Assembly (NCBI RefSeq): GCF_003730115.1
Contig: NZ_RJVP01000002.1
Span: 434,001-498,000 of the forward strand
Reading direction: 5' to 3'
DNA: 64,000 nt
From: Pseudomethylobacillus aquaticus
GTDB taxonomy: Bacteria; Pseudomonadota; Gammaproteobacteria; Burkholderiales; Methylophilaceae
The notes below the pieces were generated by a model. It did no database searches. It was not told the origin of the DNA and saw nothing but the letters and a program-made list of their open reading frames with translations. The position numbers and the translations under genes are program-made. Shown piece by piece: positions 1 through 64,000 of this stretch; position 1 is the first letter of the stretch; every line of letters starts with the position of its first letter.

Positions 1-2540
1 GCCAGTCAGCTTATGCCAGCATCGCGCAGGTGCCGTCAGCGGTGGATCTGGCCGTCATCGCCACTCCGGCGGCTACGGTACCCGGCATCATCGAAGCCTG
101 CGGCCAGCAGGGGGTCAAGGCGGCTGTCATCATCACGGCGGGCTTCGCAGAAGCTGGCGAGGCCGGCAGGCAGCTGGAGCAACAGGCGCTGCAGGCGGCG
201 CGGCGCCACGGCATACGCCTGATCGGCCCCAACTGCCTGGGTATCATGCGTCCCGCCATCGGTCTCAACGCCACCTTCAACAAAGGCAGTGCCAATTCCG
301 GCCACCTCGCTATCGTGTCGCAATCCGGCGCGCTGTGTACGGCCATCCTGGACTGGGCCAGGAACAACGACGTGGGGTTTTCCAGTGTGGTGTCACTGGG
401 TGCGAGTGCCGACGTGGATTTCGGCGATATCCTCGATTATCTGCTGCACGATGTGCAGACTCACAATGTGCTGCTCTACATCGAGGGCATCCACGATGCG
501 CGGCGCTTCATGAGTGCCTTGCGCGCCATCGCCCGTGTCAAGCCGGTGATCCTGGTCAAGGTGGGGCGTCATGCCGCCGGTTCCAAAGCGGTCATGTCGC
601 ATACCGCCTCGCTGGCGGGGTCCGACGCTGTGTTCGATGCGGCGGTACGTCGCTTGGGGGTGATACGCGTGCAGACCATCGCTCAGCTGTTCTCGGCCGC
701 GCGTGCCATGTCCTGCGGCTTCCAGCCTACCGGCAACCGGCTGGCCATCGTCACCAACGGTGGAGGCCCAGGCGTGATGGCGGCCGACCGTGCGGCTGAC
801 CTGGGGATCGAAATGGCCACCTTGTCACCAGCCACGCTGGCCAGACTGGATGCCGTGCTGCCGCCCAACTGGTCGCACGGCAACCCGGTGGACCTGATCG
901 GTGACGCACAGGCCGACCGTTATCGCCATGCCGTCCAGGCCTGCCTGGACGACCCGCAAGTGGATGGCGTGCTGGCTATCCTGACCCCTCAGGCGATGAC
1001 AGACCCGCTGGCCGCCGCCGGTGCGGTGATTGCAGCGGGCGCCGGCCAGACCAAGCCGCTGATCACCTGCTGGATGGGCGAGGTGCAGGTGGAATCGTCA
1101 CGCAAGGCATTCATCCAGGCGCACAGGCCGCATTTCCGCACCCCCGAACCTGCGGTGGAAGTGTTCTCCTACCTTAGCGCCTATTACCAGAACCAGAAGC
1201 TGCTCATGCAGCTGCCTGGCCCGCTCTCTCACCATGAAGAGCCGGACATCAAGCGTGCGCGTGGCGTGATAGAACAGGCGCTGGACGAAGGTCGCACGCT
1301 GCTCAACGAGCTGGAATCCAAATCGGTGCTGGCGGCGTTCCGTATCCCGGTCACCGTCGCCAGGCTGGCGCATTCGGTCAGTGAAGCGCTGGAGATCGCC
1401 AGAGACATCGGCTATCCACTGGTGATGAAGCTGTGCTCGCCGGACATCCCCCACAAGAGCGATGTGGGCGGCGTGGTGCTCAATATCTACAGTGCGGCGG
1501 ATGTGCGCTCTGCCTTCCTGACCATCACCGAGAACGTGCGTGTCAAGCGCCCGCAGGCCAGGCTGACCGGCATCGCCATCGAGCCCATGATCCGTCGCCC
1601 GCACGGGCGCGAACTCATCGTCGGGGTCAGCCGTGACGTGGTGTTCGGCCCTGTCATCAGCTTCGGCGCGGGCGGCATCTTTGTCGAAGCGCTGGCCGAC
1701 TGTGCCGTGGCCTTGCCACCGCTCAACAGTTTCCTGGCGCGCGAGTTGATCCAGCGCACCCGCGTCAGCAAGGTGCTGGCGGCGTTCCGTCATCTGCCTG
1801 CGGCCAATATGGAGGCGCTGGAGATGGTGCTGCTGCGCGTCTCGGAAATGGCATGCGAGCTGCCCGGGCTGGTGGAGATGGACATCAACCCGTTGATCCT
1901 GGACGAGAACGGCGTGTGTGCTGTGGACGCGCGCATGGTCATCGAGGCGCAGGTGCCGGAGCGGCCGCGTTACGCGCACATGGCCATCTACCCCTATCCC
2001 ACCCATCTGGTCAGTCACTATGTGATGCTGGACGGTACCGACATCACCATACGCCCGATGCGGCCTGAGGATGCCGGCCTGGTGCAGCGCTTTGTGCGCG
2101 GGCTGTCCGAGGAATCGCGCTATTTCCGCTACATGAGCATGTTCAAGGAGTTGTCGCAGACCATGCTGGTGCAGTTCACCCAGTTCGACTACATCCGCGA
2201 GATGGCGCTGATGGCGGTGCATACGGTGCCGTCTGATAAACAGCAGAGTGGGGAGCAGCGCGAAGAGGAGCAGATCGGCGTGTCGCGTTACATCATCAGC
2301 CCGGACGGCCTGAGTTGCGAGTTCGCGCTGGTGGTCGCCGACGCGCTGCACGGACGCGGCGTGGGGCGCCAGTTGATGCTCACGCTCATGGATGCCGCGC
2401 GGGCACACGGCCTCAAGCGCATGAAAGGCTATGTGCTCAACAATAACCGCAACATGCTGCACCTGATGCAGAGCCTGGGCTTCACGGTCAGCCGCATGCC
2501 GGATGACAACACGCTCAGGCTGGTCGAGAAAGCGCTGTAA
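1..2540 (+). CDS. Pat-type bifunctional protein: NDP-forming acyl-CoA synthetase-like domains fused to GNAT acetyltransferase (5' end cut by window edge)
   Basis: Reading frame is open from base 3, so the N-terminus (probably several tens of residues of the CoA-binding domain) lies outside the window; the GTG at 30 is internal. Domain order is CoA-binding Rossmann domain, succinyl-CoA-ligase-like domain, ATP-grasp domain (about bases 1290-1960) and C-terminal GNAT domain (about 2040-2520, with the acetyl-CoA loop GRGVGRQL). This is the architecture of enteric Pat/PatZ (YfiQ), which acetylates lysines of acetyl-CoA synthetase and other enzymes. The motif SHTASLAGS holds a His codon at 600-602 where NDP-forming synthetases carry their phospho-histidine. 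The next gene, 4 bases downstream, is a deacetylase-family protein. Family assignment is firm; substrate is inferred. Confidence 0.9.
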   Translation, partial: QSAYASIAQVPSAVDLAVIATPAATVPGIIEACGQQGVKAAVIITAGFAEAGEAGRQLEQQALQAARRHGIRLIGPNCLGIMRPAIGLNATFNKGSANSGHLAIVSQSGALCTAILDWARNNDVGFSSVVSLGASADVDFGDILDYLLHDVQTHNVLLYIEGIHDARRFMSALRAIARVKPVILVKVGRHAAGSKAVMSHTASLAGSDAVFDAAVRRLGVIRVQTIAQLFSAARAMSCGFQPTGNRLAIVTNGGGPGVMAADRAADLGIEMATLSPATLARLDAVLPPNWSHGNPVDLIGDAQADRYRHAVQACLDDPQVDGVLAILTPQAMTDPLAAAGAVIAAGAGQTKPLITCWMGEVQVESSRKAFIQAHRPHFRTPEPAVEVFSYLSAYYQNQKLLMQLPGPLSHHEEPDIKRARGVIEQALDEGRTLLNELESKSVLAAFRIPVTVARLAHSVSEALEIARDIGYPLVMKLCSPDIPHKSDVGGVVLNIYSAADVRSAFLTITENVRVKRPQARLTGIAIEPMIRRPHGRELIVGVSRDVVFGPVISFGAGGIFVEALADCAVALPPLNSFLARELIQRTRVSKVLAAFRHLPAANMEALEMVLLRVSEMACELPGLVEMDINPLILDENGVCAVDARMVIEAQVPERPRYAHMAIYPYPTHLVSHYVMLDGTDITIRPMRPEDAGLVQRFVRGLSEESRYFRYMSMFKELSQTMLVQFTQFDYIREMALMAVHTVPSDKQQSGEQREEEQIGVSRYIISPDGLSCEFALVVADALHGRGVGRQLMLTLMDAARAHGLKRMKGYVLNNNRNMLHLMQSLGFTVSRMPDDNTLRLVEKAL

Positions 2541-2544
2541 GCGC

Positions 2545-3480
2545 ATGCCTACCGTTTACCTCACGCACCCTGCCTGCCTGAAACATGATCTCGGTGGCGA
2601 CCACCCGGAAACCCCGGCGCGCCTGCACGCCATCGAGGACCAACTCATCGCCAGCGGCCTCATGCAATTGCTGGATTACCAGCAGGCCCGTTCCGTGACG
2701 CGCGAGGAGTTGCTGCTGGTGCATAGTGTGGAGCATGTGGATGGCATGTACGCCATGGCGAGCGTGCAACAACAGACCCGGACGCTGGTGCAGCTGGACG
2801 ACGACACCGCACTGGGTCCGCATACGCTGGAGGCCGCCTGTTTTGCTGCGGGGGCTGTGGTGCAGGCGGTGGACATGGTGATGGCCGGTGAGGCGCTGAA
2901 TGCCTTTTGCAATGTGCGGCCACCCGGCCACCATGCCAATCGGCATCAGGCGGCTGGTTTCTGCATCTTCAACAATCTGGCGGTGGGGGTGGCGCGCGCC
3001 CTGCATCATCACGGTTTGCGGCGTGTGGCGGTGGTGGATTTCGATGTGCATCACGGCGATGGCACGGAAGCCATCTTCCATGATGAGCCGCGTGTGCTGA
3101 TGTGCTCCACCTTCCGACACCCGTTCTACCCATATAGCGGGACAGGCCCGCATAGCCCGCACCGCATCAACGTACCCCTGCCTGCCGGGGCAGACGGTGA
3201 CCGGTTCCGGGCGGCGGTGACCGAGTTCTGGCTGCCCGCCTTGCAGGCGTTCGCCCCGGAGATGATCTTCATCTCGGCAGGCTTCGATGCTCACCGTGAA
3301 GACGAGATGGGTGGGCTGGCGCTGCGCGAGGCGGATTATGCCTGGGTGACGCGCCTGCTCATGCAGCAGGCCGAGGCCACCGCGGCAGGCCGCATCGTGT
3401 CGGTGCTGGAGGGCGGCTATGCGCTGAGCGCACTGGGCCGCAGTGCCTGTGCGCACATACGCGCACTCAGCGCCGAGTGA
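2545..3480 (+). CDS. Histone deacetylase family protein (class II / AcuC-like amidohydrolase)
   Basis: 311-residue zinc amidohydrolase of the arginase/deacetylase fold. Visible family motifs are RPPGHHA with the catalytic His pair (about residues 124-130), GFCIFNN, DFDVHHGDGTE with Asp and His zinc ligands (about 166-176), FISAGFDAH with the third ligand Asp (about 248), and LEGGY near the end. The family includes AcuC, acetoin-utilisation hydrolases and polyamine deacetylases. The ATG at 2545 lies 4 bases after the acetyltransferase stop, so the two are probably co-transcribed. By analogy with Bacillus AcuA/AcuC this suggests protein-lysine acetylation and deacetylation, but a small-molecule substrate cannot be excluded. 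Confidence 0.9.
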   Translation: MPTVYLTHPACLKHDLGGDHPETPARLHAIEDQLIASGLMQLLDYQQARSVTREELLLVHSVEHVDGMYAMASVQQQTRTLVQLDDDTALGPHTLEAACFAAGAVVQAVDMVMAGEALNAFCNVRPPGHHANRHQAAGFCIFNNLAVGVARALHHHGLRRVAVVDFDVHHGDGTEAIFHDEPRVLMCSTFRHPFYPYSGTGPHSPHRINVPLPAGADGDRFRAAVTEFWLPALQAFAPEMIFISAGFDAHREDEMGGLALREADYAWVTRLLMQQAEATAAGRIVSVLEGGYALSALGRSACAHIRALSAE

Positions 3481-3490
3481 GCTGCCGGGC

Positions 3491-3679
3491 TTACTGGTAG
3501 TCTTCGATGTGGTAGATCACGGCCGGGATCGGGCTGTAATTGCTGGACACCTCGAATTCTTCGGCGGCGATATCGTCCCATTCGTCCCACATCTGCTGCG
3601 TGGCGTTCCAGCCGGGAATAGTGGAAAAATCCCAGTCTATACGGGTGATCTCTGTTGTGGCGTGCTCTAGTGTGCTCAT
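3491..3679 (-). CDS. Small acidic Trp/Tyr-containing protein of unknown function
   Basis: 62 residues, strongly acidic, with aromatic residues (WDF, WDEWDD, YSPIP, IYHIEDYQ). No signal peptide or membrane segment and no family I recognise. A GGAA ribosome-binding site 8 bases before the ATG and use of a single plausible start support a real gene. It converges on the deacetylase-family gene (11-base gap) and lies downstream of katG on the same strand, but the katG terminator at 3844-3872 probably separates the two transcripts. Confidence 0.55.
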   Translation of the reverse strand: MSTLEHATTEITRIDWDFSTIPGWNATQQMWDEWDDIAAEEFEVSSNYSPIPAVIYHIEDYQ

Positions 3680-3843
3680 GATGACATTCCTTATGTGTTA
3701 CATCGCGTACTTACATCCTTGTTAACGACTCGCTTTCCTGTTTGCTTACTGTCTTGCTACAGCTTCATTTATACGCCGTCACGGCGGTGGCGATCGCCTG
3801 AGAAGAACGCATAAACCACGCCAGTTCAAGCATTTAGCCGCAT

Positions 3844-3872
3844 AAAAAAACGCCCCACACAGGTGAGGCGTT
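3844..3872 (-). terminator. Rho-independent terminator of katG
   Basis: Read leftward, arms AACGCCTCAC and GTGGGGCGTT (one G-U pair) enclose a 4-base loop and are followed by a T-run (A-run 3844-3850 on the + strand). It lies about 50 bases after the katG stop. The rest of 3680-3920 shows no gene; it must also hold the promoter of the 62-residue protein. Confidence 0.85.
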
Positions 3873-3920
3873 GGTGCTGCATAGGCCCGGCATCCAGCGC
3901 CGGGCCGTGTTACGGTTGCA

Positions 3921-6508
<2,588 letters not shown>

Positions 6509-6547
6509 GCTATTTCTGCGTAGAACTATTTTCTACGCAGAAATAGC
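6509..6547. repeat. Perfect 17-bp hairpin spanning the stop codon of the PepSY gene
   Basis: Bases 6509-6525 and 6531-6547 are exact reverse complements, with a 5-base loop (6526-6530) that contains the stop codon of the leftward PepSY gene. Neither side is followed by a T-run, so a standard intrinsic terminator is not supported; it could protect the mRNA 3' end or stop transcription with help. Confidence 0.75.
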
Positions 6548-8055
6548 AGCATGCCCAGCACGCCCAGCACCACATTGCCCAACGCGAACAGCGAGACCAG
6601 CAGATCACGCAGCGTCTTGTTGGCATCTGCAAACACCCATTTGTGCAGATAGGCGAATACCCAGCCTTCGAACCGGTCCATAGGCTCGATTTGCGCGGCG
6701 AGCACCCCGGTGGCCGGTTCGATGTAATAGTGCTGGCCATCGGCCAGCAGACTGTCGATGCGCACCACCGGCAGGCGTTTGAAGATGAAACCGTATTCCC
6801 CGCCAAATTTATGCACCACCGAGGTGTGCCCGAAGTCGGCGACCGGACGTCCGGTCAGCATGGCGAGCTGCAGGCGCGCGATGGCCAGCATGGGCAGATC
6901 GAACACCACCGGCTGATCTGCGGCCCAGGCATTCGGCAGGCGGCCGTGGTTGGCGTGACCACCGTGTTCTGCATGCGCATCCTTGCCCAGTGTAGCTTTG
7001 GCCAGCGTAGCATTGCCATGCGTAGCTTTGGTATCCGCAGCTTTGGCAGGTTTGCTTTCCTGTGCCAGCACGCCCACTTGCGATCGCGGCGTGGCGGCTG
7101 ACGTGCTCTGCCATAACCAGTAGGGTTTTCCGCCCAGTTGCAGCAGTGTGAGCTGGCGCAAGGACTGCTCGGCCAGCGCCTGCCATGGTGCAGCCTGCAG
7201 ATCGGCCAGCGTGATGGTGGAGCTTGCCAGAGGCATGGCGCGCTGTGCCTGCTCGGCACTGACCATCAGATGCAGCAAGCCACTGCTCGCCAACAGCAAG
7301 GTGGCCAGTGCAACCGCCAGGCCCAGTTGCCTGTGCACGCGGCGCACGCCGTGCTGACGGCCGCCGCCGCGACGACGCAGCGCCAGCACCAGACCGCTGA
7401 TGGCCGAGATGAGAATGGCACTTAGCACCAGGCCGGCGAGCGGCACTTGCAGGCCTGGCACGCTATCCAGAAATCCCCAGTTATGCCCAAAATGGAACCA
7501 GGCGGAGAACAGGTCGCGCCTGCGATCCGACAGCGTGGCCAGCCGTATCTGGCCATTGTCGATATAGGCGCGTGGCCGGTCGTCGCCTTCGAACGTGATC
7601 TGCCACACGGGCAGCAAGCGCTGCACAGCCGGATATTGCGTGCTGAACCCGGTGATCCAGCGCGCATCGACTACCTGACGCTGCCGCCAATGGGTGTAAT
7701 GACGGGCCAGCTGGATCGCATAATCCCGGTCTGCATGTTCGATGCGCTGACCTGATCTGGCGTCCAGCCATAGCGCGGGCTTGCGCATGTCCGTCACCAC
7801 CCGATAAGCGGGTTTGCCGTCCAGCACATGCACGCTGAGCTGGTTAAGGGCGTGGATACCGTGCTGCGGTAACAGCTGCGCAGGCGCGATGGCCGCTTTC
7901 AGGTCCAGGTGCTGTGCCGGTGGCTGGAACGCGGCGGGCACCGGCTGCACGCGGGTCATGATAGGGTGGGAGATGCCGGAAAGCCCCCACAGAATGAGGC
8001 CTATGCAGCTGAGAACGCCCAGCCAGCGGTGCCAGAATTGCCAGGAATGTGTCAT
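6526..8055 (-). CDS. PepSY-associated transmembrane protein with His-rich periplasmic loop
   Basis: 509 residues with four hydrophobic segments: near residues 10-30, 206-228, 245-265 and 486-505. This layout matches the PepSY_TM (PiuB-like) inner-membrane family, often encoded beside TonB-dependent receptors and implicated in reduction or uptake of metals or siderophores. A loop around residues 340-372 is low-complexity, with Ala/Lys/Thr repeats followed by a His-rich run (HAEHGGHANHG), suggesting metal binding. The gene follows the TonB-dependent receptor by 82 bases on the same strand and ends inside a perfect hairpin. Family firm, substrate unknown. Confidence 0.85.
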   Translation of the reverse strand: MTHSWQFWHRWLGVLSCIGLILWGLSGISHPIMTRVQPVPAAFQPPAQHLDLKAAIAPAQLLPQHGIHALNQLSVHVLDGKPAYRVVTDMRKPALWLDARSGQRIEHADRDYAIQLARHYTHWRQRQVVDARWITGFSTQYPAVQRLLPVWQITFEGDDRPRAYIDNGQIRLATLSDRRRDLFSAWFHFGHNWGFLDSVPGLQVPLAGLVLSAILISAISGLVLALRRRGGGRQHGVRRVHRQLGLAVALATLLLASSGLLHLMVSAEQAQRAMPLASSTITLADLQAAPWQALAEQSLRQLTLLQLGGKPYWLWQSTSAATPRSQVGVLAQESKPAKAADTKATHGNATLAKATLGKDAHAEHGGHANHGRLPNAWAADQPVVFDLPMLAIARLQLAMLTGRPVADFGHTSVVHKFGGEYGFIFKRLPVVRIDSLLADGQHYYIEPATGVLAAQIEPMDRFEGWVFAYLHKWVFADANKTLRDLLVSLFALGNVVLGVLGMLLFLRRK

Positions 8056-8137
8056 TACCCTGCCTTGAACGATCAGTGGCGGTTGCCGTTATGGCACAAC
8101 CGCCTGCTTGTTTGCTAACGGTGGTGAACTGCTCGCT

Positions 8138-10186
8138 TCAATAACGCCATTGCACGCCCAGGTAGGCGCTGCGGCCATCTCCAGGCAGGAACAAAGGGCC
8201 GTCCATGCCGTTGCTGTTGCGTATCACGCTGGTCGTGGCTGCATATTTTTCGTTGCCCAGATTGCGGCCTTCGAGGAACCAGGACCAGTGCTTGTTGATC
8301 TGGTGCCCCACCTTCAGACCGAACAGCGTGTAGCTGTCCGCGTACAGCGTCTCGGCAAAGTCCACGGCGTAGCGCTGCGGTGAGCTTTCGATGGTGGGGC
8401 CGATGTAGAAGCCACCCTGGCGATACAGCAGTTCACCACGCAACAAGGCCCTTGGTATCCCCGGCAAGCGGCTATTGCCAAAGCTGTTGTCGCCGTCAAA
8501 GTAGAACTCGTTGAGCAGCAGGCTATGGCGCCATTGCAGTTGCCAGGGCAGGCGTACGGTCAGGCCCATTTCCAGGCCGGCATGGGTGGTGTTGCCCGCA
8601 TTGGTGGTTTGCGCCACGGGTAGTGGGTTGTTGCCGGCAACGAACACGGCCGTCTGCAGCAGTTCGTTGCGCAGCTTGGCGTGATACACCGAGACATCCC
8701 AATCCACATGCGTGCTCTGGCCACGCGTACCGATCTCGAAGGTGGTGCCTTCCTGTGCAGACACGATATTGGGCCTCAAGCCACCGGCCAGCTCGCCGAA
8801 CGAAGGGGGTTCATAGCTGCGCGAGACGTTCGCATACCACTGCACATGCGGGGAGGCCTGATACAGCACACCAAGCTTGGGGTTGGTCTGCACATAACGC
8901 ACGTTGAAGCTTTCGTCCTGTGCCGCGTTGGCAAAGAACTGGTCTTCCAGCTTGCGCTTGGCATTGGTGTATTGCAGGCCGGCTACCAGCGCCAGCTCCG
9001 GCGTGACATAGAAGCGGTTCTCGGCATACATTTCCAGGTTCTTGGCCGTTTGACGGCTTTGATTGGTGCGTGCACCGCGATTGCCCTGAATGTTGACGAA
9101 GCGGTCGTCATTGGTCACGCCATAGCTGGGGTTGAAGCCGACGACCACCTCGTTCTTGTGTCCGAACAGGCTGCCGGTGCGTGTGTAGCGCACATCCAGG
9201 CCAGCATCGTGGTTGTCCTGATCCAGCACCTGGAAGATGGGGTGGAACAGATTCTTGTCGGAATAGTAGGCACCGATGTCCAGCTGTGCATTATCCCAGC
9301 GCAGGGTGGTCTTGTTGGCGATGCGGGTCACTTCCAGGTCACGCTTCTGCTGCAAGGTGGCCGGGCTCAGGAAAGCATCGCTGGGGTCATTGCGTAGCTG
9401 GGCTTTGGTCAGGTTGCCGGGAAGGTTGGAGTCGCTTTTAGAATAACCCAGGTAGAAGCGGGTTTCGATGTCTTCATTGATGCGATAGCCGATATTGGCG
9501 TTGATGCGCTGCGCCTGCTGTTCAGAGAAGTCACGGAAGCCGTCCTGATCAAAGGTGCTGGCACTGACGAAATAATCCAGATCGCCGATCACACCACCAG
9601 TCGCGACCCCGAAGCGGCGATAACCGAAACTGCCGAACTCCACGCGGGTTTCCAGTGCGGGTGCGGTGTGGCCGGTGGGCGAGACGAAGTTGATGGCGCC
9701 GCCCAGATTGCTGGCCCCGTAGCGCAATGCATTGGCACCACGGTACACCTCGATATAGCGGGTGGCCATGGGTTCTATGGCCTGGAAGTCGAAGCTGCCG
9801 TCAGCCAGATTGACCGGGATGCCGTCCTGCATCAGCTTGATGCCACGGCCATGGAAGGTGCGCTGCAGGCCGGAACCGCGTATGGACAGGCGGCTTTCTT
9901 CAGCGCCAAAACGCGACTGCACGAACACGCCCGCGGCCAGGCCCAGCGTGTCATTGAAGGTGGAGACGCGGCCTTCGCGCACCTGTTCCATATCGACGAT
10001 GCCGACACCGCCTGCGGTTTTGTTGATCTGCTCGGTGGCGATCTCGATGCCAGGCTGGGTGAGCGGTTCTTTGATCGCCTGGTCGACAACCTCGATGGCG
10101 GGTAGCTTGATGCTGTGATCCGCCTGTGCATGGCTGCTGAACATGGCGGCGATGGCCATGCATAATGGTGTGTAGGGTACTTTCAT
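8138..10186 (-). CDS. TonB-dependent outer-membrane receptor
   Basis: 682 residues counted from ATG 10186, chosen over the ATG at 10225 because it directly begins a signal peptide (MKVPYTPLCMAIAAMFSSHA) and has a GGGGGAG ribosome-binding site. The N-terminal plug domain (about residues 40-190) holds LSIRGSGLQRTF and YRGANALRYGASNLGGAINF, typical of TonB-dependent receptors; a 22-strand barrel follows and the protein ends in an aromatic residue (WRY). It takes up metal chelates or another ligand across the outer membrane using TonB energy. DUF2946 and PepSY neighbours suggest a metal, possibly copper, but I saw no Fur-box-like sequence to decide between iron and copper. Confidence 0.93.
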   Translation of the reverse strand: MKVPYTPLCMAIAAMFSSHAQADHSIKLPAIEVVDQAIKEPLTQPGIEIATEQINKTAGGVGIVDMEQVREGRVSTFNDTLGLAAGVFVQSRFGAEESRLSIRGSGLQRTFHGRGIKLMQDGIPVNLADGSFDFQAIEPMATRYIEVYRGANALRYGASNLGGAINFVSPTGHTAPALETRVEFGSFGYRRFGVATGGVIGDLDYFVSASTFDQDGFRDFSEQQAQRINANIGYRINEDIETRFYLGYSKSDSNLPGNLTKAQLRNDPSDAFLSPATLQQKRDLEVTRIANKTTLRWDNAQLDIGAYYSDKNLFHPIFQVLDQDNHDAGLDVRYTRTGSLFGHKNEVVVGFNPSYGVTNDDRFVNIQGNRGARTNQSRQTAKNLEMYAENRFYVTPELALVAGLQYTNAKRKLEDQFFANAAQDESFNVRYVQTNPKLGVLYQASPHVQWYANVSRSYEPPSFGELAGGLRPNIVSAQEGTTFEIGTRGQSTHVDWDVSVYHAKLRNELLQTAVFVAGNNPLPVAQTTNAGNTTHAGLEMGLTVRLPWQLQWRHSLLLNEFYFDGDNSFGNSRLPGIPRALLRGELLYRQGGFYIGPTIESSPQRYAVDFAETLYADSYTLFGLKVGHQINKHWSWFLEGRNLGNEKYAATTSVIRNSNGMDGPLFLPGDGRSAYLGVQWRY

Positions 10187-10250
10187 GGGGCTCCCCCGTG
10201 AGGCTAGGCTAACGCGTGTCGGCATCTAGGCGCGACAGCGAGACTGAGGT

Positions 10251-10269
10251 GGCCATGCAGCGCATGGCC
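10251..10269. repeat. Intercistronic hairpin between DUF2946 gene and TonB receptor
   Basis: GGCCATGC and GCATGGCC form a perfect 8-bp stem with a 3-base loop, just after the DUF2946 stop. There is no T-run. It may reduce read-through or stabilise an mRNA end. Confidence 0.4.
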
Positions 10270-10275
10270 TGAACG

Positions 10276-10704
10276 TCAGGCTAGAGCGGGAGGAGCGCGC
10301 GGATTGGAACTCGCCCACACGAACAGCGGGCGAGGGGAGTGCAGGAACAGCGCAGCGACACGGTACTGTGTCAGTGGCTGCAATACAGGCAGGCCGGTGT
10401 CATGCAGCATGACTACACTGGCGGCATGCACCGTGCAGTAGGGGCAATGCTGCATGTTCTGCATATCGGAGCGTTCAGGAGCCGGGTCTGCGTTCTGTTG
10501 GTCCTGAACGCTCTGGCTGAGGTATTTGATGCCGTAGACGGTACACACCTCCAGCCAGGGTGCCGCTTCCTGCTGGGCGGCGGCCATGGCATGTGATACC
10601 GTCGGCATCAGTGCGTTCAGCACGATGGCCAGCGCAGCCAGCCAGCTGATGAAACGACGATGTTGTCTGAACACATGCATGCAGGCATGGTAGCAACAAC
10701 GCAA
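10276..10704 (-). CDS. DUF2946 family protein
   Basis: 142 residues from the first ATG; a start at 10680 (MHVFRQHRRF) is equally possible. One hydrophobic segment (ISWLAALAIVLNALMPTVSHA) looks like a signal or anchor sequence. A CPYC motif in the context MQHCPYCTVH gives a potential metal- or thiol-active site. This is the usual plan of DUF2946 proteins, short single-anchor proteins often found next to TonB-dependent metal receptors. It is first in the leftward cluster DUF2946 - TonB receptor - PepSY protein. Function not established. Confidence 0.75.
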   Translation of the reverse strand: MRCCYHACMHVFRQHRRFISWLAALAIVLNALMPTVSHAMAAAQQEAAPWLEVCTVYGIKYLSQSVQDQQNADPAPERSDMQNMQHCPYCTVHAASVVMLHDTGLPVLQPLTQYRVAALFLHSPRPLFVWASSNPRAPPALA

Positions 10705-10768
10705 CTTGAGAACAAGAAGCCCGGTCTACCTCAATAGGCCAAGGCTTCAGGCTTAGTCAGGAGTCAGG

Positions 10769-11293
10769 ATGCAGCTTGTAATGAAGGGATCGATACGACT
10801 CGTCTGGCCAGCATTGTTGCTGGCAGCCATTCCGGCACATGCCCAGGATTGTCCGGCTGCGCTACGCGCTGAAGCCCGTGATGCCAGCGGTGTGGTCTAC
10901 CAGTTCTGGCCTGTGCGGCTGGCGAACGAGGTGCAGGATCTGGTGATGGCCAGCCCCGCAGCGCCTGATCAGATCCGCCGTGTCACCTACGGCGGTAGCC
11001 GTGAGGCAGGCTGTCATTTCCAGGCGCTGGCCATGGCGCATGGTGGTGACTGGGGCTGGCATCTGGCCTGGTCCAGCGCCCGTGGCGTGTTCTATGCCCG
11101 CATGGACGGTGCCGCCTGGGTGTCTTCTCCGCCCAAGCGCTTCAGCCGGAACAGCGCAAAACAGATCGAGTTCAGTCTGGACGGGCCTTTGCAGTTGCGC
11201 TGGCAGGAGGAGGGCGCGGCAGAGACGCGCAGCGTCAGCTCGGAGGACGAAGGCCGCAACTGGAGCGAACCGCTCGCGCTGCCCGGCAACTGA
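10769..11293 (+). CDS. Secreted protein with a single Asp-box (BNR-like) motif
   Basis: 174 residues with a clear signal peptide (hydrophobic WPALLLAAIPAHA, cleavage before QDCP). Near the C-terminus SEDEGRNW matches the Asp-box pattern S-x-D-x-G-x-x-W found in sialidase-type beta-propellers. An aromatic-rich stretch precedes it. Two Cys (QDCPA and AGCHF) could form a disulfide. At this length it holds at most two propeller blades, so it is not an active sialidase. A GGAG ribosome-binding site lies a few bases before ATG 10769. It is divergent from the DUF2946/TonB cluster (64-base gap), which hints at shared regulation. Function unknown. Confidence 0.65.
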   Translation: MQLVMKGSIRLVWPALLLAAIPAHAQDCPAALRAEARDASGVVYQFWPVRLANEVQDLVMASPAAPDQIRRVTYGGSREAGCHFQALAMAHGGDWGWHLAWSSARGVFYARMDGAAWVSSPPKRFSRNSAKQIEFSLDGPLQLRWQEEGAAETRSVSSEDEGRNWSEPLALPGN

Positions 11294-11360
11294 GGGTGCT
11301 GTATGGCTGCCGCGCGCGTTGCATGACTGTAAGCGCGCTGTATGACAAGCGCTATCGGCA

Positions 11361-11389
11361 GTTGAAATCGTCCCGCTTTACCCCATCTA
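11361..11389 (+). promoter_or_regulatory. Sigma-32 (heat-shock) promoter of clpB
   Basis: GTTGAA at 11361-11366 and CCCCATCTA at 11381-11389 are separated by 14 bases. This matches the RpoH consensus CTTGAA / CCCCATnTa closely, 30 bases upstream of the clpB start. Confidence 0.88.
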
Positions 11390-11418
11390 GTGACTAACTT
11401 GAATGGATGGAGGCAAGC

Positions 11419-14013
11419 ATGCGCTTCGACAAACTGACAACCAAATTCCAACAGGCCCTGAGCGACGCCCAGAGCCTGGCCGTCGGTAACGACAATCCCA
11501 ATATCGAGGCCGCGCACCTGCTGGCGGCCTTGCTCAATCAGGACGATGGCAGCACCGCGTCCCTGCTGTCGCGCGCGGGCGCCAATCCGGCGGCGCTCAA
11601 GACGGCAGTGCAGCAACAGCTTAATGATCTACCCAAGATGAGCAGCAACGCAGGTGAGCAATCACTGTCGCGTGAACTCAACAGCCTGCTCAACCTGACC
11701 GACAAACTGGCGCAGAAAAGCGGCGACGCCTTCATCGCCAGTGAATGGTTCCTGCTGGCACTGGCTGATGACAAAGGCGCCATCGGGCGTCTGCTCAAAC
11801 AGCATGGCGTGAATAAAACGGCGCTGGAGCAGGCTATACAAGCCGTGCGTGGTGGCAGCAGTGTGGATAGCCAGGAAGCCGAGGGCAGCCGCGAGGCGCT
11901 CAAGAAATACACCCTGGACCTCACCGAACGTGCCCGTGCGGGCAAGCTCGACCCGGTGATCGGCCGTGACGACGAGATCCGCCGTGCCATCCAGGTACTG
12001 CAGCGTCGCACCAAGAACAATCCGGTGCTGATCGGCGAACCCGGTGTGGGCAAGACCGCCATCGTGGAAGGGCTGGCGCAGCGTATCGTCAACGGTGAAG
12101 TGCCGGAATCACTCAAGAACAAGCGCGTGCTGTCGCTGGACATGGCCTCCCTGCTGGCCGGTGCCAAATACCGCGGCGAATTCGAGGAACGGCTCAAGTC
12201 CGTGCTCAAGGAGCTGGCGCTGGATGAAGGCCAGACCATCGTGTTCATCGACGAGCTGCACACCATGGTGGGGGCGGGCAAGGCTGAAGGGGCGATGGAC
12301 GCAGGCAATATGCTGAAGCCCGCGCTGGCGCGCGGCGAGCTGCACTGTGTGGGCGCCACCACCCTGGACGAATACCGTCAATACATCGAGAAGGATGCCG
12401 CACTGGAACGCCGTTTCCAGAAGGTGCTGGTGGATGAGCCTAGCGTGGAAGCCACCATCGCCATCCTGCGCGGCCTGCAGGAAAAGTACGAACTGCACCA
12501 TGGCGTGGACATCACCGACCCGGCCATCGTGGCGGCGGCCGAGTTGTCGCACCGCTACATCACCGACCGCTTCCTGCCGGACAAGGCCATCGACCTCATC
12601 GATGAAGCGGCTTCGCGCATCAAGATGGAGATCGACTCCAAACCGGAAGTGATGGACAAGCTGGACCGCCGTTTGATCCAGCTCAAGATCGAACGCGAAG
12701 CGGTGCGCCGCGAGAAGGATGAAGCCTCGCAGAAGCGCTTTGACCTGATCGAGGAGGAGATCACCCGCCTGGGCAAGGAATACGCCGATCTGGAGGAGAT
12801 CTGGAAGGCCGAAAAAGCTCAAGTGCAAGGCTCGGCACACATCAAGGAAGCGATCGATCGCCTCAAGGCGCAGATGGCCGAGCTGCAGCGCACCGGGCAA
12901 TATGACAAGCTGGCGGAGATCCAGTACGGCAAACTGCCGCAACTGGAGGCGCAGCTCAAACAGGCCGAGGCGCATCAGGGCGATACGCAACAATACAAAC
13001 TGCTGCGTACCCAGGTCGGCGCGGAAGAGATCGCAGAAGTGGTGTCGCGTGCCACTGGCATCCCGGTCTCCAAGATGATGACCGGTGAGCGCGAGAAGCT
13101 GCTGCACATGGAAGACAAGCTGCACCAGCGTGTGGTCGGGCAGGATGAAGCGGTGCGCCTGGTGTCGGACGCGATCCGTCGCTCACGCTCCGGTTTGAGC
13201 GACCCCAACCGTCCCTACGGTTCTTTCCTGTTCCTGGGGCCTACCGGCGTGGGCAAGACCGAGCTCACCAAAGCGCTGGCTGGCTTTTTGTTCGATTCGG
13301 AAGAGCATCTGATCCGCATCGACATGAGCGAATACATGGAAAAGCACTCGGTTTCGCGCATGATAGGCGCGCCACCGGGCTATGTCGGCTATGAAGAAGG
13401 TGGCGCACTGACCGAAGCGGTGCGTCGCAAGCCTTATTCGGTGATCCTGCTCGATGAAGTGGAGAAAGCCCATCCGGACGTGTTCAATGTGTTGCTGCAA
13501 GTGCTGGACGATGGCCGCCTGACCGATGGTCAGGGGCGTACGGTGGATTTCAAGAATACCGTCATCATCATGACCTCCAATCTGGGCTCGCAGATGATAC
13601 AGAACATGACTGGCGATGATTATCAGGTGATCAAGCTGGCCGTGATGGGCGAGGTGAAAGCCAATTTCCGTCCCGAATTCGTCAACCGTATCGATGAGGT
13701 GGTGGTGTTCCATAGCCTGGGTGAAGCGCAGGTGAAATCCATCGCGCATATTCAGTTGCAAGGCCTGGCCAAACGCCTGGCAGCACTGGACATGCAGCTG
13801 GATATCAGCGATGCTGCACTGGCCGAGATCGCCAATGCCGGGTTCGACCCGATCTATGGAGCGCGCCCGCTCAAACGGGCGATCCAGTCCGAGATCGAAA
13901 ACCCGTTGGCAAAAGAGATCCTCAACGGGAATTTTTCGGCCAAGGACACGGTCAGAATCGACATCAGGTCAGGTCGTATGACCTTTGAAAAGAAGCCGAC
14001 ACCAGCAGCCTGA
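11419..14013 (+). CDS. clpB: ATP-dependent disaggregase chaperone ClpB
   Basis: 864 residues from ATG 11419, preferred to the upstream ATG 11407 because TGGAGG lies 5 bases before it and the product begins MRFDKLT as in ClpB. Order: N-terminal Clp repeats (1-150); first AAA+ domain with Walker A GEPGVGKT (about 205-212) and Walker B FIDELH; coiled-coil middle domain (about 400-530) typical of ClpB and absent from ClpA; second AAA+ domain with GPTGVGKT (about 607-614) and LLDEVEKAH; small C-terminal domain. With DnaK it resolubilises heat-aggregated proteins in the cytosol. The heat-shock promoter upstream fits. Confidence 0.98.
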
Positions 14014-14057
14014 ACGCTGGCGTCCATCCATCGGGCGTTGTCCCATCGGGAGTTGTC

Positions 14058-14591
14058 ATGGTCAAGATGCAGATGATGTTGCTCGCAGTGGCGCTGTTGC
14101 CGCTGCTCTTAACGGGCTGCGCGACAACGTCGCAGCCTAACCAGATCGCGCGTATCTCACCGGAGGAGCTGGAGCGCATCATCCCCAAGGCCATGCCCAA
14201 CCTGCCGGTGGACGAGATCGTTACTTTGTCCAAGCAAGGCGTGGCAGCAGACGAGATCATCGCCAGGATCAAGGCCACGGGTTCGTATTACAACCTGACG
14301 CCGACCGACACCATCAGTCTGAGTCAGAAAGGCGTGTCGGCCAAGGTGCTGGATTACATGCACAGCTCGCGCGAGCAATCCATGCGAGACAGCTTTGCCG
14401 ATGAGATCAACAAGCGCGAAGAGCAGAAGCGTCAGGCCGAGAAGCGCTTGCGCTGGCAATACCAGTCACGCCCCTATTACTACGACCCGTTCTGGGATTT
14501 TGGCTATCCACGTTACGGTTTTGGTCGTCCTTATTCCGGATTCGGCTTTTATTCCGGCCCCTGGTACCACCGCGGCTTTGGCCGCTGGTAG
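14058..14591 (+). CDS. Putative lipoprotein with C-terminal Tyr/Phe/Gly-rich tail
   Basis: 177 residues. A signal peptide ends in lipobox LLTGC (Cys about residue 21), so it is probably lipid-anchored. The middle contains two similar helical segments (VDEIVTLSKQGVAADEIIARIK and a following LSQKGVSAKVLDYM region), then a charged helix rich in Glu/Lys/Arg, and a tail full of Tyr, Phe, Gly, Pro and Trp. Conserved in betaproteobacteria as far as I recall, without known function. It follows clpB by 44 bases but with its own ribosome-binding site. Confidence 0.7.
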   Translation: MVKMQMMLLAVALLPLLLTGCATTSQPNQIARISPEELERIIPKAMPNLPVDEIVTLSKQGVAADEIIARIKATGSYYNLTPTDTISLSQKGVSAKVLDYMHSSREQSMRDSFADEINKREEQKRQAEKRLRWQYQSRPYYYDPFWDFGYPRYGFGRPYSGFGFYSGPWYHRGFGRW

Positions 14592-14635
14592 TTCTGCAAT
14601 TACAATGCGGTAGAACTTAATCTGGGTGAACCCGC

Positions 14636-15055
14636 ATGCGTCAACTTCAAGATCAGATCAGCGTCCCCACCCGGGGACGCCGTCTTTATGACATCACACC
14701 GCAAGTCCTCAACTGGGCCAGCCAAAGCGGGTTGAACAACGGCCTGCTGACGCTGTACATCCAGCACACCTCGGCCAGCCTGCTCATCAACGAAAATTAC
14801 GACAGCGATGTGCTGGTGGACATGGAGGCCTTCTTTGCGCGCCTGGTGCCGGATGGCGACCCTCTGTTCATCCACACGGTGGAAGGCCCGGATGACATGC
14901 CCGCGCATGTGCGTTCGGCGCTTACGCAGACCAGCATCTCCATTCCGTTCCTGAATGGCAAGGTGGCGCTCGGGCAGTGGCAAGGCATCTTCCTGTATGA
15001 ACATCGCACCATGAGCAATCAGCGTCGCGTGCTGCTCACCCTGATCGGCGAGTGA
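14636..15055 (+). CDS. YjbQ/UPF0047 family protein (secondary thiamine-phosphate synthase type)
   Basis: 139 residues, the full length of the UPF0047/YjbQ family. Signature segments are QHTSASLLINEN (residues about 42-53) and the C-terminal WQGIFLYEHR region with conserved acidic and His residues that line the active pocket. E. coli YjbQ shows weak thiamine-phosphate synthase activity, but the physiological role is unsettled. The iron-type alcohol dehydrogenase gene starts 7 bases later, so they may share a transcript. Confidence 0.9.
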   Translation: MRQLQDQISVPTRGRRLYDITPQVLNWASQSGLNNGLLTLYIQHTSASLLINENYDSDVLVDMEAFFARLVPDGDPLFIHTVEGPDDMPAHVRSALTQTSISIPFLNGKVALGQWQGIFLYEHRTMSNQRRVLLTLIGE

Positions 15056-15062
15056 TGCCGGC

Positions 15063-16313
15063 ATGACCCAGATCCCGGCGTTCAGCTTCGGCCATGTGCC
15101 TAGCATCGTGTTTGGTGCGGGCACGCGCGCGCAGTTGCCAACACTGGCAGCGCGTTACGGCAACACTGTGCTGCTGGTCACGGGCAAGCAGGCCTTGCAG
15201 CGTACCCCGGCCTGGCCGGAACTGCTGACTGGTTTGCAGGCGGCCGGTCTGCAATGGCGGCATGTGACCATCGATGGCGAACCGTCGCCGTCCCGCATGG
15301 ATGCCTTGAGCAGCCAGCATCGCGAGGCGGGCATCGACGTGGTGCTCGCCATCGGCGGGGGCAGTGTGCTGGATGCCGGCAAAGCCCTGGCAGGTTTGCT
15401 GCGCGTGCCGAACAGCGTGATGGATTTTCTTGAAGGTGTGGGGCCGGAGTTGCCCTACCCTGGCCCGGCAGTGCCGCTGATCGCCGTGCCCACCACGGCA
15501 GGTACCGGTTCGGAAGCCACCAAGAACGCCGTGCTGTCCCAGCAGGGCGAGGGTGGTTTCAAAAAGTCATTCCGGCACGATACGCTGGTGCCTGCTTATG
15601 CAGTGGTCGACCCGGACCTGCTGGCCAGCTGCCCGCAGGCGCTGATCGCCGCCAATGGCATGGATGCCCTGACCCAGCTACTGGAATCCTATGTGTCCAC
15701 ACGTGCCAACCCGATCACCGATGCCCTGGCCATGTCTGGCTTGCGCGCGGTACGCGACAGCCTGATCGGTTGGTATCAAGGTGCTAGCAATCAGGGTGCT
15801 AGCGATCCGGATGCTGGCGATCAGGCACAGCATCGCGCCAACATGGCCTATGCCGCCATGTTGTCCGGCATCACGCTGGCGCAGGTCGGCCTGGGCTCGG
15901 TGCACGGACTGGCGGCGCCACTGGGGGCGTTCTTCCCCATGCCGCATGGCGTGGTGTGCGGCACGCTGGTGGCCGCCTGTACGCGTGCCAATATCCGGCT
16001 GTTGCAGGCTCAGCAGGGTGCCCATGCTGCGGAGGCGGCGACACCGTCTCACAGTGCTTTGTGGCGCTATGCGCATGCAGGCAAGGTGCTGGTCAACGAC
16101 ATGCGCCTCACCGAGCAGCAAGGCCTGGAGGCACTGTGCGCGACACTGGAGGCGTGGACCACTGCCATGCAGTTGCCAGGCTTGTCTGCCTTTGGCATGA
16201 GCGCAGCGGATATCCCGCGTGTGGTCGCCAATTGCCGTGGCAGCAGCATGAAGACCAACCCCATCGTGCTCGGGGATGACGAGGTCGCGGCTATTCTGCA
16301 TGAACGCCTCTAG
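15063..16313 (+). CDS. Iron-containing (group III) alcohol dehydrogenase
   Basis: 416 residues. The NAD-binding half holds GGGSVLDAGKALAG and TTAGTGSEATKNAV. The metal-binding half holds GMDALTQ and the paired His motif in VHGLAAPLGAFFPMPHG. In classical members such as FucO the metal ligands are Asp and His in DALTH plus two His; here the first His position is Gln (DALTQ), as in some other subfamilies. A hydrophilic insertion encoded by three imperfect 15-bp repeats lies at 15780-15824. Substrate (alcohol or aldehyde) cannot be told from sequence. Follows yjbQ by 7 bases. Confidence 0.88.
   Translation: MTQIPAFSFGHVPSIVFGAGTRAQLPTLAARYGNTVLLVTGKQALQRTPAWPELLTGLQAAGLQWRHVTIDGEPSPSRMDALSSQHREAGIDVVLAIGGGSVLDAGKALAGLLRVPNSVMDFLEGVGPELPYPGPAVPLIAVPTTAGTGSEATKNAVLSQQGEGGFKKSFRHDTLVPAYAVVDPDLLASCPQALIAANGMDALTQLLESYVSTRANPITDALAMSGLRAVRDSLIGWYQGASNQGASDPDAGDQAQHRANMAYAAMLSGITLAQVGLGSVHGLAAPLGAFFPMPHGVVCGTLVAACTRANIRLLQAQQGAHAAEAATPSHSALWRYAHAGKVLVNDMRLTEQQGLEALCATLEAWTTAMQLPGLSAFGMSAADIPRVVANCRGSSMKTNPIVLGDDEVAAILHERL
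15780..15824 (+). repeat. Three imperfect 15-bp tandem repeats inside the alcohol dehydrogenase gene
   Basis: Units at 15780-15794, 15795-15809 and 15810-15824 share the pattern G(G/A)TGCT(A/G)GC(A/G)ATC and encode GASNQ, GASDP, DAGDQ. The unit length keeps the reading frame. The repeats lie in a surface-type hydrophilic stretch. Confidence 0.75.
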
Positions 16314-16363
16314 GCCGGGCTGCCAGGCCTGATGCCGTCATGATGTCGGCGATGTTCATCTGA

Positions 16364-16397
16364 TTGTCATCGTTTTGTCATGCTGGCTGCCAACAAT
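16364..16397 (+). promoter_or_regulatory. Pho box and -10 element of the glycosyltransferase gene
   Basis: TTGTCAT at 16364-16370 and TTGTCAT at 16375-16381 are direct repeats separated by 4 bases (11-base period), matching the PhoB consensus CTGTCAT-N4-CTGTCAT in 6 of 7 positions each. A weaker third unit (TGTTCAT, 16353-16359) sits one period upstream. AACAAT at 16392-16397 lies 10 bases after the box, the -10 spacing of E. coli pho promoters. Confidence 0.75.
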
Positions 16398-16403
16398 GCC
16401 AGC

Positions 16404-17627
16404 ATGAACCAACTCCATGATGTCTCAGCGTTTTCCTCAGTAACTGCTTCCGCGTCAGCGCCTGCGCTGGTACTGGTCACCGAAACCTGGCCACCCGAGA
16501 TCAACGGCGTGGCCATGACCTTGTCACGCCTGATGCAAGGCATGCTGCAGCGTGGCTGGCGTGTGCAACTGGTACGGCCGCGTCAGCGCAGTGACCGTGA
16601 TGCGGGCGCTGCCCCGTTAGCGGTGAATCAAGGTATCGAGCAGATATTGGTGCCCGGCCTGCCCATCCCCGGTTACGGCAGTTTGCGTTTTGGCATGCCC
16701 ATGTATGAAAAGCTGCGCCATGCCTGGAAGTATCAGCGTCCGCAGGTGGTGCATATCGCCACCGAAGGTCCGCTGGGCTGGGCCGCGCTCAAGGCGGCCC
16801 GCAGTCTGGATATCCCGGTCACCAGCAGTTTCCACACCAATTTCCATCGCTATTGCAGTTATTACCGCATGGACTGGCTGCGTGGGCTGGTGACCCGCCA
16901 TCTGCGCGAGTTCCATAACCAGTGCGCCTTGACCATGGTGCCCAACGCCACGCTGGCTGCTTTGTTGCAGCAGGAGCAGTACCAGAATGTGGTGGTGCTG
17001 GGACGTGGCGTGGATGTCAGCCTGTTCTCGCCTGCACGCCGTTCCGCGGCCTTGCGTCAGCAATGGGGGCTTGCGGAGCAGGATCTGGCGGTGATCTATG
17101 TCGGGCGCATGGCGGCCGAGAAGAGTCTGGATGTGGTGGTACGTGCTTTCGAGGCCATCGAACGCAGGCAACCCAAGGCGCGCATGATCTGGGTCGGTGA
17201 CGGCCCCGAGCTGAAGCGGCTGCGCAAACGCTACCCGCACCATGTGTTCTGTGGTTCGCAACTGGGTGAGGCGCTGGCCACGCACTACGCTTCAGCGGAT
17301 CTGTTCCTGTTCGCCAGCATGACCGAAACCTTCGGCAATGTGGTCACGGAAGCCATGGCCAGTGGTCTGGCGGTGGTGGCTTACGACTATGCTGCGCCGG
17401 CCATGGTGATCCATTCTGGTCAGAATGGTTGTCTGGTGCCGTTCGGCGATGCTGTTGGCTTCGTGGAAACGGCACAGATGCTGGCGGCGGATGCGGCGCT
17501 ACAGCAGCGTTTCAGCTTATCTGCTCCGGCCTCTTTGCAGCAGCATGCCTGGGCTGAAGTGTGTGATTTGTTCGACCGCTATCTGCACGAGGCGGTGGAG
17601 CAGCCGTTGGCGCTGACCGCCATCTGA
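16404..17627 (+). CDS. Glycosyltransferase family 4 (GT-B fold), phosphate-starvation regulated by inference
   Basis: 407 residues from ATG 16404. An ATG at 16380 gives a longer frame but overlaps the Pho box and would precede the predicted transcription start. N-terminal acceptor domain begins LVTETWPPEINGVAMTLSRL; the C-terminal donor domain has GRMAAEKSLD and the E-x7-E motif in ETFGNVVTEAMASG. Close in style to bacterial alpha-mannosyl- and glucosyltransferases acting on diacylglycerol or sugar lipids at the inner membrane. A PhoB site suggests a role in replacing phospholipids by glycolipids during phosphate limitation, but the substrate is not shown by sequence. Confidence 0.88.
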   Translation: MNQLHDVSAFSSVTASASAPALVLVTETWPPEINGVAMTLSRLMQGMLQRGWRVQLVRPRQRSDRDAGAAPLAVNQGIEQILVPGLPIPGYGSLRFGMPMYEKLRHAWKYQRPQVVHIATEGPLGWAALKAARSLDIPVTSSFHTNFHRYCSYYRMDWLRGLVTRHLREFHNQCALTMVPNATLAALLQQEQYQNVVVLGRGVDVSLFSPARRSAALRQQWGLAEQDLAVIYVGRMAAEKSLDVVVRAFEAIERRQPKARMIWVGDGPELKRLRKRYPHHVFCGSQLGEALATHYASADLFLFASMTETFGNVVTEAMASGLAVVAYDYAAPAMVIHSGQNGCLVPFGDAVGFVETAQMLAADAALQQRFSLSAPASLQQHAWAEVCDLFDRYLHEAVEQPLALTAI

Positions 17628-17636
17628 CCAGCGCAG

Positions 17637-18890
17637 CTACCTGACGCTGCTCCAGCTCATCGGGTCCAGTGGCTGGCTGCGGTGACGCAGTTCGTAATAC
17701 AGGCCGTTGCTTTCATTGCCGCCGCTGTTGCCTACCGCCGCCACCGTGTCGCCGCCTTTGACTTCGTCACCCACCTGGCGTAGCAGGCTCTGATTGTTGC
17801 CGTATAGGCTCATGTAGCCGTCGCCATGATCCACGATCAGCAGGTTGCCAAAACCGCGTAACCAGTCCGCAAACACCACCTGACCCTTGGCGACCGCTTT
17901 CACTTCGCTGCCCTCGGCAGAGCGGATGAAAATGCCCTTCCAGGACACGCCGCTATCGGCCCGCGCCGCACCGAAGCGGTTGCTGACCTCGCCGCGTACC
18001 GGCAGATTCAGCTTGCCGCGCAGCGAGGAGAACTGGCTGCCATCGTAACGGCTGCTGGGCAAGGCTTCATTCCTGGCGATGGTGGTGGGCTTGGTGCCGC
18101 CTGTGCTGGTGTTCTGCGACTGGCGTTTGGCGGGCTTGGGCGCGGCAGCCCGGGCCAGTTTCTCGATCAACTTGGTCAGGCGTGACTGGTCGCGTTTGAG
18201 TTTGTCGATCTCGCCGCGCTGGGCCTGCATCTGACCGGCGATGCTGGCCAGTACCTTGCTGCGTTCACGTTTCTGTTGCTGCAGGGCCTGGCGTTCGCGC
18301 TCCTTGGCCTCTTGCAATGCAGCAATCTCGGCCGCTGCTGCTGCCGCTTCCGCATTGAGCTGGTCCAGCGTATCCAGGTTGTTGCGCATGGCGCTGATCA
18401 GGTCGGCGCGGGCACGTGCCGCCAGTGAGGCGTAATGCAGGTCGCGCGCGATGACACTGATATCCTGTTGTTGCAGCAGGATCTGCGCATGGTTGGGCTG
18501 GCCCTGCACATACTGGCGGTAAAGCTGCAGGCCCAGCAGGCGCTGCTGGCGTTGTACCTGTTTTTCCACGCTGCTTCGGTCCAGCTTCAGTTTGCCCAGC
18601 ATGGCGCGCTGTTGCTGACTGTTCTGCTGGATCTCGTAGAGCTTGCGATTGGCCAGGCTGATGGCCTGCTCACTTTCCTTCAGGGCGTCGCTGGCATCCT
18701 TGTGTGCCTCTTTGGATTCATCCAGTTCTTCGCGCAACGCGGCGATGCGGGCCTGCAGTTCCGACAGCTCCTGCTTGGGACGCTCGGTTTTTGGATCGGC
18801 CTGCGCCTCGCTGCAGAGGATGGCGGCCAGTAACAAGGCTGGCAGCAGGGCCGCTCGCAAGGGGCTGGGCGCGTGCCGGTCTAGCCGCAT
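17637..18890 (-). CDS. EnvC-like murein hydrolase activator (coiled coil plus degenerate LytM/M23 domain)
   Basis: 417 residues: signal peptide (LLPALLLAAILCSEAQA), long coiled coil (about residues 33-255, Glu/Gln/Leu heptads), linker, and C-terminal LytM domain (about 290-417). Active M23 peptidases carry HxxxD and HxH zinc ligands. Here the first site reads SWKGIFI and the second LYYELRH, so zinc ligands are missing, as in EnvC, which activates AmiA/AmiB amidases at the division septum from the periplasm. It follows gpmI by 4 bases on the same strand, the arrangement also known for gpmI-envC in enterics. Confidence 0.9.
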   Translation of the reverse strand: MRLDRHAPSPLRAALLPALLLAAILCSEAQADPKTERPKQELSELQARIAALREELDESKEAHKDASDALKESEQAISLANRKLYEIQQNSQQQRAMLGKLKLDRSSVEKQVQRQQRLLGLQLYRQYVQGQPNHAQILLQQQDISVIARDLHYASLAARARADLISAMRNNLDTLDQLNAEAAAAAAEIAALQEAKERERQALQQQKRERSKVLASIAGQMQAQRGEIDKLKRDQSRLTKLIEKLARAAAPKPAKRQSQNTSTGGTKPTTIARNEALPSSRYDGSQFSSLRGKLNLPVRGEVSNRFGAARADSGVSWKGIFIRSAEGSEVKAVAKGQVVFADWLRGFGNLLIVDHGDGYMSLYGNNQSLLRQVGDEVKGGDTVAAVGNSGGNESNGLYYELRHRSQPLDPMSWSSVR

Positions 18891-18894
18891 GCGA

Positions 18895-20442
18895 TCAATG
18901 TGTAGCCGTGAAGGTCAGCAGGCTGTGTCCACTCATCTCGGCCGGTTGCGACAAGCCCATCATCGCCAGCAGGGTCGGTGCCAGATCGGACAGCGCGCCA
19001 GTATCCGCCAGACTGGCCGGGCGGCCGATGTAGAGCATGGGCACCGGATTGGTGGTGTGCTGCGTGTGCGGCTGCGCGTTGATGAAGTCCTGCATTTCTT
19101 CTGCATTGCCATGGTCGGCGGTGATGATGACCTCGCCGCCTATGCTCTGCATGGCGCGCACCACGCGGCCTATGCAGGTGTCTATGGTTTCCACGGCTTT
19201 GATGGCAGCTTGCAGGTCGCCGGTATGGCCCACCATGTCGCAGTTGGCATAGTTGCAGATGATGGCGTGGTACTTTTTACTGAGAATGGCAGCTTCCAGT
19301 TCGTCCGTGACTTCGGGCGCGCTCATCTCCGGCTGCAAGTCATAGGTGGCCACCTGCGGTGACGGCACCAGGATGCGGTCTTCGCCGGGGAACACGGTCT
19401 CTTCGCCACCATTGAAGAAGAAGGTCACATGCGGATATTTCTCTGTCTCGGCGATGCGCAGCTGGGTCAGGCCATGGTTGGCCAGATATTCACCGAAGGT
19501 GTTGCGTATATCGGTCTGGCCGAAGATGGCGTGCGCGGCCTTTTCATTCTTGTCGTGCATGGTCAAGGTCAGGTAGGCCGACAGTTTGCGTACATGGCGG
19601 CGATGGAAACCGTCGAAATCCGCCGACAGCAGCGCGTGCGTGAGCTGGCGTGCGCGATCGGAACGGAAGTTCATGTACACCACGGCGTCGCCATCTTCCA
19701 GATGCACTGGCTTTTCGCCTTCCGCCACGATGGCGGTGGCTTTGACGAACTCGTCGTTCTCGCCACGTGCATAGGCGGCTTGCAGGCCTGCTGAAGCGGA
19801 ACCGGCACGGAACTCGCTGATGCCTTCGGTGATCAGGTCATAAGCGGCTTCGACACGCGGCCAGCGTTTGTCGCGGTCCATGGCGTAGAAGCGGCCGCAC
19901 AGCGAGATGATCCTGCCGCCACCGACCTCTGCGATATGCGCTTCCAGCTTGTCGAGATAAGCCGCAGCACTGACCGGTGGCGTGTCGCGGCCATCCAGGA
20001 AGGCATGTACATAGACCTTGCTGAGGCCGCGCTGCACCGCCATGCTGATCATGGCGTGGATATGATCCTGGTGGCTGTGTACGCCGCCGTCCGAGATCAG
20101 GCCGAAGATATGCAGCGCCTTGTCCGTGGCCTTGAGCTGGTCGATCAGGCCGGTCAGGCTGGGTAACTGGAAGAATTCGCCGGTCTTGATGGACTGGTTG
20201 ATGCGCTCGAAATCCTGATATACCACGCGGCCCGCGCCTATGTTGAGGTGACCCACCTCGGAGTTGCCCATCTGGCCGTCGGGCAGCCCGACGAAGTTCT
20301 CGGAGGCCTGGATCAGCGTATGCGGATAAGCCTTCCACAGCGCGTCCCAGTTGGGTTTGCGCGCCTGAACGATGGCATTGTCTTGGGCGTCTTCGCGATA
20401 GCCGAAGCCGTCTAGGATCAGCAACAGTACGGGGGTGGTCAT
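18895..20442 (-). CDS. gpmI: 2,3-bisphosphoglycerate-independent phosphoglycerate mutase
   Basis: 515 residues, the normal length of the cofactor-independent, manganese-dependent enzyme. Metal-binding start LLILDGFGYRED, catalytic Ser in MGNSEVGHLNIGAG (about residues 60-73), HSHQDHI-type motif (DGGVHSHQDH), and C-terminal ICNYANCDMVGHTG and ITADHGNAEEM that complete the two-metal site. It interconverts 3- and 2-phosphoglycerate in the cytosol. First gene of a leftward pair with the envC-like gene and divergent from the rhodanese gene; the 179-base gap must hold both promoters. Confidence 0.97.
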   Translation of the reverse strand: MTTPVLLLILDGFGYREDAQDNAIVQARKPNWDALWKAYPHTLIQASENFVGLPDGQMGNSEVGHLNIGAGRVVYQDFERINQSIKTGEFFQLPSLTGLIDQLKATDKALHIFGLISDGGVHSHQDHIHAMISMAVQRGLSKVYVHAFLDGRDTPPVSAAAYLDKLEAHIAEVGGGRIISLCGRFYAMDRDKRWPRVEAAYDLITEGISEFRAGSASAGLQAAYARGENDEFVKATAIVAEGEKPVHLEDGDAVVYMNFRSDRARQLTHALLSADFDGFHRRHVRKLSAYLTLTMHDKNEKAAHAIFGQTDIRNTFGEYLANHGLTQLRIAETEKYPHVTFFFNGGEETVFPGEDRILVPSPQVATYDLQPEMSAPEVTDELEAAILSKKYHAIICNYANCDMVGHTGDLQAAIKAVETIDTCIGRVVRAMQSIGGEVIITADHGNAEEMQDFINAQPHTQHTTNPVPMLYIGRPASLADTGALSDLAPTLLAMMGLSQPAEMSGHSLLTFTATH

Positions 20443-20621
20443 GGCGTTTACACTTTCATGAGGATACAGGCATCAGATACCCGTCTATTTTAGAGTGAAT
20501 CGCTTAATAAATCTTGCTTTTGGCCACAGGCTTGTTATTCAGGCCGATGTCGCCATCTGCGTGGTAACTGTCACGTGGATGGCTTAAAATCCGTCCATCC
20601 CCTCCATGCTTAAGGAATGTT

Positions 20622-21035
20622 GTGAATTTTTTTGCTGATAATGTGTTGCTGATCGGCCTGGCACTGGGTTCCGGCCTGATGCTGATGTGGCCTTTGCTGA
20701 AAAAGAGTGCCGCTGGCATTGTCGATGCCAGCCCGGCTGAAGCGGTCATCCTCATGAACCGCGCGCATGCCGGCGTGCTGGATGTGCGTGAAGCCACCGA
20801 GTTCGCGCAGGGGCATATCCAGGGCGCCATCAATATTCCGCTGTCGCAGCTGGAAGCGCGTCTGCCGGAATTGACCCGATACAAGGACAAGGCCTTGCTG
20901 GTGCACTGCCAGGGCGGCATCCGTTCCGGCAAGGCTTGCAGCCTGCTGACCAAACAGCAGTTCACCAAGCTGCATAATCTGCGCGGTGGTTTGAACGCCT
21001 GGATCCAGGCCAGGTTGCCGGTGGTGAAGGACTGA
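20622..21035 (+). CDS. Membrane-anchored rhodanese-like protein
   Basis: 137 residues from GTG 20622, supported by an AAGGAA ribosome-binding site. One N-terminal transmembrane segment (VLLIGLALGSGLMLMWPLL) is followed by a single rhodanese domain. The active-site loop CQGGIRSGKA (about residues 103-112) keeps the catalytic Cys, so persulfide or sulfur transfer is possible. This arrangement upstream of grxC and secB is common in beta- and gammaproteobacteria (YibN type). grxC starts 2 bases after the stop. Confidence 0.9.
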   Translation: MNFFADNVLLIGLALGSGLMLMWPLLKKSAAGIVDASPAEAVILMNRAHAGVLDVREATEFAQGHIQGAINIPLSQLEARLPELTRYKDKALLVHCQGGIRSGKACSLLTKQQFTKLHNLRGGLNAWIQARLPVVKD

Positions 21036-21037
21036 GC

Positions 21038-21295
21038 ATGCCACGTATCCTGATGTATACCACGGGCACCTGCCCCTATTGCATCAATGCCGAGCGGCTG
21101 CTGATCAACAAGGGCGTGAGCCACATCGACAAGATCCGCGTCGATCTGGATCCGGATCAGCGCATCGAGATGATGGAAAAGACCGGGCGCCGTACCGTGC
21201 CGCAGATCTATATCGATGCCTTGCACGTGGGTGGCTTCGACGAATTGCGTGCACTGGACCAGCGCGGCGAGCTGGACGCCCTGCTGGCCAGCTGA
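21038..21295 (+). CDS. grxC: Glutaredoxin 3
   Basis: 85 residues with the dithiol active site CPYC (residues 12-15), the cis-Pro loop TVPQIYID and the GG motif (here VGGFDEL) that bind glutathione. Cytosolic thiol-disulfide oxidoreductase. Translationally close to the rhodanese gene; secB follows after 200 bases with its own promoter candidate. Confidence 0.96.
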   Translation: MPRILMYTTGTCPYCINAERLLINKGVSHIDKIRVDLDPDQRIEMMEKTGRRTVPQIYIDALHVGGFDELRALDQRGELDALLAS

Positions 21296-21322
21296 ACACT
21301 GTCCTGCCTGCTGCACGCGCAG

Positions 21323-21351
21323 TTCAAAAAACCGGTGCAACCAGATAGAAT
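21323..21351 (+). promoter_or_regulatory. Candidate sigma-70 promoter of secB
   Basis: TTCAAA (21323-21328) and TAGAAT (21346-21351) are separated by 17 bases; they match the consensus hexamers in 4/6 and 5/6 positions. Located about 140 bases upstream of the secB start in an otherwise gene-free 200-base gap. Confidence 0.45.
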
Positions 21352-21495
21352 GCGAGGCTGTGATGCGAGTCGGCAGCGCGTGTGGCGCGTGCGGATGACC
21401 ATGCCACGGTATTCCCATCGGCGATGCAGTCCACTTGATGCATGCAGGTGGCCCCGCCGTCCACTTTAACGTTAACTCCCATTTTAGGAATCAAC

Positions 21496-21972
21496 ATGGC
21501 AGAAGAACAGGCAGCCGCGCCAGAGCAGGCGCAACAACCAGTATTTGGTATCGAGAAGATCTATATCAAGGACTTGTCGCTGGAAGTGCCTAACGCGCCC
21601 ATGGTGTTCGCCCAGCAGATGGCACCTCAGGTCGGCATCGAGCTGACCAATGCCGCCGCCCAGATCCAGGACGGCGTATACGAAGTTTCGCTGACCGTGA
21701 CGGTCACCTCCAAGCTGGAAGATAAAACCGTCTTCCTGGTCGAGATCGTGCAATGTGGCATCTTCCAGATCCGCAACCTGCCTGCCGAGAACCTGGACAT
21801 GATCCTGGGCATCAGTTGCCCCAACATCCTGTTCCCCTACGTGCGTGAAGCCGTCTCCACCACCGTGGTACGCGCTGGCTTTGCGCCTGTGATGCTGAAT
21901 CCGGTCAATTTTGAAGCGCTGTTCGCGCAACAACGTCAGCAGATGGATGGCAGTGCGCCTACCACCCACTAA
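21496..21972 (+). CDS. secB: Protein-export chaperone SecB
   Basis: 158 residues from ATG 21496 (TAGGAA ribosome-binding site); an in-frame ATG at 21442 is rejected because the product from 21496 begins with the typical acidic MAEEQ. Conserved blocks FGIEKIYIKDLSLEVPNAP, the CGIFQI region, and GISCPNILFPYVREAVS near the C-terminus are diagnostic. It keeps preproteins unfolded and delivers them to SecA. The SH3-protein gene overlaps its 3' end in another frame. Confidence 0.97.
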   Translation: MAEEQAAAPEQAQQPVFGIEKIYIKDLSLEVPNAPMVFAQQMAPQVGIELTNAAAQIQDGVYEVSLTVTVTSKLEDKTVFLVEIVQCGIFQIRNLPAENLDMILGISCPNILFPYVREAVSTTVVRAGFAPVMLNPVNFEALFAQQRQQMDGSAPTTH

Positions 21973-22411
21973 GTTAAGCAGCGTTCTGCTGGCCAGCGCG
22001 TTGCTGGTGGCTTCGCCCTGGGTCGCGGCACTGGAGTTCCGCAGTGTCAGCGTGCCCAAGGCGGTGCTATACGACGCGCCCTCGGCGCAGGCGCACAAGC
22101 TGTACGTCGTGGGTCAGGGCTATCCGCTGGAAGTGCTGGTCAATCTGGGTGACTGGATCAAGGTGCGTGACCAGCAGGGCAGCCTGAACTGGGTGGAAGC
22201 CAGACAGCTCAGCGAAAAACGTACCGTGGTGATCAAAGTGGACGAGGTCGAGCTGCGCCAGGCGGCAGATAACCAGTCGCCGGTACAGGCGCGGCTGACC
22301 CGGCATCTGGTGCTGGAGGTGCTGGAGCCGAACAACAGCGGCTGGGTCAAGGTACGTCATCGTGACGGCGTGACCGGGTTCGTCCCCGCGACGGCCGTTT
22401 GGGGTATCTGA
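21947..22411 (+). CDS. Periplasmic SH3-domain protein
   Basis: 154 residues from ATG 21947, which overlaps the end of secB by 26 bases; an upstream ATG at 21911 is less likely. Signal peptide (LSSVLLASALLVASPWVAA) and then two bacterial SH3 repeats: one around VLYDAPSAQAHKLYVVGQG with WIKVRDQQGSLNWVEA, one around VELRQAADNQSPV with GWVKVRHRDGVTGFVPA. Such proteins usually bind peptidoglycan or partner proteins in the envelope. The gene sits between secB and gpsA as in many relatives. Exact role unknown. Confidence 0.85.
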   Translation: MAVRLPPTKLSSVLLASALLVASPWVAALEFRSVSVPKAVLYDAPSAQAHKLYVVGQGYPLEVLVNLGDWIKVRDQQGSLNWVEARQLSEKRTVVIKVDEVELRQAADNQSPVQARLTRHLVLEVLEPNNSGWVKVRHRDGVTGFVPATAVWGI

Positions 22412-22461
22412 ACGGTTCGCATGCGTCTGTTTCGAGTCTATTTGTTTTGAATCAGCCCGTT

Positions 22462-23463
22462 TTGAATCAGTCACGGCACATTGCGGTGCTGGGCGCAGGT
22501 GCCTGGGGCACGGCGCTGGCACTGCAGCTCAGCCAGCGACATCGCGTCAGCCTGTGGACACGCAGCGCGGAACACGCTCTGCACATGCAGCAGTCACGCT
22601 GCAATCCGCAATTTCTCGACGAAACCCCGTTCCCCGAAGGCTTGCAAGTGGTCGCCGACCTGGCGACGGCATTGCAAGAGGTGGACATGGTGCTGTCTGT
22701 GGTGCCCACCGCAGGCCTGCGCCACATCATGCGGCAGGTGCGCGCGCTGGGCTGCAGCGCGCCACTGATCTGGGCTTCCAAAGGCCTGGAAGCCGCTAGC
22801 AGCCAGCTTGCGCACGAGATCGCCGCCGCCGAGCTACCTGCCGGTCAGCGTTATGGTGTGTTGTCCGGCCCCAGTTTCGCGGCTGAACTGGCGCGTGGCT
22901 TGCCTACCGCCGTGACGCTGGCATGCCCGGATGCGGCGTTTGCACGTGAAGCCGGTGCCTGGCTACATGGCGCCAATCTGCGTGTCTATACCAGTGATGA
23001 CGTGGTCGGGGTCTCGGTTGCCGGTGCGGTCAAGAACGTGATGGCCATCGCGGCTGGCATCAGTGACGGCATGCAGTTCGGCAATAATGCGCGCGCCGCA
23101 TTGATCACACGCGGCATGGCCGAGATGACCCGTTTCGGTCTGGCACTGGGTGGCAAGAAAGATACCTTCATGGGGCTAAGTGGCGTGGGCGACCTGATAC
23201 TGACCTGCACCGGCCAATATTCGCGTAACCGCGAGGTCGGGCTGCGCCTGGCCACCGGGCAACATCTGCCGCAGATCCTCGAGCAATTGGGCCATGTGGC
23301 GGAAGGCGTGCATACCGCCCGCGAAGTGGTGCGCCGCGCGGAACAACTCGGTGTGGAGATGCCGATCAGCCGTGAAGTGGAACGTGTGTTGTTCGAGCAG
23401 CGCGCACCGCGCGATGCGGTAGAGACCTTGCTGGGACGCGAACAAAAAGCCGAACGCGATTAG
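22462..23463 (+). CDS. gpsA: Glycerol-3-phosphate dehydrogenase [NAD(P)+]
   Basis: About 333 residues. Nucleotide-binding GAGAWGTALA, WASKGLE, SGPSFAAELA, catalytic Lys in VAGAVKNVMAIAAGISDG, and GVGDLILTCTGQYSRNR are all present. It makes sn-glycerol-3-phosphate for phospholipids in the cytosol. No ATG exists near the start. TTG codons at 22399, 22447 and 22462 are in frame; 22462 (product beginning MNQSRHIAVLGAG) fits the family best. A 12-base direct repeat (22444-22455, 22459-22470) includes two of these TTG codons, so the start is uncertain. Confidence 0.95.
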   Translation: MNQSRHIAVLGAGAWGTALALQLSQRHRVSLWTRSAEHALHMQQSRCNPQFLDETPFPEGLQVVADLATALQEVDMVLSVVPTAGLRHIMRQVRALGCSAPLIWASKGLEAASSQLAHEIAAAELPAGQRYGVLSGPSFAAELARGLPTAVTLACPDAAFAREAGAWLHGANLRVYTSDDVVGVSVAGAVKNVMAIAAGISDGMQFGNNARAALITRGMAEMTRFGLALGGKKDTFMGLSGVGDLILTCTGQYSRNREVGLRLATGQHLPQILEQLGHVAEGVHTAREVVRRAEQLGVEMPISREVERVLFEQRAPRDAVETLLGREQKAERD

Positions 23464-23508
23464 CTTTACCGACTTGCCGCATGTGCCCGCATGCCTGCTG
23501 CTTTCCCG

Positions 23509-23973
23509 CTATACCCCACCCACAAAATCCAGCTGCCGCCAGGCTTCGTATACCAGTACCGCCGCTGAATTGCCCAGATTGAGGCTGCGGCTGTGCGGCA
23601 ACATGGGCAGCCGCAAGCGCTGCTCAGCTGCGAATCCGGCCAACACCTCGGCGGGCAGGCCGCGTGTTTCCGGCCCCAGCACGAACACATCCCCAGCCGC
23701 GTAGCGCACCTGCTGATAGTGGGTGCTGCCTTTGGTAGTGATGGCGAACATGCGCCGTCCAGCCAGTGCCTGGCGGCAGGCCTGCCAATCCTCATGTACC
23801 TGCAGGCTGGCGAACTCGTGGTAATCCAGGCCGGCCCGTTTCAGCTGTTTGTCTTCCAGTGTGAAGCCTAGCGGCTTGACCAGATGCAGGCCTGCACCGG
23901 TGTTGGCGCACAGCCGGATGATGTTGCCGGTGTTGGGCGGGATCTCCGGTTGGTACAACACCAGATCAAACAT
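23509..23973 (-). CDS. trmL: tRNA (cytidine(34)-2'-O)-methyltransferase TrmL
   Basis: 154 residues from ATG 23973 (another ATG at 23997 adds eight residues; the family starts at MFDLVLYQP). SPOUT-class motifs: EIPPNTGNIIRLCANTG, LGPETRGLP and RSLNLGNSAAVLVYEAWRQ, the trefoil knot that binds S-adenosylmethionine. It methylates the wobble ribose of tRNA-Leu isoacceptors. Convergent with gpsA (45 bases apart) and divergent from mshE. Confidence 0.95.
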   Translation of the reverse strand: MFDLVLYQPEIPPNTGNIIRLCANTGAGLHLVKPLGFTLEDKQLKRAGLDYHEFASLQVHEDWQACRQALAGRRMFAITTKGSTHYQQVRYAAGDVFVLGPETRGLPAEVLAGFAAEQRLRLPMLPHSRSLNLGNSAAVLVYEAWRQLDFVGGV

Positions 23974-24101
23974 TGTCGTTTTGGGTGGGGATGACATAGA
24001 ATCAAACGGGCAGGGCAGTTGTGGCCGTCGATTCTAGCATTCACGCCAGCATCCGCGCCGTTCCTGCACGTTCATTTCTGATCGATCACCCGGAATCCTA
24101 C

Positions 24102-25802
24102 ATGGCGCGACCGAAGAAGACCCGTCTGGGCGAAGTGCTGCTGGAGCAGGGCCTGTTGACTCAGGCGCAGCTGGAGCACGCGCTGGAGGAGCAAAAAGCC
24201 TCCGGGCGCAAGCTGGGACGCATCCTGCTGGATACTGGCGCGCTGACCGAGCCCCAGCTGGCGCAGGCGCTGGCTACACAGCTGGATCTGCCTTTTGTGG
24301 ATCTGCGCCAGGTCAATCTGGATGCCGCGGCCATGCAGAAGCTGCCGGAGCTGATGGCACGGCGCTTCCGCGCCATCATCCTGGAAGATCGCCCGCACAG
24401 TTATCTGCTCGGCATGGTGGATCCCACCGATCTGTTCGCCTACGACGAGATCGGTCGTGTGCTGCAGCGCCGCATCGAACTGGCGGTGGTGGTGGAAAGC
24501 ACCCTGCTGCAACTCATCGACAACACCCATAGACGCACCGGCGAGATCACCACACTGGCTCAGGAGCTGGGTGATGACATGGGCGACAGCGTGGTGGATT
24601 TCGCCAACCTGCCTACACAGCGCATAGACGAAGCGCCCGTGGTCAAGCTGTTGCAGACCCTGTTTGAGGATGCCGTGCAGGTGCGCGCTTCCGATATCCA
24701 CATCGAGCCGCAGGAAGCCAAATTGCTGATCCGCTTCCGTATCGACGGTGTCATGCATCTGCAGACCGAGGCTGATCTGAAGATCACCACGGCACTGGTG
24801 TTGCGTCTCAAGCTCACCGCAGGTCTGGATATCTCGGAGAAGCGGCTGCCGCAGGACGGCCGCTTCCAGGTGCGCGTGCGCCATCAGCAGGTGGACGTGC
24901 GCATGTCCACCATGCCCACACAATATGGCGAGTCGGTGGTGATGCGGCTGTTGATCCAGCATGCCAGCGGCTTTTCGCTGGAGCGGCTGGGCATGCCACC
25001 TGCCCTGCTGGCACGTTTCCGCAGCCTGCTGCACAGGCCGAACGGCATGGTGCTGGTGACCGGCCCGACCGGCAGTGGCAAGACCACTACCTTGTATGCC
25101 GCTCTCAGCGAGCTCAATTCCACCGCCAACAAGATCATCACCGTGGAAGACCCGGTGGAGTACCGTCTGCCCGGCATCAACCAGGTACAGGTCAACGAGA
25201 AGATCGATCTGGATTTTGCACGCGTGCTGCGCTCGGTGCTGCGTCAGGATCCGGACATCATCCTGGTTGGCGAGATGCGTGACCAGGAAACTGCCCAGAT
25301 CGGGCTGCGGGCTGCCATGACCGGTCACATGGTGTTGTCCACCCTGCATACCAATGACGCCATCAGCACCCCCATCCGTTTGATCGACATGGGCGCGCCA
25401 CGTTACATGGTGGCCATGTCCCTGCTGGCCGTGGTGGCGCAGCGCTTGTTGCGCATGGTGTGCGAGCGCTGTGGTCAGCCACATGCGCCCACACCGGCTG
25501 AACTCGCCTGGTTGCGACTGGAGTTGGGCGATGCGGCGGAGAGCAGTGCGCTGGTGCAAGGCCGCGGCTGCACCCAGTGCAACCATACCGGCTATCAGGG
25601 CCGGGTCGGTGTGTATGAACTGCTGGAGATGAATGCCGAACTGACCGAAGCTGCCAATCAGGCGGACACCGCCTTGTTCGTGAATCAGGCCCGCAAACAG
25701 ATGGCCGGGCATACGCTGCGACGGGCAGCGGTGGAACTGGTACTGGCCAAGCGCACCACGGTGGCGGAAGCCATGCGTATCAGCAACCAGCTGGAAGAGT
25801 AA
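24102..25802 (+). CDS. mshE: MSHA pilus extension ATPase MshE (GspE family, MshEN domain)
   Basis: 566 residues from ATG 24102 (product MARPKKTRLGEVLLEQG). The N-terminus carries tandem MshEN motifs: RLGEVLLEQGLL with LEHALEEQ, then LGRILLDTGAL with LAQALATQ; this motif binds cyclic di-GMP in Vibrio MshE. The ATPase core has Walker A GPTGSGKTTT (about 320-329), Walker B ILVGEMRD (about 386) and two CxxC pairs (CERC, CTQC, about 453 and 489) of the GspE zinc site. It powers pilus assembly at the inner membrane. First gene of the MSHA locus; the mshG GTG start follows 1 base after its stop. Confidence 0.95.
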   Translation: MARPKKTRLGEVLLEQGLLTQAQLEHALEEQKASGRKLGRILLDTGALTEPQLAQALATQLDLPFVDLRQVNLDAAAMQKLPELMARRFRAIILEDRPHSYLLGMVDPTDLFAYDEIGRVLQRRIELAVVVESTLLQLIDNTHRRTGEITTLAQELGDDMGDSVVDFANLPTQRIDEAPVVKLLQTLFEDAVQVRASDIHIEPQEAKLLIRFRIDGVMHLQTEADLKITTALVLRLKLTAGLDISEKRLPQDGRFQVRVRHQQVDVRMSTMPTQYGESVVMRLLIQHASGFSLERLGMPPALLARFRSLLHRPNGMVLVTGPTGSGKTTTLYAALSELNSTANKIITVEDPVEYRLPGINQVQVNEKIDLDFARVLRSVLRQDPDIILVGEMRDQETAQIGLRAAMTGHMVLSTLHTNDAISTPIRLIDMGAPRYMVAMSLLAVVAQRLLRMVCERCGQPHAPTPAELAWLRLELGDAAESSALVQGRGCTQCNHTGYQGRVGVYELLEMNAELTEAANQADTALFVNQARKQMAGHTLRRAAVELVLAKRTTVAEAMRISNQLEE

Positions 25803-25803
25803 G

Positions 25804-27027
25804 GTGCCGTTCTTTTCCTACCGTGGTCGCAACAACCGGGGTGACCTGATCGAAGGCAGCATGGAGAGCCAGGACAGCGCCACGCTGGCCGGCTATCTGG
25901 CCAGCATCGGTATCACACCCCTGCATATCCGCGCCACGGCAGCGCCGCGTAAAGCCGCGATGTCCATCCAGTTGTTCGAAGAGCGTATCCAGACGCTGGA
26001 CATCATGATGTTCAGTCGGCAGATGTATACCCTGCTCAAGGCGGGCATCCCCATCATGCGCGCGCTGAGCGGCCTGCAGGGGTCCACCACGAACAAGCGC
26101 ATGGCCGCCATCATCGGCGATATCCGTATCAGTCTGGATGGCGGGCGAGAACTGTCTGCGGCCATGCGCCAGCACCCGCGTGTGTTCTCCAGTTTTTATG
26201 TCAGCATGATCCGCGTCGGCGAGACCACCGGCATGCTGGAGCAGGTGTTCCTGCGGCTGTATGACCATCTGCAGTTCGAGAAATACATGCGCGACCAGAT
26301 ACGCGCCGCCTTGCGCTACCCCAGCTTCGTGATCATCGCCATGGCAGTGGCCATTGCGGTAGTCAATCTGTTTGTGATCCCGGCTTTTGCTGATGTGTTC
26401 GCTAGTTTTGGAGCGGAATTGCCGCTGATCACACGCGGCCTGCTGGGCTTTTCCGGCTTCATGGTGGTGGCCTGGCCGTATCTGATCCTGGTGAGCCTGA
26501 TCCTGGTGATGCTGGTGCGCAGTTATATCGCGACACCGGCCGGGCGCTACCAGTGGGACAGCCTCAAATTCAAACTGCCCATCGCCGGCAAGATCATCCA
26601 CATGGCCAGCATGGCGCGTTTCTCGCGCAGCTTTGCGCTGGCCAGCAAGAGTGGCGTGCCCATCGTGAGCGGCCTGGGCCTGGTGATCCAGACCATGGAT
26701 AACAGCTACATCTCGCGCAAGGTGGAACAGATGCGCGCGGGTGTGGAGCGTGGCGAAAGCATCTCGCGCACGGCGGCGGCCACCGGCGTGTTCAGTTCCA
26801 TCGTCATGCAGATGATCTCGGTGGGAGAGGAGTCCGGGGCGCTGGATGACCTCATGGAAGAGATCGCTGATATGTACCAGCGCGATGTGGAATACCAGAT
26901 CAACACCTTGGGTGCGCAGATCGAACCCATCCTGATCGTGTTCCTAGGCATCATGGTCTTGCTGCTGGCGCTGGGCATTTTCCTGCCCATCTGGGACATA
27001 GGCAGCGTGGCATTGCACAGCGCCTGA
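25804..27027 (+). CDS. mshG: MSHA inner-membrane platform protein MshG (GspF family)
   Basis: 407 residues from GTG 25804, directly after mshE. Two GspF-type helical domains, each containing the MFSRQMYTLLKAGIPI / RFSRSFALASKSGVPI type motif. Three transmembrane segments near residues 171-196, 218-240 and 377-402. It forms the platform with which MshE interacts to insert pilin. The start codon is inferred from close coupling to mshE; no other start is nearby. Confidence 0.94.
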   Translation: MPFFSYRGRNNRGDLIEGSMESQDSATLAGYLASIGITPLHIRATAAPRKAAMSIQLFEERIQTLDIMMFSRQMYTLLKAGIPIMRALSGLQGSTTNKRMAAIIGDIRISLDGGRELSAAMRQHPRVFSSFYVSMIRVGETTGMLEQVFLRLYDHLQFEKYMRDQIRAALRYPSFVIIAMAVAIAVVNLFVIPAFADVFASFGAELPLITRGLLGFSGFMVVAWPYLILVSLILVMLVRSYIATPAGRYQWDSLKFKLPIAGKIIHMASMARFSRSFALASKSGVPIVSGLGLVIQTMDNSYISRKVEQMRAGVERGESISRTAAATGVFSSIVMQMISVGEESGALDDLMEEIADMYQRDVEYQINTLGAQIEPILIVFLGIMVLLLALGIFLPIWDIGSVALHSA

Positions 27028-27181
27028 TAGTGCGCCCGGAAGTCTAATTGAAACATGGCATTACTCTTGCATCAGCATCTCTAACAAAACATGTGGTCGC
27101 TTGTAGGTGACGATCAGGTTTGTTCGTCACTTCGCGCATCCCAAGGCGGGCATGACAAGGGTGAGGGACAGTGGAGATTGA

Positions 27182-27616
27182 ATGGTGTTGAAACGAGAGG
27201 CAGGGCTGACGCTGATCGAGATGGTGATCGTACTGTTGATCATTGGCACGATCGCCGCGATCCTGTTGCCGCGCTATGCGGGATTCCGAGCCGATGCAGC
27301 GAATGCTTCGATCGCAGAAGTAGCCGCACGGATCGCCGCCGCCACGCGCGTCAATCACGCTTTGCGGCAGTCGGCCAGCAGCGGGAATGCAGAAGCAGTA
27401 AGCCTGGATGCGCGCAATGTTTGCAACAATACGAGCATGCAGCCCTTTGTCGGCGATGCGGTGCTGGTGGACCATCCCGTCAAGCAGCAGGAGTTCCTGA
27501 TCGATGGTGAAGGGGATTGTTCTGTGCGCGGTGTGCTGGCCGTCAGTTGCACCGTGGTCGGTGCTAACGGGATCGCGCACCTCACTGAAGTCCGCTGCAG
27601 TCGGCGCAACGAGTGA
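27182..27616 (+). CDS. Prepilin-like protein of the MSHA locus (MshB position)
   Basis: 144 residues with a type IV prepilin leader MVKLR-style: MVLKREAG followed by LTLIEMVIVLLIIGTIAAI, the cleavage Gly and Glu5 of mature pilins and a hydrophobic helix. Two Cys pairs (NVCNN, GDCSV, VSCTV, VRCSR) could form disulfides as in pseudopilins. It lies between mshG and mshA, the position of mshB in Vibrio, but it is too divergent for me to assign the symbol. GGAG lies 5 bases before the ATG. Probably a minor pilin or initiator. Confidence 0.8.
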   Translation: MVLKREAGLTLIEMVIVLLIIGTIAAILLPRYAGFRADAANASIAEVAARIAAATRVNHALRQSASSGNAEAVSLDARNVCNNTSMQPFVGDAVLVDHPVKQQEFLIDGEGDCSVRGVLAVSCTVVGANGIAHLTEVRCSRRNE

Positions 27617-27756
27617 CGGTGTGCCGGTTTGGGTGGATTTGCGCAGCAGGCTATGTTGTAACGGGCAACGCTGGTGTATGCTCGCTTTTGTTGGATAGGG
27701 CGGCTTGTATCAGTTTTAACAGACGTTTTTTTTGAACTACTAATAAGGGGCATAAC

Positions 27757-28188
27757 ATGAAACAACAATCGGGCTTCACGCTGATCGAACTGGTGGTGGT
27801 ACTGGTCATTCTGGGCATTCTGGCCGCCACCGCGCTGCCCAGATTCATCAATCTGACAGCGGACGCGCGTATCGCATCCGTGAATGGTGTGGCAGGCGGT
27901 CTGCGTTCTGCCGTGGCGCTGGCTCAAGCCAAATATCTGGCAACAGGGAATACTGCAGCCACCACCGTGGATATGAGCGGGACCTCTGTAACGGTCAACG
28001 CCGGTACCGGCATTCCCACCGGTGCAGCCGCAGGGATTGGTGCTGCACTGCAAAGTACAGAAGGCTATACCGTTGATTACACCGCATCTCCAGCAACATT
28101 CCGTCCTGCCAATGGCGGCGGTGCAAACTGCCAGGCTACCTATGATGGCACGACCGGTGCTGTGGTGACGGTCACTTCAGGTTGCTAA
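27757..28188 (+). CDS. mshA: Major MSHA pilin MshA
   Basis: 143 residues. Leader MKQQSG, cleavage site [19 protein letters not shown], Glu5 present. The pattern [21 protein letters not shown] and the two C-terminal Cys ([10 protein letters not shown] and TSGC at the very end) match MshA-type pilins with a C-terminal disulfide loop. A strong AAGGGG ribosome-binding site and an own terminator directly after the gene (28209-28233) suggest high expression of a short transcript. Forms the pilus fibre. Confidence 0.93.
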
Positions 28189-28208
28189 GCTGATCAGTTG
28201 AACAAGCC

Positions 28209-28233
28209 AAGAGGAGGCGTCGCCTCCTCTTTT
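28209..28233 (+). terminator. Intrinsic terminator after mshA
   Basis: Arms AAGAGGAGGC (28209-28218) and GCCTCCTCTT (28222-28231), 3-base loop, followed by T residues. It sits between the mshA stop and the mshC start, so it should make mshA mRNA more abundant than downstream genes, with partial read-through. Confidence 0.88.
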
Positions 28234-28250
28234 GCATGGTAGGCCGGTGC

Positions 28251-28712
28251 ATGAGAATACTGGGTGGCTACACGCTGATCGAACTGGTGGTGGTGATCGT
28301 GATCACCAGCATCCTGGCAGTTGTGCTGGTGCCACGTTTCATCGGCCGTGATGCCTTTGATGCGCGTGGCGCCCATGACACCCTGCTGGCCAGTCTGCGT
28401 TATGCCCAGAAGCTCGCCATCGCGCAGCGAACCACGGTGTATGTCAACCTCAACACCAGCACGCGTCAACTCTGTCTGGGCTATAGCAGTGATTGCAGCT
28501 CCCCTGTACTGGACCCAAGGACGCAGTCTGCCTACGTGCGCCAGATGGCCTCCAGTGTGGTGTTGACGGCTAGCACAGCCGTGCTGGGTTACGATGGCCT
28601 GGGGCGCCCGGTGCCGAACGCGGCAGCGAGTTACAGTGTGAGCAATAGTGTGGATCCCAGCATGCCTACCCGCACCATCAACGTCACGGCAGAGACCGGC
28701 CATGTGCAATAA
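28251..28712 (+). CDS. mshC: Minor prepilin MshC (GspH-like)
   Basis: 153 residues from ATG 28251, chosen because the product [18 protein letters not shown] carries a short leader and prepilin helix. Cleavage is expected in GG|YTLIE, an unusual Tyr at mature position 1. A GspH-like segment follows (LLASLRYAQKLAIAQRTTVYVNLN). One Cys pair (LCLGYSSDCS). The 3' end overlaps mshD by 11 bases, indicating co-translation. Confidence 0.88.
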   Translation: MRILGGYTLIELVVVIVITSILAVVLVPRFIGRDAFDARGAHDTLLASLRYAQKLAIAQRTTVYVNLNTSTRQLCLGYSSDCSSPVLDPRTQSAYVRQMASSVVLTASTAVLGYDGLGRPVPNAAASYSVSNSVDPSMPTRTINVTAETGHVQ

Positions 28713-29304
28713 TCGGCGCAACAAACCGCAATCCGGCGTCACCCTGATCGAGCTGGTGGTGGCGATCATCGTGCTCAGTGTCGCGCTCAGTGGTGTGCTC
28801 AAGATGTTCGAACTGATCAACCGTGGCAGCACCGACCCGCTGGTGCGCAAACAGGCGCTGGCCATCGCTGAATCCCTGCTGCAGGAGGTGCAGCAGCAAG
28901 CCTTCACCCTGTGCGACCCGGACGATGCCAATGCCTCCATCGCGCTGGCGGCCACCGACTGCAACAGCCTGGACCAGAATGCCGGTGGTGCTGCACTGGC
29001 TGGCCCTATCCCCAACACTGAAAGCCGCTACAGCCAGACCGACCCGCTGGACAATGTGGCCGACTACGCGGGCTTTACCATGCCGGACGCCAGTTGTGCC
29101 GGCATCTGCAACCCTGGGGATGCGACGCCGCTGCCCAATCTTGCGGGCTATGCGGCCAGCGTCACCGTGACCCGTGCGGGTGCTGCAGCCCCGTTTGCCG
29201 CCGCGCCGCTGGATGCGGTGCTGCGTGTGCAGGTACGTGTCACCGGCCCGGCGGCCACCGAAGTCAATCTCACCGGCTACCGTCTGCGCTATGCACCAAA
29301 CTGA
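28702..29304 (+). CDS. mshD: Minor prepilin MshD
   Basis: 200 residues from ATG 28702. Leader MCNNRRNKPQSG then VTLIELVVAIIVLSVALSGV (G|V cleavage, Glu5). The segment RKQALAIAESLLQEVQQQAF is typical of GspI/PilV-like minor pilins. Four Cys in CDPDDAN, TDCNS, SCAGICN regions. Overlaps mshC by 11 bases; mshO begins 4 bases after it. Confidence 0.88.
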   Translation: MCNNRRNKPQSGVTLIELVVAIIVLSVALSGVLKMFELINRGSTDPLVRKQALAIAESLLQEVQQQAFTLCDPDDANASIALAATDCNSLDQNAGGAALAGPIPNTESRYSQTDPLDNVADYAGFTMPDASCAGICNPGDATPLPNLAGYAASVTVTRAGAAAPFAAAPLDAVLRVQVRVTGPAATEVNLTGYRLRYAPN

Positions 29305-29308
29305 GCAT

Positions 29309-30199
29309 ATGCGCCGAACCGAGGAGATGCCCAACGCCCGCCTGCTGCGCTCGTCTGGTGATGCGCCCAGCGTCCGGTCCAGCGCTGAGCCTAAAGCTGA
29401 ACCCGCTATGCACGGCTTCACCCTGATCGAACTGGTGGTGGTGATGAGCATCATCGGCATCATCGCCGGTGCCTTGACCATCTTTATCCGCAATCCATTA
29501 CAGACCTATTTCGACGGGGCGGCACGTGCCGAGCTTGGTGATCAGGCGGATACGGCCTTGCGTCGCATGGCGCGGGAGATCCGTAACGCCTTGCCCAATA
29601 GTCTGCGCGTGGCCGTGAGCGGCAGTGACATGCTGGTGGAATTCGTGCCCATCCTCACGGCCGGACGTTACCGCGCCGAGGTGGGCACCGATCCGGCAGA
29701 CAATCCACTCGACTTCTCTGCCAGTGCAGACAGCTTTGACGTGCTCGGGCCAGCCGTGACCGTCAGTGCCGGTGACAAACTGGTGATCAACAACCTGGGG
29801 ATCGCTGGCGCTGATGTCTATGCTGGCAGCAACCGGCGTGACCTCACAGTGACGGGCACCTTGAGCCAGCTGGCTTACACTGGCGGCGCATTCCCGTTTT
29901 CCTCCATCTCCAGCCGCTTCTATGTGGTGGGAGAAGCGGTCAGCTACGCCTGTGACCTTGCCTCCGGCACCTTGTGGCGTTACCGCTATGCCATCCAGGC
30001 CAGCCAGCCAGCCAGCGTGGCGGCATTGAATGCACTGGCCAGCCCACAAGCGCTGGCCACCGGCCTTGCGGGCTGCAGTGTGAGTTATGCTGCCGGGATA
30101 CAGCAGCGTAATGGCCTGATCACCCTGCATCTGCAGTTGCAACGTGCTACCGCCCGGGTCTCCTTGATGCATCAGATCAATGTGGTGAACACGCCATGA
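29309..30199 (+). CDS. mshO: Minor prepilin MshO (GspJ-like)
   Basis: About 296 residues from ATG 29309 or 263 from ATG 29408. The prepilin signature [19 protein letters not shown] starts right after MHG encoded at 29408. A start at 29309 fits operon spacing after mshD and would give a leader of about 36 residues, long for this class; an intermediate ATG at 29327 has GAGGAG directly in front, too close to be ideal. The mature part holds ARAELGDQADTALRRMAREIRNALPNS, typical of MshO. Stop overlaps the mshP start (ATGA). Confidence 0.88.
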   Translation: MRRTEEMPNARLLRSSGDAPSVRSSAEPKAEPAMHGFTLIELVVVMSIIGIIAGALTIFIRNPLQTYFDGAARAELGDQADTALRRMAREIRNALPNSLRVAVSGSDMLVEFVPILTAGRYRAEVGTDPADNPLDFSASADSFDVLGPAVTVSAGDKLVINNLGIAGADVYAGSNRRDLTVTGTLSQLAYTGGAFPFSSISSRFYVVGEAVSYACDLASGTLWRYRYAIQASQPASVAALNALASPQALATGLAGCSVSYAAGIQQRNGLITLHLQLQRATARVSLMHQINVVNTP

Positions 30200-30654
30200 C
30201 GCGAGCCTGTTTGGATCAGCGCGGATTCGCCTTGCCCAGTGCCGTGTTCCTGCTGGTGGTACTGTCAATTCTGGGCGCTTATGCGCTCAATTTCGTCAGT
30301 TTGCAGCAGGCGGCTTCCATGCAGGATGTACGCGGTAGCCGTGCTTATCAGGCGGCGCGCAGTGGTTTGGAGTGGGGCATTTATCAGGTGATGCTGCCGG
30401 GCACCACTAACCTGGCAGCCTGTCCTGCCAGCCCGGCCACACTGAGCATAGAAGGCTACAGCGTGACGCTGACCTGTAGTCAGGCACCGGAATACTATGA
30501 ACAGGGCACTGACCGCACCATCCGTGTTTACGACCTGCAAGCCATTGCACGCAGCGGCACAGCCGGTACGCCGGATTACAGCGAGCGCGCCCTGCAGGTG
30601 CTGGTCAGCAAGTGTAGGGGCACGGATGCAGCGCAGCCGTATCAGTGTGGTTAG
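30196..30654 (+). CDS. mshP: MSHA biogenesis protein MshP
   Basis: 152 residues. N-terminus MTRACLDQRGFALPSAVFLLVVLSILGA is the PilX-like start with G|F site and a hydrophobic helix but no Glu5, as usual for MshP. A conserved RAYQAARSGLEWGIYQ segment follows. Three later Cys (AACPASP, LTCSQAP, SKCRG). ATG overlaps the mshO stop, so the two are translationally coupled. Probable minor pilin or tip-complex partner of MshQ. Confidence 0.88.
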   Translation: MTRACLDQRGFALPSAVFLLVVLSILGAYALNFVSLQQAASMQDVRGSRAYQAARSGLEWGIYQVMLPGTTNLAACPASPATLSIEGYSVTLTCSQAPEYYEQGTDRTIRVYDLQAIARSGTAGTPDYSERALQVLVSKCRGTDAAQPYQCG

Positions 30655-30715
30655 CATGCGGCGCAGCTGGTTCAGTGTGCTTGGTCTGTGGCACAGCCGT
30701 GTCAGAGGCGATGAC

Positions 30716-33700
30716 ATGAAGTATTTGCTTGGGCATGCCTTGCTGATCCTGAGCCTGCTGGCGCTCGCCTTGCCTGCCCAGGCGCTGGTGGGCGTGCGCG
30801 CCAGCAGCACGGCCAGTTCGGTAGCCAGTGGCGTGACCTTTGTAGGCAATGGCACGCCGGTGGTCGGCTCCATCGGCATCCCCTTGCTGGGCATAGGCTC
30901 ATTGACACCACCATTGCCGGGCGGCATACAGACCGGTGATCTGCTGGTGTGCATGATCGAATCCCATGATGACTACGCACATGCCATCAGCGCTTCCACC
31001 CCAGGCTGGACCACACGTTACAGCCTGAGTTTCCCCGGCGGCATCCTGGGCCTGTTGGCACCTCCGCATCGGGCCTCCATGTTCTTCAAGATCGCCACCT
31101 CGGCGGCCGAGCCGGCCCCTGTCATCCTGCGTGGCGGGCTGTTGTCCTTGCTCAGTCTCAACAGCGCAGTGGCACGCTGCTCGGCGTTCCGTGGTGTGGA
31201 TACCGGTACGCCGTTCGATATCGCCTCTGCCAGTGCCGGGGACGACTCTGCCGACCTGACCATAGAGACTGGCACCACTGCCAGCAATGTCACACGCGAC
31301 ACCATGCTGCTGCTGTCGGCACATCTCAATAACGACCCGGCCACCACCAGCGTCACTACGGCAGGTGGCCTGAGCTGGACGCAAGCCCACCACACCACCG
31401 TCAATGCCGTGCTGGATCTGGGGCTGGCGCTTGATGACGCCATGATCAGCCTGTTCTATGCGCAGAAGTCGCCCACCGCGGCAGTGGGGCCGCTAGTGGT
31501 CAGCGCCAATGCCCAAACCGGCATCAGCCATGGCGTGTTGAGCAGTCTGCGACCTGCGCCTGCGGTATTGACCCTGAACCGGCCGACCGGGACACAGTCT
31601 GGCGACGTGCTGCTGGCGACCTTGGCTGTCACCAAGGATTACCTGACCATCACCCCGCCCAGTGGCTGGAGCCTGGTGCGTCAGGTGACGCAGTCGGCAG
31701 GCAATGCCAGCCAGCTCTATACCTACCTGCGCGTGGCGGGTGGTAGCGAGCCGGTGAGTTATAACTGGACCTTCTCGGGTGGGGCGCATGTCGGTCTGGT
31801 GGGCAGCCTGACCGCCTTGACCGGCGTGGATGTGACGGCCCCTGTCGTTGATGCCGAGGCGGGTGCTGCGACGGTGAGCGACGTCAGCCATACCGCGCCC
31901 AGCGTCAGCGCCAGCCGGGCCAGTCATGCCTTGTTCACAGCGCACGCCTACAGCAGTGCGGCCAGCTGGACTGCGCCGGGTGGCATGACCGAGCTGACCG
32001 ATGTGGCATCCACCACGCTGGGCAGCAATGACGGTATTTCACTATCCACGCATCTTGAATCACGCTTTCTGAGTGGTGCCAGTGGTACCCGCACGGCAAC
32101 GGCCAGTGCGGCAGCAGATACTGGCGCTGCGCAATCCATCATCCTGCGCTCGGCCAGTCTGTTCGATCATATCCGCATCGAGCATGATGGCAGCGCCCTG
32201 ACCTGCGCCGCCGAGCCGGTGGTGGTCAAAGCCTGTGCCGACCCCGCCTGCACGACGCTGTATACCAGCGGCACAGTGACCGGCAACCTGATCTGGACCG
32301 GCGTGCCCAACGGCATCATCCCGTTCACCATCAACCCCAGTCTGCCGGGCAGTGGCCAGACCGTGGTCAATGTCAGTGTCACCACGGTGCAGGCCATCAT
32401 CCTGGGCAGCAGTAATGTGTTCCCGCTGCCCGGTAATGTCGGAGACTGTCTTAACATCAGCAACGGCAGTGCCAGTTGTCAGCTGCAGTTCACCAATACC
32501 GGCTTTCTGTTCTCTACCATCCCCAATCAGATCGCCGGGGTCAATTCTGCCAGCATCACCATGCAAGCCGTGCGTACCGACAACAACACCGGCGTGTGCA
32601 GCACCTTGTTCAGCGGTAACCGCGTCGTGGAAATGGCGGCGCAGTGCATGAACCCGACCACCTGCGCCGGGCAGGCGGTCAGCATCAACGGGGTGCCGAT
32701 CGCAGGCAGCCCGGCCAGCAGCATCGCGGGCTATACACCAGTGAGTTTGAGCTTTGGTGCCAACAGCACGGCCAGCTTCATCCAGCGTTACCCCGATGTG
32801 GGCAGCATCAGATTGAGTGCGCGCTATGCCCTGGAACCTGGGGTGTTCGTGAGTGGCAGCAGCAACAACTATGTGGTGCGCCCTTATGACCTGCGTATCG
32901 TGGACATCGCGGCTACGGCAAGTGCGGCAGCCAACCCCGGCGCCGCCAACGCCAGTGGGCCGGCATTCGTGGCTGCCGGCGACGGCAGTACGGCCGTCAG
33001 CCAATTCAGTCTGAGCGTGGCCGCGGCGGCCTACTCGGACAATGCGCCCGGCTATACCGTGGCACCGAACTTTGGACGCGAGTTGGTGCCGGAAGGTGTG
33101 CTGCTCAGTCATGCACTGATCGCGGATGCGGATCTGCTCAATCCCGGCACCTTGTTCAATGCCAGCCTGCCCGGCAGCAGTTTCGTAGGCGGCGTGGTCA
33201 GGCCGACCAGCCTGGGCTGGAATGAAGTCGGCATCATGCAGCTGGTGGCGGGGATTGCCGATGGCGATTACCTGGGCGCAGGCCCTGCTGCACTGGCGAC
33301 GCCCAGTGGCAATATCGGCCGTTTCTACCCCGCCGGCTTCCGTCGTCTCAGCAGTGACGTCACGCCTGCATGCAGTGCGGTCGCAGATTTCACCTACATG
33401 GGTCAGGGCTTTAATGTGGCGGCCACTTTACAGGCGGTCGCGGCAGGCAGCAGCCAGAGCGTCACGCAGAACTACCGCGGCGCGTATGCCAAAGGTCAGG
33501 TGTTGCTGGCGGCAGAGCATGCTGACAATGGCATCGATCTCTCCAGCCGTCTGACCGTGCCGACCTCAAGCTGGCTGGCCGGGGTGTACACATTGAACGG
33601 TACCGCACAGTTTGCGCGCCCATTGAGTGCCAGCCCGGACGCCAGCTGGGGGCCGTACGACAACCTGCTGCTGGGCGTGCGTGTCGCGGATAGCGACGGT

Positions 33701-34231
33701 GCTGTGCTGGACGGGCTGAACATGAACCCGGCCACGGCCGCTACCTGCAGTACGTGCAACCATCAACTGCTGGACAGTACGCCTATGCGTATGCGTTTGG
33801 GGCGCTTGCGCTTGCAAAATGCCTATGGCTCGGAATTGCTGCCATTGCCGGTGCCGCTGGAGGCGCAATACTGGAACGGCAGCCTGTACGCGACCAATAC
33901 GCTGGACAGCTGCACCACACTGGCTGCTTCCCAGGTCGCCATGGGCAACTACCAAGGCTCGCTTGCTGCCTGTGAGACCAGTGTCAGCACGGCTGGCCTG
34001 CTGCAGTCCGGCCGCATCAACCTGACCTTGAGCCGGCCCGGGCCTGGCAACGGTGGCAGTGTGGACCTCAGCCTCAACGCGGGCGTGGCAGCCAGTGGCA
34101 ACAGTTGTATCGCCGGTGCGGCCACCACGGCAACAGCGGCGGGTTTTGGCTGGTTCGGCGTCAATCCTGGTGCGCGTGCCACCTTTGGCCTGAGGCGTAG
34201 TCCGCTGATCTATTTGCGCGAGAATTTCTAG
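30716..34231 (+). CDS. mshQ: MshQ-like large secreted protein with C-terminal DUF6701 domain
   Basis: 1171 residues from ATG 30716, chosen because the product MKYLLGHALLILSLLALALPAQA is a signal peptide; an ATG at 30656 adds 20 residues. The N-terminal half appears to hold two related beta-rich modules (about residues 70-235 and 295-475), both with a GDxLL start, a GW(T/S) motif and a Gly-Val-Asp motif. A Cys-rich central part (about 490-720) and a DUF6701 region follow (YDLRIVDIAATA, TPACSAVADFTYMGQGFNV). MshQ is considered a surface or tip adhesin candidate of MSHA pili. Last gene of the prepilin block, coupled to mshP by context. Confidence 0.88.
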   Translation: MKYLLGHALLILSLLALALPAQALVGVRASSTASSVASGVTFVGNGTPVVGSIGIPLLGIGSLTPPLPGGIQTGDLLVCMIESHDDYAHAISASTPGWTTRYSLSFPGGILGLLAPPHRASMFFKIATSAAEPAPVILRGGLLSLLSLNSAVARCSAFRGVDTGTPFDIASASAGDDSADLTIETGTTASNVTRDTMLLLSAHLNNDPATTSVTTAGGLSWTQAHHTTVNAVLDLGLALDDAMISLFYAQKSPTAAVGPLVVSANAQTGISHGVLSSLRPAPAVLTLNRPTGTQSGDVLLATLAVTKDYLTITPPSGWSLVRQVTQSAGNASQLYTYLRVAGGSEPVSYNWTFSGGAHVGLVGSLTALTGVDVTAPVVDAEAGAATVSDVSHTAPSVSASRASHALFTAHAYSSAASWTAPGGMTELTDVASTTLGSNDGISLSTHLESRFLSGASGTRTATASAAADTGAAQSIILRSASLFDHIRIEHDGSALTCAAEPVVVKACADPACTTLYTSGTVTGNLIWTGVPNGIIPFTINPSLPGSGQTVVNVSVTTVQAIILGSSNVFPLPGNVGDCLNISNGSASCQLQFTNTGFLFSTIPNQIAGVNSASITMQAVRTDNNTGVCSTLFSGNRVVEMAAQCMNPTTCAGQAVSINGVPIAGSPASSIAGYTPVSLSFGANSTASFIQRYPDVGSIRLSARYALEPGVFVSGSSNNYVVRPYDLRIVDIAATASAAANPGAANASGPAFVAAGDGSTAVSQFSLSVAAAAYSDNAPGYTVAPNFGRELVPEGVLLSHALIADADLLNPGTLFNASLPGSSFVGGVVRPTSLGWNEVGIMQLVAGIADGDYLGAGPAALATPSGNIGRFYPAGFRRLSSDVTPACSAVADFTYMGQGFNVAATLQAVAAGSSQSVTQNYRGAYAKGQVLLAAEHADNGIDLSSRLTVPTSSWLAGVYTLNGTAQFARPLSASPDASWGPYDNLLLGVRVADSDGAVLDGLNMNPATAATCSTCNHQLLDSTPMRMRLGRLRLQNAYGSELLPLPVPLEAQYWNGSLYATNTLDSCTTLAASQVAMGNYQGSLAACETSVSTAGLLQSGRINLTLSRPGPGNGGSVDLSLNAGVAASGNSCIAGAATTATAAGFGWFGVNPGARATFGLRRSPLIYLRENF

Positions 34232-34369
34232 ACAGTCTCGTTCTGACGGGTTTTGTTTCTGAGCCTGCGCATCCGGCTGGCCGTCCCGGTGAGCGCGACT
34301 TTTGCGGCGGCAACACGTCATGTCTGAGTCTGATGCTGTATTTGCTGACGTTATGAGTTATGCTAAATC

Positions 34370-35302
34370 ATGCGTTTTTTCAACAATAAAAAAAAGCAGG
34401 GGTGGCTAGCGCTTGTGCCTGTGAGCGACGGGGTTTGTGTGGCAAGGCTGGAGCCTGCCGCCGACAAGCCGCGTATCGTGCTCAGCGAATACCGGCGCTG
34501 GTTGCCGAACGAAAAATCCGGGCTGAAAAGTCTGGCTGTCGAGTTCGGTTTCAACCATTATCATTGCGTCAGTCTGCTGCAGGCTAATGAGTACCAGTTG
34601 CTGCAAGTGGAAGCCCCGCGGGTGCCTGCGGACGAAGTGCGCCAGGCCGTACGCTGGCGCCTCAAAGACCTGATCGATTACCCCATGGATCAGGCCACGC
34701 TGGACGTGCTGACACTGCCGGGCGAGGCGGGCAATCGCACCAATTATCTGTACGTGGCCGTGGCCAGGAACGACATCATCCGGGAGCGCATGACGCGTTT
34801 CATCGACCAGTCCAATATCGCGCTGGAGGTCATCGACATCGCGGAGACCGCGCAGCGCAATCTGTCCAGTCGGCTGGAGCAGCCGGGGCGTGGCCTTGCC
34901 ATGCTGTCTTTCGGGCTGAATGGCGGCCTGCTCACCGTCACCCGGAACGGCGAGCTCTACCATGCCCGTCAGTTCGATATCAGCCTGCGTCAGCTCCAGC
35001 AGGAGCAGCAGGCGGAGCTGCGGCAAAGTCTGTATGAACGCCTGGCACTGGAGTTGCAGCGATCGCTGGATAACTTTGAACGCCAGTTCCCGAACGTGGG
35101 CATCGCCCAGCTGGTCATCGCGCCCTACACAGGCCGCGATACCCTGATCAATTATCTGCGCGATGCCTTGTACCTGCCGGTCGCTGGTTATGAGCTGCAC
35201 GATATCTTCGATACCAGCCTGCTGCCATCGACACAAGTGGACATCGAACCCGCGCTGTTATTGGCGCTGGGTGCTGCCTTGCGCGAGGAAACGCGCGCAT
35301 GA
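34370..35302 (+). CDS. mshI: MSHA biogenesis protein MshI (PilM-like)
   Basis: 310 residues, cytosolic, with the actin-like PilM fold pattern: VARLEPAADKPRIVLSEYRR early, the VRQAVRWRLKDLIDYPMDQA block around residue 90, and a C-terminal LELQRSLDNFERQFPNVGIAQLV segment. PilM-type proteins link the inner-membrane PilN/O complex to the ATPase. Starts the second block of the locus after a 138-base gap that shows no gene. Its last bases overlap the following gene (ATGA). Confidence 0.88.
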   Translation: MRFFNNKKKQGWLALVPVSDGVCVARLEPAADKPRIVLSEYRRWLPNEKSGLKSLAVEFGFNHYHCVSLLQANEYQLLQVEAPRVPADEVRQAVRWRLKDLIDYPMDQATLDVLTLPGEAGNRTNYLYVAVARNDIIRERMTRFIDQSNIALEVIDIAETAQRNLSSRLEQPGRGLAMLSFGLNGGLLTVTRNGELYHARQFDISLRQLQQEQQAELRQSLYERLALELQRSLDNFERQFPNVGIAQLVIAPYTGRDTLINYLRDALYLPVAGYELHDIFDTSLLPSTQVDIEPALLLALGAALREETRA

Positions 35303-36051
35303 GTCAACAGATCAACCTGCTCAATCCAGCACTGGCGACGCCCAGGGAGCTGCTGACGGCTGAGCGCATGCTGCTGATGTTGCTGCTGGCCATGGTGCTG
35401 ATGCTGGTGCACTACGCATTCGCCCGGCAACAGCTGCAGGAGATGGCGCAGCAGCGTAAGGTGGCGGCCGAGACCCTGGTGCAATTGCAGGAGCAGCTGC
35501 GGGCCACCGCAGCGCGCTACACGCCGCGCCAGCCCAGTATCGCCCTGCAGCAGGAAGTGGCCAGCATCACCCAGCAACTGGAAGCGCGCCAGCAGATGTT
35601 GCAGGCGATCGAGCAGGACGCCGTCAGCGGTGCCAATGCCTTCTCCGGCTTGCTGCGCGCTTTTGCACGGCAGGACACCGAAGGCTTGTGGCTGACCAAT
35701 ATCAGCATGGACACCAGTCGTGATGCCTTGCGCATCGCCGGCAAGGCCCTGCGCCCCGAACTGTTACCCGAATACATAGACAAGCTGTCGCGCGAACCCC
35801 TGCTGCAAGGGCGCAGCTTCGCAGCTTTACGCATGCAGACCCCGGGCTTGCAGGCGTCCGGGACCGCTTCTGCACCGCCACGTGCTGCTGCGGACGTGCC
35901 GGTCAATGCCAATCTGCAAGGCCCCGAGATGGCCAGCCTGATCGCCAATATGATCGATTTCGTATTGGAATCTACTGAAAAAGTGCCTTTGCCGGCTACA
36001 GCTGCCACCGTACCCGTGCCGCCGGTTCCGGTGAGCGGAAAGGCCCTCTGA
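35299..36051 (+). CDS. PilN-like MSHA protein (second MshI-type subunit)
   Basis: 250 residues. Begins MSQQINLLNPAL, the PilN signature (INLLP-like motif). One transmembrane helix (about 25-40, MLLMLLLAMVLMLVHYAF), a coiled coil rich in Gln/Glu/Arg (about 45-125), then a ferredoxin-like PilN domain (WLTNISMDTSRDALRIAGKA). Often annotated MshI2. It pairs with MshJ as PilN pairs with PilO. The stop overlaps mshJ by one base. Confidence 0.85.
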   Translation: MSQQINLLNPALATPRELLTAERMLLMLLLAMVLMLVHYAFARQQLQEMAQQRKVAAETLVQLQEQLRATAARYTPRQPSIALQQEVASITQQLEARQQMLQAIEQDAVSGANAFSGLLRAFARQDTEGLWLTNISMDTSRDALRIAGKALRPELLPEYIDKLSREPLLQGRSFAALRMQTPGLQASGTASAPPRAAADVPVNANLQGPEMASLIANMIDFVLESTEKVPLPATAATVPVPPVPVSGKAL

Positions 36052-36722
36052 TGCGGATGATCTGGCAGCGTTTATCCGGCAAGTTCCTCGCCTTCAGCCG
36101 ACGTGAGCGGTTGCTGCTGCTGTTCGCGGCGCTGGCGGCGCTGTGGTTCATGCATGACACCTTGCTGTTGACGCCCTTGTCTGCCCGCCAGCAGGCTGAA
36201 TCTGCGGAGCTGGTGTCCTCGCGTGTGCAGATCGAGCAGATGACCCAGCAGATCCAGAGCTTTCAGACGCAGGCCGTGGTAGACCCGGATGCAGAGAACA
36301 AGGCCTTGCTGGCCGAATTGCAGCAGCGTACCCAGGCGCTGGAGGATAAGCTCAAAGGCTTGCAGGGTGCCTTGGTCAGCCCGGAGCAGATGCCCGAGCT
36401 GTTGCGCGGCTTGCTGCGCAAGAATGCCAAACTGCAGCTGGTGGAATTCAACACCTTGCCCGCCAGTCGTTTCGCCCCTGCGCTGGCGGCCGAGCCGGCC
36501 AATAGCGCCAACGGTGTCAGCGAGGGCATGTATCAGCACATGGTGGAGATCACCGTGGACGGCCGCTATGCAGATTTGATGGCGTACGTAGCCGCGGTGG
36601 AAAGCTTGCCGCAACGTGTACTATGGCGCCAGTTGAAACTCAATGTGGAGCAATACCCGCGTTCGCGCCTCAAGCTGGTGGTGTATACCCTGAGCCTGGA
36701 TGCGGCATGGTTGAATCTATGA
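36051..36722 (+). CDS. mshJ: MSHA biogenesis protein MshJ (PilO-like)
   Basis: 223 residues. Cytosolic basic start, transmembrane helix (about 24-42, LLLFAALAALWFMHDTLLL), coiled coil (to about 120), PilO-like domain with VEITVDGRYADLMAYVAAVESLP and LKLVVYTLSLDAAWL at the end. Inner-membrane alignment-complex subunit. Overlaps the mshK start by 4 bases. Confidence 0.87.
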   Translation: MRMIWQRLSGKFLAFSRRERLLLLFAALAALWFMHDTLLLTPLSARQQAESAELVSSRVQIEQMTQQIQSFQTQAVVDPDAENKALLAELQQRTQALEDKLKGLQGALVSPEQMPELLRGLLRKNAKLQLVEFNTLPASRFAPALAAEPANSANGVSEGMYQHMVEITVDGRYADLMAYVAAVESLPQRVLWRQLKLNVEQYPRSRLKLVVYTLSLDAAWLNL

Positions 36723-37072
36723 TGCGTACCCGACAGAATCTGCTGCTGGTCAGCCTTTTGGTCAGCCTGCCTGTGCTGGCTGAGACGCTGGCAGACCCGA
36801 CCGAGCCGCCCGCCTGGTTGCTGAGCGGTGATGCGGCCCTGCTGAACCAGGGGCCGGTGCTGCAATCCATTCTGCGCGGCCCGGGTTTGCATGCCGCTGT
36901 GATCAATGGCGAAAAAGTGAAGGTCGGTCAGCAGTATGGCGATGCGGTGCTGATCCGGCTGGGTGAGAACGAAGCCGTGCTGCGTCAAACGGATGGCAGT
37001 TTGCTGACCTTGAAGATAGACTATGCTATCGCAAAAACGCCGGTCAGCCCGGCGCAGACAGGTCGACCATGA
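36719..37072 (+). CDS. mshK: MSHA biogenesis protein MshK (PilP-like)
   Basis: 117 residues from ATG 36719 (a second ATG follows at 36722). Signal peptide (QNLLLVSLLVSLPVLA), then DPTEPP and the pattern LQSILRGPGLHAAVINGEKVKVGQ, the small PilP/GspC-like beta domain which contacts the secretin. Ends with an ATGA overlap to mshL. Confidence 0.85.
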   Translation: MMRTRQNLLLVSLLVSLPVLAETLADPTEPPAWLLSGDAALLNQGPVLQSILRGPGLHAAVINGEKVKVGQQYGDAVLIRLGENEAVLRQTDGSLLTLKIDYAIAKTPVSPAQTGRP

Positions 37073-38856
37073 AAGTGATGAAAATGCGCGCGTTTACTTT
37101 TGTCGCCAGCGCCGGTCTAGCGACTATCGGCTTACTTGCGTCTTGTGCAGGCCCCTCCTGGGTCAGCGATAAATCCACCTCCAGCCGCATCGAGCAGGAA
37201 GTGAAGCAGGCGGCACAGCCTGCGGCCTCCGAGCGACCTTCTGCCGCCGTCAGCGATGCACTGTTGCCGCCGCTGCGCATCCCCTTGCCAAAATCCACCG
37301 CCAAACAGCTGGACCCGCGTTTTGATCTGGTCATCAACAAGGCGCCAGCCAGCCAGGTGTTGATGGGCATCGTGAGTGGCACCCGCTACAGCATGCTGGT
37401 GAGCCCGGAAGTGAACAACATCATTTCGGTCAACCTCAAGGACGTGACCGTGTTCGAAGCGCTGGATGCGCTGCGCGAGCTGTACGGGTTTGAATACAAG
37501 GTGGATGGCACGCGCATCCTGGTCGAACCGCAAAGCATCCAGACGCGCGTGTTCCAGGTTAATTACATCGCCGGTCAGCGTCGTGGTTCGTCGGACACGC
37601 GGGTGATCTCCGGCTCGGTCAATTCGGGTGGTAACAATCGCCAGAATCAGGGTTCCAATCAGGGTAACACCGGCACTCAGGGGCTGTCCGGCACCGGGAA
37701 TAACACCAATCAGTTCGGTAACAATAATGTACGTACCCCCATCATCAGTACCAGTATCACCACCTCCAGCGACAGCGATTTCTGGACAGAGCTGACCACT
37801 GGCCTGGAAAGCATCGTGGGCGAAGAGCCAGGACGGCGGGTGGTGGTCAATGTGCAGTCCGGGGTGGTGCTGGTGCGTGCCATGCCCAAGGAGATCCGCA
37901 ATGTCGAATCCTTCCTCAAGCTCATGCAGGTCAACATCGAGCGGCAGGTGATCCTGGAAGCCAAGATCGTCAATGTGCAACTCAACGACCGTTCGCAAGC
38001 TGGCGTGAACTGGGCGTTCTTCGGCGCCAACGGCAATCGCCCCAGTCAGGGCATCGCGGGCAACATAGGCCCCAACACCCAGCTGGCCAGCTCCGGTAAC
38101 GGAGCACTCAGCAGCAGCAACGTGACGGCCACCGATGGCAGTGTGCTCAACAACAACGCCACTTCGCTGGGTAACTCGCTGTTCGCCGTGGCCTTGCAGG
38201 GCACCAATTTCGCGGCTTTGCTGACCTTCCTGGAAAGTCAGGGCGATGTGCAGGTGTTGTCCAGTCCGCGTATCGCCACCATCAACAATCAGAAAGCGGT
38301 ACTCAAGGTGGGCACAGACGAGTTCTTCGTCACTGGCGTGTCCACCAGCACGGTGGCCTCTACCGGCGCCACCACCACAGTGCCTGAAGTGACCCTGCAA
38401 CCGTTCTTTTCCGGCATCGCGCTGGATGTGACGCCGCAGATCGACAAGGACGACAATATCATTCTGCACATCCACCCTTCCGTGAGTCAGGTCACCACGG
38501 TGGTCCGTCAGATCAGCCTGGGTGGCAACCTGAGCCAGGTCAGCCTGCCACTCGCCTCCAGCAATATCAGCGAGACAGACAGCATCGTGCGTACCCGTGA
38601 TGGCCGCGTGATCGCCATTGGCGGCCTGATGACCGAGAACAATACGCGTGATCGCGCCCGGGTGCCCGGTCTGGGCGACCTCAAGGGGATAGGCAACGCC
38701 TTCCGTCAGCGCAGCGCCAGCCTGAGCAAGACCGAGCTGGTGATCCTGCTCAAGGCCACCGTGGTGCAAGGCAGCGACAGCTGGAGTGAGGATGCCCTGG
38801 ATGTGCAGCGCAGGCTGGAACAGATGCGCCGCACCACGCCTGCGGAGGCGCGCTGA
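37069..38856 (+). CDS. mshL: MSHA outer-membrane secretin MshL
   Basis: 595 residues. Lipoprotein signal with lipobox LLASC (Cys about residue 26). Secretin N0-type domain (FDLVINKAPASQVLMGIVSG with VNLKDVTVFEALDALRELYG), an Asn/Gln/Gly-rich linker (about 185-222), N1-type domain, and the secretin channel (about 300-575) with VQVLSSPRIATINNQKAVLKVG and IVRTRDGRVIAIGGLMTENN. Forms the channel through which the pilus leaves. The 3' neighbour mshM starts 3 bases later. Confidence 0.95.
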   Translation: MKVMKMRAFTFVASAGLATIGLLASCAGPSWVSDKSTSSRIEQEVKQAAQPAASERPSAAVSDALLPPLRIPLPKSTAKQLDPRFDLVINKAPASQVLMGIVSGTRYSMLVSPEVNNIISVNLKDVTVFEALDALRELYGFEYKVDGTRILVEPQSIQTRVFQVNYIAGQRRGSSDTRVISGSVNSGGNNRQNQGSNQGNTGTQGLSGTGNNTNQFGNNNVRTPIISTSITTSSDSDFWTELTTGLESIVGEEPGRRVVVNVQSGVVLVRAMPKEIRNVESFLKLMQVNIERQVILEAKIVNVQLNDRSQAGVNWAFFGANGNRPSQGIAGNIGPNTQLASSGNGALSSSNVTATDGSVLNNNATSLGNSLFAVALQGTNFAALLTFLESQGDVQVLSSPRIATINNQKAVLKVGTDEFFVTGVSTSTVASTGATTTVPEVTLQPFFSGIALDVTPQIDKDDNIILHIHPSVSQVTTVVRQISLGGNLSQVSLPLASSNISETDSIVRTRDGRVIAIGGLMTENNTRDRARVPGLGDLKGIGNAFRQRSASLSKTELVILLKATVVQGSDSWSEDALDVQRRLEQMRRTTPAEAR

Positions 38857-38859
38857 AGC

Positions 38860-39756
38860 ATGTACCTTGACCACTTCGGTCTGACCGAGCTGCCGTTCAA
38901 TATCACGCCAGATACCAGCTTCTTCTTTGCCTCGCGCAGTTATCAGGAGGCGCTCAACACCTTGCTGATCGCCGTGAGCGCAGGCGAGGGCTTCATCAAG
39001 ATCACCGGCGAGGTCGGGGCTGGCAAGACCTTGCTGTGTCGCAAGCTGATGGCCAGTTTGGGCCCGGAATACAAGGTGGCGTATCTACCCAACCCGTATC
39101 TGGAGCCGCGCTCCTTGCTGATGATGCTGGCCACCGAGCTGTCCATTTCACTGCCGGAAGGAGCCGGTCAGCACGAAGTGCTGAATGCCCTGAATCTTGG
39201 CCTGCTGGAATTCGCGCGTCAGGAGACGCGTGTGGTGGTGTGTCTGGACGAAGTGCAAGCCATGCCCATCGAAACACTGGAAGCCCTGCGCCTGCTCAGT
39301 AATCTGGAAACCGAGAAGCGCAAGTTGCTGCAAGTGGTGATCTTTGGTCAGCCTGAGCTGGAAGATAAACTCAGCCACCCATCCATCCGTCAGTTACGTC
39401 AGCGCATCAGCTTCGACTACAAACTGGACCGCATGGGCCTCAATGAACTGCATGCCTACCTCATGCACAGGCTGTTCATCGCCGGTTATCGTGGTCCGCG
39501 CCTGTTCACCGGTGCCGCTCTGTGGTGGCTGCATGCCTATGCACGTGGTACGCCACGTTTGATCAACATCCTTGCGCACAAATCGCTGCTGGCTGCATTT
39601 GGCCGTGGCCAGCATAGTGTGGGTATGCGCGAGGTGCGCGCGGCGGCGGCAGATACCTGCGCCGTCGGCCTGCGCTGGCGCCCGCTGTGGTTGGGCAGCG
39701 CGCTGGCGCTGGTGCTGGGTATCGCTGGTGCGACCTTGTGGATGGTGCAAAAATGA
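38860..39756 (+). CDS. mshM: MSHA biogenesis AAA ATPase MshM (ExeA-like)
   Basis: 298 residues. Begins MYLDHFGLTELPFNITPDTSFFF, the ExeA/MshM signature. Walker A GEVGAGKT (about 50-57), Walker B VVVCLDEVQAMP (about 126-136), sensor RQLRQRISFDYKL, and one C-terminal transmembrane helix (about 277-295). It is thought to help assemble the secretin through the cell wall. The stop overlaps mshN (ATGA). Confidence 0.93.
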   Translation: MYLDHFGLTELPFNITPDTSFFFASRSYQEALNTLLIAVSAGEGFIKITGEVGAGKTLLCRKLMASLGPEYKVAYLPNPYLEPRSLLMMLATELSISLPEGAGQHEVLNALNLGLLEFARQETRVVVCLDEVQAMPIETLEALRLLSNLETEKRKLLQVVIFGQPELEDKLSHPSIRQLRQRISFDYKLDRMGLNELHAYLMHRLFIAGYRGPRLFTGAALWWLHAYARGTPRLINILAHKSLLAAFGRGQHSVGMREVRAAAADTCAVGLRWRPLWLGSALALVLGIAGATLWMVQK

Positions 39757-40796
39757 GCTTGATCAATCAGATGCTGCAAGACCTGGAGCGGCGTAACGCG
39801 GGTGTGGCGAGCCCGAGTCGCCAGCCTATCCCGGTACAGGCGGCCCCGGGCCGTCGCAAGCGCTACTGGCCTGTGCTGTTATGCCTGGTGCTGCTGGCTT
39901 TGTTGCTGTGGCAGGCGCAGCCCTGGTTGTTGGCCTGGTGGCAGCAGTACCGTACCCCCGCTGCACCCCCGCCTGTTGCCGAGCCTGCGCCAGTCGCGCC
40001 GCCAGCGGCAGCCCCCGCCGAGCAGCATTATCATGCCTTGCATCTGCTTGAATCCACGCTTTCCGAGCTGCCGGCCAGCCCATCCATCCCGGCTACCGCC
40101 AGACGTTCCAGCCCGAGTGCTTCCAATGTGAACAGGCCAGCAAAGTCAGAGGCTGGGGCTGTTGACAGCAAGCCGCTGACGGAAGGGCGTGGCAACAGCC
40201 TGAAACAGTTCAGTCCCGAACAGCAATCCGCCAACCAGTACCGCCAGGCCGTGGATTTCCTGCAACAGGGGCGCGTGGCAGAAGCGCAGGCCTTGCTGAG
40301 CCAGGCGCTGACGGCGGATCCTCGCAATCATGATGCACGGCAGATGCTGGTGGGCCTGCACCTGGATAATCAGCGTCACGTGCAGGCCATCGCCTTGTTG
40401 CAGCAGGGCTTGCAGCAAGACCCCAAACAAACCGGTTTCAGCATGACCCTGGCACGTCTGCAACTGGAGGCGGCGGATCTGACCGGCGCGCTGGTGACCA
40501 TGCAACAGGCCTTACCGTATGCGGCGGATGATGCCGACTATCATGGCTTCTATGCCGCCCTGCTGCAGCGTGAAGGCAGTCATGAGGCGGCCGCACAGCA
40601 CTATCTCACTGCGTTGCGTACGCGTCCCGAGAATGCCAGCTGGCTGATCGGGCTGGGCATCTCCTGGCAGGCTTCCGGCAAGCTGGCCGATGCGCGCGAA
40701 GCTTATCAGCGCGCCCAGCAGGACCCTGGGCTCAGCAGCCAACTGGCGCAATTCGTCGACCAGCGCCTCAAGCAGATCAATCAGCGACTGCGCTGA
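39753..40796 (+). CDS. mshN: MSHA biogenesis TPR protein MshN
   Basis: 347 residues from ATG 39753. Starts MSLINQMLQDLERRN, the MshN signature; transmembrane helix (about 32-50), Pro/Ala-rich periplasmic linker (about 65-100), and four to five TPR units (about 165-340, for example AVDFLQQGRVAEAQALLSQAL). Last gene of the locus; comF converges 32 bases further on. Probably a periplasmic scaffold. Confidence 0.9.
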   Translation: MSLINQMLQDLERRNAGVASPSRQPIPVQAAPGRRKRYWPVLLCLVLLALLLWQAQPWLLAWWQQYRTPAAPPPVAEPAPVAPPAAAPAEQHYHALHLLESTLSELPASPSIPATARRSSPSASNVNRPAKSEAGAVDSKPLTEGRGNSLKQFSPEQQSANQYRQAVDFLQQGRVAEAQALLSQALTADPRNHDARQMLVGLHLDNQRHVQAIALLQQGLQQDPKQTGFSMTLARLQLEAADLTGALVTMQQALPYAADDADYHGFYAALLQREGSHEAAAQHYLTALRTRPENASWLIGLGISWQASGKLADAREAYQRAQQDPGLSSQLAQFVDQRLKQINQRLR

Positions 40797-40827
40797 TCTC
40801 GATATGGCATGTCGCTAACGGCATGCA

Positions 40828-41523
40828 CTAGTTGGTATGCGTGCGTGCCAGCACCCAGCAACTGACCCGCGCGGCACCAGCTTTTTTCACGCAGCTCGCC
40901 AGCGCATGCAGGCTGGCGCCGGTGGTCATCACATCATCCACCAACAGCACATGGCGGCCGTCCAGCCTGGTTTTGCACACAAAGGCATTGCGCAGGTTGC
41001 GGCTGCGCTGACGCAGCGGCAGGCCGACTTGTGGGGGTGTCGCCAAAACCCGTTCGCAGTCTTGCAGCGCCACCGGCACAGACAGTGTTCTAGCCAGCAG
41101 GCGGGCGATTTCGGCAGCCTGATTGAAGCCGCGCATGCGCAAACGGTCACGGTGCAAGGGCATGGGGATGATGCAGTCCACAGGGGTTTGCAGCTGCAGT
41201 TTCTCCGCCATCAGGCTGGCAAAGTTGTGCGCGAGTGCGAGGCGTGCCTGATATTTATAGGCATGTAATAGCGCAGCGACCGGGTAGTCGTAGCGGAACA
41301 CCGCCTGTGTGGCGTCGAATGCAGGTGGGTTTTGCAGGCATTGGCCGCATAACTGGCCCGCCGCTGCGGGCAGGGCGCAGCATGGGCAATGTGCCGCAGT
41401 GAGCCATGGCAAGTCGGCCAGACAGCCGGAACATACGCCGTGGGCCTCAGCCTGGTGCTGCTCGCACAGCAGGCACCAGGGTTGCCACAGCGATTGAGTA
41501 ATTTTTAACCAGTCGTCAATCAA
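40828..41523 (-). CDS. ComF family phosphoribosyltransferase-like protein
   Basis: 231 residues from TTG 41523, chosen because GAGGGA lies 6 bases before it and no ATG in this frame is near the family start; a longer frame to 41736 lacks homology-like sequence. The N-terminal double zinc finger (CLLC, CSGC, CPCC, CGQC) is followed by a type I PRTase fold with the PRPP loop VLLVDDVMTTGAS (about 190-202). ComF/GntX proteins act in DNA uptake in some bacteria; in most Gram-negatives the role is unclear. Convergent with mshN. Confidence 0.9.
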   Translation of the reverse strand: MIDDWLKITQSLWQPWCLLCEQHQAEAHGVCSGCLADLPWLTAAHCPCCALPAAAGQLCGQCLQNPPAFDATQAVFRYDYPVAALLHAYKYQARLALAHNFASLMAEKLQLQTPVDCIIPMPLHRDRLRMRGFNQAAEIARLLARTLSVPVALQDCERVLATPPQVGLPLRQRSRNLRNAFVCKTRLDGRHVLLVDDVMTTGASLHALASCVKKAGAARVSCWVLARTHTN

Positions 41524-41617
41524 ATGGCATCCCTCGGTTTGACAAGATATAATGCGGACCAGGCTAAGACGCCTGTTTCGTATCACCTCATTGACCTTAA
41601 GCGATTGAGCACAGCAC

Positions 41618-42004
41618 ATGCCGGTTAAACTGATCAGCCCCAAGCAGCAAATGCGTGCGGCCCAGAGCTTCCCGTTCTTTTCCAGTATCGCCATCCTGAT
41701 CCCGGTGCTGATCCCGATCTGGATCGCCGCTTCCATCTTTGTCTACGCCGCTGTGGCGCATCATCCCAACGACAAAGTATGTGCTTACCTGGTGCCTGCC
41801 GGCTATCGCTTCTATGGGGTATTGGGTGCCTGGGTGGTGGTGTTGAACTTCAGCTCACATCTGGCCAATATGGTGGGTGGTGCGCTGAACCTGGCCTTGC
41901 TGTTGTGGGCCATCAGTATCCTGGTGGTGGTGCCACTTGGTGTACGCGATGTGCTGCGTGCACAACGCGCCAACTGGTGTGAGATCGAGCATCAGGCTGA
42001 ATAA
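41618..42004 (+). CDS. Small inner-membrane protein of unknown function
   Basis: 128 residues with three hydrophobic stretches (about 22-45 IAILIPVLIPIWIAASIFVYAAV, 65-80 and 90-107). Loop Cys residues (KVCAYLV, NWCEIE). No family recognised. It precedes bioB by 6 bases on the same strand and could be the first gene of the bio operon. A TTGACA at 41539 and a TATAAT at 41548 lie in the comF-facing gap but are not spaced as one promoter. Confidence 0.7.
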   Translation: MPVKLISPKQQMRAAQSFPFFSSIAILIPVLIPIWIAASIFVYAAVAHHPNDKVCAYLVPAGYRFYGVLGAWVVVLNFSSHLANMVGGALNLALLLWAISILVVVPLGVRDVLRAQRANWCEIEHQAE

Positions 42005-42010
42005 GAACAA

Positions 42011-43024
42011 ATGGAGAACACTATGCTGGAAACCGTCATTGATACCCGTGCGCTGAGCAAGCGTGCCCCTGAGCCAGAATTGCAGGCCGCCGCCCCGCGC
42101 TGGGCCGTGCAAGACATCGTGGCCTTGTTCGAGCTGCCGTTCAGTGACCTGATGCACCGTGCACAGACCGTGCATCGCAAGCATTTCGACCCGAACGCGG
42201 TGCAAGTCAGCACCTTGTTATCGATCAAGACCGGCGGCTGTTCTGAAGATTGCGGCTATTGTCCGCAAGCGGCGCGCTACCACACCGAGGTCGAGAACGA
42301 GCCGCTGATGGCGCTGGCCGATGTGGTGGCCGCAGCGCAGGCAGCCAAGGACAGCGGCGCAACGCGTTTCTGCATGGGAGCTGCCTGGCGCGGCCCCAAG
42401 CAGCGTGACCTGGAGCCGGTGCTGGAGATGGTCAAAGCCGTCAAGGCGATGGGTCTGGAAAGTTGTGCCACGCTGGGCATGCTCAAGGACGGTCAGGCTG
42501 AACAGCTGCGTGATGCCGGCCTCGATTACTACAACCATAATCTGGACACTGCGCCGGAGTATTACGGTGACGTGATCACCACACGTACTTATCAAGACCG
42601 CCTGGACACGCTGGACCGTGTGCGTTCTGCCGATATCCATGTCTGCTCCGGCGGCATCATCGGCATGGGCGAGACGCGCGTGCAGCGCGCTGGCCTGCTG
42701 GCGCAACTGGCCAATATGGAACAGCCGCCCGAGAGCGTGCCCATCAACTTGCTCACGCAGGTGGAGGGGACGCCCATGCACGGTACCGAAGCGCTGGATC
42801 CGCTGGAATTCGTGCGTACCATCGCTGCCGCGCGTATCACCATGCCGACCAGTCATGTACGCCTGTCGGCGGGCCGTCAAAGCATGCACGAAGGTATCCA
42901 GGCGCTGTGTTTCCTGGCCGGTGCCAACTCCATTTTCTACGGTGAGAAGCTGCTCACCACCGGCAATCCCGAGGTGGATGCAGACCGTGCACTGTTCGCC
43001 AAGCTCGGCATCAACCAAGCCTGA
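42011..43024 (+). CDS. bioB: Biotin synthase
   Basis: 337 residues (or 333 from the ATG at 42023). Radical-SAM motif CSEDCGYC (about residues 77-84) binds the 4Fe-4S cluster. Conserved [12 protein letters not shown] and [12 protein letters not shown], with the Arg ligand of the sacrificial 2Fe-2S cluster, are present. Inserts sulfur into dethiobiotin. First biotin gene in the order bioB-F-H-C-D. Confidence 0.98.
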
Positions 43025-43032
43025 TCCGGCGT

Positions 43033-44208
43033 GTGTCTGATTCACTTCTGGGCGAGCTGAAGGCGGCACTGGATGCGCGCGCAGCAGCGGGTCTGCTGCG
43101 CAGACGCCGCCTGCTGGAATCGCCACAAGGCGCGCATGTGCGTGTGGACGGTGCCGAGGTCATCTCCTTCTGCAGCAATGACTATCTGGGGTTGGCGCAG
43201 CATCCGCAACTGATCGCCGCCATGCAGCAAGGCGCTGCCGAGGCCGGTGTGGGCAGCGGTGCGTCGCACCTCATCACCGGTCATCACCGCTACCATCAGG
43301 CGCTGGAACAGGCTTTGGCCGAGTTCGTCGCCATGCCCGCCAGCCTGCTGTTCAGCACCGGCTATATGGCCAATCTGGGGGTGATCACCGCGCTGCTGGG
43401 CCGTGATGATGCCATCTTCGCCGACAAGCTCAATCACGCCTCACTTAATGATGCTGCCGTGCTATGCCGGGCACAGCTGCATCGTTTTGCCCACAACGAC
43501 ATGGTCATGCTGGAACGTCAGCTGGCGACCAGTACGGCCAAGCGCAAGCTGGTGGCGGTGGATGCCGTATTCAGCATGGATGGTGACCTGGCTCCGCTGA
43601 CCGCCTTGCTGGCCTTGTGCGAACGCTACGATGCCTGGCTGTATCTGGATGACGCACATGGCTTTGGTGTGCTCGGTCCGCATGGGCAGGGCGCTGCTGC
43701 CGCGTTCGGACTATATTCGGACCGGCTCATCTACATGGCCACGCTGGGCAAGGCGGCCGGTGTGGCCGGTGCTTTCGTGGCCGGTGCACAGCTCGTGATC
43801 GATTATCTGCAGCAGTCTGCGCGCAGCCATATCTATACCACCGCGGCCCCGCCAGCATTGGCAGCCACGTTGCTGACAGCTTTGCCGCTGATCGCACAGC
43901 AAGACTGGCGACGCCAGCACTTGCATCACCTGATCGCCATGCTGCAGTCAGGCTTGCAGCATGGACGCTGGCCTCTGCTGCCCTCAGCGACAGCGATTCA
44001 GCCGCTGCTGGTGGGCGACAATCACCAGGCATTGGCGCTCAGTGAGTACTTGCTCGCGCGTGGCTTGCTGGTACCGGCCATCCGCCCGCCCACCGTGCCT
44101 GCCGGTACGGCCAGGCTGCGTATCTCGCTGAGTGCAGCGCATACGGTAGACGATGTGCAAGGCCTGCTGACGGCTTTGCATGCTGCCGCGCAGGAGATCG
44201 CCGCATGA
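43033..44208 (+). CDS. bioF: 8-amino-7-oxononanoate synthase
   Basis: 391 residues from GTG 43033. PLP-dependent alpha-oxoamine synthase: FCSNDYLGLAQHP, GSGASHLITGHH, DDAHGFGVLGPHG with the PLP-contacting Asp, and the Schiff-base Lys in MATLGKAAG (about 240). Condenses pimeloyl-ACP with alanine. The stop overlaps bioH (ATGA), so expression is coupled. Confidence 0.97.
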   Translation: MSDSLLGELKAALDARAAAGLLRRRRLLESPQGAHVRVDGAEVISFCSNDYLGLAQHPQLIAAMQQGAAEAGVGSGASHLITGHHRYHQALEQALAEFVAMPASLLFSTGYMANLGVITALLGRDDAIFADKLNHASLNDAAVLCRAQLHRFAHNDMVMLERQLATSTAKRKLVAVDAVFSMDGDLAPLTALLALCERYDAWLYLDDAHGFGVLGPHGQGAAAAFGLYSDRLIYMATLGKAAGVAGAFVAGAQLVIDYLQQSARSHIYTTAAPPALAATLLTALPLIAQQDWRRQHLHHLIAMLQSGLQHGRWPLLPSATAIQPLLVGDNHQALALSEYLLARGLLVPAIRPPTVPAGTARLRISLSAAHTVDDVQGLLTALHAAAQEIAA

Positions 44209-45029
44209 GCATGCACATGGAAATACACGGCAGCGGTCAGCCGCTGGTGATGATACATGGCTGGGGCATGCATGCTGCGGTGTGGTATCCGCTGCTGCCA
44301 TTGCTCACGCCACATTTCGAACTGCATCTGCTGGACTTGCCGGGCATGGGCTACAGTCAGGACTGCGCGCTTGGTGACCTGGATGCGGTCACGGCGACCG
44401 TGGCGGCCAGCCTGCCAGCCTCCGCCCATGTGTGCGGCTGGTCATTGGGCGGACAGGTGGCGATGCGTCTGGCACAGCATTATCCGCAGCGTGTGCAAAA
44501 GCTGGTGCTGATAGGCAGCACGCCTTGTTTCGTCAATAAACCGGACTGGCAGCATGGCATCCATGCGGATGTGTTTCACAGCTTTTCAGCCTCTGCCACC
44601 GAGGATAGCCGCGCTACCCTGCTCAAGTTCCTGACCTTGCAATGCATGGGGGCCAGTGACAGCCGCGACATCGTGCGCCAGTTGCGCGAGCAGTTCGAAC
44701 AACGCCCGCCTGCTGCACAAGCCGCCTTGATGGACGCCCTGCATATCCTGCTGGAAACCGATCTGCGCACAGTGTGGTCACAACTGCCGCAAACTACGCT
44801 GCTGATCCATGGCGACAAGGACGCACTGGCGCCTGTGGCCTCTGCCCGCTGGCTGGCTGCACAGCGTCCGGGTAGCAGGCTGCAGGTGATCGCCGGTGCT
44901 GCGCATGCGCCATTCCTATCGCATCGTCATGACCTTGCCCAGATGTTGCTGGCGTTCCTGCAGGCCGATGCGCCTGCGGCTGCCGGTGCCGAACCCCTTT
45001 CCCAACCACTCGTTTCCACTGCAAGTTGA
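44205..45029 (+). CDS. bioH: Pimeloyl-[acyl-carrier protein] methyl ester esterase
   Basis: 274 residues, alpha/beta hydrolase. Nucleophile elbow GWSLGG (Ser about residue 80), acid in HGDKDALAP, and catalytic His in GAAHAPFLSH. Removes the methyl ester from pimeloyl-ACP, ending the BioC-BioH disguise route. Position between bioF and bioC makes the assignment secure. Confidence 0.95.
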   Translation: MSMHMEIHGSGQPLVMIHGWGMHAAVWYPLLPLLTPHFELHLLDLPGMGYSQDCALGDLDAVTATVAASLPASAHVCGWSLGGQVAMRLAQHYPQRVQKLVLIGSTPCFVNKPDWQHGIHADVFHSFSASATEDSRATLLKFLTLQCMGASDSRDIVRQLREQFEQRPPAAQAALMDALHILLETDLRTVWSQLPQTTLLIHGDKDALAPVASARWLAAQRPGSRLQVIAGAAHAPFLSHRHDLAQMLLAFLQADAPAAAGAEPLSQPLVSTAS

Positions 45030-45036
45030 GCCTCGA

Positions 45037-45978
45037 TTGACTACGCACACCTCTGATCAGATCGATCCTTATCACATGGACAAAGCGCGGGTACGCGCCT
45101 CTTTCAGTCGCGCCGCCCGCTACTACGATGCGGCGGCGGTGTTACAGACCGAGGTGCGTGCCCGCATGCTGGAGCGTCTGGATCCTATCAAGATCGCACC
45201 GGCAGCCATCCTGGATGCGGGCTGCGGCACCGGTGCGGGTAGCGAGGCCTTGCGGCAGCGTTTTCCGCAGGCGCGCTTGTACGCGCTGGATATCGCCATG
45301 GGCATGCTGCACATGACGCGCCAGCGCTTCTCAGGCTGGCGTCGCTGGTGGAAAGCGCTGCGTGGTGCTGCAGCCCCTGAACTGCTGTCAGGCGATATCG
45401 AACAATTACCGGTCGCCAGTGCCAGCATGGACATGCTGTGGTCCAACCTCGCCGTGCAATGGTGCAACGATCTGGATGCCGCTTTCATGGAAGCGCAGCG
45501 TGTGTTGCGTCCGGGCGGTCTGTTCATTTTCAGCACCTTCGGCCCGGATACGCTGAAGGAACTGCGTGCCGCCAGTGCTGCCGACCCTGAGCATGTGCAT
45601 GTGAGCCGCTTCATCGATATGCATGACATTGGTGATGCGCTGGTGCGTGCCGGTTTCAGCGCACCGGTGCTGGATGTAGAGCGCTTCGTGCTCACCTACG
45701 ACAATGTGGTCGACCTGATGCGTGACCTCAAGGCCATAGGCGCACACAACGCGGCAGATGGCCGTCATCGCGGTTTGCAAGGGCGTGGTTTTCTGCGTCA
45801 GCTCACCGAGCGTTACGAAGCCTTCCGCCTGCAGGCCGATGCTGGCGAGGCGCTGGGCAAGCTGCCCGCCACCTATGAAGTGGTGTATGCCCATGCCTGG
45901 CGTGCGCCGGAAAAGCTGACAAGCCCGGATGGCGCCATGCCCATCACCTTGCACCGCAAGCGACAGGTGGGCGCATGA
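45037..45978 (+). CDS. bioC: Malonyl-[acyl-carrier protein] O-methyltransferase
   Basis: About 313 residues from TTG 45037 or 300 from ATG 45076; an open frame from 44896 would overlap bioH by 130 bases and is rejected. SAM-binding motif ILDAGCGTGAGSEAL, start DKARVRASFSRAARYYDAAA, and LWSNLAVQWCNDLDAAF are BioC hallmarks. Methylates malonyl-ACP to start pimelate synthesis. The stop overlaps bioD (ATGA). Confidence 0.95.
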   Translation: MTTHTSDQIDPYHMDKARVRASFSRAARYYDAAAVLQTEVRARMLERLDPIKIAPAAILDAGCGTGAGSEALRQRFPQARLYALDIAMGMLHMTRQRFSGWRRWWKALRGAAAPELLSGDIEQLPVASASMDMLWSNLAVQWCNDLDAAFMEAQRVLRPGGLFIFSTFGPDTLKELRAASAADPEHVHVSRFIDMHDIGDALVRAGFSAPVLDVERFVLTYDNVVDLMRDLKAIGAHNAADGRHRGLQGRGFLRQLTERYEAFRLQADAGEALGKLPATYEVVYAHAWRAPEKLTSPDGAMPITLHRKRQVGA

Positions 45979-46682
45979 GCGTAGGCTATTTCATCGCGGG
46001 CACCGATACCGGCGTGGGTAAAACCAGTATCAGCGCATTGCTGATCCGTCATTTTGTGGCCGCTGGCTGGAGCACGCTGGGCATGAAGCCGGTGGCCGCC
46101 GGCTGTGTCTGGCAAGACGGTGTGCTTTGCTCGGACGATGTGCAGCAACTGCTGGCCGCCAGCAATGTGACGGTTGCCCGCGAGCTGGTCAATCCTTATG
46201 CCTTGCTGCCGCCCATTGCGCCACACATCGCCGCAGCACAGGCCGGCTGTGTCATCGATCTGGATGTGATCATCGAAGCGCATGCACAGCTGCAGCAACA
46301 GGCTGAGGTGGTCATCGTGGAAGGGGTGGGCGGTTTCTGTGTGCCGCTCAATGCCGTGGAAGATACAGCTGATCTGGCCCAGCGCCTGGCGTTGCCGGTG
46401 ATCCTGGTAGTGGGTATGCGCCTCGGTTGTCTGAGCCATGCGCTGCTGACCGTGCAGGCGATCGCGGCGCGCGGCCTGGTGCTGGCGGGCTGGGTCGCCA
46501 ACCAGATCGACCCCCAGATGCTGGAATTCGAAGCCAATGTGGATGCGCTCAAACAACGCATCCCGGCACCCTGCATCGCGGTGGTAGCACATTTTAATGA
46601 GACATCTGCATTGCAGGAAACGCCAGCTGGCCATGAGTTATTTGCCGGTTTTGTTTCTCAGCATCGCCAACATCGCGGATAA
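45975..46682 (+). CDS. bioD: ATP-dependent dethiobiotin synthetase
   Basis: 235 residues. P-loop GTDTGVGKT (about residues 8-16), KPVAAGC substrate loop, and VEGVGGFCVPL. Forms the ureido ring of dethiobiotin from diaminononanoate. The bioA aminotransferase is not in the window and must lie elsewhere. xseB begins 56 bases downstream. Confidence 0.96.
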   Translation: MSVGYFIAGTDTGVGKTSISALLIRHFVAAGWSTLGMKPVAAGCVWQDGVLCSDDVQQLLAASNVTVARELVNPYALLPPIAPHIAAAQAGCVIDLDVIIEAHAQLQQQAEVVIVEGVGGFCVPLNAVEDTADLAQRLALPVILVVGMRLGCLSHALLTVQAIAARGLVLAGWVANQIDPQMLEFEANVDALKQRIPAPCIAVVAHFNETSALQETPAGHELFAGFVSQHRQHRG

Positions 46683-46738
46683 TACCGCATGGATGCAAAT
46701 ATCTTTTCCATGAGTCGTTATCTCCGAACCTTTCCTCT

Positions 46739-47008
46739 ATGACTAAACATCTAGCGACAGAAAAACTAGCGCCAGAAAACCTGGCTGCCCCCACCTTTGA
46801 ATCGGCCATGGCCGAGCTGGAGCGCCTGGTGGCGCAAATGGAATCCGGCCAGTTGCCGCTGGAGCAATCGCTGACCGCCTACAAGCGCGGTGCCGAATTG
46901 CTGGGTTTCTGTCAGCAGGCGCTGGCCGAAGTCGAGCAACAGGTACGTGTGCTGAATGAAGCCAATCAGTTGAGTCCGTTCAATGGTGGTGATGCACGTG
47001 ATGCCTGA
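46739..47008 (+). CDS. xseB: Exodeoxyribonuclease VII small subunit
   Basis: 89 residues, helical: FESAMAELERLVAQMESGQLPLEQSLTAYKRGAEL is the family signature. Works with the large subunit XseA on single-stranded DNA. Overlaps ispA, the classic xseB-ispA-dxs order. Confidence 0.95.
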   Translation: MTKHLATEKLAPENLAAPTFESAMAELERLVAQMESGQLPLEQSLTAYKRGAELLGFCQQALAEVEQQVRVLNEANQLSPFNGGDARDA

Positions 47009-47897
47009 CCGTTCCTTCCTGGAGTGGTCACTGACCATACAGCAGCGCATGGAGCAGGTGCTGGACGGCTTTCTGCCTGGCGCTGACATCGCCCCGCAAC
47101 GCCTGCATCAGGCCATGCGCTATGCCGTGCTGGGCGGAGGCAAGCGCGTGCGGGCCTTGCTGGCACATGCCGCCGCCGAACTGTCGGGTGCGGATGCCGC
47201 CCTGGCCGAGCGGGCTGCCTCAGCGGTCGAACTGATCCACGCTTACTCACTCGTGCACGATGACATGCCGTGCATGGACGATGACGATTTGCGTCGCGGC
47301 AAACCCTCCTGTCACAAGCAGTATGACGATGCCACGGCGCTGCTGGTGGGCGATGCTCTGCAGACGCTGGCGTTCCAGCTACTGGCCGAGCCTGGCCTGG
47401 GTCTGGCGCCTGAGCAACAGCTGCAGATGGTGCAGCTGCTGGCAGTGGCCAGCGGTTCACGCGGCATGGCGGGCGGTCAGGCCATCGACCTGCAGAGTGT
47501 GGGGCAGGCATTGACCCAGACCGAGCTCGAGTACATGCACATCCACAAGACTGGCGCACTGATCCGTGCCGCTGCCTTGCTGGGCGTTTACTCTGCAGCG
47601 GTGGTGGACCCGCTGCGCGTCAAGGCGGTGAGTCGTTACGCCGAGGCCATCGGTCTGGCCTTCCAGGTGGTGGACGATATCCTGGATGCCGAGGCCGACA
47701 CCGCCACGCTGGGCAAAACGGCCGGCAAGGATGCCGATAGCAACAAACCCACTTATGTCACCATTCTTGGCCTGCCGCGCGCGCGCGCTTTGGCCAAAGA
47801 GCTGCATGATGAGGCGATCAGCGCCTTGCAGCACGAAGGGGCGGGTGCCACACGACTGCGTCAGCTGGCGCAATTCATCACCCAGCGTAGTTTTTGA
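47001..47897 (+). CDS. ispA: Farnesyl/geranyl diphosphate synthase
   Basis: 298 residues from ATG 47001 (an ATG at 46983 adds six). First Asp-rich motif DDMPCMDDDD (chain-length region of short-chain synthases) and second DDILD; KPTYVTILG near the end. Condenses IPP with DMAPP to farnesyl diphosphate for ubiquinone and undecaprenyl lipids. Overlaps xseB by 8 bases. Confidence 0.96.
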   Translation: MPDRSFLEWSLTIQQRMEQVLDGFLPGADIAPQRLHQAMRYAVLGGGKRVRALLAHAAAELSGADAALAERAASAVELIHAYSLVHDDMPCMDDDDLRRGKPSCHKQYDDATALLVGDALQTLAFQLLAEPGLGLAPEQQLQMVQLLAVASGSRGMAGGQAIDLQSVGQALTQTELEYMHIHKTGALIRAAALLGVYSAAVVDPLRVKAVSRYAEAIGLAFQVVDDILDAEADTATLGKTAGKDADSNKPTYVTILGLPRARALAKELHDEAISALQHEGAGATRLRQLAQFITQRSF

Positions 47898-47906
47898 GCG
47901 GCGCGT

Positions 47907-49748
47907 ATGACTTCATTACTCGACACCATCAATGATCCACAGCAACTGCGCGCGCTGGAGCGCCGTCAACTGCCAGCCCTAGCAGAAGAGTTGCGTGCTT
48001 TCGTCATCGACAGCGTGGCGCAGACCGGCGGACATCTGTCCTCTAACCTGGGCGTGGTGGAACTCACCATCGCCTTGCATTATGTGTTCGATACCCCGGA
48101 AGACCGGCTGGTGTGGGATGTGGGCCATCAAACTTACCCGCATAAGATACTCACTGGCCGCCGTGAAGCCATGCGCGCCCTGCGCAAGCCTGGTGGTATC
48201 GCAGGTTTCCCGCGCCGTCATGAAAGCCCTTACGACACCTTCGGCACCGGCCATTCCAGCACCTCCATCTCGGCGGCGCTGGGTATGGCGGTCGCTGCGC
48301 AACAGGCTGGCTCCGAACGGCGCTCGGTGGCCATCATCGGTGATGGCGCCATGACCGCCGGCATGGCCTTCGAAGCGCTGAATAACGCGGGTGCCATGGA
48401 TGCCAACCTGCTGGTCATCCTCAACGACAACGACATGTCGATCTCGCCTAACGTGGGGGCTTTGCAGAATTACCTGGCCAAGCTGCTGTCTGGCAAGTTC
48501 TATGACCGCATGCGCCGTTCCAGCGAGAAAGTGCTGGGCGTGGTGCCGCCAGTGCTGAATTTCGCCAAACGTGCAGAAGAGCACATGAAGGGCATGATGA
48601 CGCCCGGTACCCTGTTCGAGGAATTCGGGTTCAACTACATCGGCCCCATCGACGGCCATGACCTCGACACGCTGGTCACCACACTGAGCAATATCCGTCA
48701 GCTCAAGGGGCCGCAGTTCCTGCATGTGGTCACTCAAAAAGGCCATGGCTTCCAACCGGCTGAGGACAACCCCGGCAAGTTCCATGGCGTGGGCAAGTTC
48801 GACCCTAGCAATGGCTGTGCGGTGAGTGCCAGTGCCACCAAGACCTACACGCAGGTGTTCGCTGACTGGCTGGTGGATATGGCTGCAGCGGACGACAAGC
48901 TGATCGGTGTCACGCCCGCCATGTGCGATGGTTCTGGTCTCAACCGTTTTGCCGAGCAGTTCCCGACGCGCTATTTCGATGTCGGTATCGCCGAGCAGCA
49001 TGCGCTGACCTTTGCCGCCGGTATGGCCTGTGAAGGCCTGAAGCCGGTGGTGGCGATTTATTCCACCTTCCTGCAACGTGCCTACGACCAGCTGATCCAT
49101 GACATCGCCTTGCAGAACCTGCCGGTGATGTTCGCCATCGACCGGGGTGGTCTGGTCGGTGCGGACGGGCCTACGCACGCGGGCAGCTTCGATCTGACCT
49201 ACCTGCGCTGCATCCCGAATATGGTGGTGATGACGCCTGCCGACGAGAACGAATGCCGGCAGATGCTGACCACGGCTTACCGGCATGACGGCCCGACGGC
49301 AGTACGTTATCCGCGTGGTGGTGGCCCCGGTGTGAGCATAGACCATGCACTGACCACCTTGCCGATCGGCCGTGCTGAACTGCGTCGTCAGGGCAAAAAC
49401 GTGGCGCTGCTGGTGTTTGGCAGCCTGTTGCCTGCGGCTTTGCAGGCGGCTGAGCCACTGGATGCCACGGTGGTCAACATGCGCTTTGTGAAACCGCTGG
49501 ATACGGCACTCATCGCGCAACTTGCCATCAGCCATAAATTATTGGTGACCGTGGAAGAGAACACCTTGAGCGGTGGTGCCGGTACCGCAGTGCTGGAGGC
49601 TTTGCAAGCCATGCAGCTCACCGTGGAGGCGCTTTGCCTGGGCTTGCCGGATCAGTTCATCGAGCACGGTGTGCATGAAACCATGCTGGCGGATTGCGGT
49701 CTCAACGCGCAAGGCATCCTCGCCTCAATTGAGAAAAAATTAACCTAG
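47907..49748 (+). CDS. dxs: 1-Deoxy-D-xylulose-5-phosphate synthase
   Basis: 613 residues. Thiamine diphosphate motif [18 protein letters not shown] followed by NDNDMSIS, catalytic loop [13 protein letters not shown] with [16 protein letters not shown], and the transketolase pyrimidine domain ([30 protein letters not shown]). First step of the MEP isoprenoid pathway. Starts 10 bases after ispA, supplying its substrate route. Confidence 0.98.
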
Positions 49749-49794
49749 TGTTAAACTCAACTATTAAATGCCAGCCATTGAAAGCATGCCAGCC

Positions 49795-50604
49795 ATGAAT
49801 CAACCTGTAGATCTGATGATCGAAGACGTACAAAACACGCCCGACAAACGCCACCTGGCCATCGACAAAGTGGGCATCAAATCCATCCGTCATCCGGTCA
49901 AGGTCAAGGACAAATCCGGCGGCGAGCAGCACACCGTGGCCATGTTCAATATGTACGTGCACCTGCCGCACAACTTCAAGGGCACGCACATGTCGCGTTT
50001 TGTTGAGATCCTCAACATGAACGAACGCGCCATCTCCATCGACTCCTTCGAAACCATACTGCGCGAGATGGTCTCGCGCCTGGAAGCCGAAGCCGGTCAT
50101 GTGGAAATGACCTTCCCATACTTCATCGACAAAGCCGCGCCAGTCTCCGGCGTGCGCAGCCTGCTCGACTACGAAGTCACCTTCATAGGCGAGATCAAAA
50201 AAGGCAAGTTCGAGATCACCGTCAAGGTCATGGTGCCGGTCACCAGCCTGTGCCCGTGTTCCAAGAAGATCTCCAACTACGGCGCGCACAACCAGCGCTC
50301 ACACGTCACCATCACCGCGCTGATCAACGATTTCATCTGGGTGGAAGAACTGATTCGCATGGTGGAGACGCAGGCTTCCAGCGAACTGTACGGCTTGCTC
50401 AAGCGTCCGGACGAAAAGTACGTGACCGAATATGCTTACGATAACCCGAAGTTCGTCGAGGACATGGTGCGTGACGTGGCGGCACAGTTGAACGCCGAGC
50501 CGCGTATTGACGCCTATGTGGTGGAGTCGGAGAATTTCGAATCCATCCACAATCACTCTGCTTATGCTCTGATCGAACGCGACAAGCGTACTGAAAAGCA
50601 CTGA
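49795..50604 (+). CDS. folE2: GTP cyclohydrolase FolE2 (type IB)
   Basis: 269 residues from ATG 49795, preferred to ATG 49768 because the product then begins [19 protein letters not shown]. Motifs [12 protein letters not shown], the metal/catalytic Cys in [10 protein letters not shown] (about residue 152), and HNQRSHVTI identify the FolE2 class, which makes dihydroneopterin triphosphate for folate and can use metals other than zinc. The C-terminal 20 residues ([19 protein letters not shown]) are encoded in the first of three tandem 135-bp repeats; copy 3 could encode an alternative, perhaps ancestral, end. Confidence 0.96.
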
Positions 50605-50865
50605 TTCGAAATTGCCCACCTGCGCGGGTCGCCCCTACGGGCTGCCCGCTCCGCCGCTCTGGCGTGCCACTCCTCATCCATCCACAATCACTCTGCTTAT
50701 GCTCTGATCGAACGCGACAAGCGTACTGAAAAGCACTGATTCGAAATTGCCCACCTGCGCGGGTCGCCTCTACGGGCTGCCCGCTCCGCCGCTCAGGCGT
50801 GCCACTCCTCATCCGTCCACAACCACGCTGCCTATGCGCCGATCGAGCATCAGGAGCGCGCCTAA
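50541..50865 (+). repeat. 135-bp tandem repeat covering the folE2 3' end (two full copies plus a diverged partial third)
   Basis: Copies begin at 50541, 50676 and 50811, exactly 135 bases (45 codons) apart. Copies 1 and 2 differ at only a few bases. Copy 3 (55 bases, to the TAA at 50863-50865) is diverged but still reads in the folE2 frame as a FolE2-like tail (SSVHNHAAYAPIEHQERA). Each full copy contains the 64-base end of folE2 and about 70 bases of GC-rich spacer. The remaining gap to 51063 (about 200 bases) has a TATAAT at 50928-50933 and a hairpin at 51012-51044 but no gene. Confidence 0.92.
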
Positions 50866-51011
50866 GGTAAGCTCTTTGCTGCTTCGATACTGTGTATTTG
50901 GCATCGCGCCGCACGGCAGTGTGCTTTTATAATCCCTCCGAAAAATCAGCTATGATGGTGCTCGTTGGTTGTTAACGGCAAAACATATCCGAGCTATCCG
51001 TTGTGATCGCT

Positions 51012-51044
51012 TGAGACTGCCTGTCCAGCATGTCGCCAGTCTCA
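51012..51044 (+). promoter_or_regulatory. Leader hairpin upstream of the orphan hydrolase/TPR gene
   Basis: TGAGACTG (51012-51019) pairs with CAGTCTCA (51037-51044) across a 17-base loop, 20 bases before the ATG at 51064. A leader or regulatory structure is possible; no T-run. Confidence 0.35.
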
Positions 51045-51063
51045 TGTTTGAAAGGTTTATGAA

Positions 51064-52803
51064 ATGAGTGTCCCAACCTTGCCCCAGATTCAGGATGTCT
51101 ATGTCAGCCGGAATCTGCATGCCAGTGCTGTGGTTTTTGATCCTAACGCCCCCATCATCATCGCTTTTTCTGCTGGAACACTTTGTCGGCTTCCATTCGC
51201 TCGTGTATTTGCCGAGAAATATGGACTGAACTGCGTTTCGCTGGCCTGTCGCGCTACGGACTGGTACCAGTATGAAGATCTCGAACAGGCCGAGCAGGCT
51301 ATTCGCGCCTTCACTGCGCCGTTTCCGAAGCGGATAAGTTATGGAGCTAGCATGGGTGGTTATGCTTCCTTGCTGACGTCAGCGAATGTAGGCGCGGACG
51401 TGGTGCTGGCGTTCTCTCCCCAGTTTTCCATCCAGCCGGATGAAGACGTGCAGGAAATGCGCTGGGACATCGAACGGCTGCGCATTGAGAATGAGCTAGG
51501 CTATGTGCACGACGATCTGGAGGCTCGCATCTCCCGCACCGCTGACATCATCATCGTTTACGATCCGAGGGATGAAGATAAACGACATGTGGAAGCACTG
51601 AAGAAACTCCGGCCGATCCAGACCATGGTATTGCCGCATACGGGACATGCCACTTTGCTGTCACTTGCCAAGCTTGGTATGTCCTCGCGCATGCTTATGG
51701 CTCTGCTGAAAAATCAACTGGACTTGGGCTTGGCTCAAAAACAGATGTATGCGGCTCGAAAGCAGCATATACAGGTGGAGCTGATTCTAGCTAACAAAGT
51801 CAGAGCGAAGCGTACTGTGGCTAAGTGGTTGCTGGAAAAATTTCTGGACAGCCAGATCGTGGTGTACGACTCATCCTATCGGGCATTGCTTCATGAGGCT
51901 GTCCGGCTGCAGGACGCTGATCTCGTGGCGCGCGCTTGGCTTAAGCTGGTAGACGCACATCTCAAGCTCAGTTCTGAGCTCGACTTCATGCTGGACACGA
52001 TCTCTTTCCGGCGTATCTATTTTTCGGACAATATTTTTCTCTCTGATATCCGTCAGTCAGCGCCTGTGCTTGTGCAGTCGCAGTTGTTTGCCACCGTCAT
52101 CGACAAGTTAAGATCGGCCGCTGCTGACGTCAACGAGTCACGCGAAAAATTCTTTATCCAGCTGGCCATTGCTGAGTGCTTTCATGCGGCACAGGACCGT
52201 GATGCGGCGACTCAGCAGGTGTTGCAAGCGGTTCGGCCATTCACTTCCTGGGATGAAGAGAATCTCTATGCCATTGAGGCCTTGAACCGTTACGAAGCTA
52301 GTGCATCTGCACAAATGTATGCAGAACGATTGCGGCATTATGTTGAGGATGACATTACGGTATACATGGCGCGTGCCCGTACGCATGAACTCAATAATAA
52401 CTGGCGACAAGTGGCGGCAGTCTGGGCTGAGGCTAGGGATAAGGGTCTGCAACCTCTGAAGGTGGCCCACTTGTTAGGGCGATCCTTGTTGCGGATCGAG
52501 CAGTATCAGCAGGCCTTGACTGCTTTGCAGCCTTTGCTTGAATTGGAGCGGGTGCCGCTGGAAATCAAGAAAATGGAGGCCAAGATTGCGCAGAATCTGG
52601 AGATGCATCAGCGCAGTATTGCCTTGCATGGTGAACTGGTTGCGCACGAACCCAAAAACCCAAATTACTATAAATCCCTCAGTATGGCATTCCATGCCCT
52701 GGGTGATCTTCCCAAGGCAATTGAATACGCACGCAAGGCTGCCGAAGTCTCCCCGTTGGACTCTTTCCAGATCTATCTGAATCGTCTGGAGAAGTTTCGC
52801 TAG
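51064..52803 (+). CDS. Orphan protein: alpha/beta-hydrolase-like N-terminus and helical-repeat C-terminus
   Basis: 579 residues. The first ~220 form an alpha/beta-hydrolase-like pattern: PIIIAFSAGTL strand, nucleophile elbow YGASMGGYAS (about residue 98), DIIIVYDPRDEDKRH acid region and HTGHATLLS with a candidate His. The remainder is helical, with TPR-like repeats near the end (QQALTALQPLLELERVPLE, SLSMAFHALGDLPKAIEYARKAAEVSPLD). No signal peptide or membrane segment. GC content is visibly lower than in neighbours, and it stands alone between folE2 and a convergent MFS gene, both hints of acquisition by transfer. I do not recognise the family; esterase, thioesterase or a polysaccharide-related role are all possible. 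Confidence 0.75.
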   Translation: MSVPTLPQIQDVYVSRNLHASAVVFDPNAPIIIAFSAGTLCRLPFARVFAEKYGLNCVSLACRATDWYQYEDLEQAEQAIRAFTAPFPKRISYGASMGGYASLLTSANVGADVVLAFSPQFSIQPDEDVQEMRWDIERLRIENELGYVHDDLEARISRTADIIIVYDPRDEDKRHVEALKKLRPIQTMVLPHTGHATLLSLAKLGMSSRMLMALLKNQLDLGLAQKQMYAARKQHIQVELILANKVRAKRTVAKWLLEKFLDSQIVVYDSSYRALLHEAVRLQDADLVARAWLKLVDAHLKLSSELDFMLDTISFRRIYFSDNIFLSDIRQSAPVLVQSQLFATVIDKLRSAAADVNESREKFFIQLAIAECFHAAQDRDAATQQVLQAVRPFTSWDEENLYAIEALNRYEASASAQMYAERLRHYVEDDITVYMARARTHELNNNWRQVAAVWAEARDKGLQPLKVAHLLGRSLLRIEQYQQALTALQPLLELERVPLEIKKMEAKIAQNLEMHQRSIALHGELVAHEPKNPNYYKSLSMAFHALGDLPKAIEYARKAAEVSPLDSFQIYLNRLEKFR

Positions 52804-52882
52804 CAGCAAAAGTGCATGTCTGTCACTAGCCTAGGCTGTGGTGGGTATGTGCATTGGCAAGCCACGCAAGGCTAGAGCAAGC

Positions 52883-54031
52883 CTAGGTTTGGTCGCTGCG
52901 TGGCATCAGTCTGGCGAATGCCAGTGCGCCCAGCAGCGCGCAAGTTGCCGAGAAGGTGTAGGTCCAGGCAGGCCCGACGCTATCCCACGCAAACCCTGAC
53001 ATCACCGCGCCAAAGGTGCCGCCCACGCCGTAGGAGATGCTGGTGTAAAGACCTTGTCCCTTGGACTGGTGCTTGCCTTTGAAGTAACGGTGCGTAAGTG
53101 CCACCGCGGTGGCATGGTAAGTGCCGAAGGTGGCGGCGTGCAGGGTTTGTGCCAGCACGATGACCCAGACGATATCCACGGCCCAGCCTATGGTGACAAA
53201 ACGGATCACCGCCAAAGCCAAGCTGGCCAGCATGATGTTGCGTAGCCCGAAGCGTGCAGTCAGGCGCGGCATGGCCAGGAAGATGAGGATCTCGCACAGC
53301 ACGCCCAGGCCCCACAACCAGCCTATGGTGTCAGCGCTATAGCCGTGCTCGACCAGATAGATGGAATAGAAGGTGTAATAAGCCCCGTGGCTGGCGGCCA
53401 TGGCAAAGCAGGCGGCCAGCAGGCCCAGTACTTCGCGGCGCTTGATGATATCCCACAGAGAAGCATGCTCGCTGGCATGCGCGCGCGGCAGCGGGTCGAA
53501 CAGATGCCAGGACAACAGCCACACCAGTGCCAGCAGGCCCAGGATCACCCACAGCAGGCTGCGGATGCCGGTGTGTTCAACCAGATAGCCCAGTGCTATG
53601 ACGGCGCCGATGAAGCCGATGGAGCCCCACAGGCGGATATGCCCGTAACGGTCCAGCTGGTCACCCAGGTGCCCCATGGTGGTGGCCTCGATGAGCGGTA
53701 GTGAAGCACTCCAGAAGAAGCTCAACAGCAGCATCACCACGAACAGCCAGGCATAACTTTCGCCGAAGAACACGCCCAGGTAGGATAGCAGGCTCAGGCC
53801 CGCCAGCCACTGGATGATGCGTGTACGCTGGCCGGTATGGTCAGCCAGCCAGCCCCACAAGCTGGGCGAGAAGCTGCGCGCCACCTGGAACAAGGACATC
53901 AGGATGGCGATCTGGAACGCCGTGAACGACAGCGATTTGAGATACAGCGTCCAGAACGGCGTGAACGCGCCTACGAAGCCGAAATAGGCAAAATAGAAGC
54001 CGGACAGACGCCAGTAGGGCAAGGCCTGCAT
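52883..54031 (-). CDS. MFS transporter (MFS_1-like / HcaT-type)
   Basis: 382 residues, 12 predicted membrane helices, beginning LPYWRLSGFYFAYFGFVGAFTPFWTLYLKSL. The A-loop (SLWGWLADHTGQRTRI) and the arrangement resemble the 3-phenylpropionate/nucleoside-type MFS_1 family. Substrate not predictable. aroC ends 31 bases upstream on the same strand, but the two functions are unrelated; convergent with the orphan gene (80-base gap, nothing recognised). Confidence 0.88.
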   Translation of the reverse strand: MQALPYWRLSGFYFAYFGFVGAFTPFWTLYLKSLSFTAFQIAILMSLFQVARSFSPSLWGWLADHTGQRTRIIQWLAGLSLLSYLGVFFGESYAWLFVVMLLLSFFWSASLPLIEATTMGHLGDQLDRYGHIRLWGSIGFIGAVIALGYLVEHTGIRSLLWVILGLLALVWLLSWHLFDPLPRAHASEHASLWDIIKRREVLGLLAACFAMAASHGAYYTFYSIYLVEHGYSADTIGWLWGLGVLCEILIFLAMPRLTARFGLRNIMLASLALAVIRFVTIGWAVDIVWVIVLAQTLHAATFGTYHATAVALTHRYFKGKHQSKGQGLYTSISYGVGGTFGAVMSGFAWDSVGPAWTYTFSATCALLGALAFARLMPRSDQT

Positions 54032-54061
54032 GATGAGCGTGCTTAGCGGTGCTTGCCGGGT

Positions 54062-55147
54062 TTACAGCTTGGGCGTGTCACAGGCCACATCCGCACATTG
54101 GGCACGGTGGCGCAAGGCATGGTCAGCCAGCACCAGTGCCAGCATGGCTTCGACGATGGGTGTGGCACGCACGCCCACACATGGGTCATGACGCCCAGTG
54201 GTTTGCATCATCACGGCATTGCCGTGCTTGTCGATGGAGCGGCGTTCTTGCGGGATGCTGGAAGTGGGTTTCAGCGCCACGTTGGCGATGATGTCCTGAC
54301 CGGTGGAGATGCCACCCAGGATACCGCCGGCATGGTTGCTGACGAAGCCTTGCGGGGTCATTTCGTCGGAATGCACCGAGCCACGCTGCGCCACGCTGGC
54401 AAAGCCGCTGCCGATCTCTACGCCTTTGACGGCGTTGATGTTCATCATGGCGTAAGCGATCTCGGCGTCCAGGCGGTCGAACACAGGTTCGCCCCAACCT
54501 ACGGGTACGCCTTCGGCAACGACGGTGATGCGTGCGCCCACCGAGTCACGTTCTGCGCGTATGGTGTCCAGGTAGGCTTCCAGTTGCGGCACGATATCCA
54601 GATTGGCGGCGAAGAACGGGTTCTGGCTCACGGCTTCCCAGTTCTGGAACGGCACGTCGATCTCGCCCAGTTGGCTCATGTAGCCGCGTATGGTCACGCC
54701 ATAGCGCTGTTTCAGCCATTTCTTGGCGATGGCGCCAGCGGCCACGCGCACGGCGGTCTCGCGGGCGCTGGAGCGGCCACCGCCGCGGTAATCGCGGATA
54801 CCGTATTTTTGCCAGTAGGTGTAATCAGCGTGACCGGGACGAAAGGTGTCGGCGATCTTGCCGTAGTCCTGGCTGCGCTGGTCCTGGTTGCGGATGATGA
54901 AGCCGATAGGCGCACCCGTGGTTTTGCCTTCGAACACGCCGGACAGGATCTCGACTTCATCCGGTTCCTTGCGCTGGGTAACATGACGCGAAGTGCCGGG
55001 CTTGCGGCGGTCCAGGTCGATCTGCAAGTCCGCTTCGCTGATCTCCAGCCCCGGTGGGCAGCCGTCCACGATGCCGCCGATGGCCGCGCCGTGGGATTCG
55101 CCGAAAGAAGTCAGGGTGAACAGAGTGCCTAGGGTGTTGCCGGACAT
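54062..55147 (-). CDS. aroC: Chorismate synthase
   Basis: 361 residues. Signature [20 protein letters not shown] at the N-terminus, [32 protein letters not shown] and [11 protein letters not shown], the FMN- and EPSP-binding blocks. Last step of the shikimate pathway. Start ATG at 55147 has GACTGGCAT-type weak spacing but the product start [10 protein letters not shown] is canonical. Confidence 0.97.
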
Positions 55148-55200
55148 GCCAGTCTCGTTATGCGTCTATTAAGAGGCGAAAGTTTACCATAATCGCCGAC

Positions 55201-55911
55201 TCAGCCTGGCGGCAAGCCCTTGATCCACTGCGTGTAGACGCCGTGGGCGATCTGGTTGAGCTGGAACACGCGTTGTGGCAGGTCCAGCTGCATCGCGGCG
55301 ATGGATTGCACGCCCGGGCTGTCACTGGCAGCTTCTACTTCCTCACTGCCGACTTCGCACCAGCTACGTACCATGTCGGCGGTCATTTCGATATGACACT
55401 GGAACGCTACATGCTTACCCAGACTGTAAGCCTGGTGTGGGCAATGTGCGCTGGACAGCAATAACGTGGCACCAGCAGGCAGGGTAAAGGTTTCGCCATG
55501 CCAGTGGAACACATCGAACTGTTGGTGTGCCCCAAACCAGTGCCTGCCTGCATCATGGTCGACCAGGTGGACCTGGCCCCAGCCTATCTCTTTCACCGGG
55601 TTGGCAGCTACGCTGCCGCCAAGTGCCTTGCTGATGAGTTGGCCGCCCAGGCAATGGCCGAGTAGCGGGATATCCAGCATGGCGGCTTCGCGGATCAGAG
55701 CCAGCACTGGCGCGATCCAGGGCAGGTCGTCGTTGACGCTCATCGGGCCACCCATCAATACCAGGCCGCTGTGACTCTGGATGGAGGCGGGTGGCATGTC
55801 GCCCTGGTCGATGCGCAGCAGTTGCCAGGCGATGGCTTGCTGGTCGAGGAAGTCGGCCAGGTAGCCAGGCCCTTCGGTGAGGGCGTGTTGCACGATGAGG
55901 ACAGGTTTCAT
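55201..55911 (-). CDS. Class I glutamine amidotransferase (GMP-synthase-like)
   Basis: 236 residues. Catalytic Cys in [17 protein letters not shown] (about residue 83) and His-x-Glu region near [10 protein letters not shown] (about 170-180); N-terminal [19 protein letters not shown] is typical of stand-alone YfeJ-like GATases. No synthase partner domain, so it may hydrolyse gamma-glutamyl compounds. The start overlaps the rluE stop (ATGA). Confidence 0.9.
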
Positions 55912-56441
55912 GGCAGTATCTTCCAGGTGCCGGGTGCGAGCCCGGAGAGGGTGTGAGCGCCGATGGCATAACGGATCAGACGCAGAGTGGGAAAGCCGAC
56001 CTTGGCGGTCATGCGACGCACCTGGCGGTTCTTGCCTTCGTGGATGCGGATCTCCAGCCAGCTGGTGGGGATGGACTGGCGCTCACGGATAGGTGGCGTG
56101 CGCGGCCAAAGCGCTGGCGGTTGGTCGATGATGCGAACCTGAGCGGGTTGTGAAATGTAATCGCCGAGGTCGACGCCCAGGCGCAAGGGTTGCAGGTCGG
56201 CATCGTCAGGCGCGCCTTCCACTTGCACCCAATAGGTCTTGGTTTCTTTGTGTCTGGGATGCGAGAGCCGATGTTGCAGGGCACCGTCATCGGTTAGAAT
56301 AAGCAAACCTTCACTGTCCGTATCCAGCCTCCCGGCTGCATACACATCGGGCAGTGGAACGTAGTCTTTGAGTGTCTGGTGGTTGTCATGAGCGCTGAAC
56401 TGGCAGACCACCCCATAAGGTTTATTGAAGAGTACGAGCAT
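55908..56441 (-). CDS. rluE: 23S rRNA pseudouridine synthase RluE (RsuA family)
   Basis: 177 residues from ATG 56441 (ATG 56468 adds nine). Short RsuA-family enzyme without an S4 domain, as RluE: begins [16 protein letters not shown], catalytic Asp in [14 protein letters not shown] (about residue 43), [10 protein letters not shown] and [11 protein letters not shown] at the end. Modifies a uridine of 23S rRNA. Divergent from icd across about 50 bases. Confidence 0.9.
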
Positions 56442-56492
56442 AGACTTGGTAAATCGAATTCCCCACATTAGCCCTTGAACAGGACCAGCACG

Positions 56493-57728
56493 ATGTCAAA
56501 AATTAGCATCCCTCAGCATGGTGAAAAGATCACCGTCAACGCTGACAACTCCCTGAATATCCCGGCACAGCCGATTATCCCATTTATTGAAGGAGATGGC
56601 ATCGGCGTTGATATCACCCCGGCCATGCTGCAGGTGGTCGATGCCGCTGTGGCCAAGGCCTATGGCGGTGAGCGCAAGATCGCCTGGATGGAAGTGTTTG
56701 CTGGTGAAAAATCCACCAAGGTGTATGGCGAGAATGCCTGGTTGCCGGAAGAGACCATGCAGGCGGTGCGTGACTATGTGATCTCAATCAAGGGCCCGCT
56801 GACCACGCCAGTGGGGGGTGGCATCCGTTCCCTGAACGTGACCCTGCGTCAGGAACTCGATCTGTACGTCTGCCTGCGGCCTATCCAGTATTTCGAAGGT
56901 GTGCCCAGCCCGCTCAAGCATCCGGAGCTGACCAACATGGTGATCTTCCGTGAGAATACCGAAGATATCTATGCCGGTATCGAATGGGCGGCCGGCACGG
57001 ACGAAGTAAAGAAGGTCATCAACTTCCTGAGTGATATGGGCGTGCGCAAGAAGATCCGCTTCCCTGAATCTTCGGCCATCGGCATCAAGCCGGTGTCCGT
57101 GGACGGCAGCAAGCGTTTGGTGCGCAAGGCTATCCAGTACGCCATCGATAACAACCGCAAGTCGCTGACCATCGCCCACAAGGGCAATATCATGAAGTTC
57201 ACCGAAGGTGGCTTCAAGACCTGGGGTTACGAGATCGCCAAGCAGGAATTCGGTGCGGTGGAGATCGACGGTGGCCCATGGTGCAAGTTGCCGAATGGCA
57301 TCATCATCAAGGATTGCATCGCTGATGCCTTCTTGCAGGAGATCCTGCTGCATCCGGCTGATTATGATGTCGTGGCAACCCTCAATCTCAACGGCGACTA
57401 CATGTCCGATGCGCTGGCTGCCCAAGTGGGTGGTATCGGCATCGCGCCAGGTGCCAACTTGTCGGATACCGTCGCCATGTTCGAAGCCACACACGGCACG
57501 GCGCCCAAGATCGCTGGCAAGGATATCGCCAACCCAAGCTCGCTGATTCTGTCAGCCGAGATGATGTTGCGTCACATGGGCTGGGTGGAGGCGGCTGATC
57601 TGGTGATCGGTGGCGTGGCTAAGGCTATCGCGGCCAAGCATGTCACCCATGATTTCTCATCCCAGATGCAAGGCGCTACCCAAGTGGGCACGCTGCAATT
57701 CGGTCAGGAAATCATCAAGCATATGTAA
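56493..57728 (+). CDS. icd: NADP-dependent isocitrate dehydrogenase
   Basis: 411 residues from ATG 56493 (AGGA upstream; an ATG at 56475 would add six). [15 protein letters not shown] contains the substrate-binding Ser; [16 protein letters not shown], and [26 protein letters not shown] carry the cofactor loop of the E. coli type NADP enzyme. TCA-cycle step to 2-oxoglutarate. Ends at a bidirectional terminator shared with csp. Confidence 0.97.
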
Positions 57729-57798
57729 GCCAGCATATGTAAGGTGGTTTGCCGGCATCCGCAACGGTGTGGGCTATAGATGCACCCTACAAAAGACG

Positions 57799-57837
57799 AC
57801 GACCCGGTGGAAGTGATCCCATCGGGTCGTATTTTTT
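57799..57837. terminator. Bidirectional intrinsic terminator between icd and csp
   Basis: ACGACCCG (57799-57806) and CGGGTCGT (57823-57830) with inner extra pairs; T-run at 57832-57837 for rightward transcripts and an AAAAG stretch at 57791 that reads as TTTT for leftward ones. Confidence 0.85.
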
Positions 57838-57884
57838 AAGGCAGTGATTCTTAAAGCTGTGAGCTTGAGGGCCCTCCAGAAGCT

Positions 57885-58088
57885 TCAGGCCTTCTGGATG
57901 TTGGAGGCTTGTTTGCCTTTCGGGCCTTCGGTCACGTCAAAGCTCACGCGTTGACCTTCCTTGAGGCTCTTGTAGCCGGCTTCTACGATCGCGGAGAAGT
58001 GAGCGAACAGATCATCGCCACCATCGTCCGGAGTAATGAAACCAAAACCCTTAGCATCGTTAAACCACTTGACGGTACCAGTTGCCAT
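57885..58088 (-). CDS. Cold-shock family protein (CspA type)
   Basis: 67 residues: [19 protein letters not shown] with RNP1 (KGFGFIT) and RNP2 (DLFAHFS) single-strand nucleic-acid binding motifs. GTVKWFN start is invariant. Which Csp paralogue (cold-inducible or constitutive) cannot be told. A long untranslated leader (about 100 bases to the promoter at 58197) resembles cold-shock mRNAs. Confidence 0.97.
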
Positions 58089-58196
58089 TTCTTACATCCT
58101 TACTGAGTTGAGGAGGCGTCCCCAAAAAGTTTGTATTTCAAACACTTAAGTCGGTATGCCGGCTACATATAGTTCGAACTCAAACGCCTGAACGCT

Positions 58197-58225
58197 TTTT
58201 TACGTGTATTAATCCTAGAAGTCAA
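58197..58225 (-). promoter_or_regulatory. Candidate promoter of the cold-shock gene
   Basis: Read leftward: TTGACT (58220-58225) and TAAAAA (58197-58202) with a 17-base spacer. It predicts a transcript start near 58190 and a leader of about 100 bases. Confidence 0.5.
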
Positions 58226-58239
58226 GTGGTTTTTATGGC

Positions 58240-58974
58240 TTATTTTTTGCTGTTTTGGGCCTCGTTCATGGCCTGTTCGATGTCTTTTGCCGGGTAAGCG
58301 CCAAGCATGCGTTTGCCATTCGCGAACACCAATGTCGGGGTGCTGCTGACGTTCAGTTTGCGTGCCAGATCGGCTACCTTGGCGATCGGTGTATCGCAAC
58401 TGGCGCTGGTTTTAGGCAGCTGGTTGTTGAATATCCAGTCGTTCCAGGCACGTGCGCGATCTGGTGCGCACCAGATCGCTTTGGATTTGTTGCTGGCGTC
58501 CGGGTGCAGTTGCTCCAGCGGATACAGGAAGGTGTAGATGGTCACGTCATTGATCGCGCTCAGCTCGTTCTGTTCCAGACGCTTGCAGAATGGGCAATCC
58601 GGGTCTGAGAACACCACCACTTTACGGCTGCCGTTACCCTTGACCACTTTGATGGCCTGCTCCAGTGGCAGGCTGGAGAAGTCCACGCGGGTCAGTTCTT
58701 CCATGCGTTCACTGGTCACATCACGCTTGCTTTTCGGGTCGATCAGGCGACCTTCGGCAATCATGAAGCTGAATTTCTCATCGGTATAGACGATCTGGCC
58801 ATTCAGGAACACTTCATACAAACCGCCATAGGTGGTCTTCTTGATGCTGTCTATGCTCACTTTCGGGTAAGTGGTTTCGATGGTCTTGCGCAGACTGGCC
58901 TCATCCGCATGGGCCGCGCCCAGAAACAGGCTGGCAGTGAAGAGAAGTGCGGTGAGTTTTGCCAGTAGCAGCAT
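58240..58974 (-). CDS. dsbC: Thiol:disulfide interchange protein DsbC
   Basis: 244 residues from ATG 58974, which has AAAGGAAA in front; an ATG at 59001 is upstream. Signal peptide MLLLAKLTALLFTASLFLGAAHA, N-terminal dimerisation domain (about 24-85), thioredoxin-fold with active site CPFC (in DPDCPFCKRLEQ) and cis-Pro VSSTPTLVF. Periplasmic disulfide isomerase, kept reduced by DsbD. Stands between csp and the ubi genes. Confidence 0.95.
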   Translation of the reverse strand: MLLLAKLTALLFTASLFLGAAHADEASLRKTIETTYPKVSIDSIKKTTYGGLYEVFLNGQIVYTDEKFSFMIAEGRLIDPKSKRDVTSERMEELTRVDFSSLPLEQAIKVVKGNGSRKVVVFSDPDCPFCKRLEQNELSAINDVTIYTFLYPLEQLHPDASNKSKAIWCAPDRARAWNDWIFNNQLPKTSASCDTPIAKVADLARKLNVSSTPTLVFANGKRMLGAYPAKDIEQAMNEAQNSKK

Positions 58975-59040
58975 GGCGTTTCCTTTGTGGTTGAGTGTCA
59001 TGGGGTTCGCAATCGATCAGTAGGGGGTTGAGGCGCTGGC

Positions 59041-60207
59041 TTAACGGCTGGCTTGGCGTATCAGTTGCTGCTTCAGCAGGCTGTAACGGTCGGTCAGGCG
59101 CAAGCCCTGATTGCGCAAAGTGCGTAGTGTAGGCCGTTCGCTGGCGAACAGGCTGAACAAGCCGTGCGTCACCCAGCGCTGCGCCAGCATATCGGTTTTG
59201 CGGGCACGCTCATAGCGACGTAACAGCGTCAGATCAGCCAGGCTGCGCATCTTTTCGCGTTGCGCCAGGGTGTCGCATAGCGTGATCACATCACGAAACC
59301 CAAGGTTGACGCCCTGGCCCGCCAGCGGGTGGATGACATGCGCGGCATCGCCCACCAGCGCCAGTCCGGGCTGCACCAGAGCACTGGCCGTGCGCTGTTG
59401 CAGCGGGAAAGCGGCTGCGGGCGTCACCAGTGTCAGTTCGCCAAGTGACATGTCGCCTGCCGCCGCGACAAGGGTGGCCAGTGCTTCGTCCGTTGATTGC
59501 ATCAGGCGATGCCCCTGCGCGCGATCGCAGGACCACACCATGGAAATATGCTGGTCTGGCAAAGGTAGCCAGGCGAGGATGCCGTCCCGGCTGAACCATT
59601 GCCGTGCTGTCTGTTGATGTGGCAATTGGCAACGGAAGTTGGCGACCACACCCAGTTGCTGATAATCATGCTCACGCACTGAGATGCCGGCCTGGCTACG
59701 TAGCCAGGAATTGGCGCCGTCCGCGCCTGTCAGTAATGGCGCTTGCAGCACGCTGCCATCTTCCAGCTGCAAGGTATTGATGCCGTTGTCGCGTTTCAAC
59801 CCCATGGCGTTAGCCGCGATCTGCTGTACGCCGCTGCTGGTCAGGCACTGGTTCAGGGCCTGTTGCAATTCGCGGTTCTCAACGATGCTGCATACATGCA
59901 TCTGGTGTGCGTCATAAGCACTGAAATGCAGAGCGGCGTCCAGGTCGTCGCCATACACGCGCATGTCCTGTACGTCGCAGACGCGCGCAGGGTTCAGCTC
60001 TGACCAGACTCCCAGGCTTTCCAGCCAGTCCCGGTTGCCAGCACTGATGGCGTAGATGCGGCTGTCCCAGCCTGCCTCTGCCTGCGCTGGCGCGTGGGGC
60101 GCTGAGAGCAGTGCGACACGCAGTGATAGCGCGTCCAGTGCCAGTGCACAGGCGCTGCCGACCAGGCCAGCACCGATCACGACGACATCGAAATCGCGTG
60201 CGATCAT
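59041..60207 (-). CDS. UbiH/UbiF/COQ6-family FAD-dependent hydroxylase
   Basis: 388 residues. N-terminal FAD motif GAGLVGSACALAL and the C-terminal GLALVGDAAHVIHPLAGQGVNLGFRD (GD motif with the family His). Belongs to the aromatic-ring hydroxylases of ubiquinone synthesis; whether it acts like UbiF or another position-specific enzyme cannot be decided from sequence. Its start overlaps the ubiH-type stop (ATGA). Confidence 0.9.
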   Translation of the reverse strand: MIARDFDVVVIGAGLVGSACALALDALSLRVALLSAPHAPAQAEAGWDSRIYAISAGNRDWLESLGVWSELNPARVCDVQDMRVYGDDLDAALHFSAYDAHQMHVCSIVENRELQQALNQCLTSSGVQQIAANAMGLKRDNGINTLQLEDGSVLQAPLLTGADGANSWLRSQAGISVREHDYQQLGVVANFRCQLPHQQTARQWFSRDGILAWLPLPDQHISMVWSCDRAQGHRLMQSTDEALATLVAAAGDMSLGELTLVTPAAAFPLQQRTASALVQPGLALVGDAAHVIHPLAGQGVNLGFRDVITLCDTLAQREKMRSLADLTLLRRYERARKTDMLAQRWVTHGLFSLFASERPTLRTLRNQGLRLTDRYSLLKQQLIRQASR

Positions 60208-61385
60208 CCCCGGCCTCCGAAGCTCATTTTTTCCACCAGATGCGCCTTGGCGGGCGGGACCAGGTCCAGCAGGCCCAGCCCGGCCGCACGCAAGCTGGAC
60301 AGGCCGACGATGTTGTTGTTGAACAGCTTGACCAGAAAGTCGGTGAAACGCATGCCACCCTGACTGTCGGTTTTGCGCAGTTCGCGGTAGCGTTCCAGCA
60401 TGGTCACGCTACCGGACTCTGCTCCTGTGCCCAGTACTGAAGCGAGTTCCCAGGCATCGCGCAAACCGATGTTGAAACCTTGCCCGGCCACCGGGTGCAT
60501 GGTTTGTGCGGCATTGCCGATCACCACCAGATGCGGTGCCGTGACCGGTTTCAAGTGTGCGAGTCGCAGCGGAAAACTCAGGCGTTTGCCGACGTGCAGG
60601 AACTGTCCGACGCGATCACCGAAATTGGCATGCAGCTGTTGCAGGAACGCCGCATCGGAGAGTTGCAGCAACTGGCTGACTTCATCCTGTTTGCCGGTCC
60701 ACACCAGCGAGAAGTCACGGGCGCCGTTGGGCAGCAGCGCCATCGGCCCGGCAGGGGTGAAGCGTTCATAGGCGATGTTGTCATGCGGTAATTCGCATTG
60801 CACCTTGCTGACCAGGGCGTCATGGCCGTATTCCACTATTTCGCGCTGCATGCCGGGGATGTCACCCAGGCTGCGTCCGCCATCGGCCAGCACGGCCAGT
60901 GTACACTGCAGTTGCCTATCCGCGTCCTGCTGACGATAACTCACTTGTGCATGGTTGGGGCCGGGCAGGATGGCGCTGGCCTCTGACTGATAGTGCATAG
61001 CGATGCTGTCGCCGTCAGCGATGGCGCGATCCAGCGCGGCACTCAATGCACCGTAGGACAAGACATAGCCCAGTGCGGGTTGATCGTGTTCGCTGGCCTG
61101 CAGAAGGGTGCGCCCGAAGCTGCCGCGCTGTGAGATGTGGATGGTGTTGATGGCAGTGGCTTGCGCTGCGAGTTCGTCCCAGACTCCAAGCCGTTCCAGG
61201 ATCAAACGGCTGCCGTACGACAAGGCCAGCGCGCGCTGATCGGCATGTGCGGCACCTTGCGCACGCGATTCCAGCACGGTGCTGGCAAGGCCTTGTTGTT
61301 GCAAGGCCAGCGCCAGCGTGGCGCCTACCGGGCCGCCGCCTATGATGACGATGTGGTGAGGGATATCAGTCGTGCTGCGGGTCAT
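60204..61385 (-). CDS. ubiH: FAD-dependent hydroxylase, UbiH type
   Basis: 393 residues. GGGPVGATLALAL and the VIGNAAQTMHPVAGQGFNIGLRD block, with GNAAQ typical of UbiH (2-octaprenyl-6-methoxyphenol hydroxylase). Overlaps the following hydroxylase and lies 48 bases downstream of pepP, the common pepP-ubiH-ubi(F/I) order. Ubiquinone pathway, membrane-associated. Confidence 0.9.
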   Translation of the reverse strand: MTRSTTDIPHHIVIIGGGPVGATLALALQQQGLASTVLESRAQGAAHADQRALALSYGSRLILERLGVWDELAAQATAINTIHISQRGSFGRTLLQASEHDQPALGYVLSYGALSAALDRAIADGDSIAMHYQSEASAILPGPNHAQVSYRQQDADRQLQCTLAVLADGGRSLGDIPGMQREIVEYGHDALVSKVQCELPHDNIAYERFTPAGPMALLPNGARDFSLVWTGKQDEVSQLLQLSDAAFLQQLHANFGDRVGQFLHVGKRLSFPLRLAHLKPVTAPHLVVIGNAAQTMHPVAGQGFNIGLRDAWELASVLGTGAESGSVTMLERYRELRKTDSQGGMRFTDFLVKLFNNNIVGLSSLRAAGLGLLDLVPPAKAHLVEKMSFGGRG

Positions 61386-61433
61386 TGGTCGGTTTTCTGG
61401 CTTGTTTTTTATGCACGTTTTTTATGCACGGTT

Positions 61434-64000
<2,567 letters not shown>

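What the first reader, a model, noticed from the sequence alone, without database searches (positions are those of the whole stretch)
50541..50865. folE2 3' end repeated three times with a 135-bp, frame-preserving period
Two nearly identical 135-bp copies are followed by a third, diverged, partial copy, all starting exactly 135 bases apart and in one reading frame. The third still encodes a FolE2-like tail. This suggests the original gene end is copy 3 (or a relict of it) and that folE2 now stops early in copy 1, while the GC-rich spacer may be a mobile intergenic element that captured the gene end. The near-identity of copies 1 and 2 points to a recent or ongoing expansion that could vary between strains.
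Basis: partly seen in the sequence, partly recalled or inferred. Interest (0 to 1): 0.62.

Follow-up and report, generated by a model that had tools for sequence, protein, structure and literature searches.

The report
Hairpin insertions that duplicate gene ends
The repeated end of the folE2 gene looks like one case of a recurring pattern in betaproteobacteria, in which a small DNA hairpin sits just behind a gene with a working copy of the gene's end before it and the old end after it, made by a process that is still unknown.

Summary
The repeat is real: copies at 50541-50675 and 50676-50810 (133 of 135 identical) and a decayed partial copy at 50811-50865. FolE2 is complete with the copy-1 tail; the last copy lies in the native downstream context. 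The near relative G002 has the unit once. At least 13 of 150 genomes of the window's family, and four loci outside it, carry tandem folE2 ends. In most the spacer is a conserved ~60-base hairpin (E) that also lies behind hemE, argF, ftsW, metK, accB, tkt, proB, dapD, smpB, gap and others, and hits 122 of 349 genomes sampled from the order. The units share a layout: target GAAAA/GACAA, gene end, stop, an inverted copy of the target's next ~10 bases, hairpin, gene end again. The inverted arm matches its own unit (at least 7 of 10 in 39 of 57 units; 1 of 1140 controls), and target and hairpin lie about 80 bases apart wherever the stop is (33 of 40 first units at 64-90). I infer copy-insertion of a hairpin with a long, measured target duplication. 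The enzyme is unknown; integron integrase, Y1 transposase and reverse transcriptase gave no convincing association. The window's hairpin has different letters, known only from folE2 of its genus: it belongs by layout only.

The parts
49768..50604 (+). folE2 (GTP cyclohydrolase type I, FolE2), ends in copy 1
   Evidence: ORF; PF02649 2-260/260
50530..50534 (+). target-type motif GAGAA in the gene (in the wider family 35 GAAAA, 4 GACAA, 1 GAGAA of 40)
50535..50546 (+). S, the bases after the target that recur in inverse orientation behind the stop
50541..50675 (+). copy 1 of the 135-bp unit: gene end, stop, arm, hairpin
50603..50613 (+). arm S' of unit 1, reverse complement of 50533-50543 (11 bp, overlaps the stop codon)
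50624..50664 (+). GC-rich hairpin of the spacer (predicted stems 50624-50649 and 50652-50664)
   Evidence: fold z only -1.8
50676..50810 (+). copy 2 of the unit, 133 of 135 identical to copy 1 (recent tandem duplication)
50738..50748 (+). arm S' of unit 2
50811..50865 (+). copy 3: decayed native folE2 end, followed by downstream sequence shared with G002

Best explanation
The window holds one case of a betaproteobacterial pattern in which a short DNA hairpin was inserted at a GAMAA site close to a gene end by a copying process. Proposed steps: (1) the 3' end of a hairpin-bearing strand (AAAA or ACAA) pairs at GAMAA and is extended along the target, giving hairpin-S-gene end; (2) the upstream strand is copied through the same gene end and past the stop, over a measured distance of about 80 bases, so that the gene end becomes a target duplication; (3) that strand's 3' end switches onto S next to the hairpin and copies it, giving the inverted arm S', which is joined to the hairpin. 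The first gene end stays in frame and works; the second is freed and decays. Later the tandem units expand, shrink and exchange by ordinary recombination; in the window unit 1 was duplicated recently. Shown: layout, target motif, arm rule, near-constant target-to-hairpin distance, gene-end restoration, spread, copy-number difference between two genomes of a genus. Inferred: steps 1-3, and that the window's hairpin, whose letters differ, arose the same way.
For: Repeat and native last copy. Same arrangement in relatives. A hairpin model from folE2 spacers finds the same unit behind other genes. Arm rule: own S matched at 7 or more of 10 in 39 of 57 units against 1 of 1140 unrelated pairs; where S differs between copies (27), own better in 21, next better in 4, tie in 2. 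Targets 35 GAAAA, 4 GACAA, 1 GAGAA of 40 first units; 39 of 40 have an ORF stop 16-109 nt on (L298 among the 39 is probably spurious). Target to hairpin is 64-90 nt in 33 of 40 first units although the stop lies 31-70 nt on in nearly all; over 17 gene groups the post-stop part is longer where the stop is nearer (Spearman -0.60, p 0.011). One unit (L314) duplicates what I read as the 5' end of a gene on the other strand, as expected if only insertions that restore a reading frame survive. In L023 the two gene ends are identical to just past the stop. Window: arm matches own S at 9 of 10, later copies at 5 of 10; target to hairpin 77 nt (my count).
Against: No enzyme found: E-rich against E-poor genomes, Y1 transposase 16/22 against 13/22, reverse transcriptase 10/22 against 8/22. 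No insertion was seen before and after in one strain. The window's hairpin is not matched by profile R2, is known only from folE2 of the genus and folds little better than shuffles (z -1.8 and -0.6). The right-hand S in the window is eroded. Own-unit matching of arms could also mean that units move as closed cassettes. 7 of 40 first units fall outside 64-90 nt: tkt 44 and a ferritin-like gene 50 are short; 103-214 are partly counting artefacts of arrays. 56 of 113 hits had no unit passing the duplication test (17 of them could not be anchored); a good number of hits sit in MITE-like or other intergenic repeats. The 57 units are not independent: several come from one array.
Confidence: 0.5

Rival explanations
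1. Cassette model: the unit S-gene end-S'-hairpin is a circular cassette cut and joined by a site-specific recombinase that reads the folded S'-hairpin-S, as integron integrase reads a folded attC; it is inserted at S in the gene, supplies a new gene end and pushes the native end downstream.
For: Own-unit pairing of S and S' is what a circle would need, and a near-constant size suits it. Layout of stem, symmetric internal loop, stem with a bulge and variable tip is like attC (attC anatomy recalled). Copy 1 of L141 uses other synonymous codons than copy 2, so it seems to come from another lineage (by eye). Integron integrase over cut-off in 17 of 22 E-rich and 4 of 22 E-poor genomes, p = 0.0002.
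Against: The E-rich and E-poor sets were picked by hand (G163 with 10 and G394 with 8 hits were left out) and differ in lineage. Within the window's family the integrase association (p = 0.0007 over all 150) vanishes for genomes of 2.0 Mb or more (32/16/23/10, p = 0.81). No E lies in 16 loci around intI, 161 kb in all. Only two attC candidates passed my filter there and have ordinary ends (GCCTAAC..GTTGGGC, GCCCAAC..GTTGGGC), whereas E is joined at AMAA. A cassette model does not say how one hairpin came to carry the ends of so many genes with matching arms.
Confidence: 0.2
2. RNA-primed version (SINE-like): the hairpin is an RNA whose 3' AMAA pairs with a nicked target; a reverse transcriptase copies it, the cDNA end snaps back and copies S, and a long stagger of about 80 nt gives the target duplication.
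For: Long target duplications and an inverted copy at one end are what target-primed reverse transcription with snap-back would give (inference; the LINE analogy is recalled).
Against: Reverse transcriptase (RVT_1) in 10 of 22 E-rich and 8 of 22 E-poor genomes, so 12 E-rich genomes lack it; no evidence that E is transcribed; no Rfam match at gathering score.
Confidence: 0.12
3. Ordinary tandem duplication of the folE2 end with its downstream hairpin by replication slippage, with no mobile element; the likeness to other genes is coincidence.
For: Copies 1 and 2 of the window are 133 of 135 identical, as slippage or unequal crossing-over would leave; the window's hairpin is not dispersed.
Against: A duplication gives a repeat but not an inverted copy of the target behind the stop, nor one hairpin family behind the duplicated ends of a dozen gene families; copy 3 is not followed by the hairpin.
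Confidence: 0.1
4. Import by transformation: a foreign folE2 end with its downstream hairpin recombined into the gene upstream of the native end.
For: Mosaic units in Methylophilus-type genomes: L129 and L132 have nearly the same copy 1 and arm but differ in hairpin and copy 2.
Against: Explains spread between species, not the origin of arms, target motif and fixed distance.
Confidence: 0.08

Closest known systems
Integron gene cassettes and attC sites (anatomy recalled)
   Same: Small tandem units, each ending in an imperfect palindrome; own-unit matching of the outer arms; end of one unit completed by the start of the next
   Different: Junction at AMAA, not G|TTRRRY; arms are host gene sequence; no E near intI in 16 loci; carries a gene end, not a gene
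REP palindromes with RAYT (Y1) transposases (recalled; PMC2817692 seen as a search listing only)
   Same: Dispersed short hairpins between genes, several per genome
   Different: Long target duplications and templated arms; Y1 transposase not associated
Beta-proteobacterial repeat element (BRE), Hot et al. 2011, PMC3110155 (section 14 and passages read)
   Same: Short repeats of betaproteobacteria, often tandem and variable in number, some overlapping ORF ends
   Different: Reported units are 75-91 bp with no or few bases between them, mainly Bordetella and Comamonadaceae; the parts read report no gene-end duplication or arms, and 'duplicat' does not occur in the main text; letters are in a figure and a supplement that I could not read, so identity is untested
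Integrative elements that enter gene 3' ends and restore them (recalled, e.g. islands in guaA)
   Same: The element side supplies the working gene end and the old end lies beyond
   Different: No integrase or cargo in the unit; one hairpin family at many unrelated genes; arms inverted
Rickettsia palindromic elements and MITEs (recalled)
   Same: Palindromic, non-autonomous, inserted in or beside genes
   Different: Target duplication carries a gene end; arm copied from the target

Membership tests
E-hairpin family defined here | Layout: GAMAA-type target, gene end, stop, arm complementary to own S, hairpin about 80 nt from the target, second gene end | tested here: met
   GAGAA target, arm 9 of 10, 77 nt, two further ends
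E-hairpin family defined here | Hairpin letters match profile R2 | tested here: not met
   no match in window or L114 at E 0.1
Integron attC | R'' RYYYAAC and R' GTTRRRY at the outer ends, junction G|TT (recalled) | tested here: not met
   outer arms are gene sequence and the junction is AMAA
Integron attC | Lies in a cassette array next to intI | tested here: not met
   0 R2 matches in 16 intI loci
Integron attC | Presence depends on an integron integrase | tested here: inconclusive
   17/22 against 4/22 across hand-picked genomes; none within the family at 2.0 Mb or more
REP/RAYT | A Y1 transposase in genomes with the repeat | tested here: not met
   35 of 64 E-positive genomes have none; no association at 2.0 Mb or more, p 0.65
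BRE | Sequence identity to published BRE | not testable with these tools
   letters only in figure and supplement
Known structured RNA (Rfam) | Match above gathering score | tested here: not met
   none in 11 loci with units; four sub-threshold matches
Plasmid- or phage-borne element | Copies on plasmid or phage records | tested here: inconclusive
   one E query: no phage match, one 35-base plasmid match; gap unit: gene matches only; one exact-pattern IMG/VR contig

The most novel reading that the evidence does not exclude
A betaproteobacterial class of non-autonomous hairpin elements that insert by priming on their own 3' end at GAMAA, copy the target back onto themselves to make an inverted arm, and leave target duplications of a measured length, about 80 bp: a copy-in mechanism unlike known transposases, possibly RNA-primed like a SINE, which keeps giving genes new ends.
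Probability: 0.3. Interest if true: 0.85.

Novelty: new variant of a known kind. Interest (0 to 1): 0.67.

Why it matters
If right, a hairpin of some 60 bases can enter essential genes without harm because its way of inserting carries the gene end along, which would explain repeated ends behind hemE, metK, folE2, smpB and others, and would make ends of housekeeping genes exchangeable between species. The fixed distance and templated arm make an unknown copy-in enzyme directly testable. It is also a caution for gene-end annotation and for strain typing by tandem repeats.

Tried and rejected
Gene ends on phages: the two IMG/VR matches to the folE2 end lie in full folE2-like reading frames, not in units. 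Rfam: nothing at gathering score. Dispersed GC-rich spacer: not found for the window. Y1/RAYT, integron integrase and reverse transcriptase as the enzyme. The within-family integrase signal (p = 0.0007) first vanished with a carelessly drawn hand list of small genomes (p = 0.64); redone with sizes typed it is p = 1.0, 0.65, 0.81 and 0.58 at 1.5, 1.8, 2.0 and 2.2 Mb. In-frame targets (38 of 38 sense targets, my count) looked striking, but 72-79% of such motifs in 793 ORFs are in that frame anyway. Lagging-strand priming: of the 16 scored E hits of G191, 8 lie on each strand, but many are inside MITE-like repeats and origin and terminus are unknown, so this says little. I had thought the target duplication variable in length; and 95 showed it is not. 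First duplication control was inflated by orthologous loci: 35 of 76 above its 95% point. First own-against-next count was 15/8/4 of 27 with register errors; re-anchored on the A-run it is 21/4/2 of 27. The unrelated control leaves out loci whose S shares more than 5 of 10 bases. Rows dropped: 113 of the 123 hits were typed into the script; 96 had an A-run at the right edge; 57 an anchored own copy. Model R2 came out without base pairs. The shuffles are only roughly dinucleotide-preserving. Papers: PMC3110155 (section 14 and passages read); otherwise only search listings were seen. None of those listings describes gene-end duplication by hairpins, which is a statement about these eight searches only.

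Full report
WHAT IS IN THE WINDOW. folE2 (49768-50604) ends in the first of two 135-bp copies (50541-50675, 50676-50810; 133 of 135 identical), followed by a decayed copy of the gene end alone (50811-50865; 39 of 55). FolE2 is complete: it fits the GCHY-1 model from position 2 to 260 of 260. The 200 bases behind the last copy are 91% identical to those behind the last copy in the nearest relative G002, and the 71-base spacers agree at 66. G002 has two gene ends, the window's genome three. So the last copy is the native end and the first belongs with the spacer. A second assembly with the same unit makes an assembly artefact unlikely; reads were not available.

IT RECURS. Of the first 30 of 80 named folE2 loci, which I printed, five have a second gene end 124-137 bp on, and a strict pattern over all 80 found no further case: L004 and L008 (Methylophilus by title), L019, L023 and L029 (Sulfurimicrobium, Nitrosomonadales, Sulfuricella by title). 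A search of 150 genomes of the window's family with the gene end listed more than one match in 31. Reading 40 stretches (30 of these 31 and 10 single-match ones) plus the window showed tandem ends 120-142 bp apart in 12 genomes; G138, with a decayed second end, was added later. The other multi-match genomes had no second end in the stretch that I took (mostly 9 kb downstream, shorter near contig ends). A fourth case outside the family is folE2 of G169, with six gene ends in tandem.

THE HAIRPIN. In most of these the spacer is an imperfect palindrome. Fourteen of them give a consensus with 14 pairs, five with changes on both sides. Of four that I folded singly, three fold better than shuffles (z -6.8, -3.9, -2.9) and one does not (0.0); the window's two spacers give -1.8 and -0.6, G002's -4.2. 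Model R1 finds the motif in 64 of 150 genomes of the family, often away from folE2 (the hit list was cut). Reading such places showed the same anatomy behind other genes. A sequence profile of 36 cores (R2, no pairs) hits 122 of 349 genomes sampled from the order, 59 of 147 genera, and 9 of 349 sampled from the phylum, four of these in the same order (one the window's own); of the other five only G674, same class, is strong. NCBIfam, Pfam and record annotation name target genes: hemE, argF, ftsW, metK, accB, tkt, proB, dapD, smpB, a ferritin-like gene, a class I/II aminotransferase, an acetyl-CoA synthetase-type gene, gap; one representative each was tested, orthologues at other loci were named by likeness of their ends. 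Three further targets had no Pfam match (L309, L303, L228).

THE LAYOUT RULE. For 113 profile hits (of 123), 96 could be anchored and 57 had a duplicated gene end within reach. The arm before the hairpin is complementary to the bases just after the target of its own unit: mean 7.1 of 10, against 5.9 for the next copy and 2.6 for unrelated loci; at least 7 of 10 in 39 of 57, against 1 of 1140. Where the two copies differ (27), the own copy fits better in 21, the next in 4, with 2 ties. The units are not independent, since arrays contribute several. Of 40 first units, the target is GAAAA in 35, GACAA in 4 and GAGAA in 1 (the A-run was required by the script; the leading G was not, except that units preceded by CC, CT or TT were skipped as non-first). 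39 of 40 have an ORF stop 16-109 nt after the target; L298, near a tRNA, is probably spurious, and L314 duplicates what I read as the 5' end of a gene on the other strand.

A RULER. From target to hairpin is 64-90 nt in 33 of 40 first units, with a tight cluster at 76-84, although the stop lies 31 nt (ftsW), 46 (dapD, accB), 58 (hemE) or 64-70 (folE2) after the target. Over 17 gene groups the distance does not follow the stop (Spearman 0.31, p 0.23), while the post-stop part grows as the stop comes nearer (-0.60, p 0.011). Exceptions are tkt (44) and a ferritin-like gene (50) on the short side, and five values of 103-214, some of which skip a unit of an array. The window gives 77. Full periods run from 107 to 148 bp in 51 of 57 units, and only 13 of 57 are multiples of three, so frame is not preserved by rule. 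Two genomes of one genus differ in number: window genome against G002, hemE hairpins 3 against 1, ftsW 1 against 2, folE2 spacers 2 against 1 (the R1 list was cut, so these are listed hits).

THE WINDOW AGAINST THE RULE. Target GAGAA at 50530, arm 50603-50613 matching own S at 9 of 10 and the later copies at 5 of 10. Within the spacer alone an inverted match of 9 or more to the gene part arises in 30 of 5000 rough shuffles. The hairpin has other letters: no R2 match, and whole-spacer matches only at folE2 of G000 and G002 among 100 genomes. Its right end GCCAC resembles E's GCCAC(AA), but the middle does not align; whether it is a replaced or a second kind of hairpin is open. The same genome carries true E units at hemE, argF and ftsW.

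MECHANISM. A plain duplication cannot make an inverted arm. An arm copied from the target, a target motif that equals the 3' end of the hairpin (AMAA), and a target duplication of nearly fixed length fit a copying process run by an enzyme or a patch of fixed size: priming at AMAA, copying of the gene end twice, and a snap-back copy of S. Survivors are those whose duplication restores the gene, which explains the crowding within about 70 nt of a stop. Tandem growth and exchange between species follow from ordinary recombination. None of the steps has been observed. The strongest rival is a recombinase acting on whole units, as in integrons: own-unit pairing and constant size suit it, and integron integrases are commoner in hand-picked E-rich than E-poor genomes (17/22 against 4/22). 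But the association is absent within the family for genomes of 2.0 Mb or more, E is absent from 16 intI loci, and the window's own genome shows only an integrase fragment below cut-off. Y1 transposase and reverse transcriptase show no association.

KNOWN OR NEW. The nearest published repeat I found is BRE (PMC3110155, section 14), whose letters I could not compare. In eight searches of the open paper library that returned an answer the listings showed nothing on hairpins that duplicate gene ends. I file it as a new variant of short palindromic repeats; the insertion process may be new in kind.

Noticed in passing
L211-L214, L217, L219, L220 (genomes G104, G098, G080, G074): An intergenic repeat of about 350-400 bp with several nested palindromes contains E; in G074 it sits at contig ends.
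   Followed up: partly
L342, L343, L345-L349 (G191) and L353-L358 (G296): MITE-like repeats of about 250-300 bp with inverted ends (AGCAGGCCGTTGAAAAAC in G191) carry E and shortened tandem E copies, so these repeats multiply E.
   Followed up: partly
L222-L224 (G148), L229 (G006): E lies inside repeats, two of them with IS5-like ends (GAGACCTTTGCAAAA in L223, GGGCGCTTCTATAAAT in L224; likeness recalled).
   Followed up: no
L359 9351-9388: An IMG/VR contig carries E inside what looks like a coding sequence, with target and arm only a few bases apart.
   Followed up: no
L190 1501-1586: E beside a weakly duplicated stretch that reads, on the other strand, like the start of a NuoD-type gene (recalled), a possible second 5'-end case; it failed my duplication test.
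   Followed up: no
L192 and L344: argF-like genes of two families carry a hairpin at the same GAAAACAGGCT target with different arms, pointing to repeated insertion at orthologous sites (L344 named by likeness).
   Followed up: partly
window 51064-52803: The gene behind the array has only sub-threshold TPR-type Pfam matches in its C-terminal part; its N-terminal part reads like a hydrolase (recalled).
   Followed up: no
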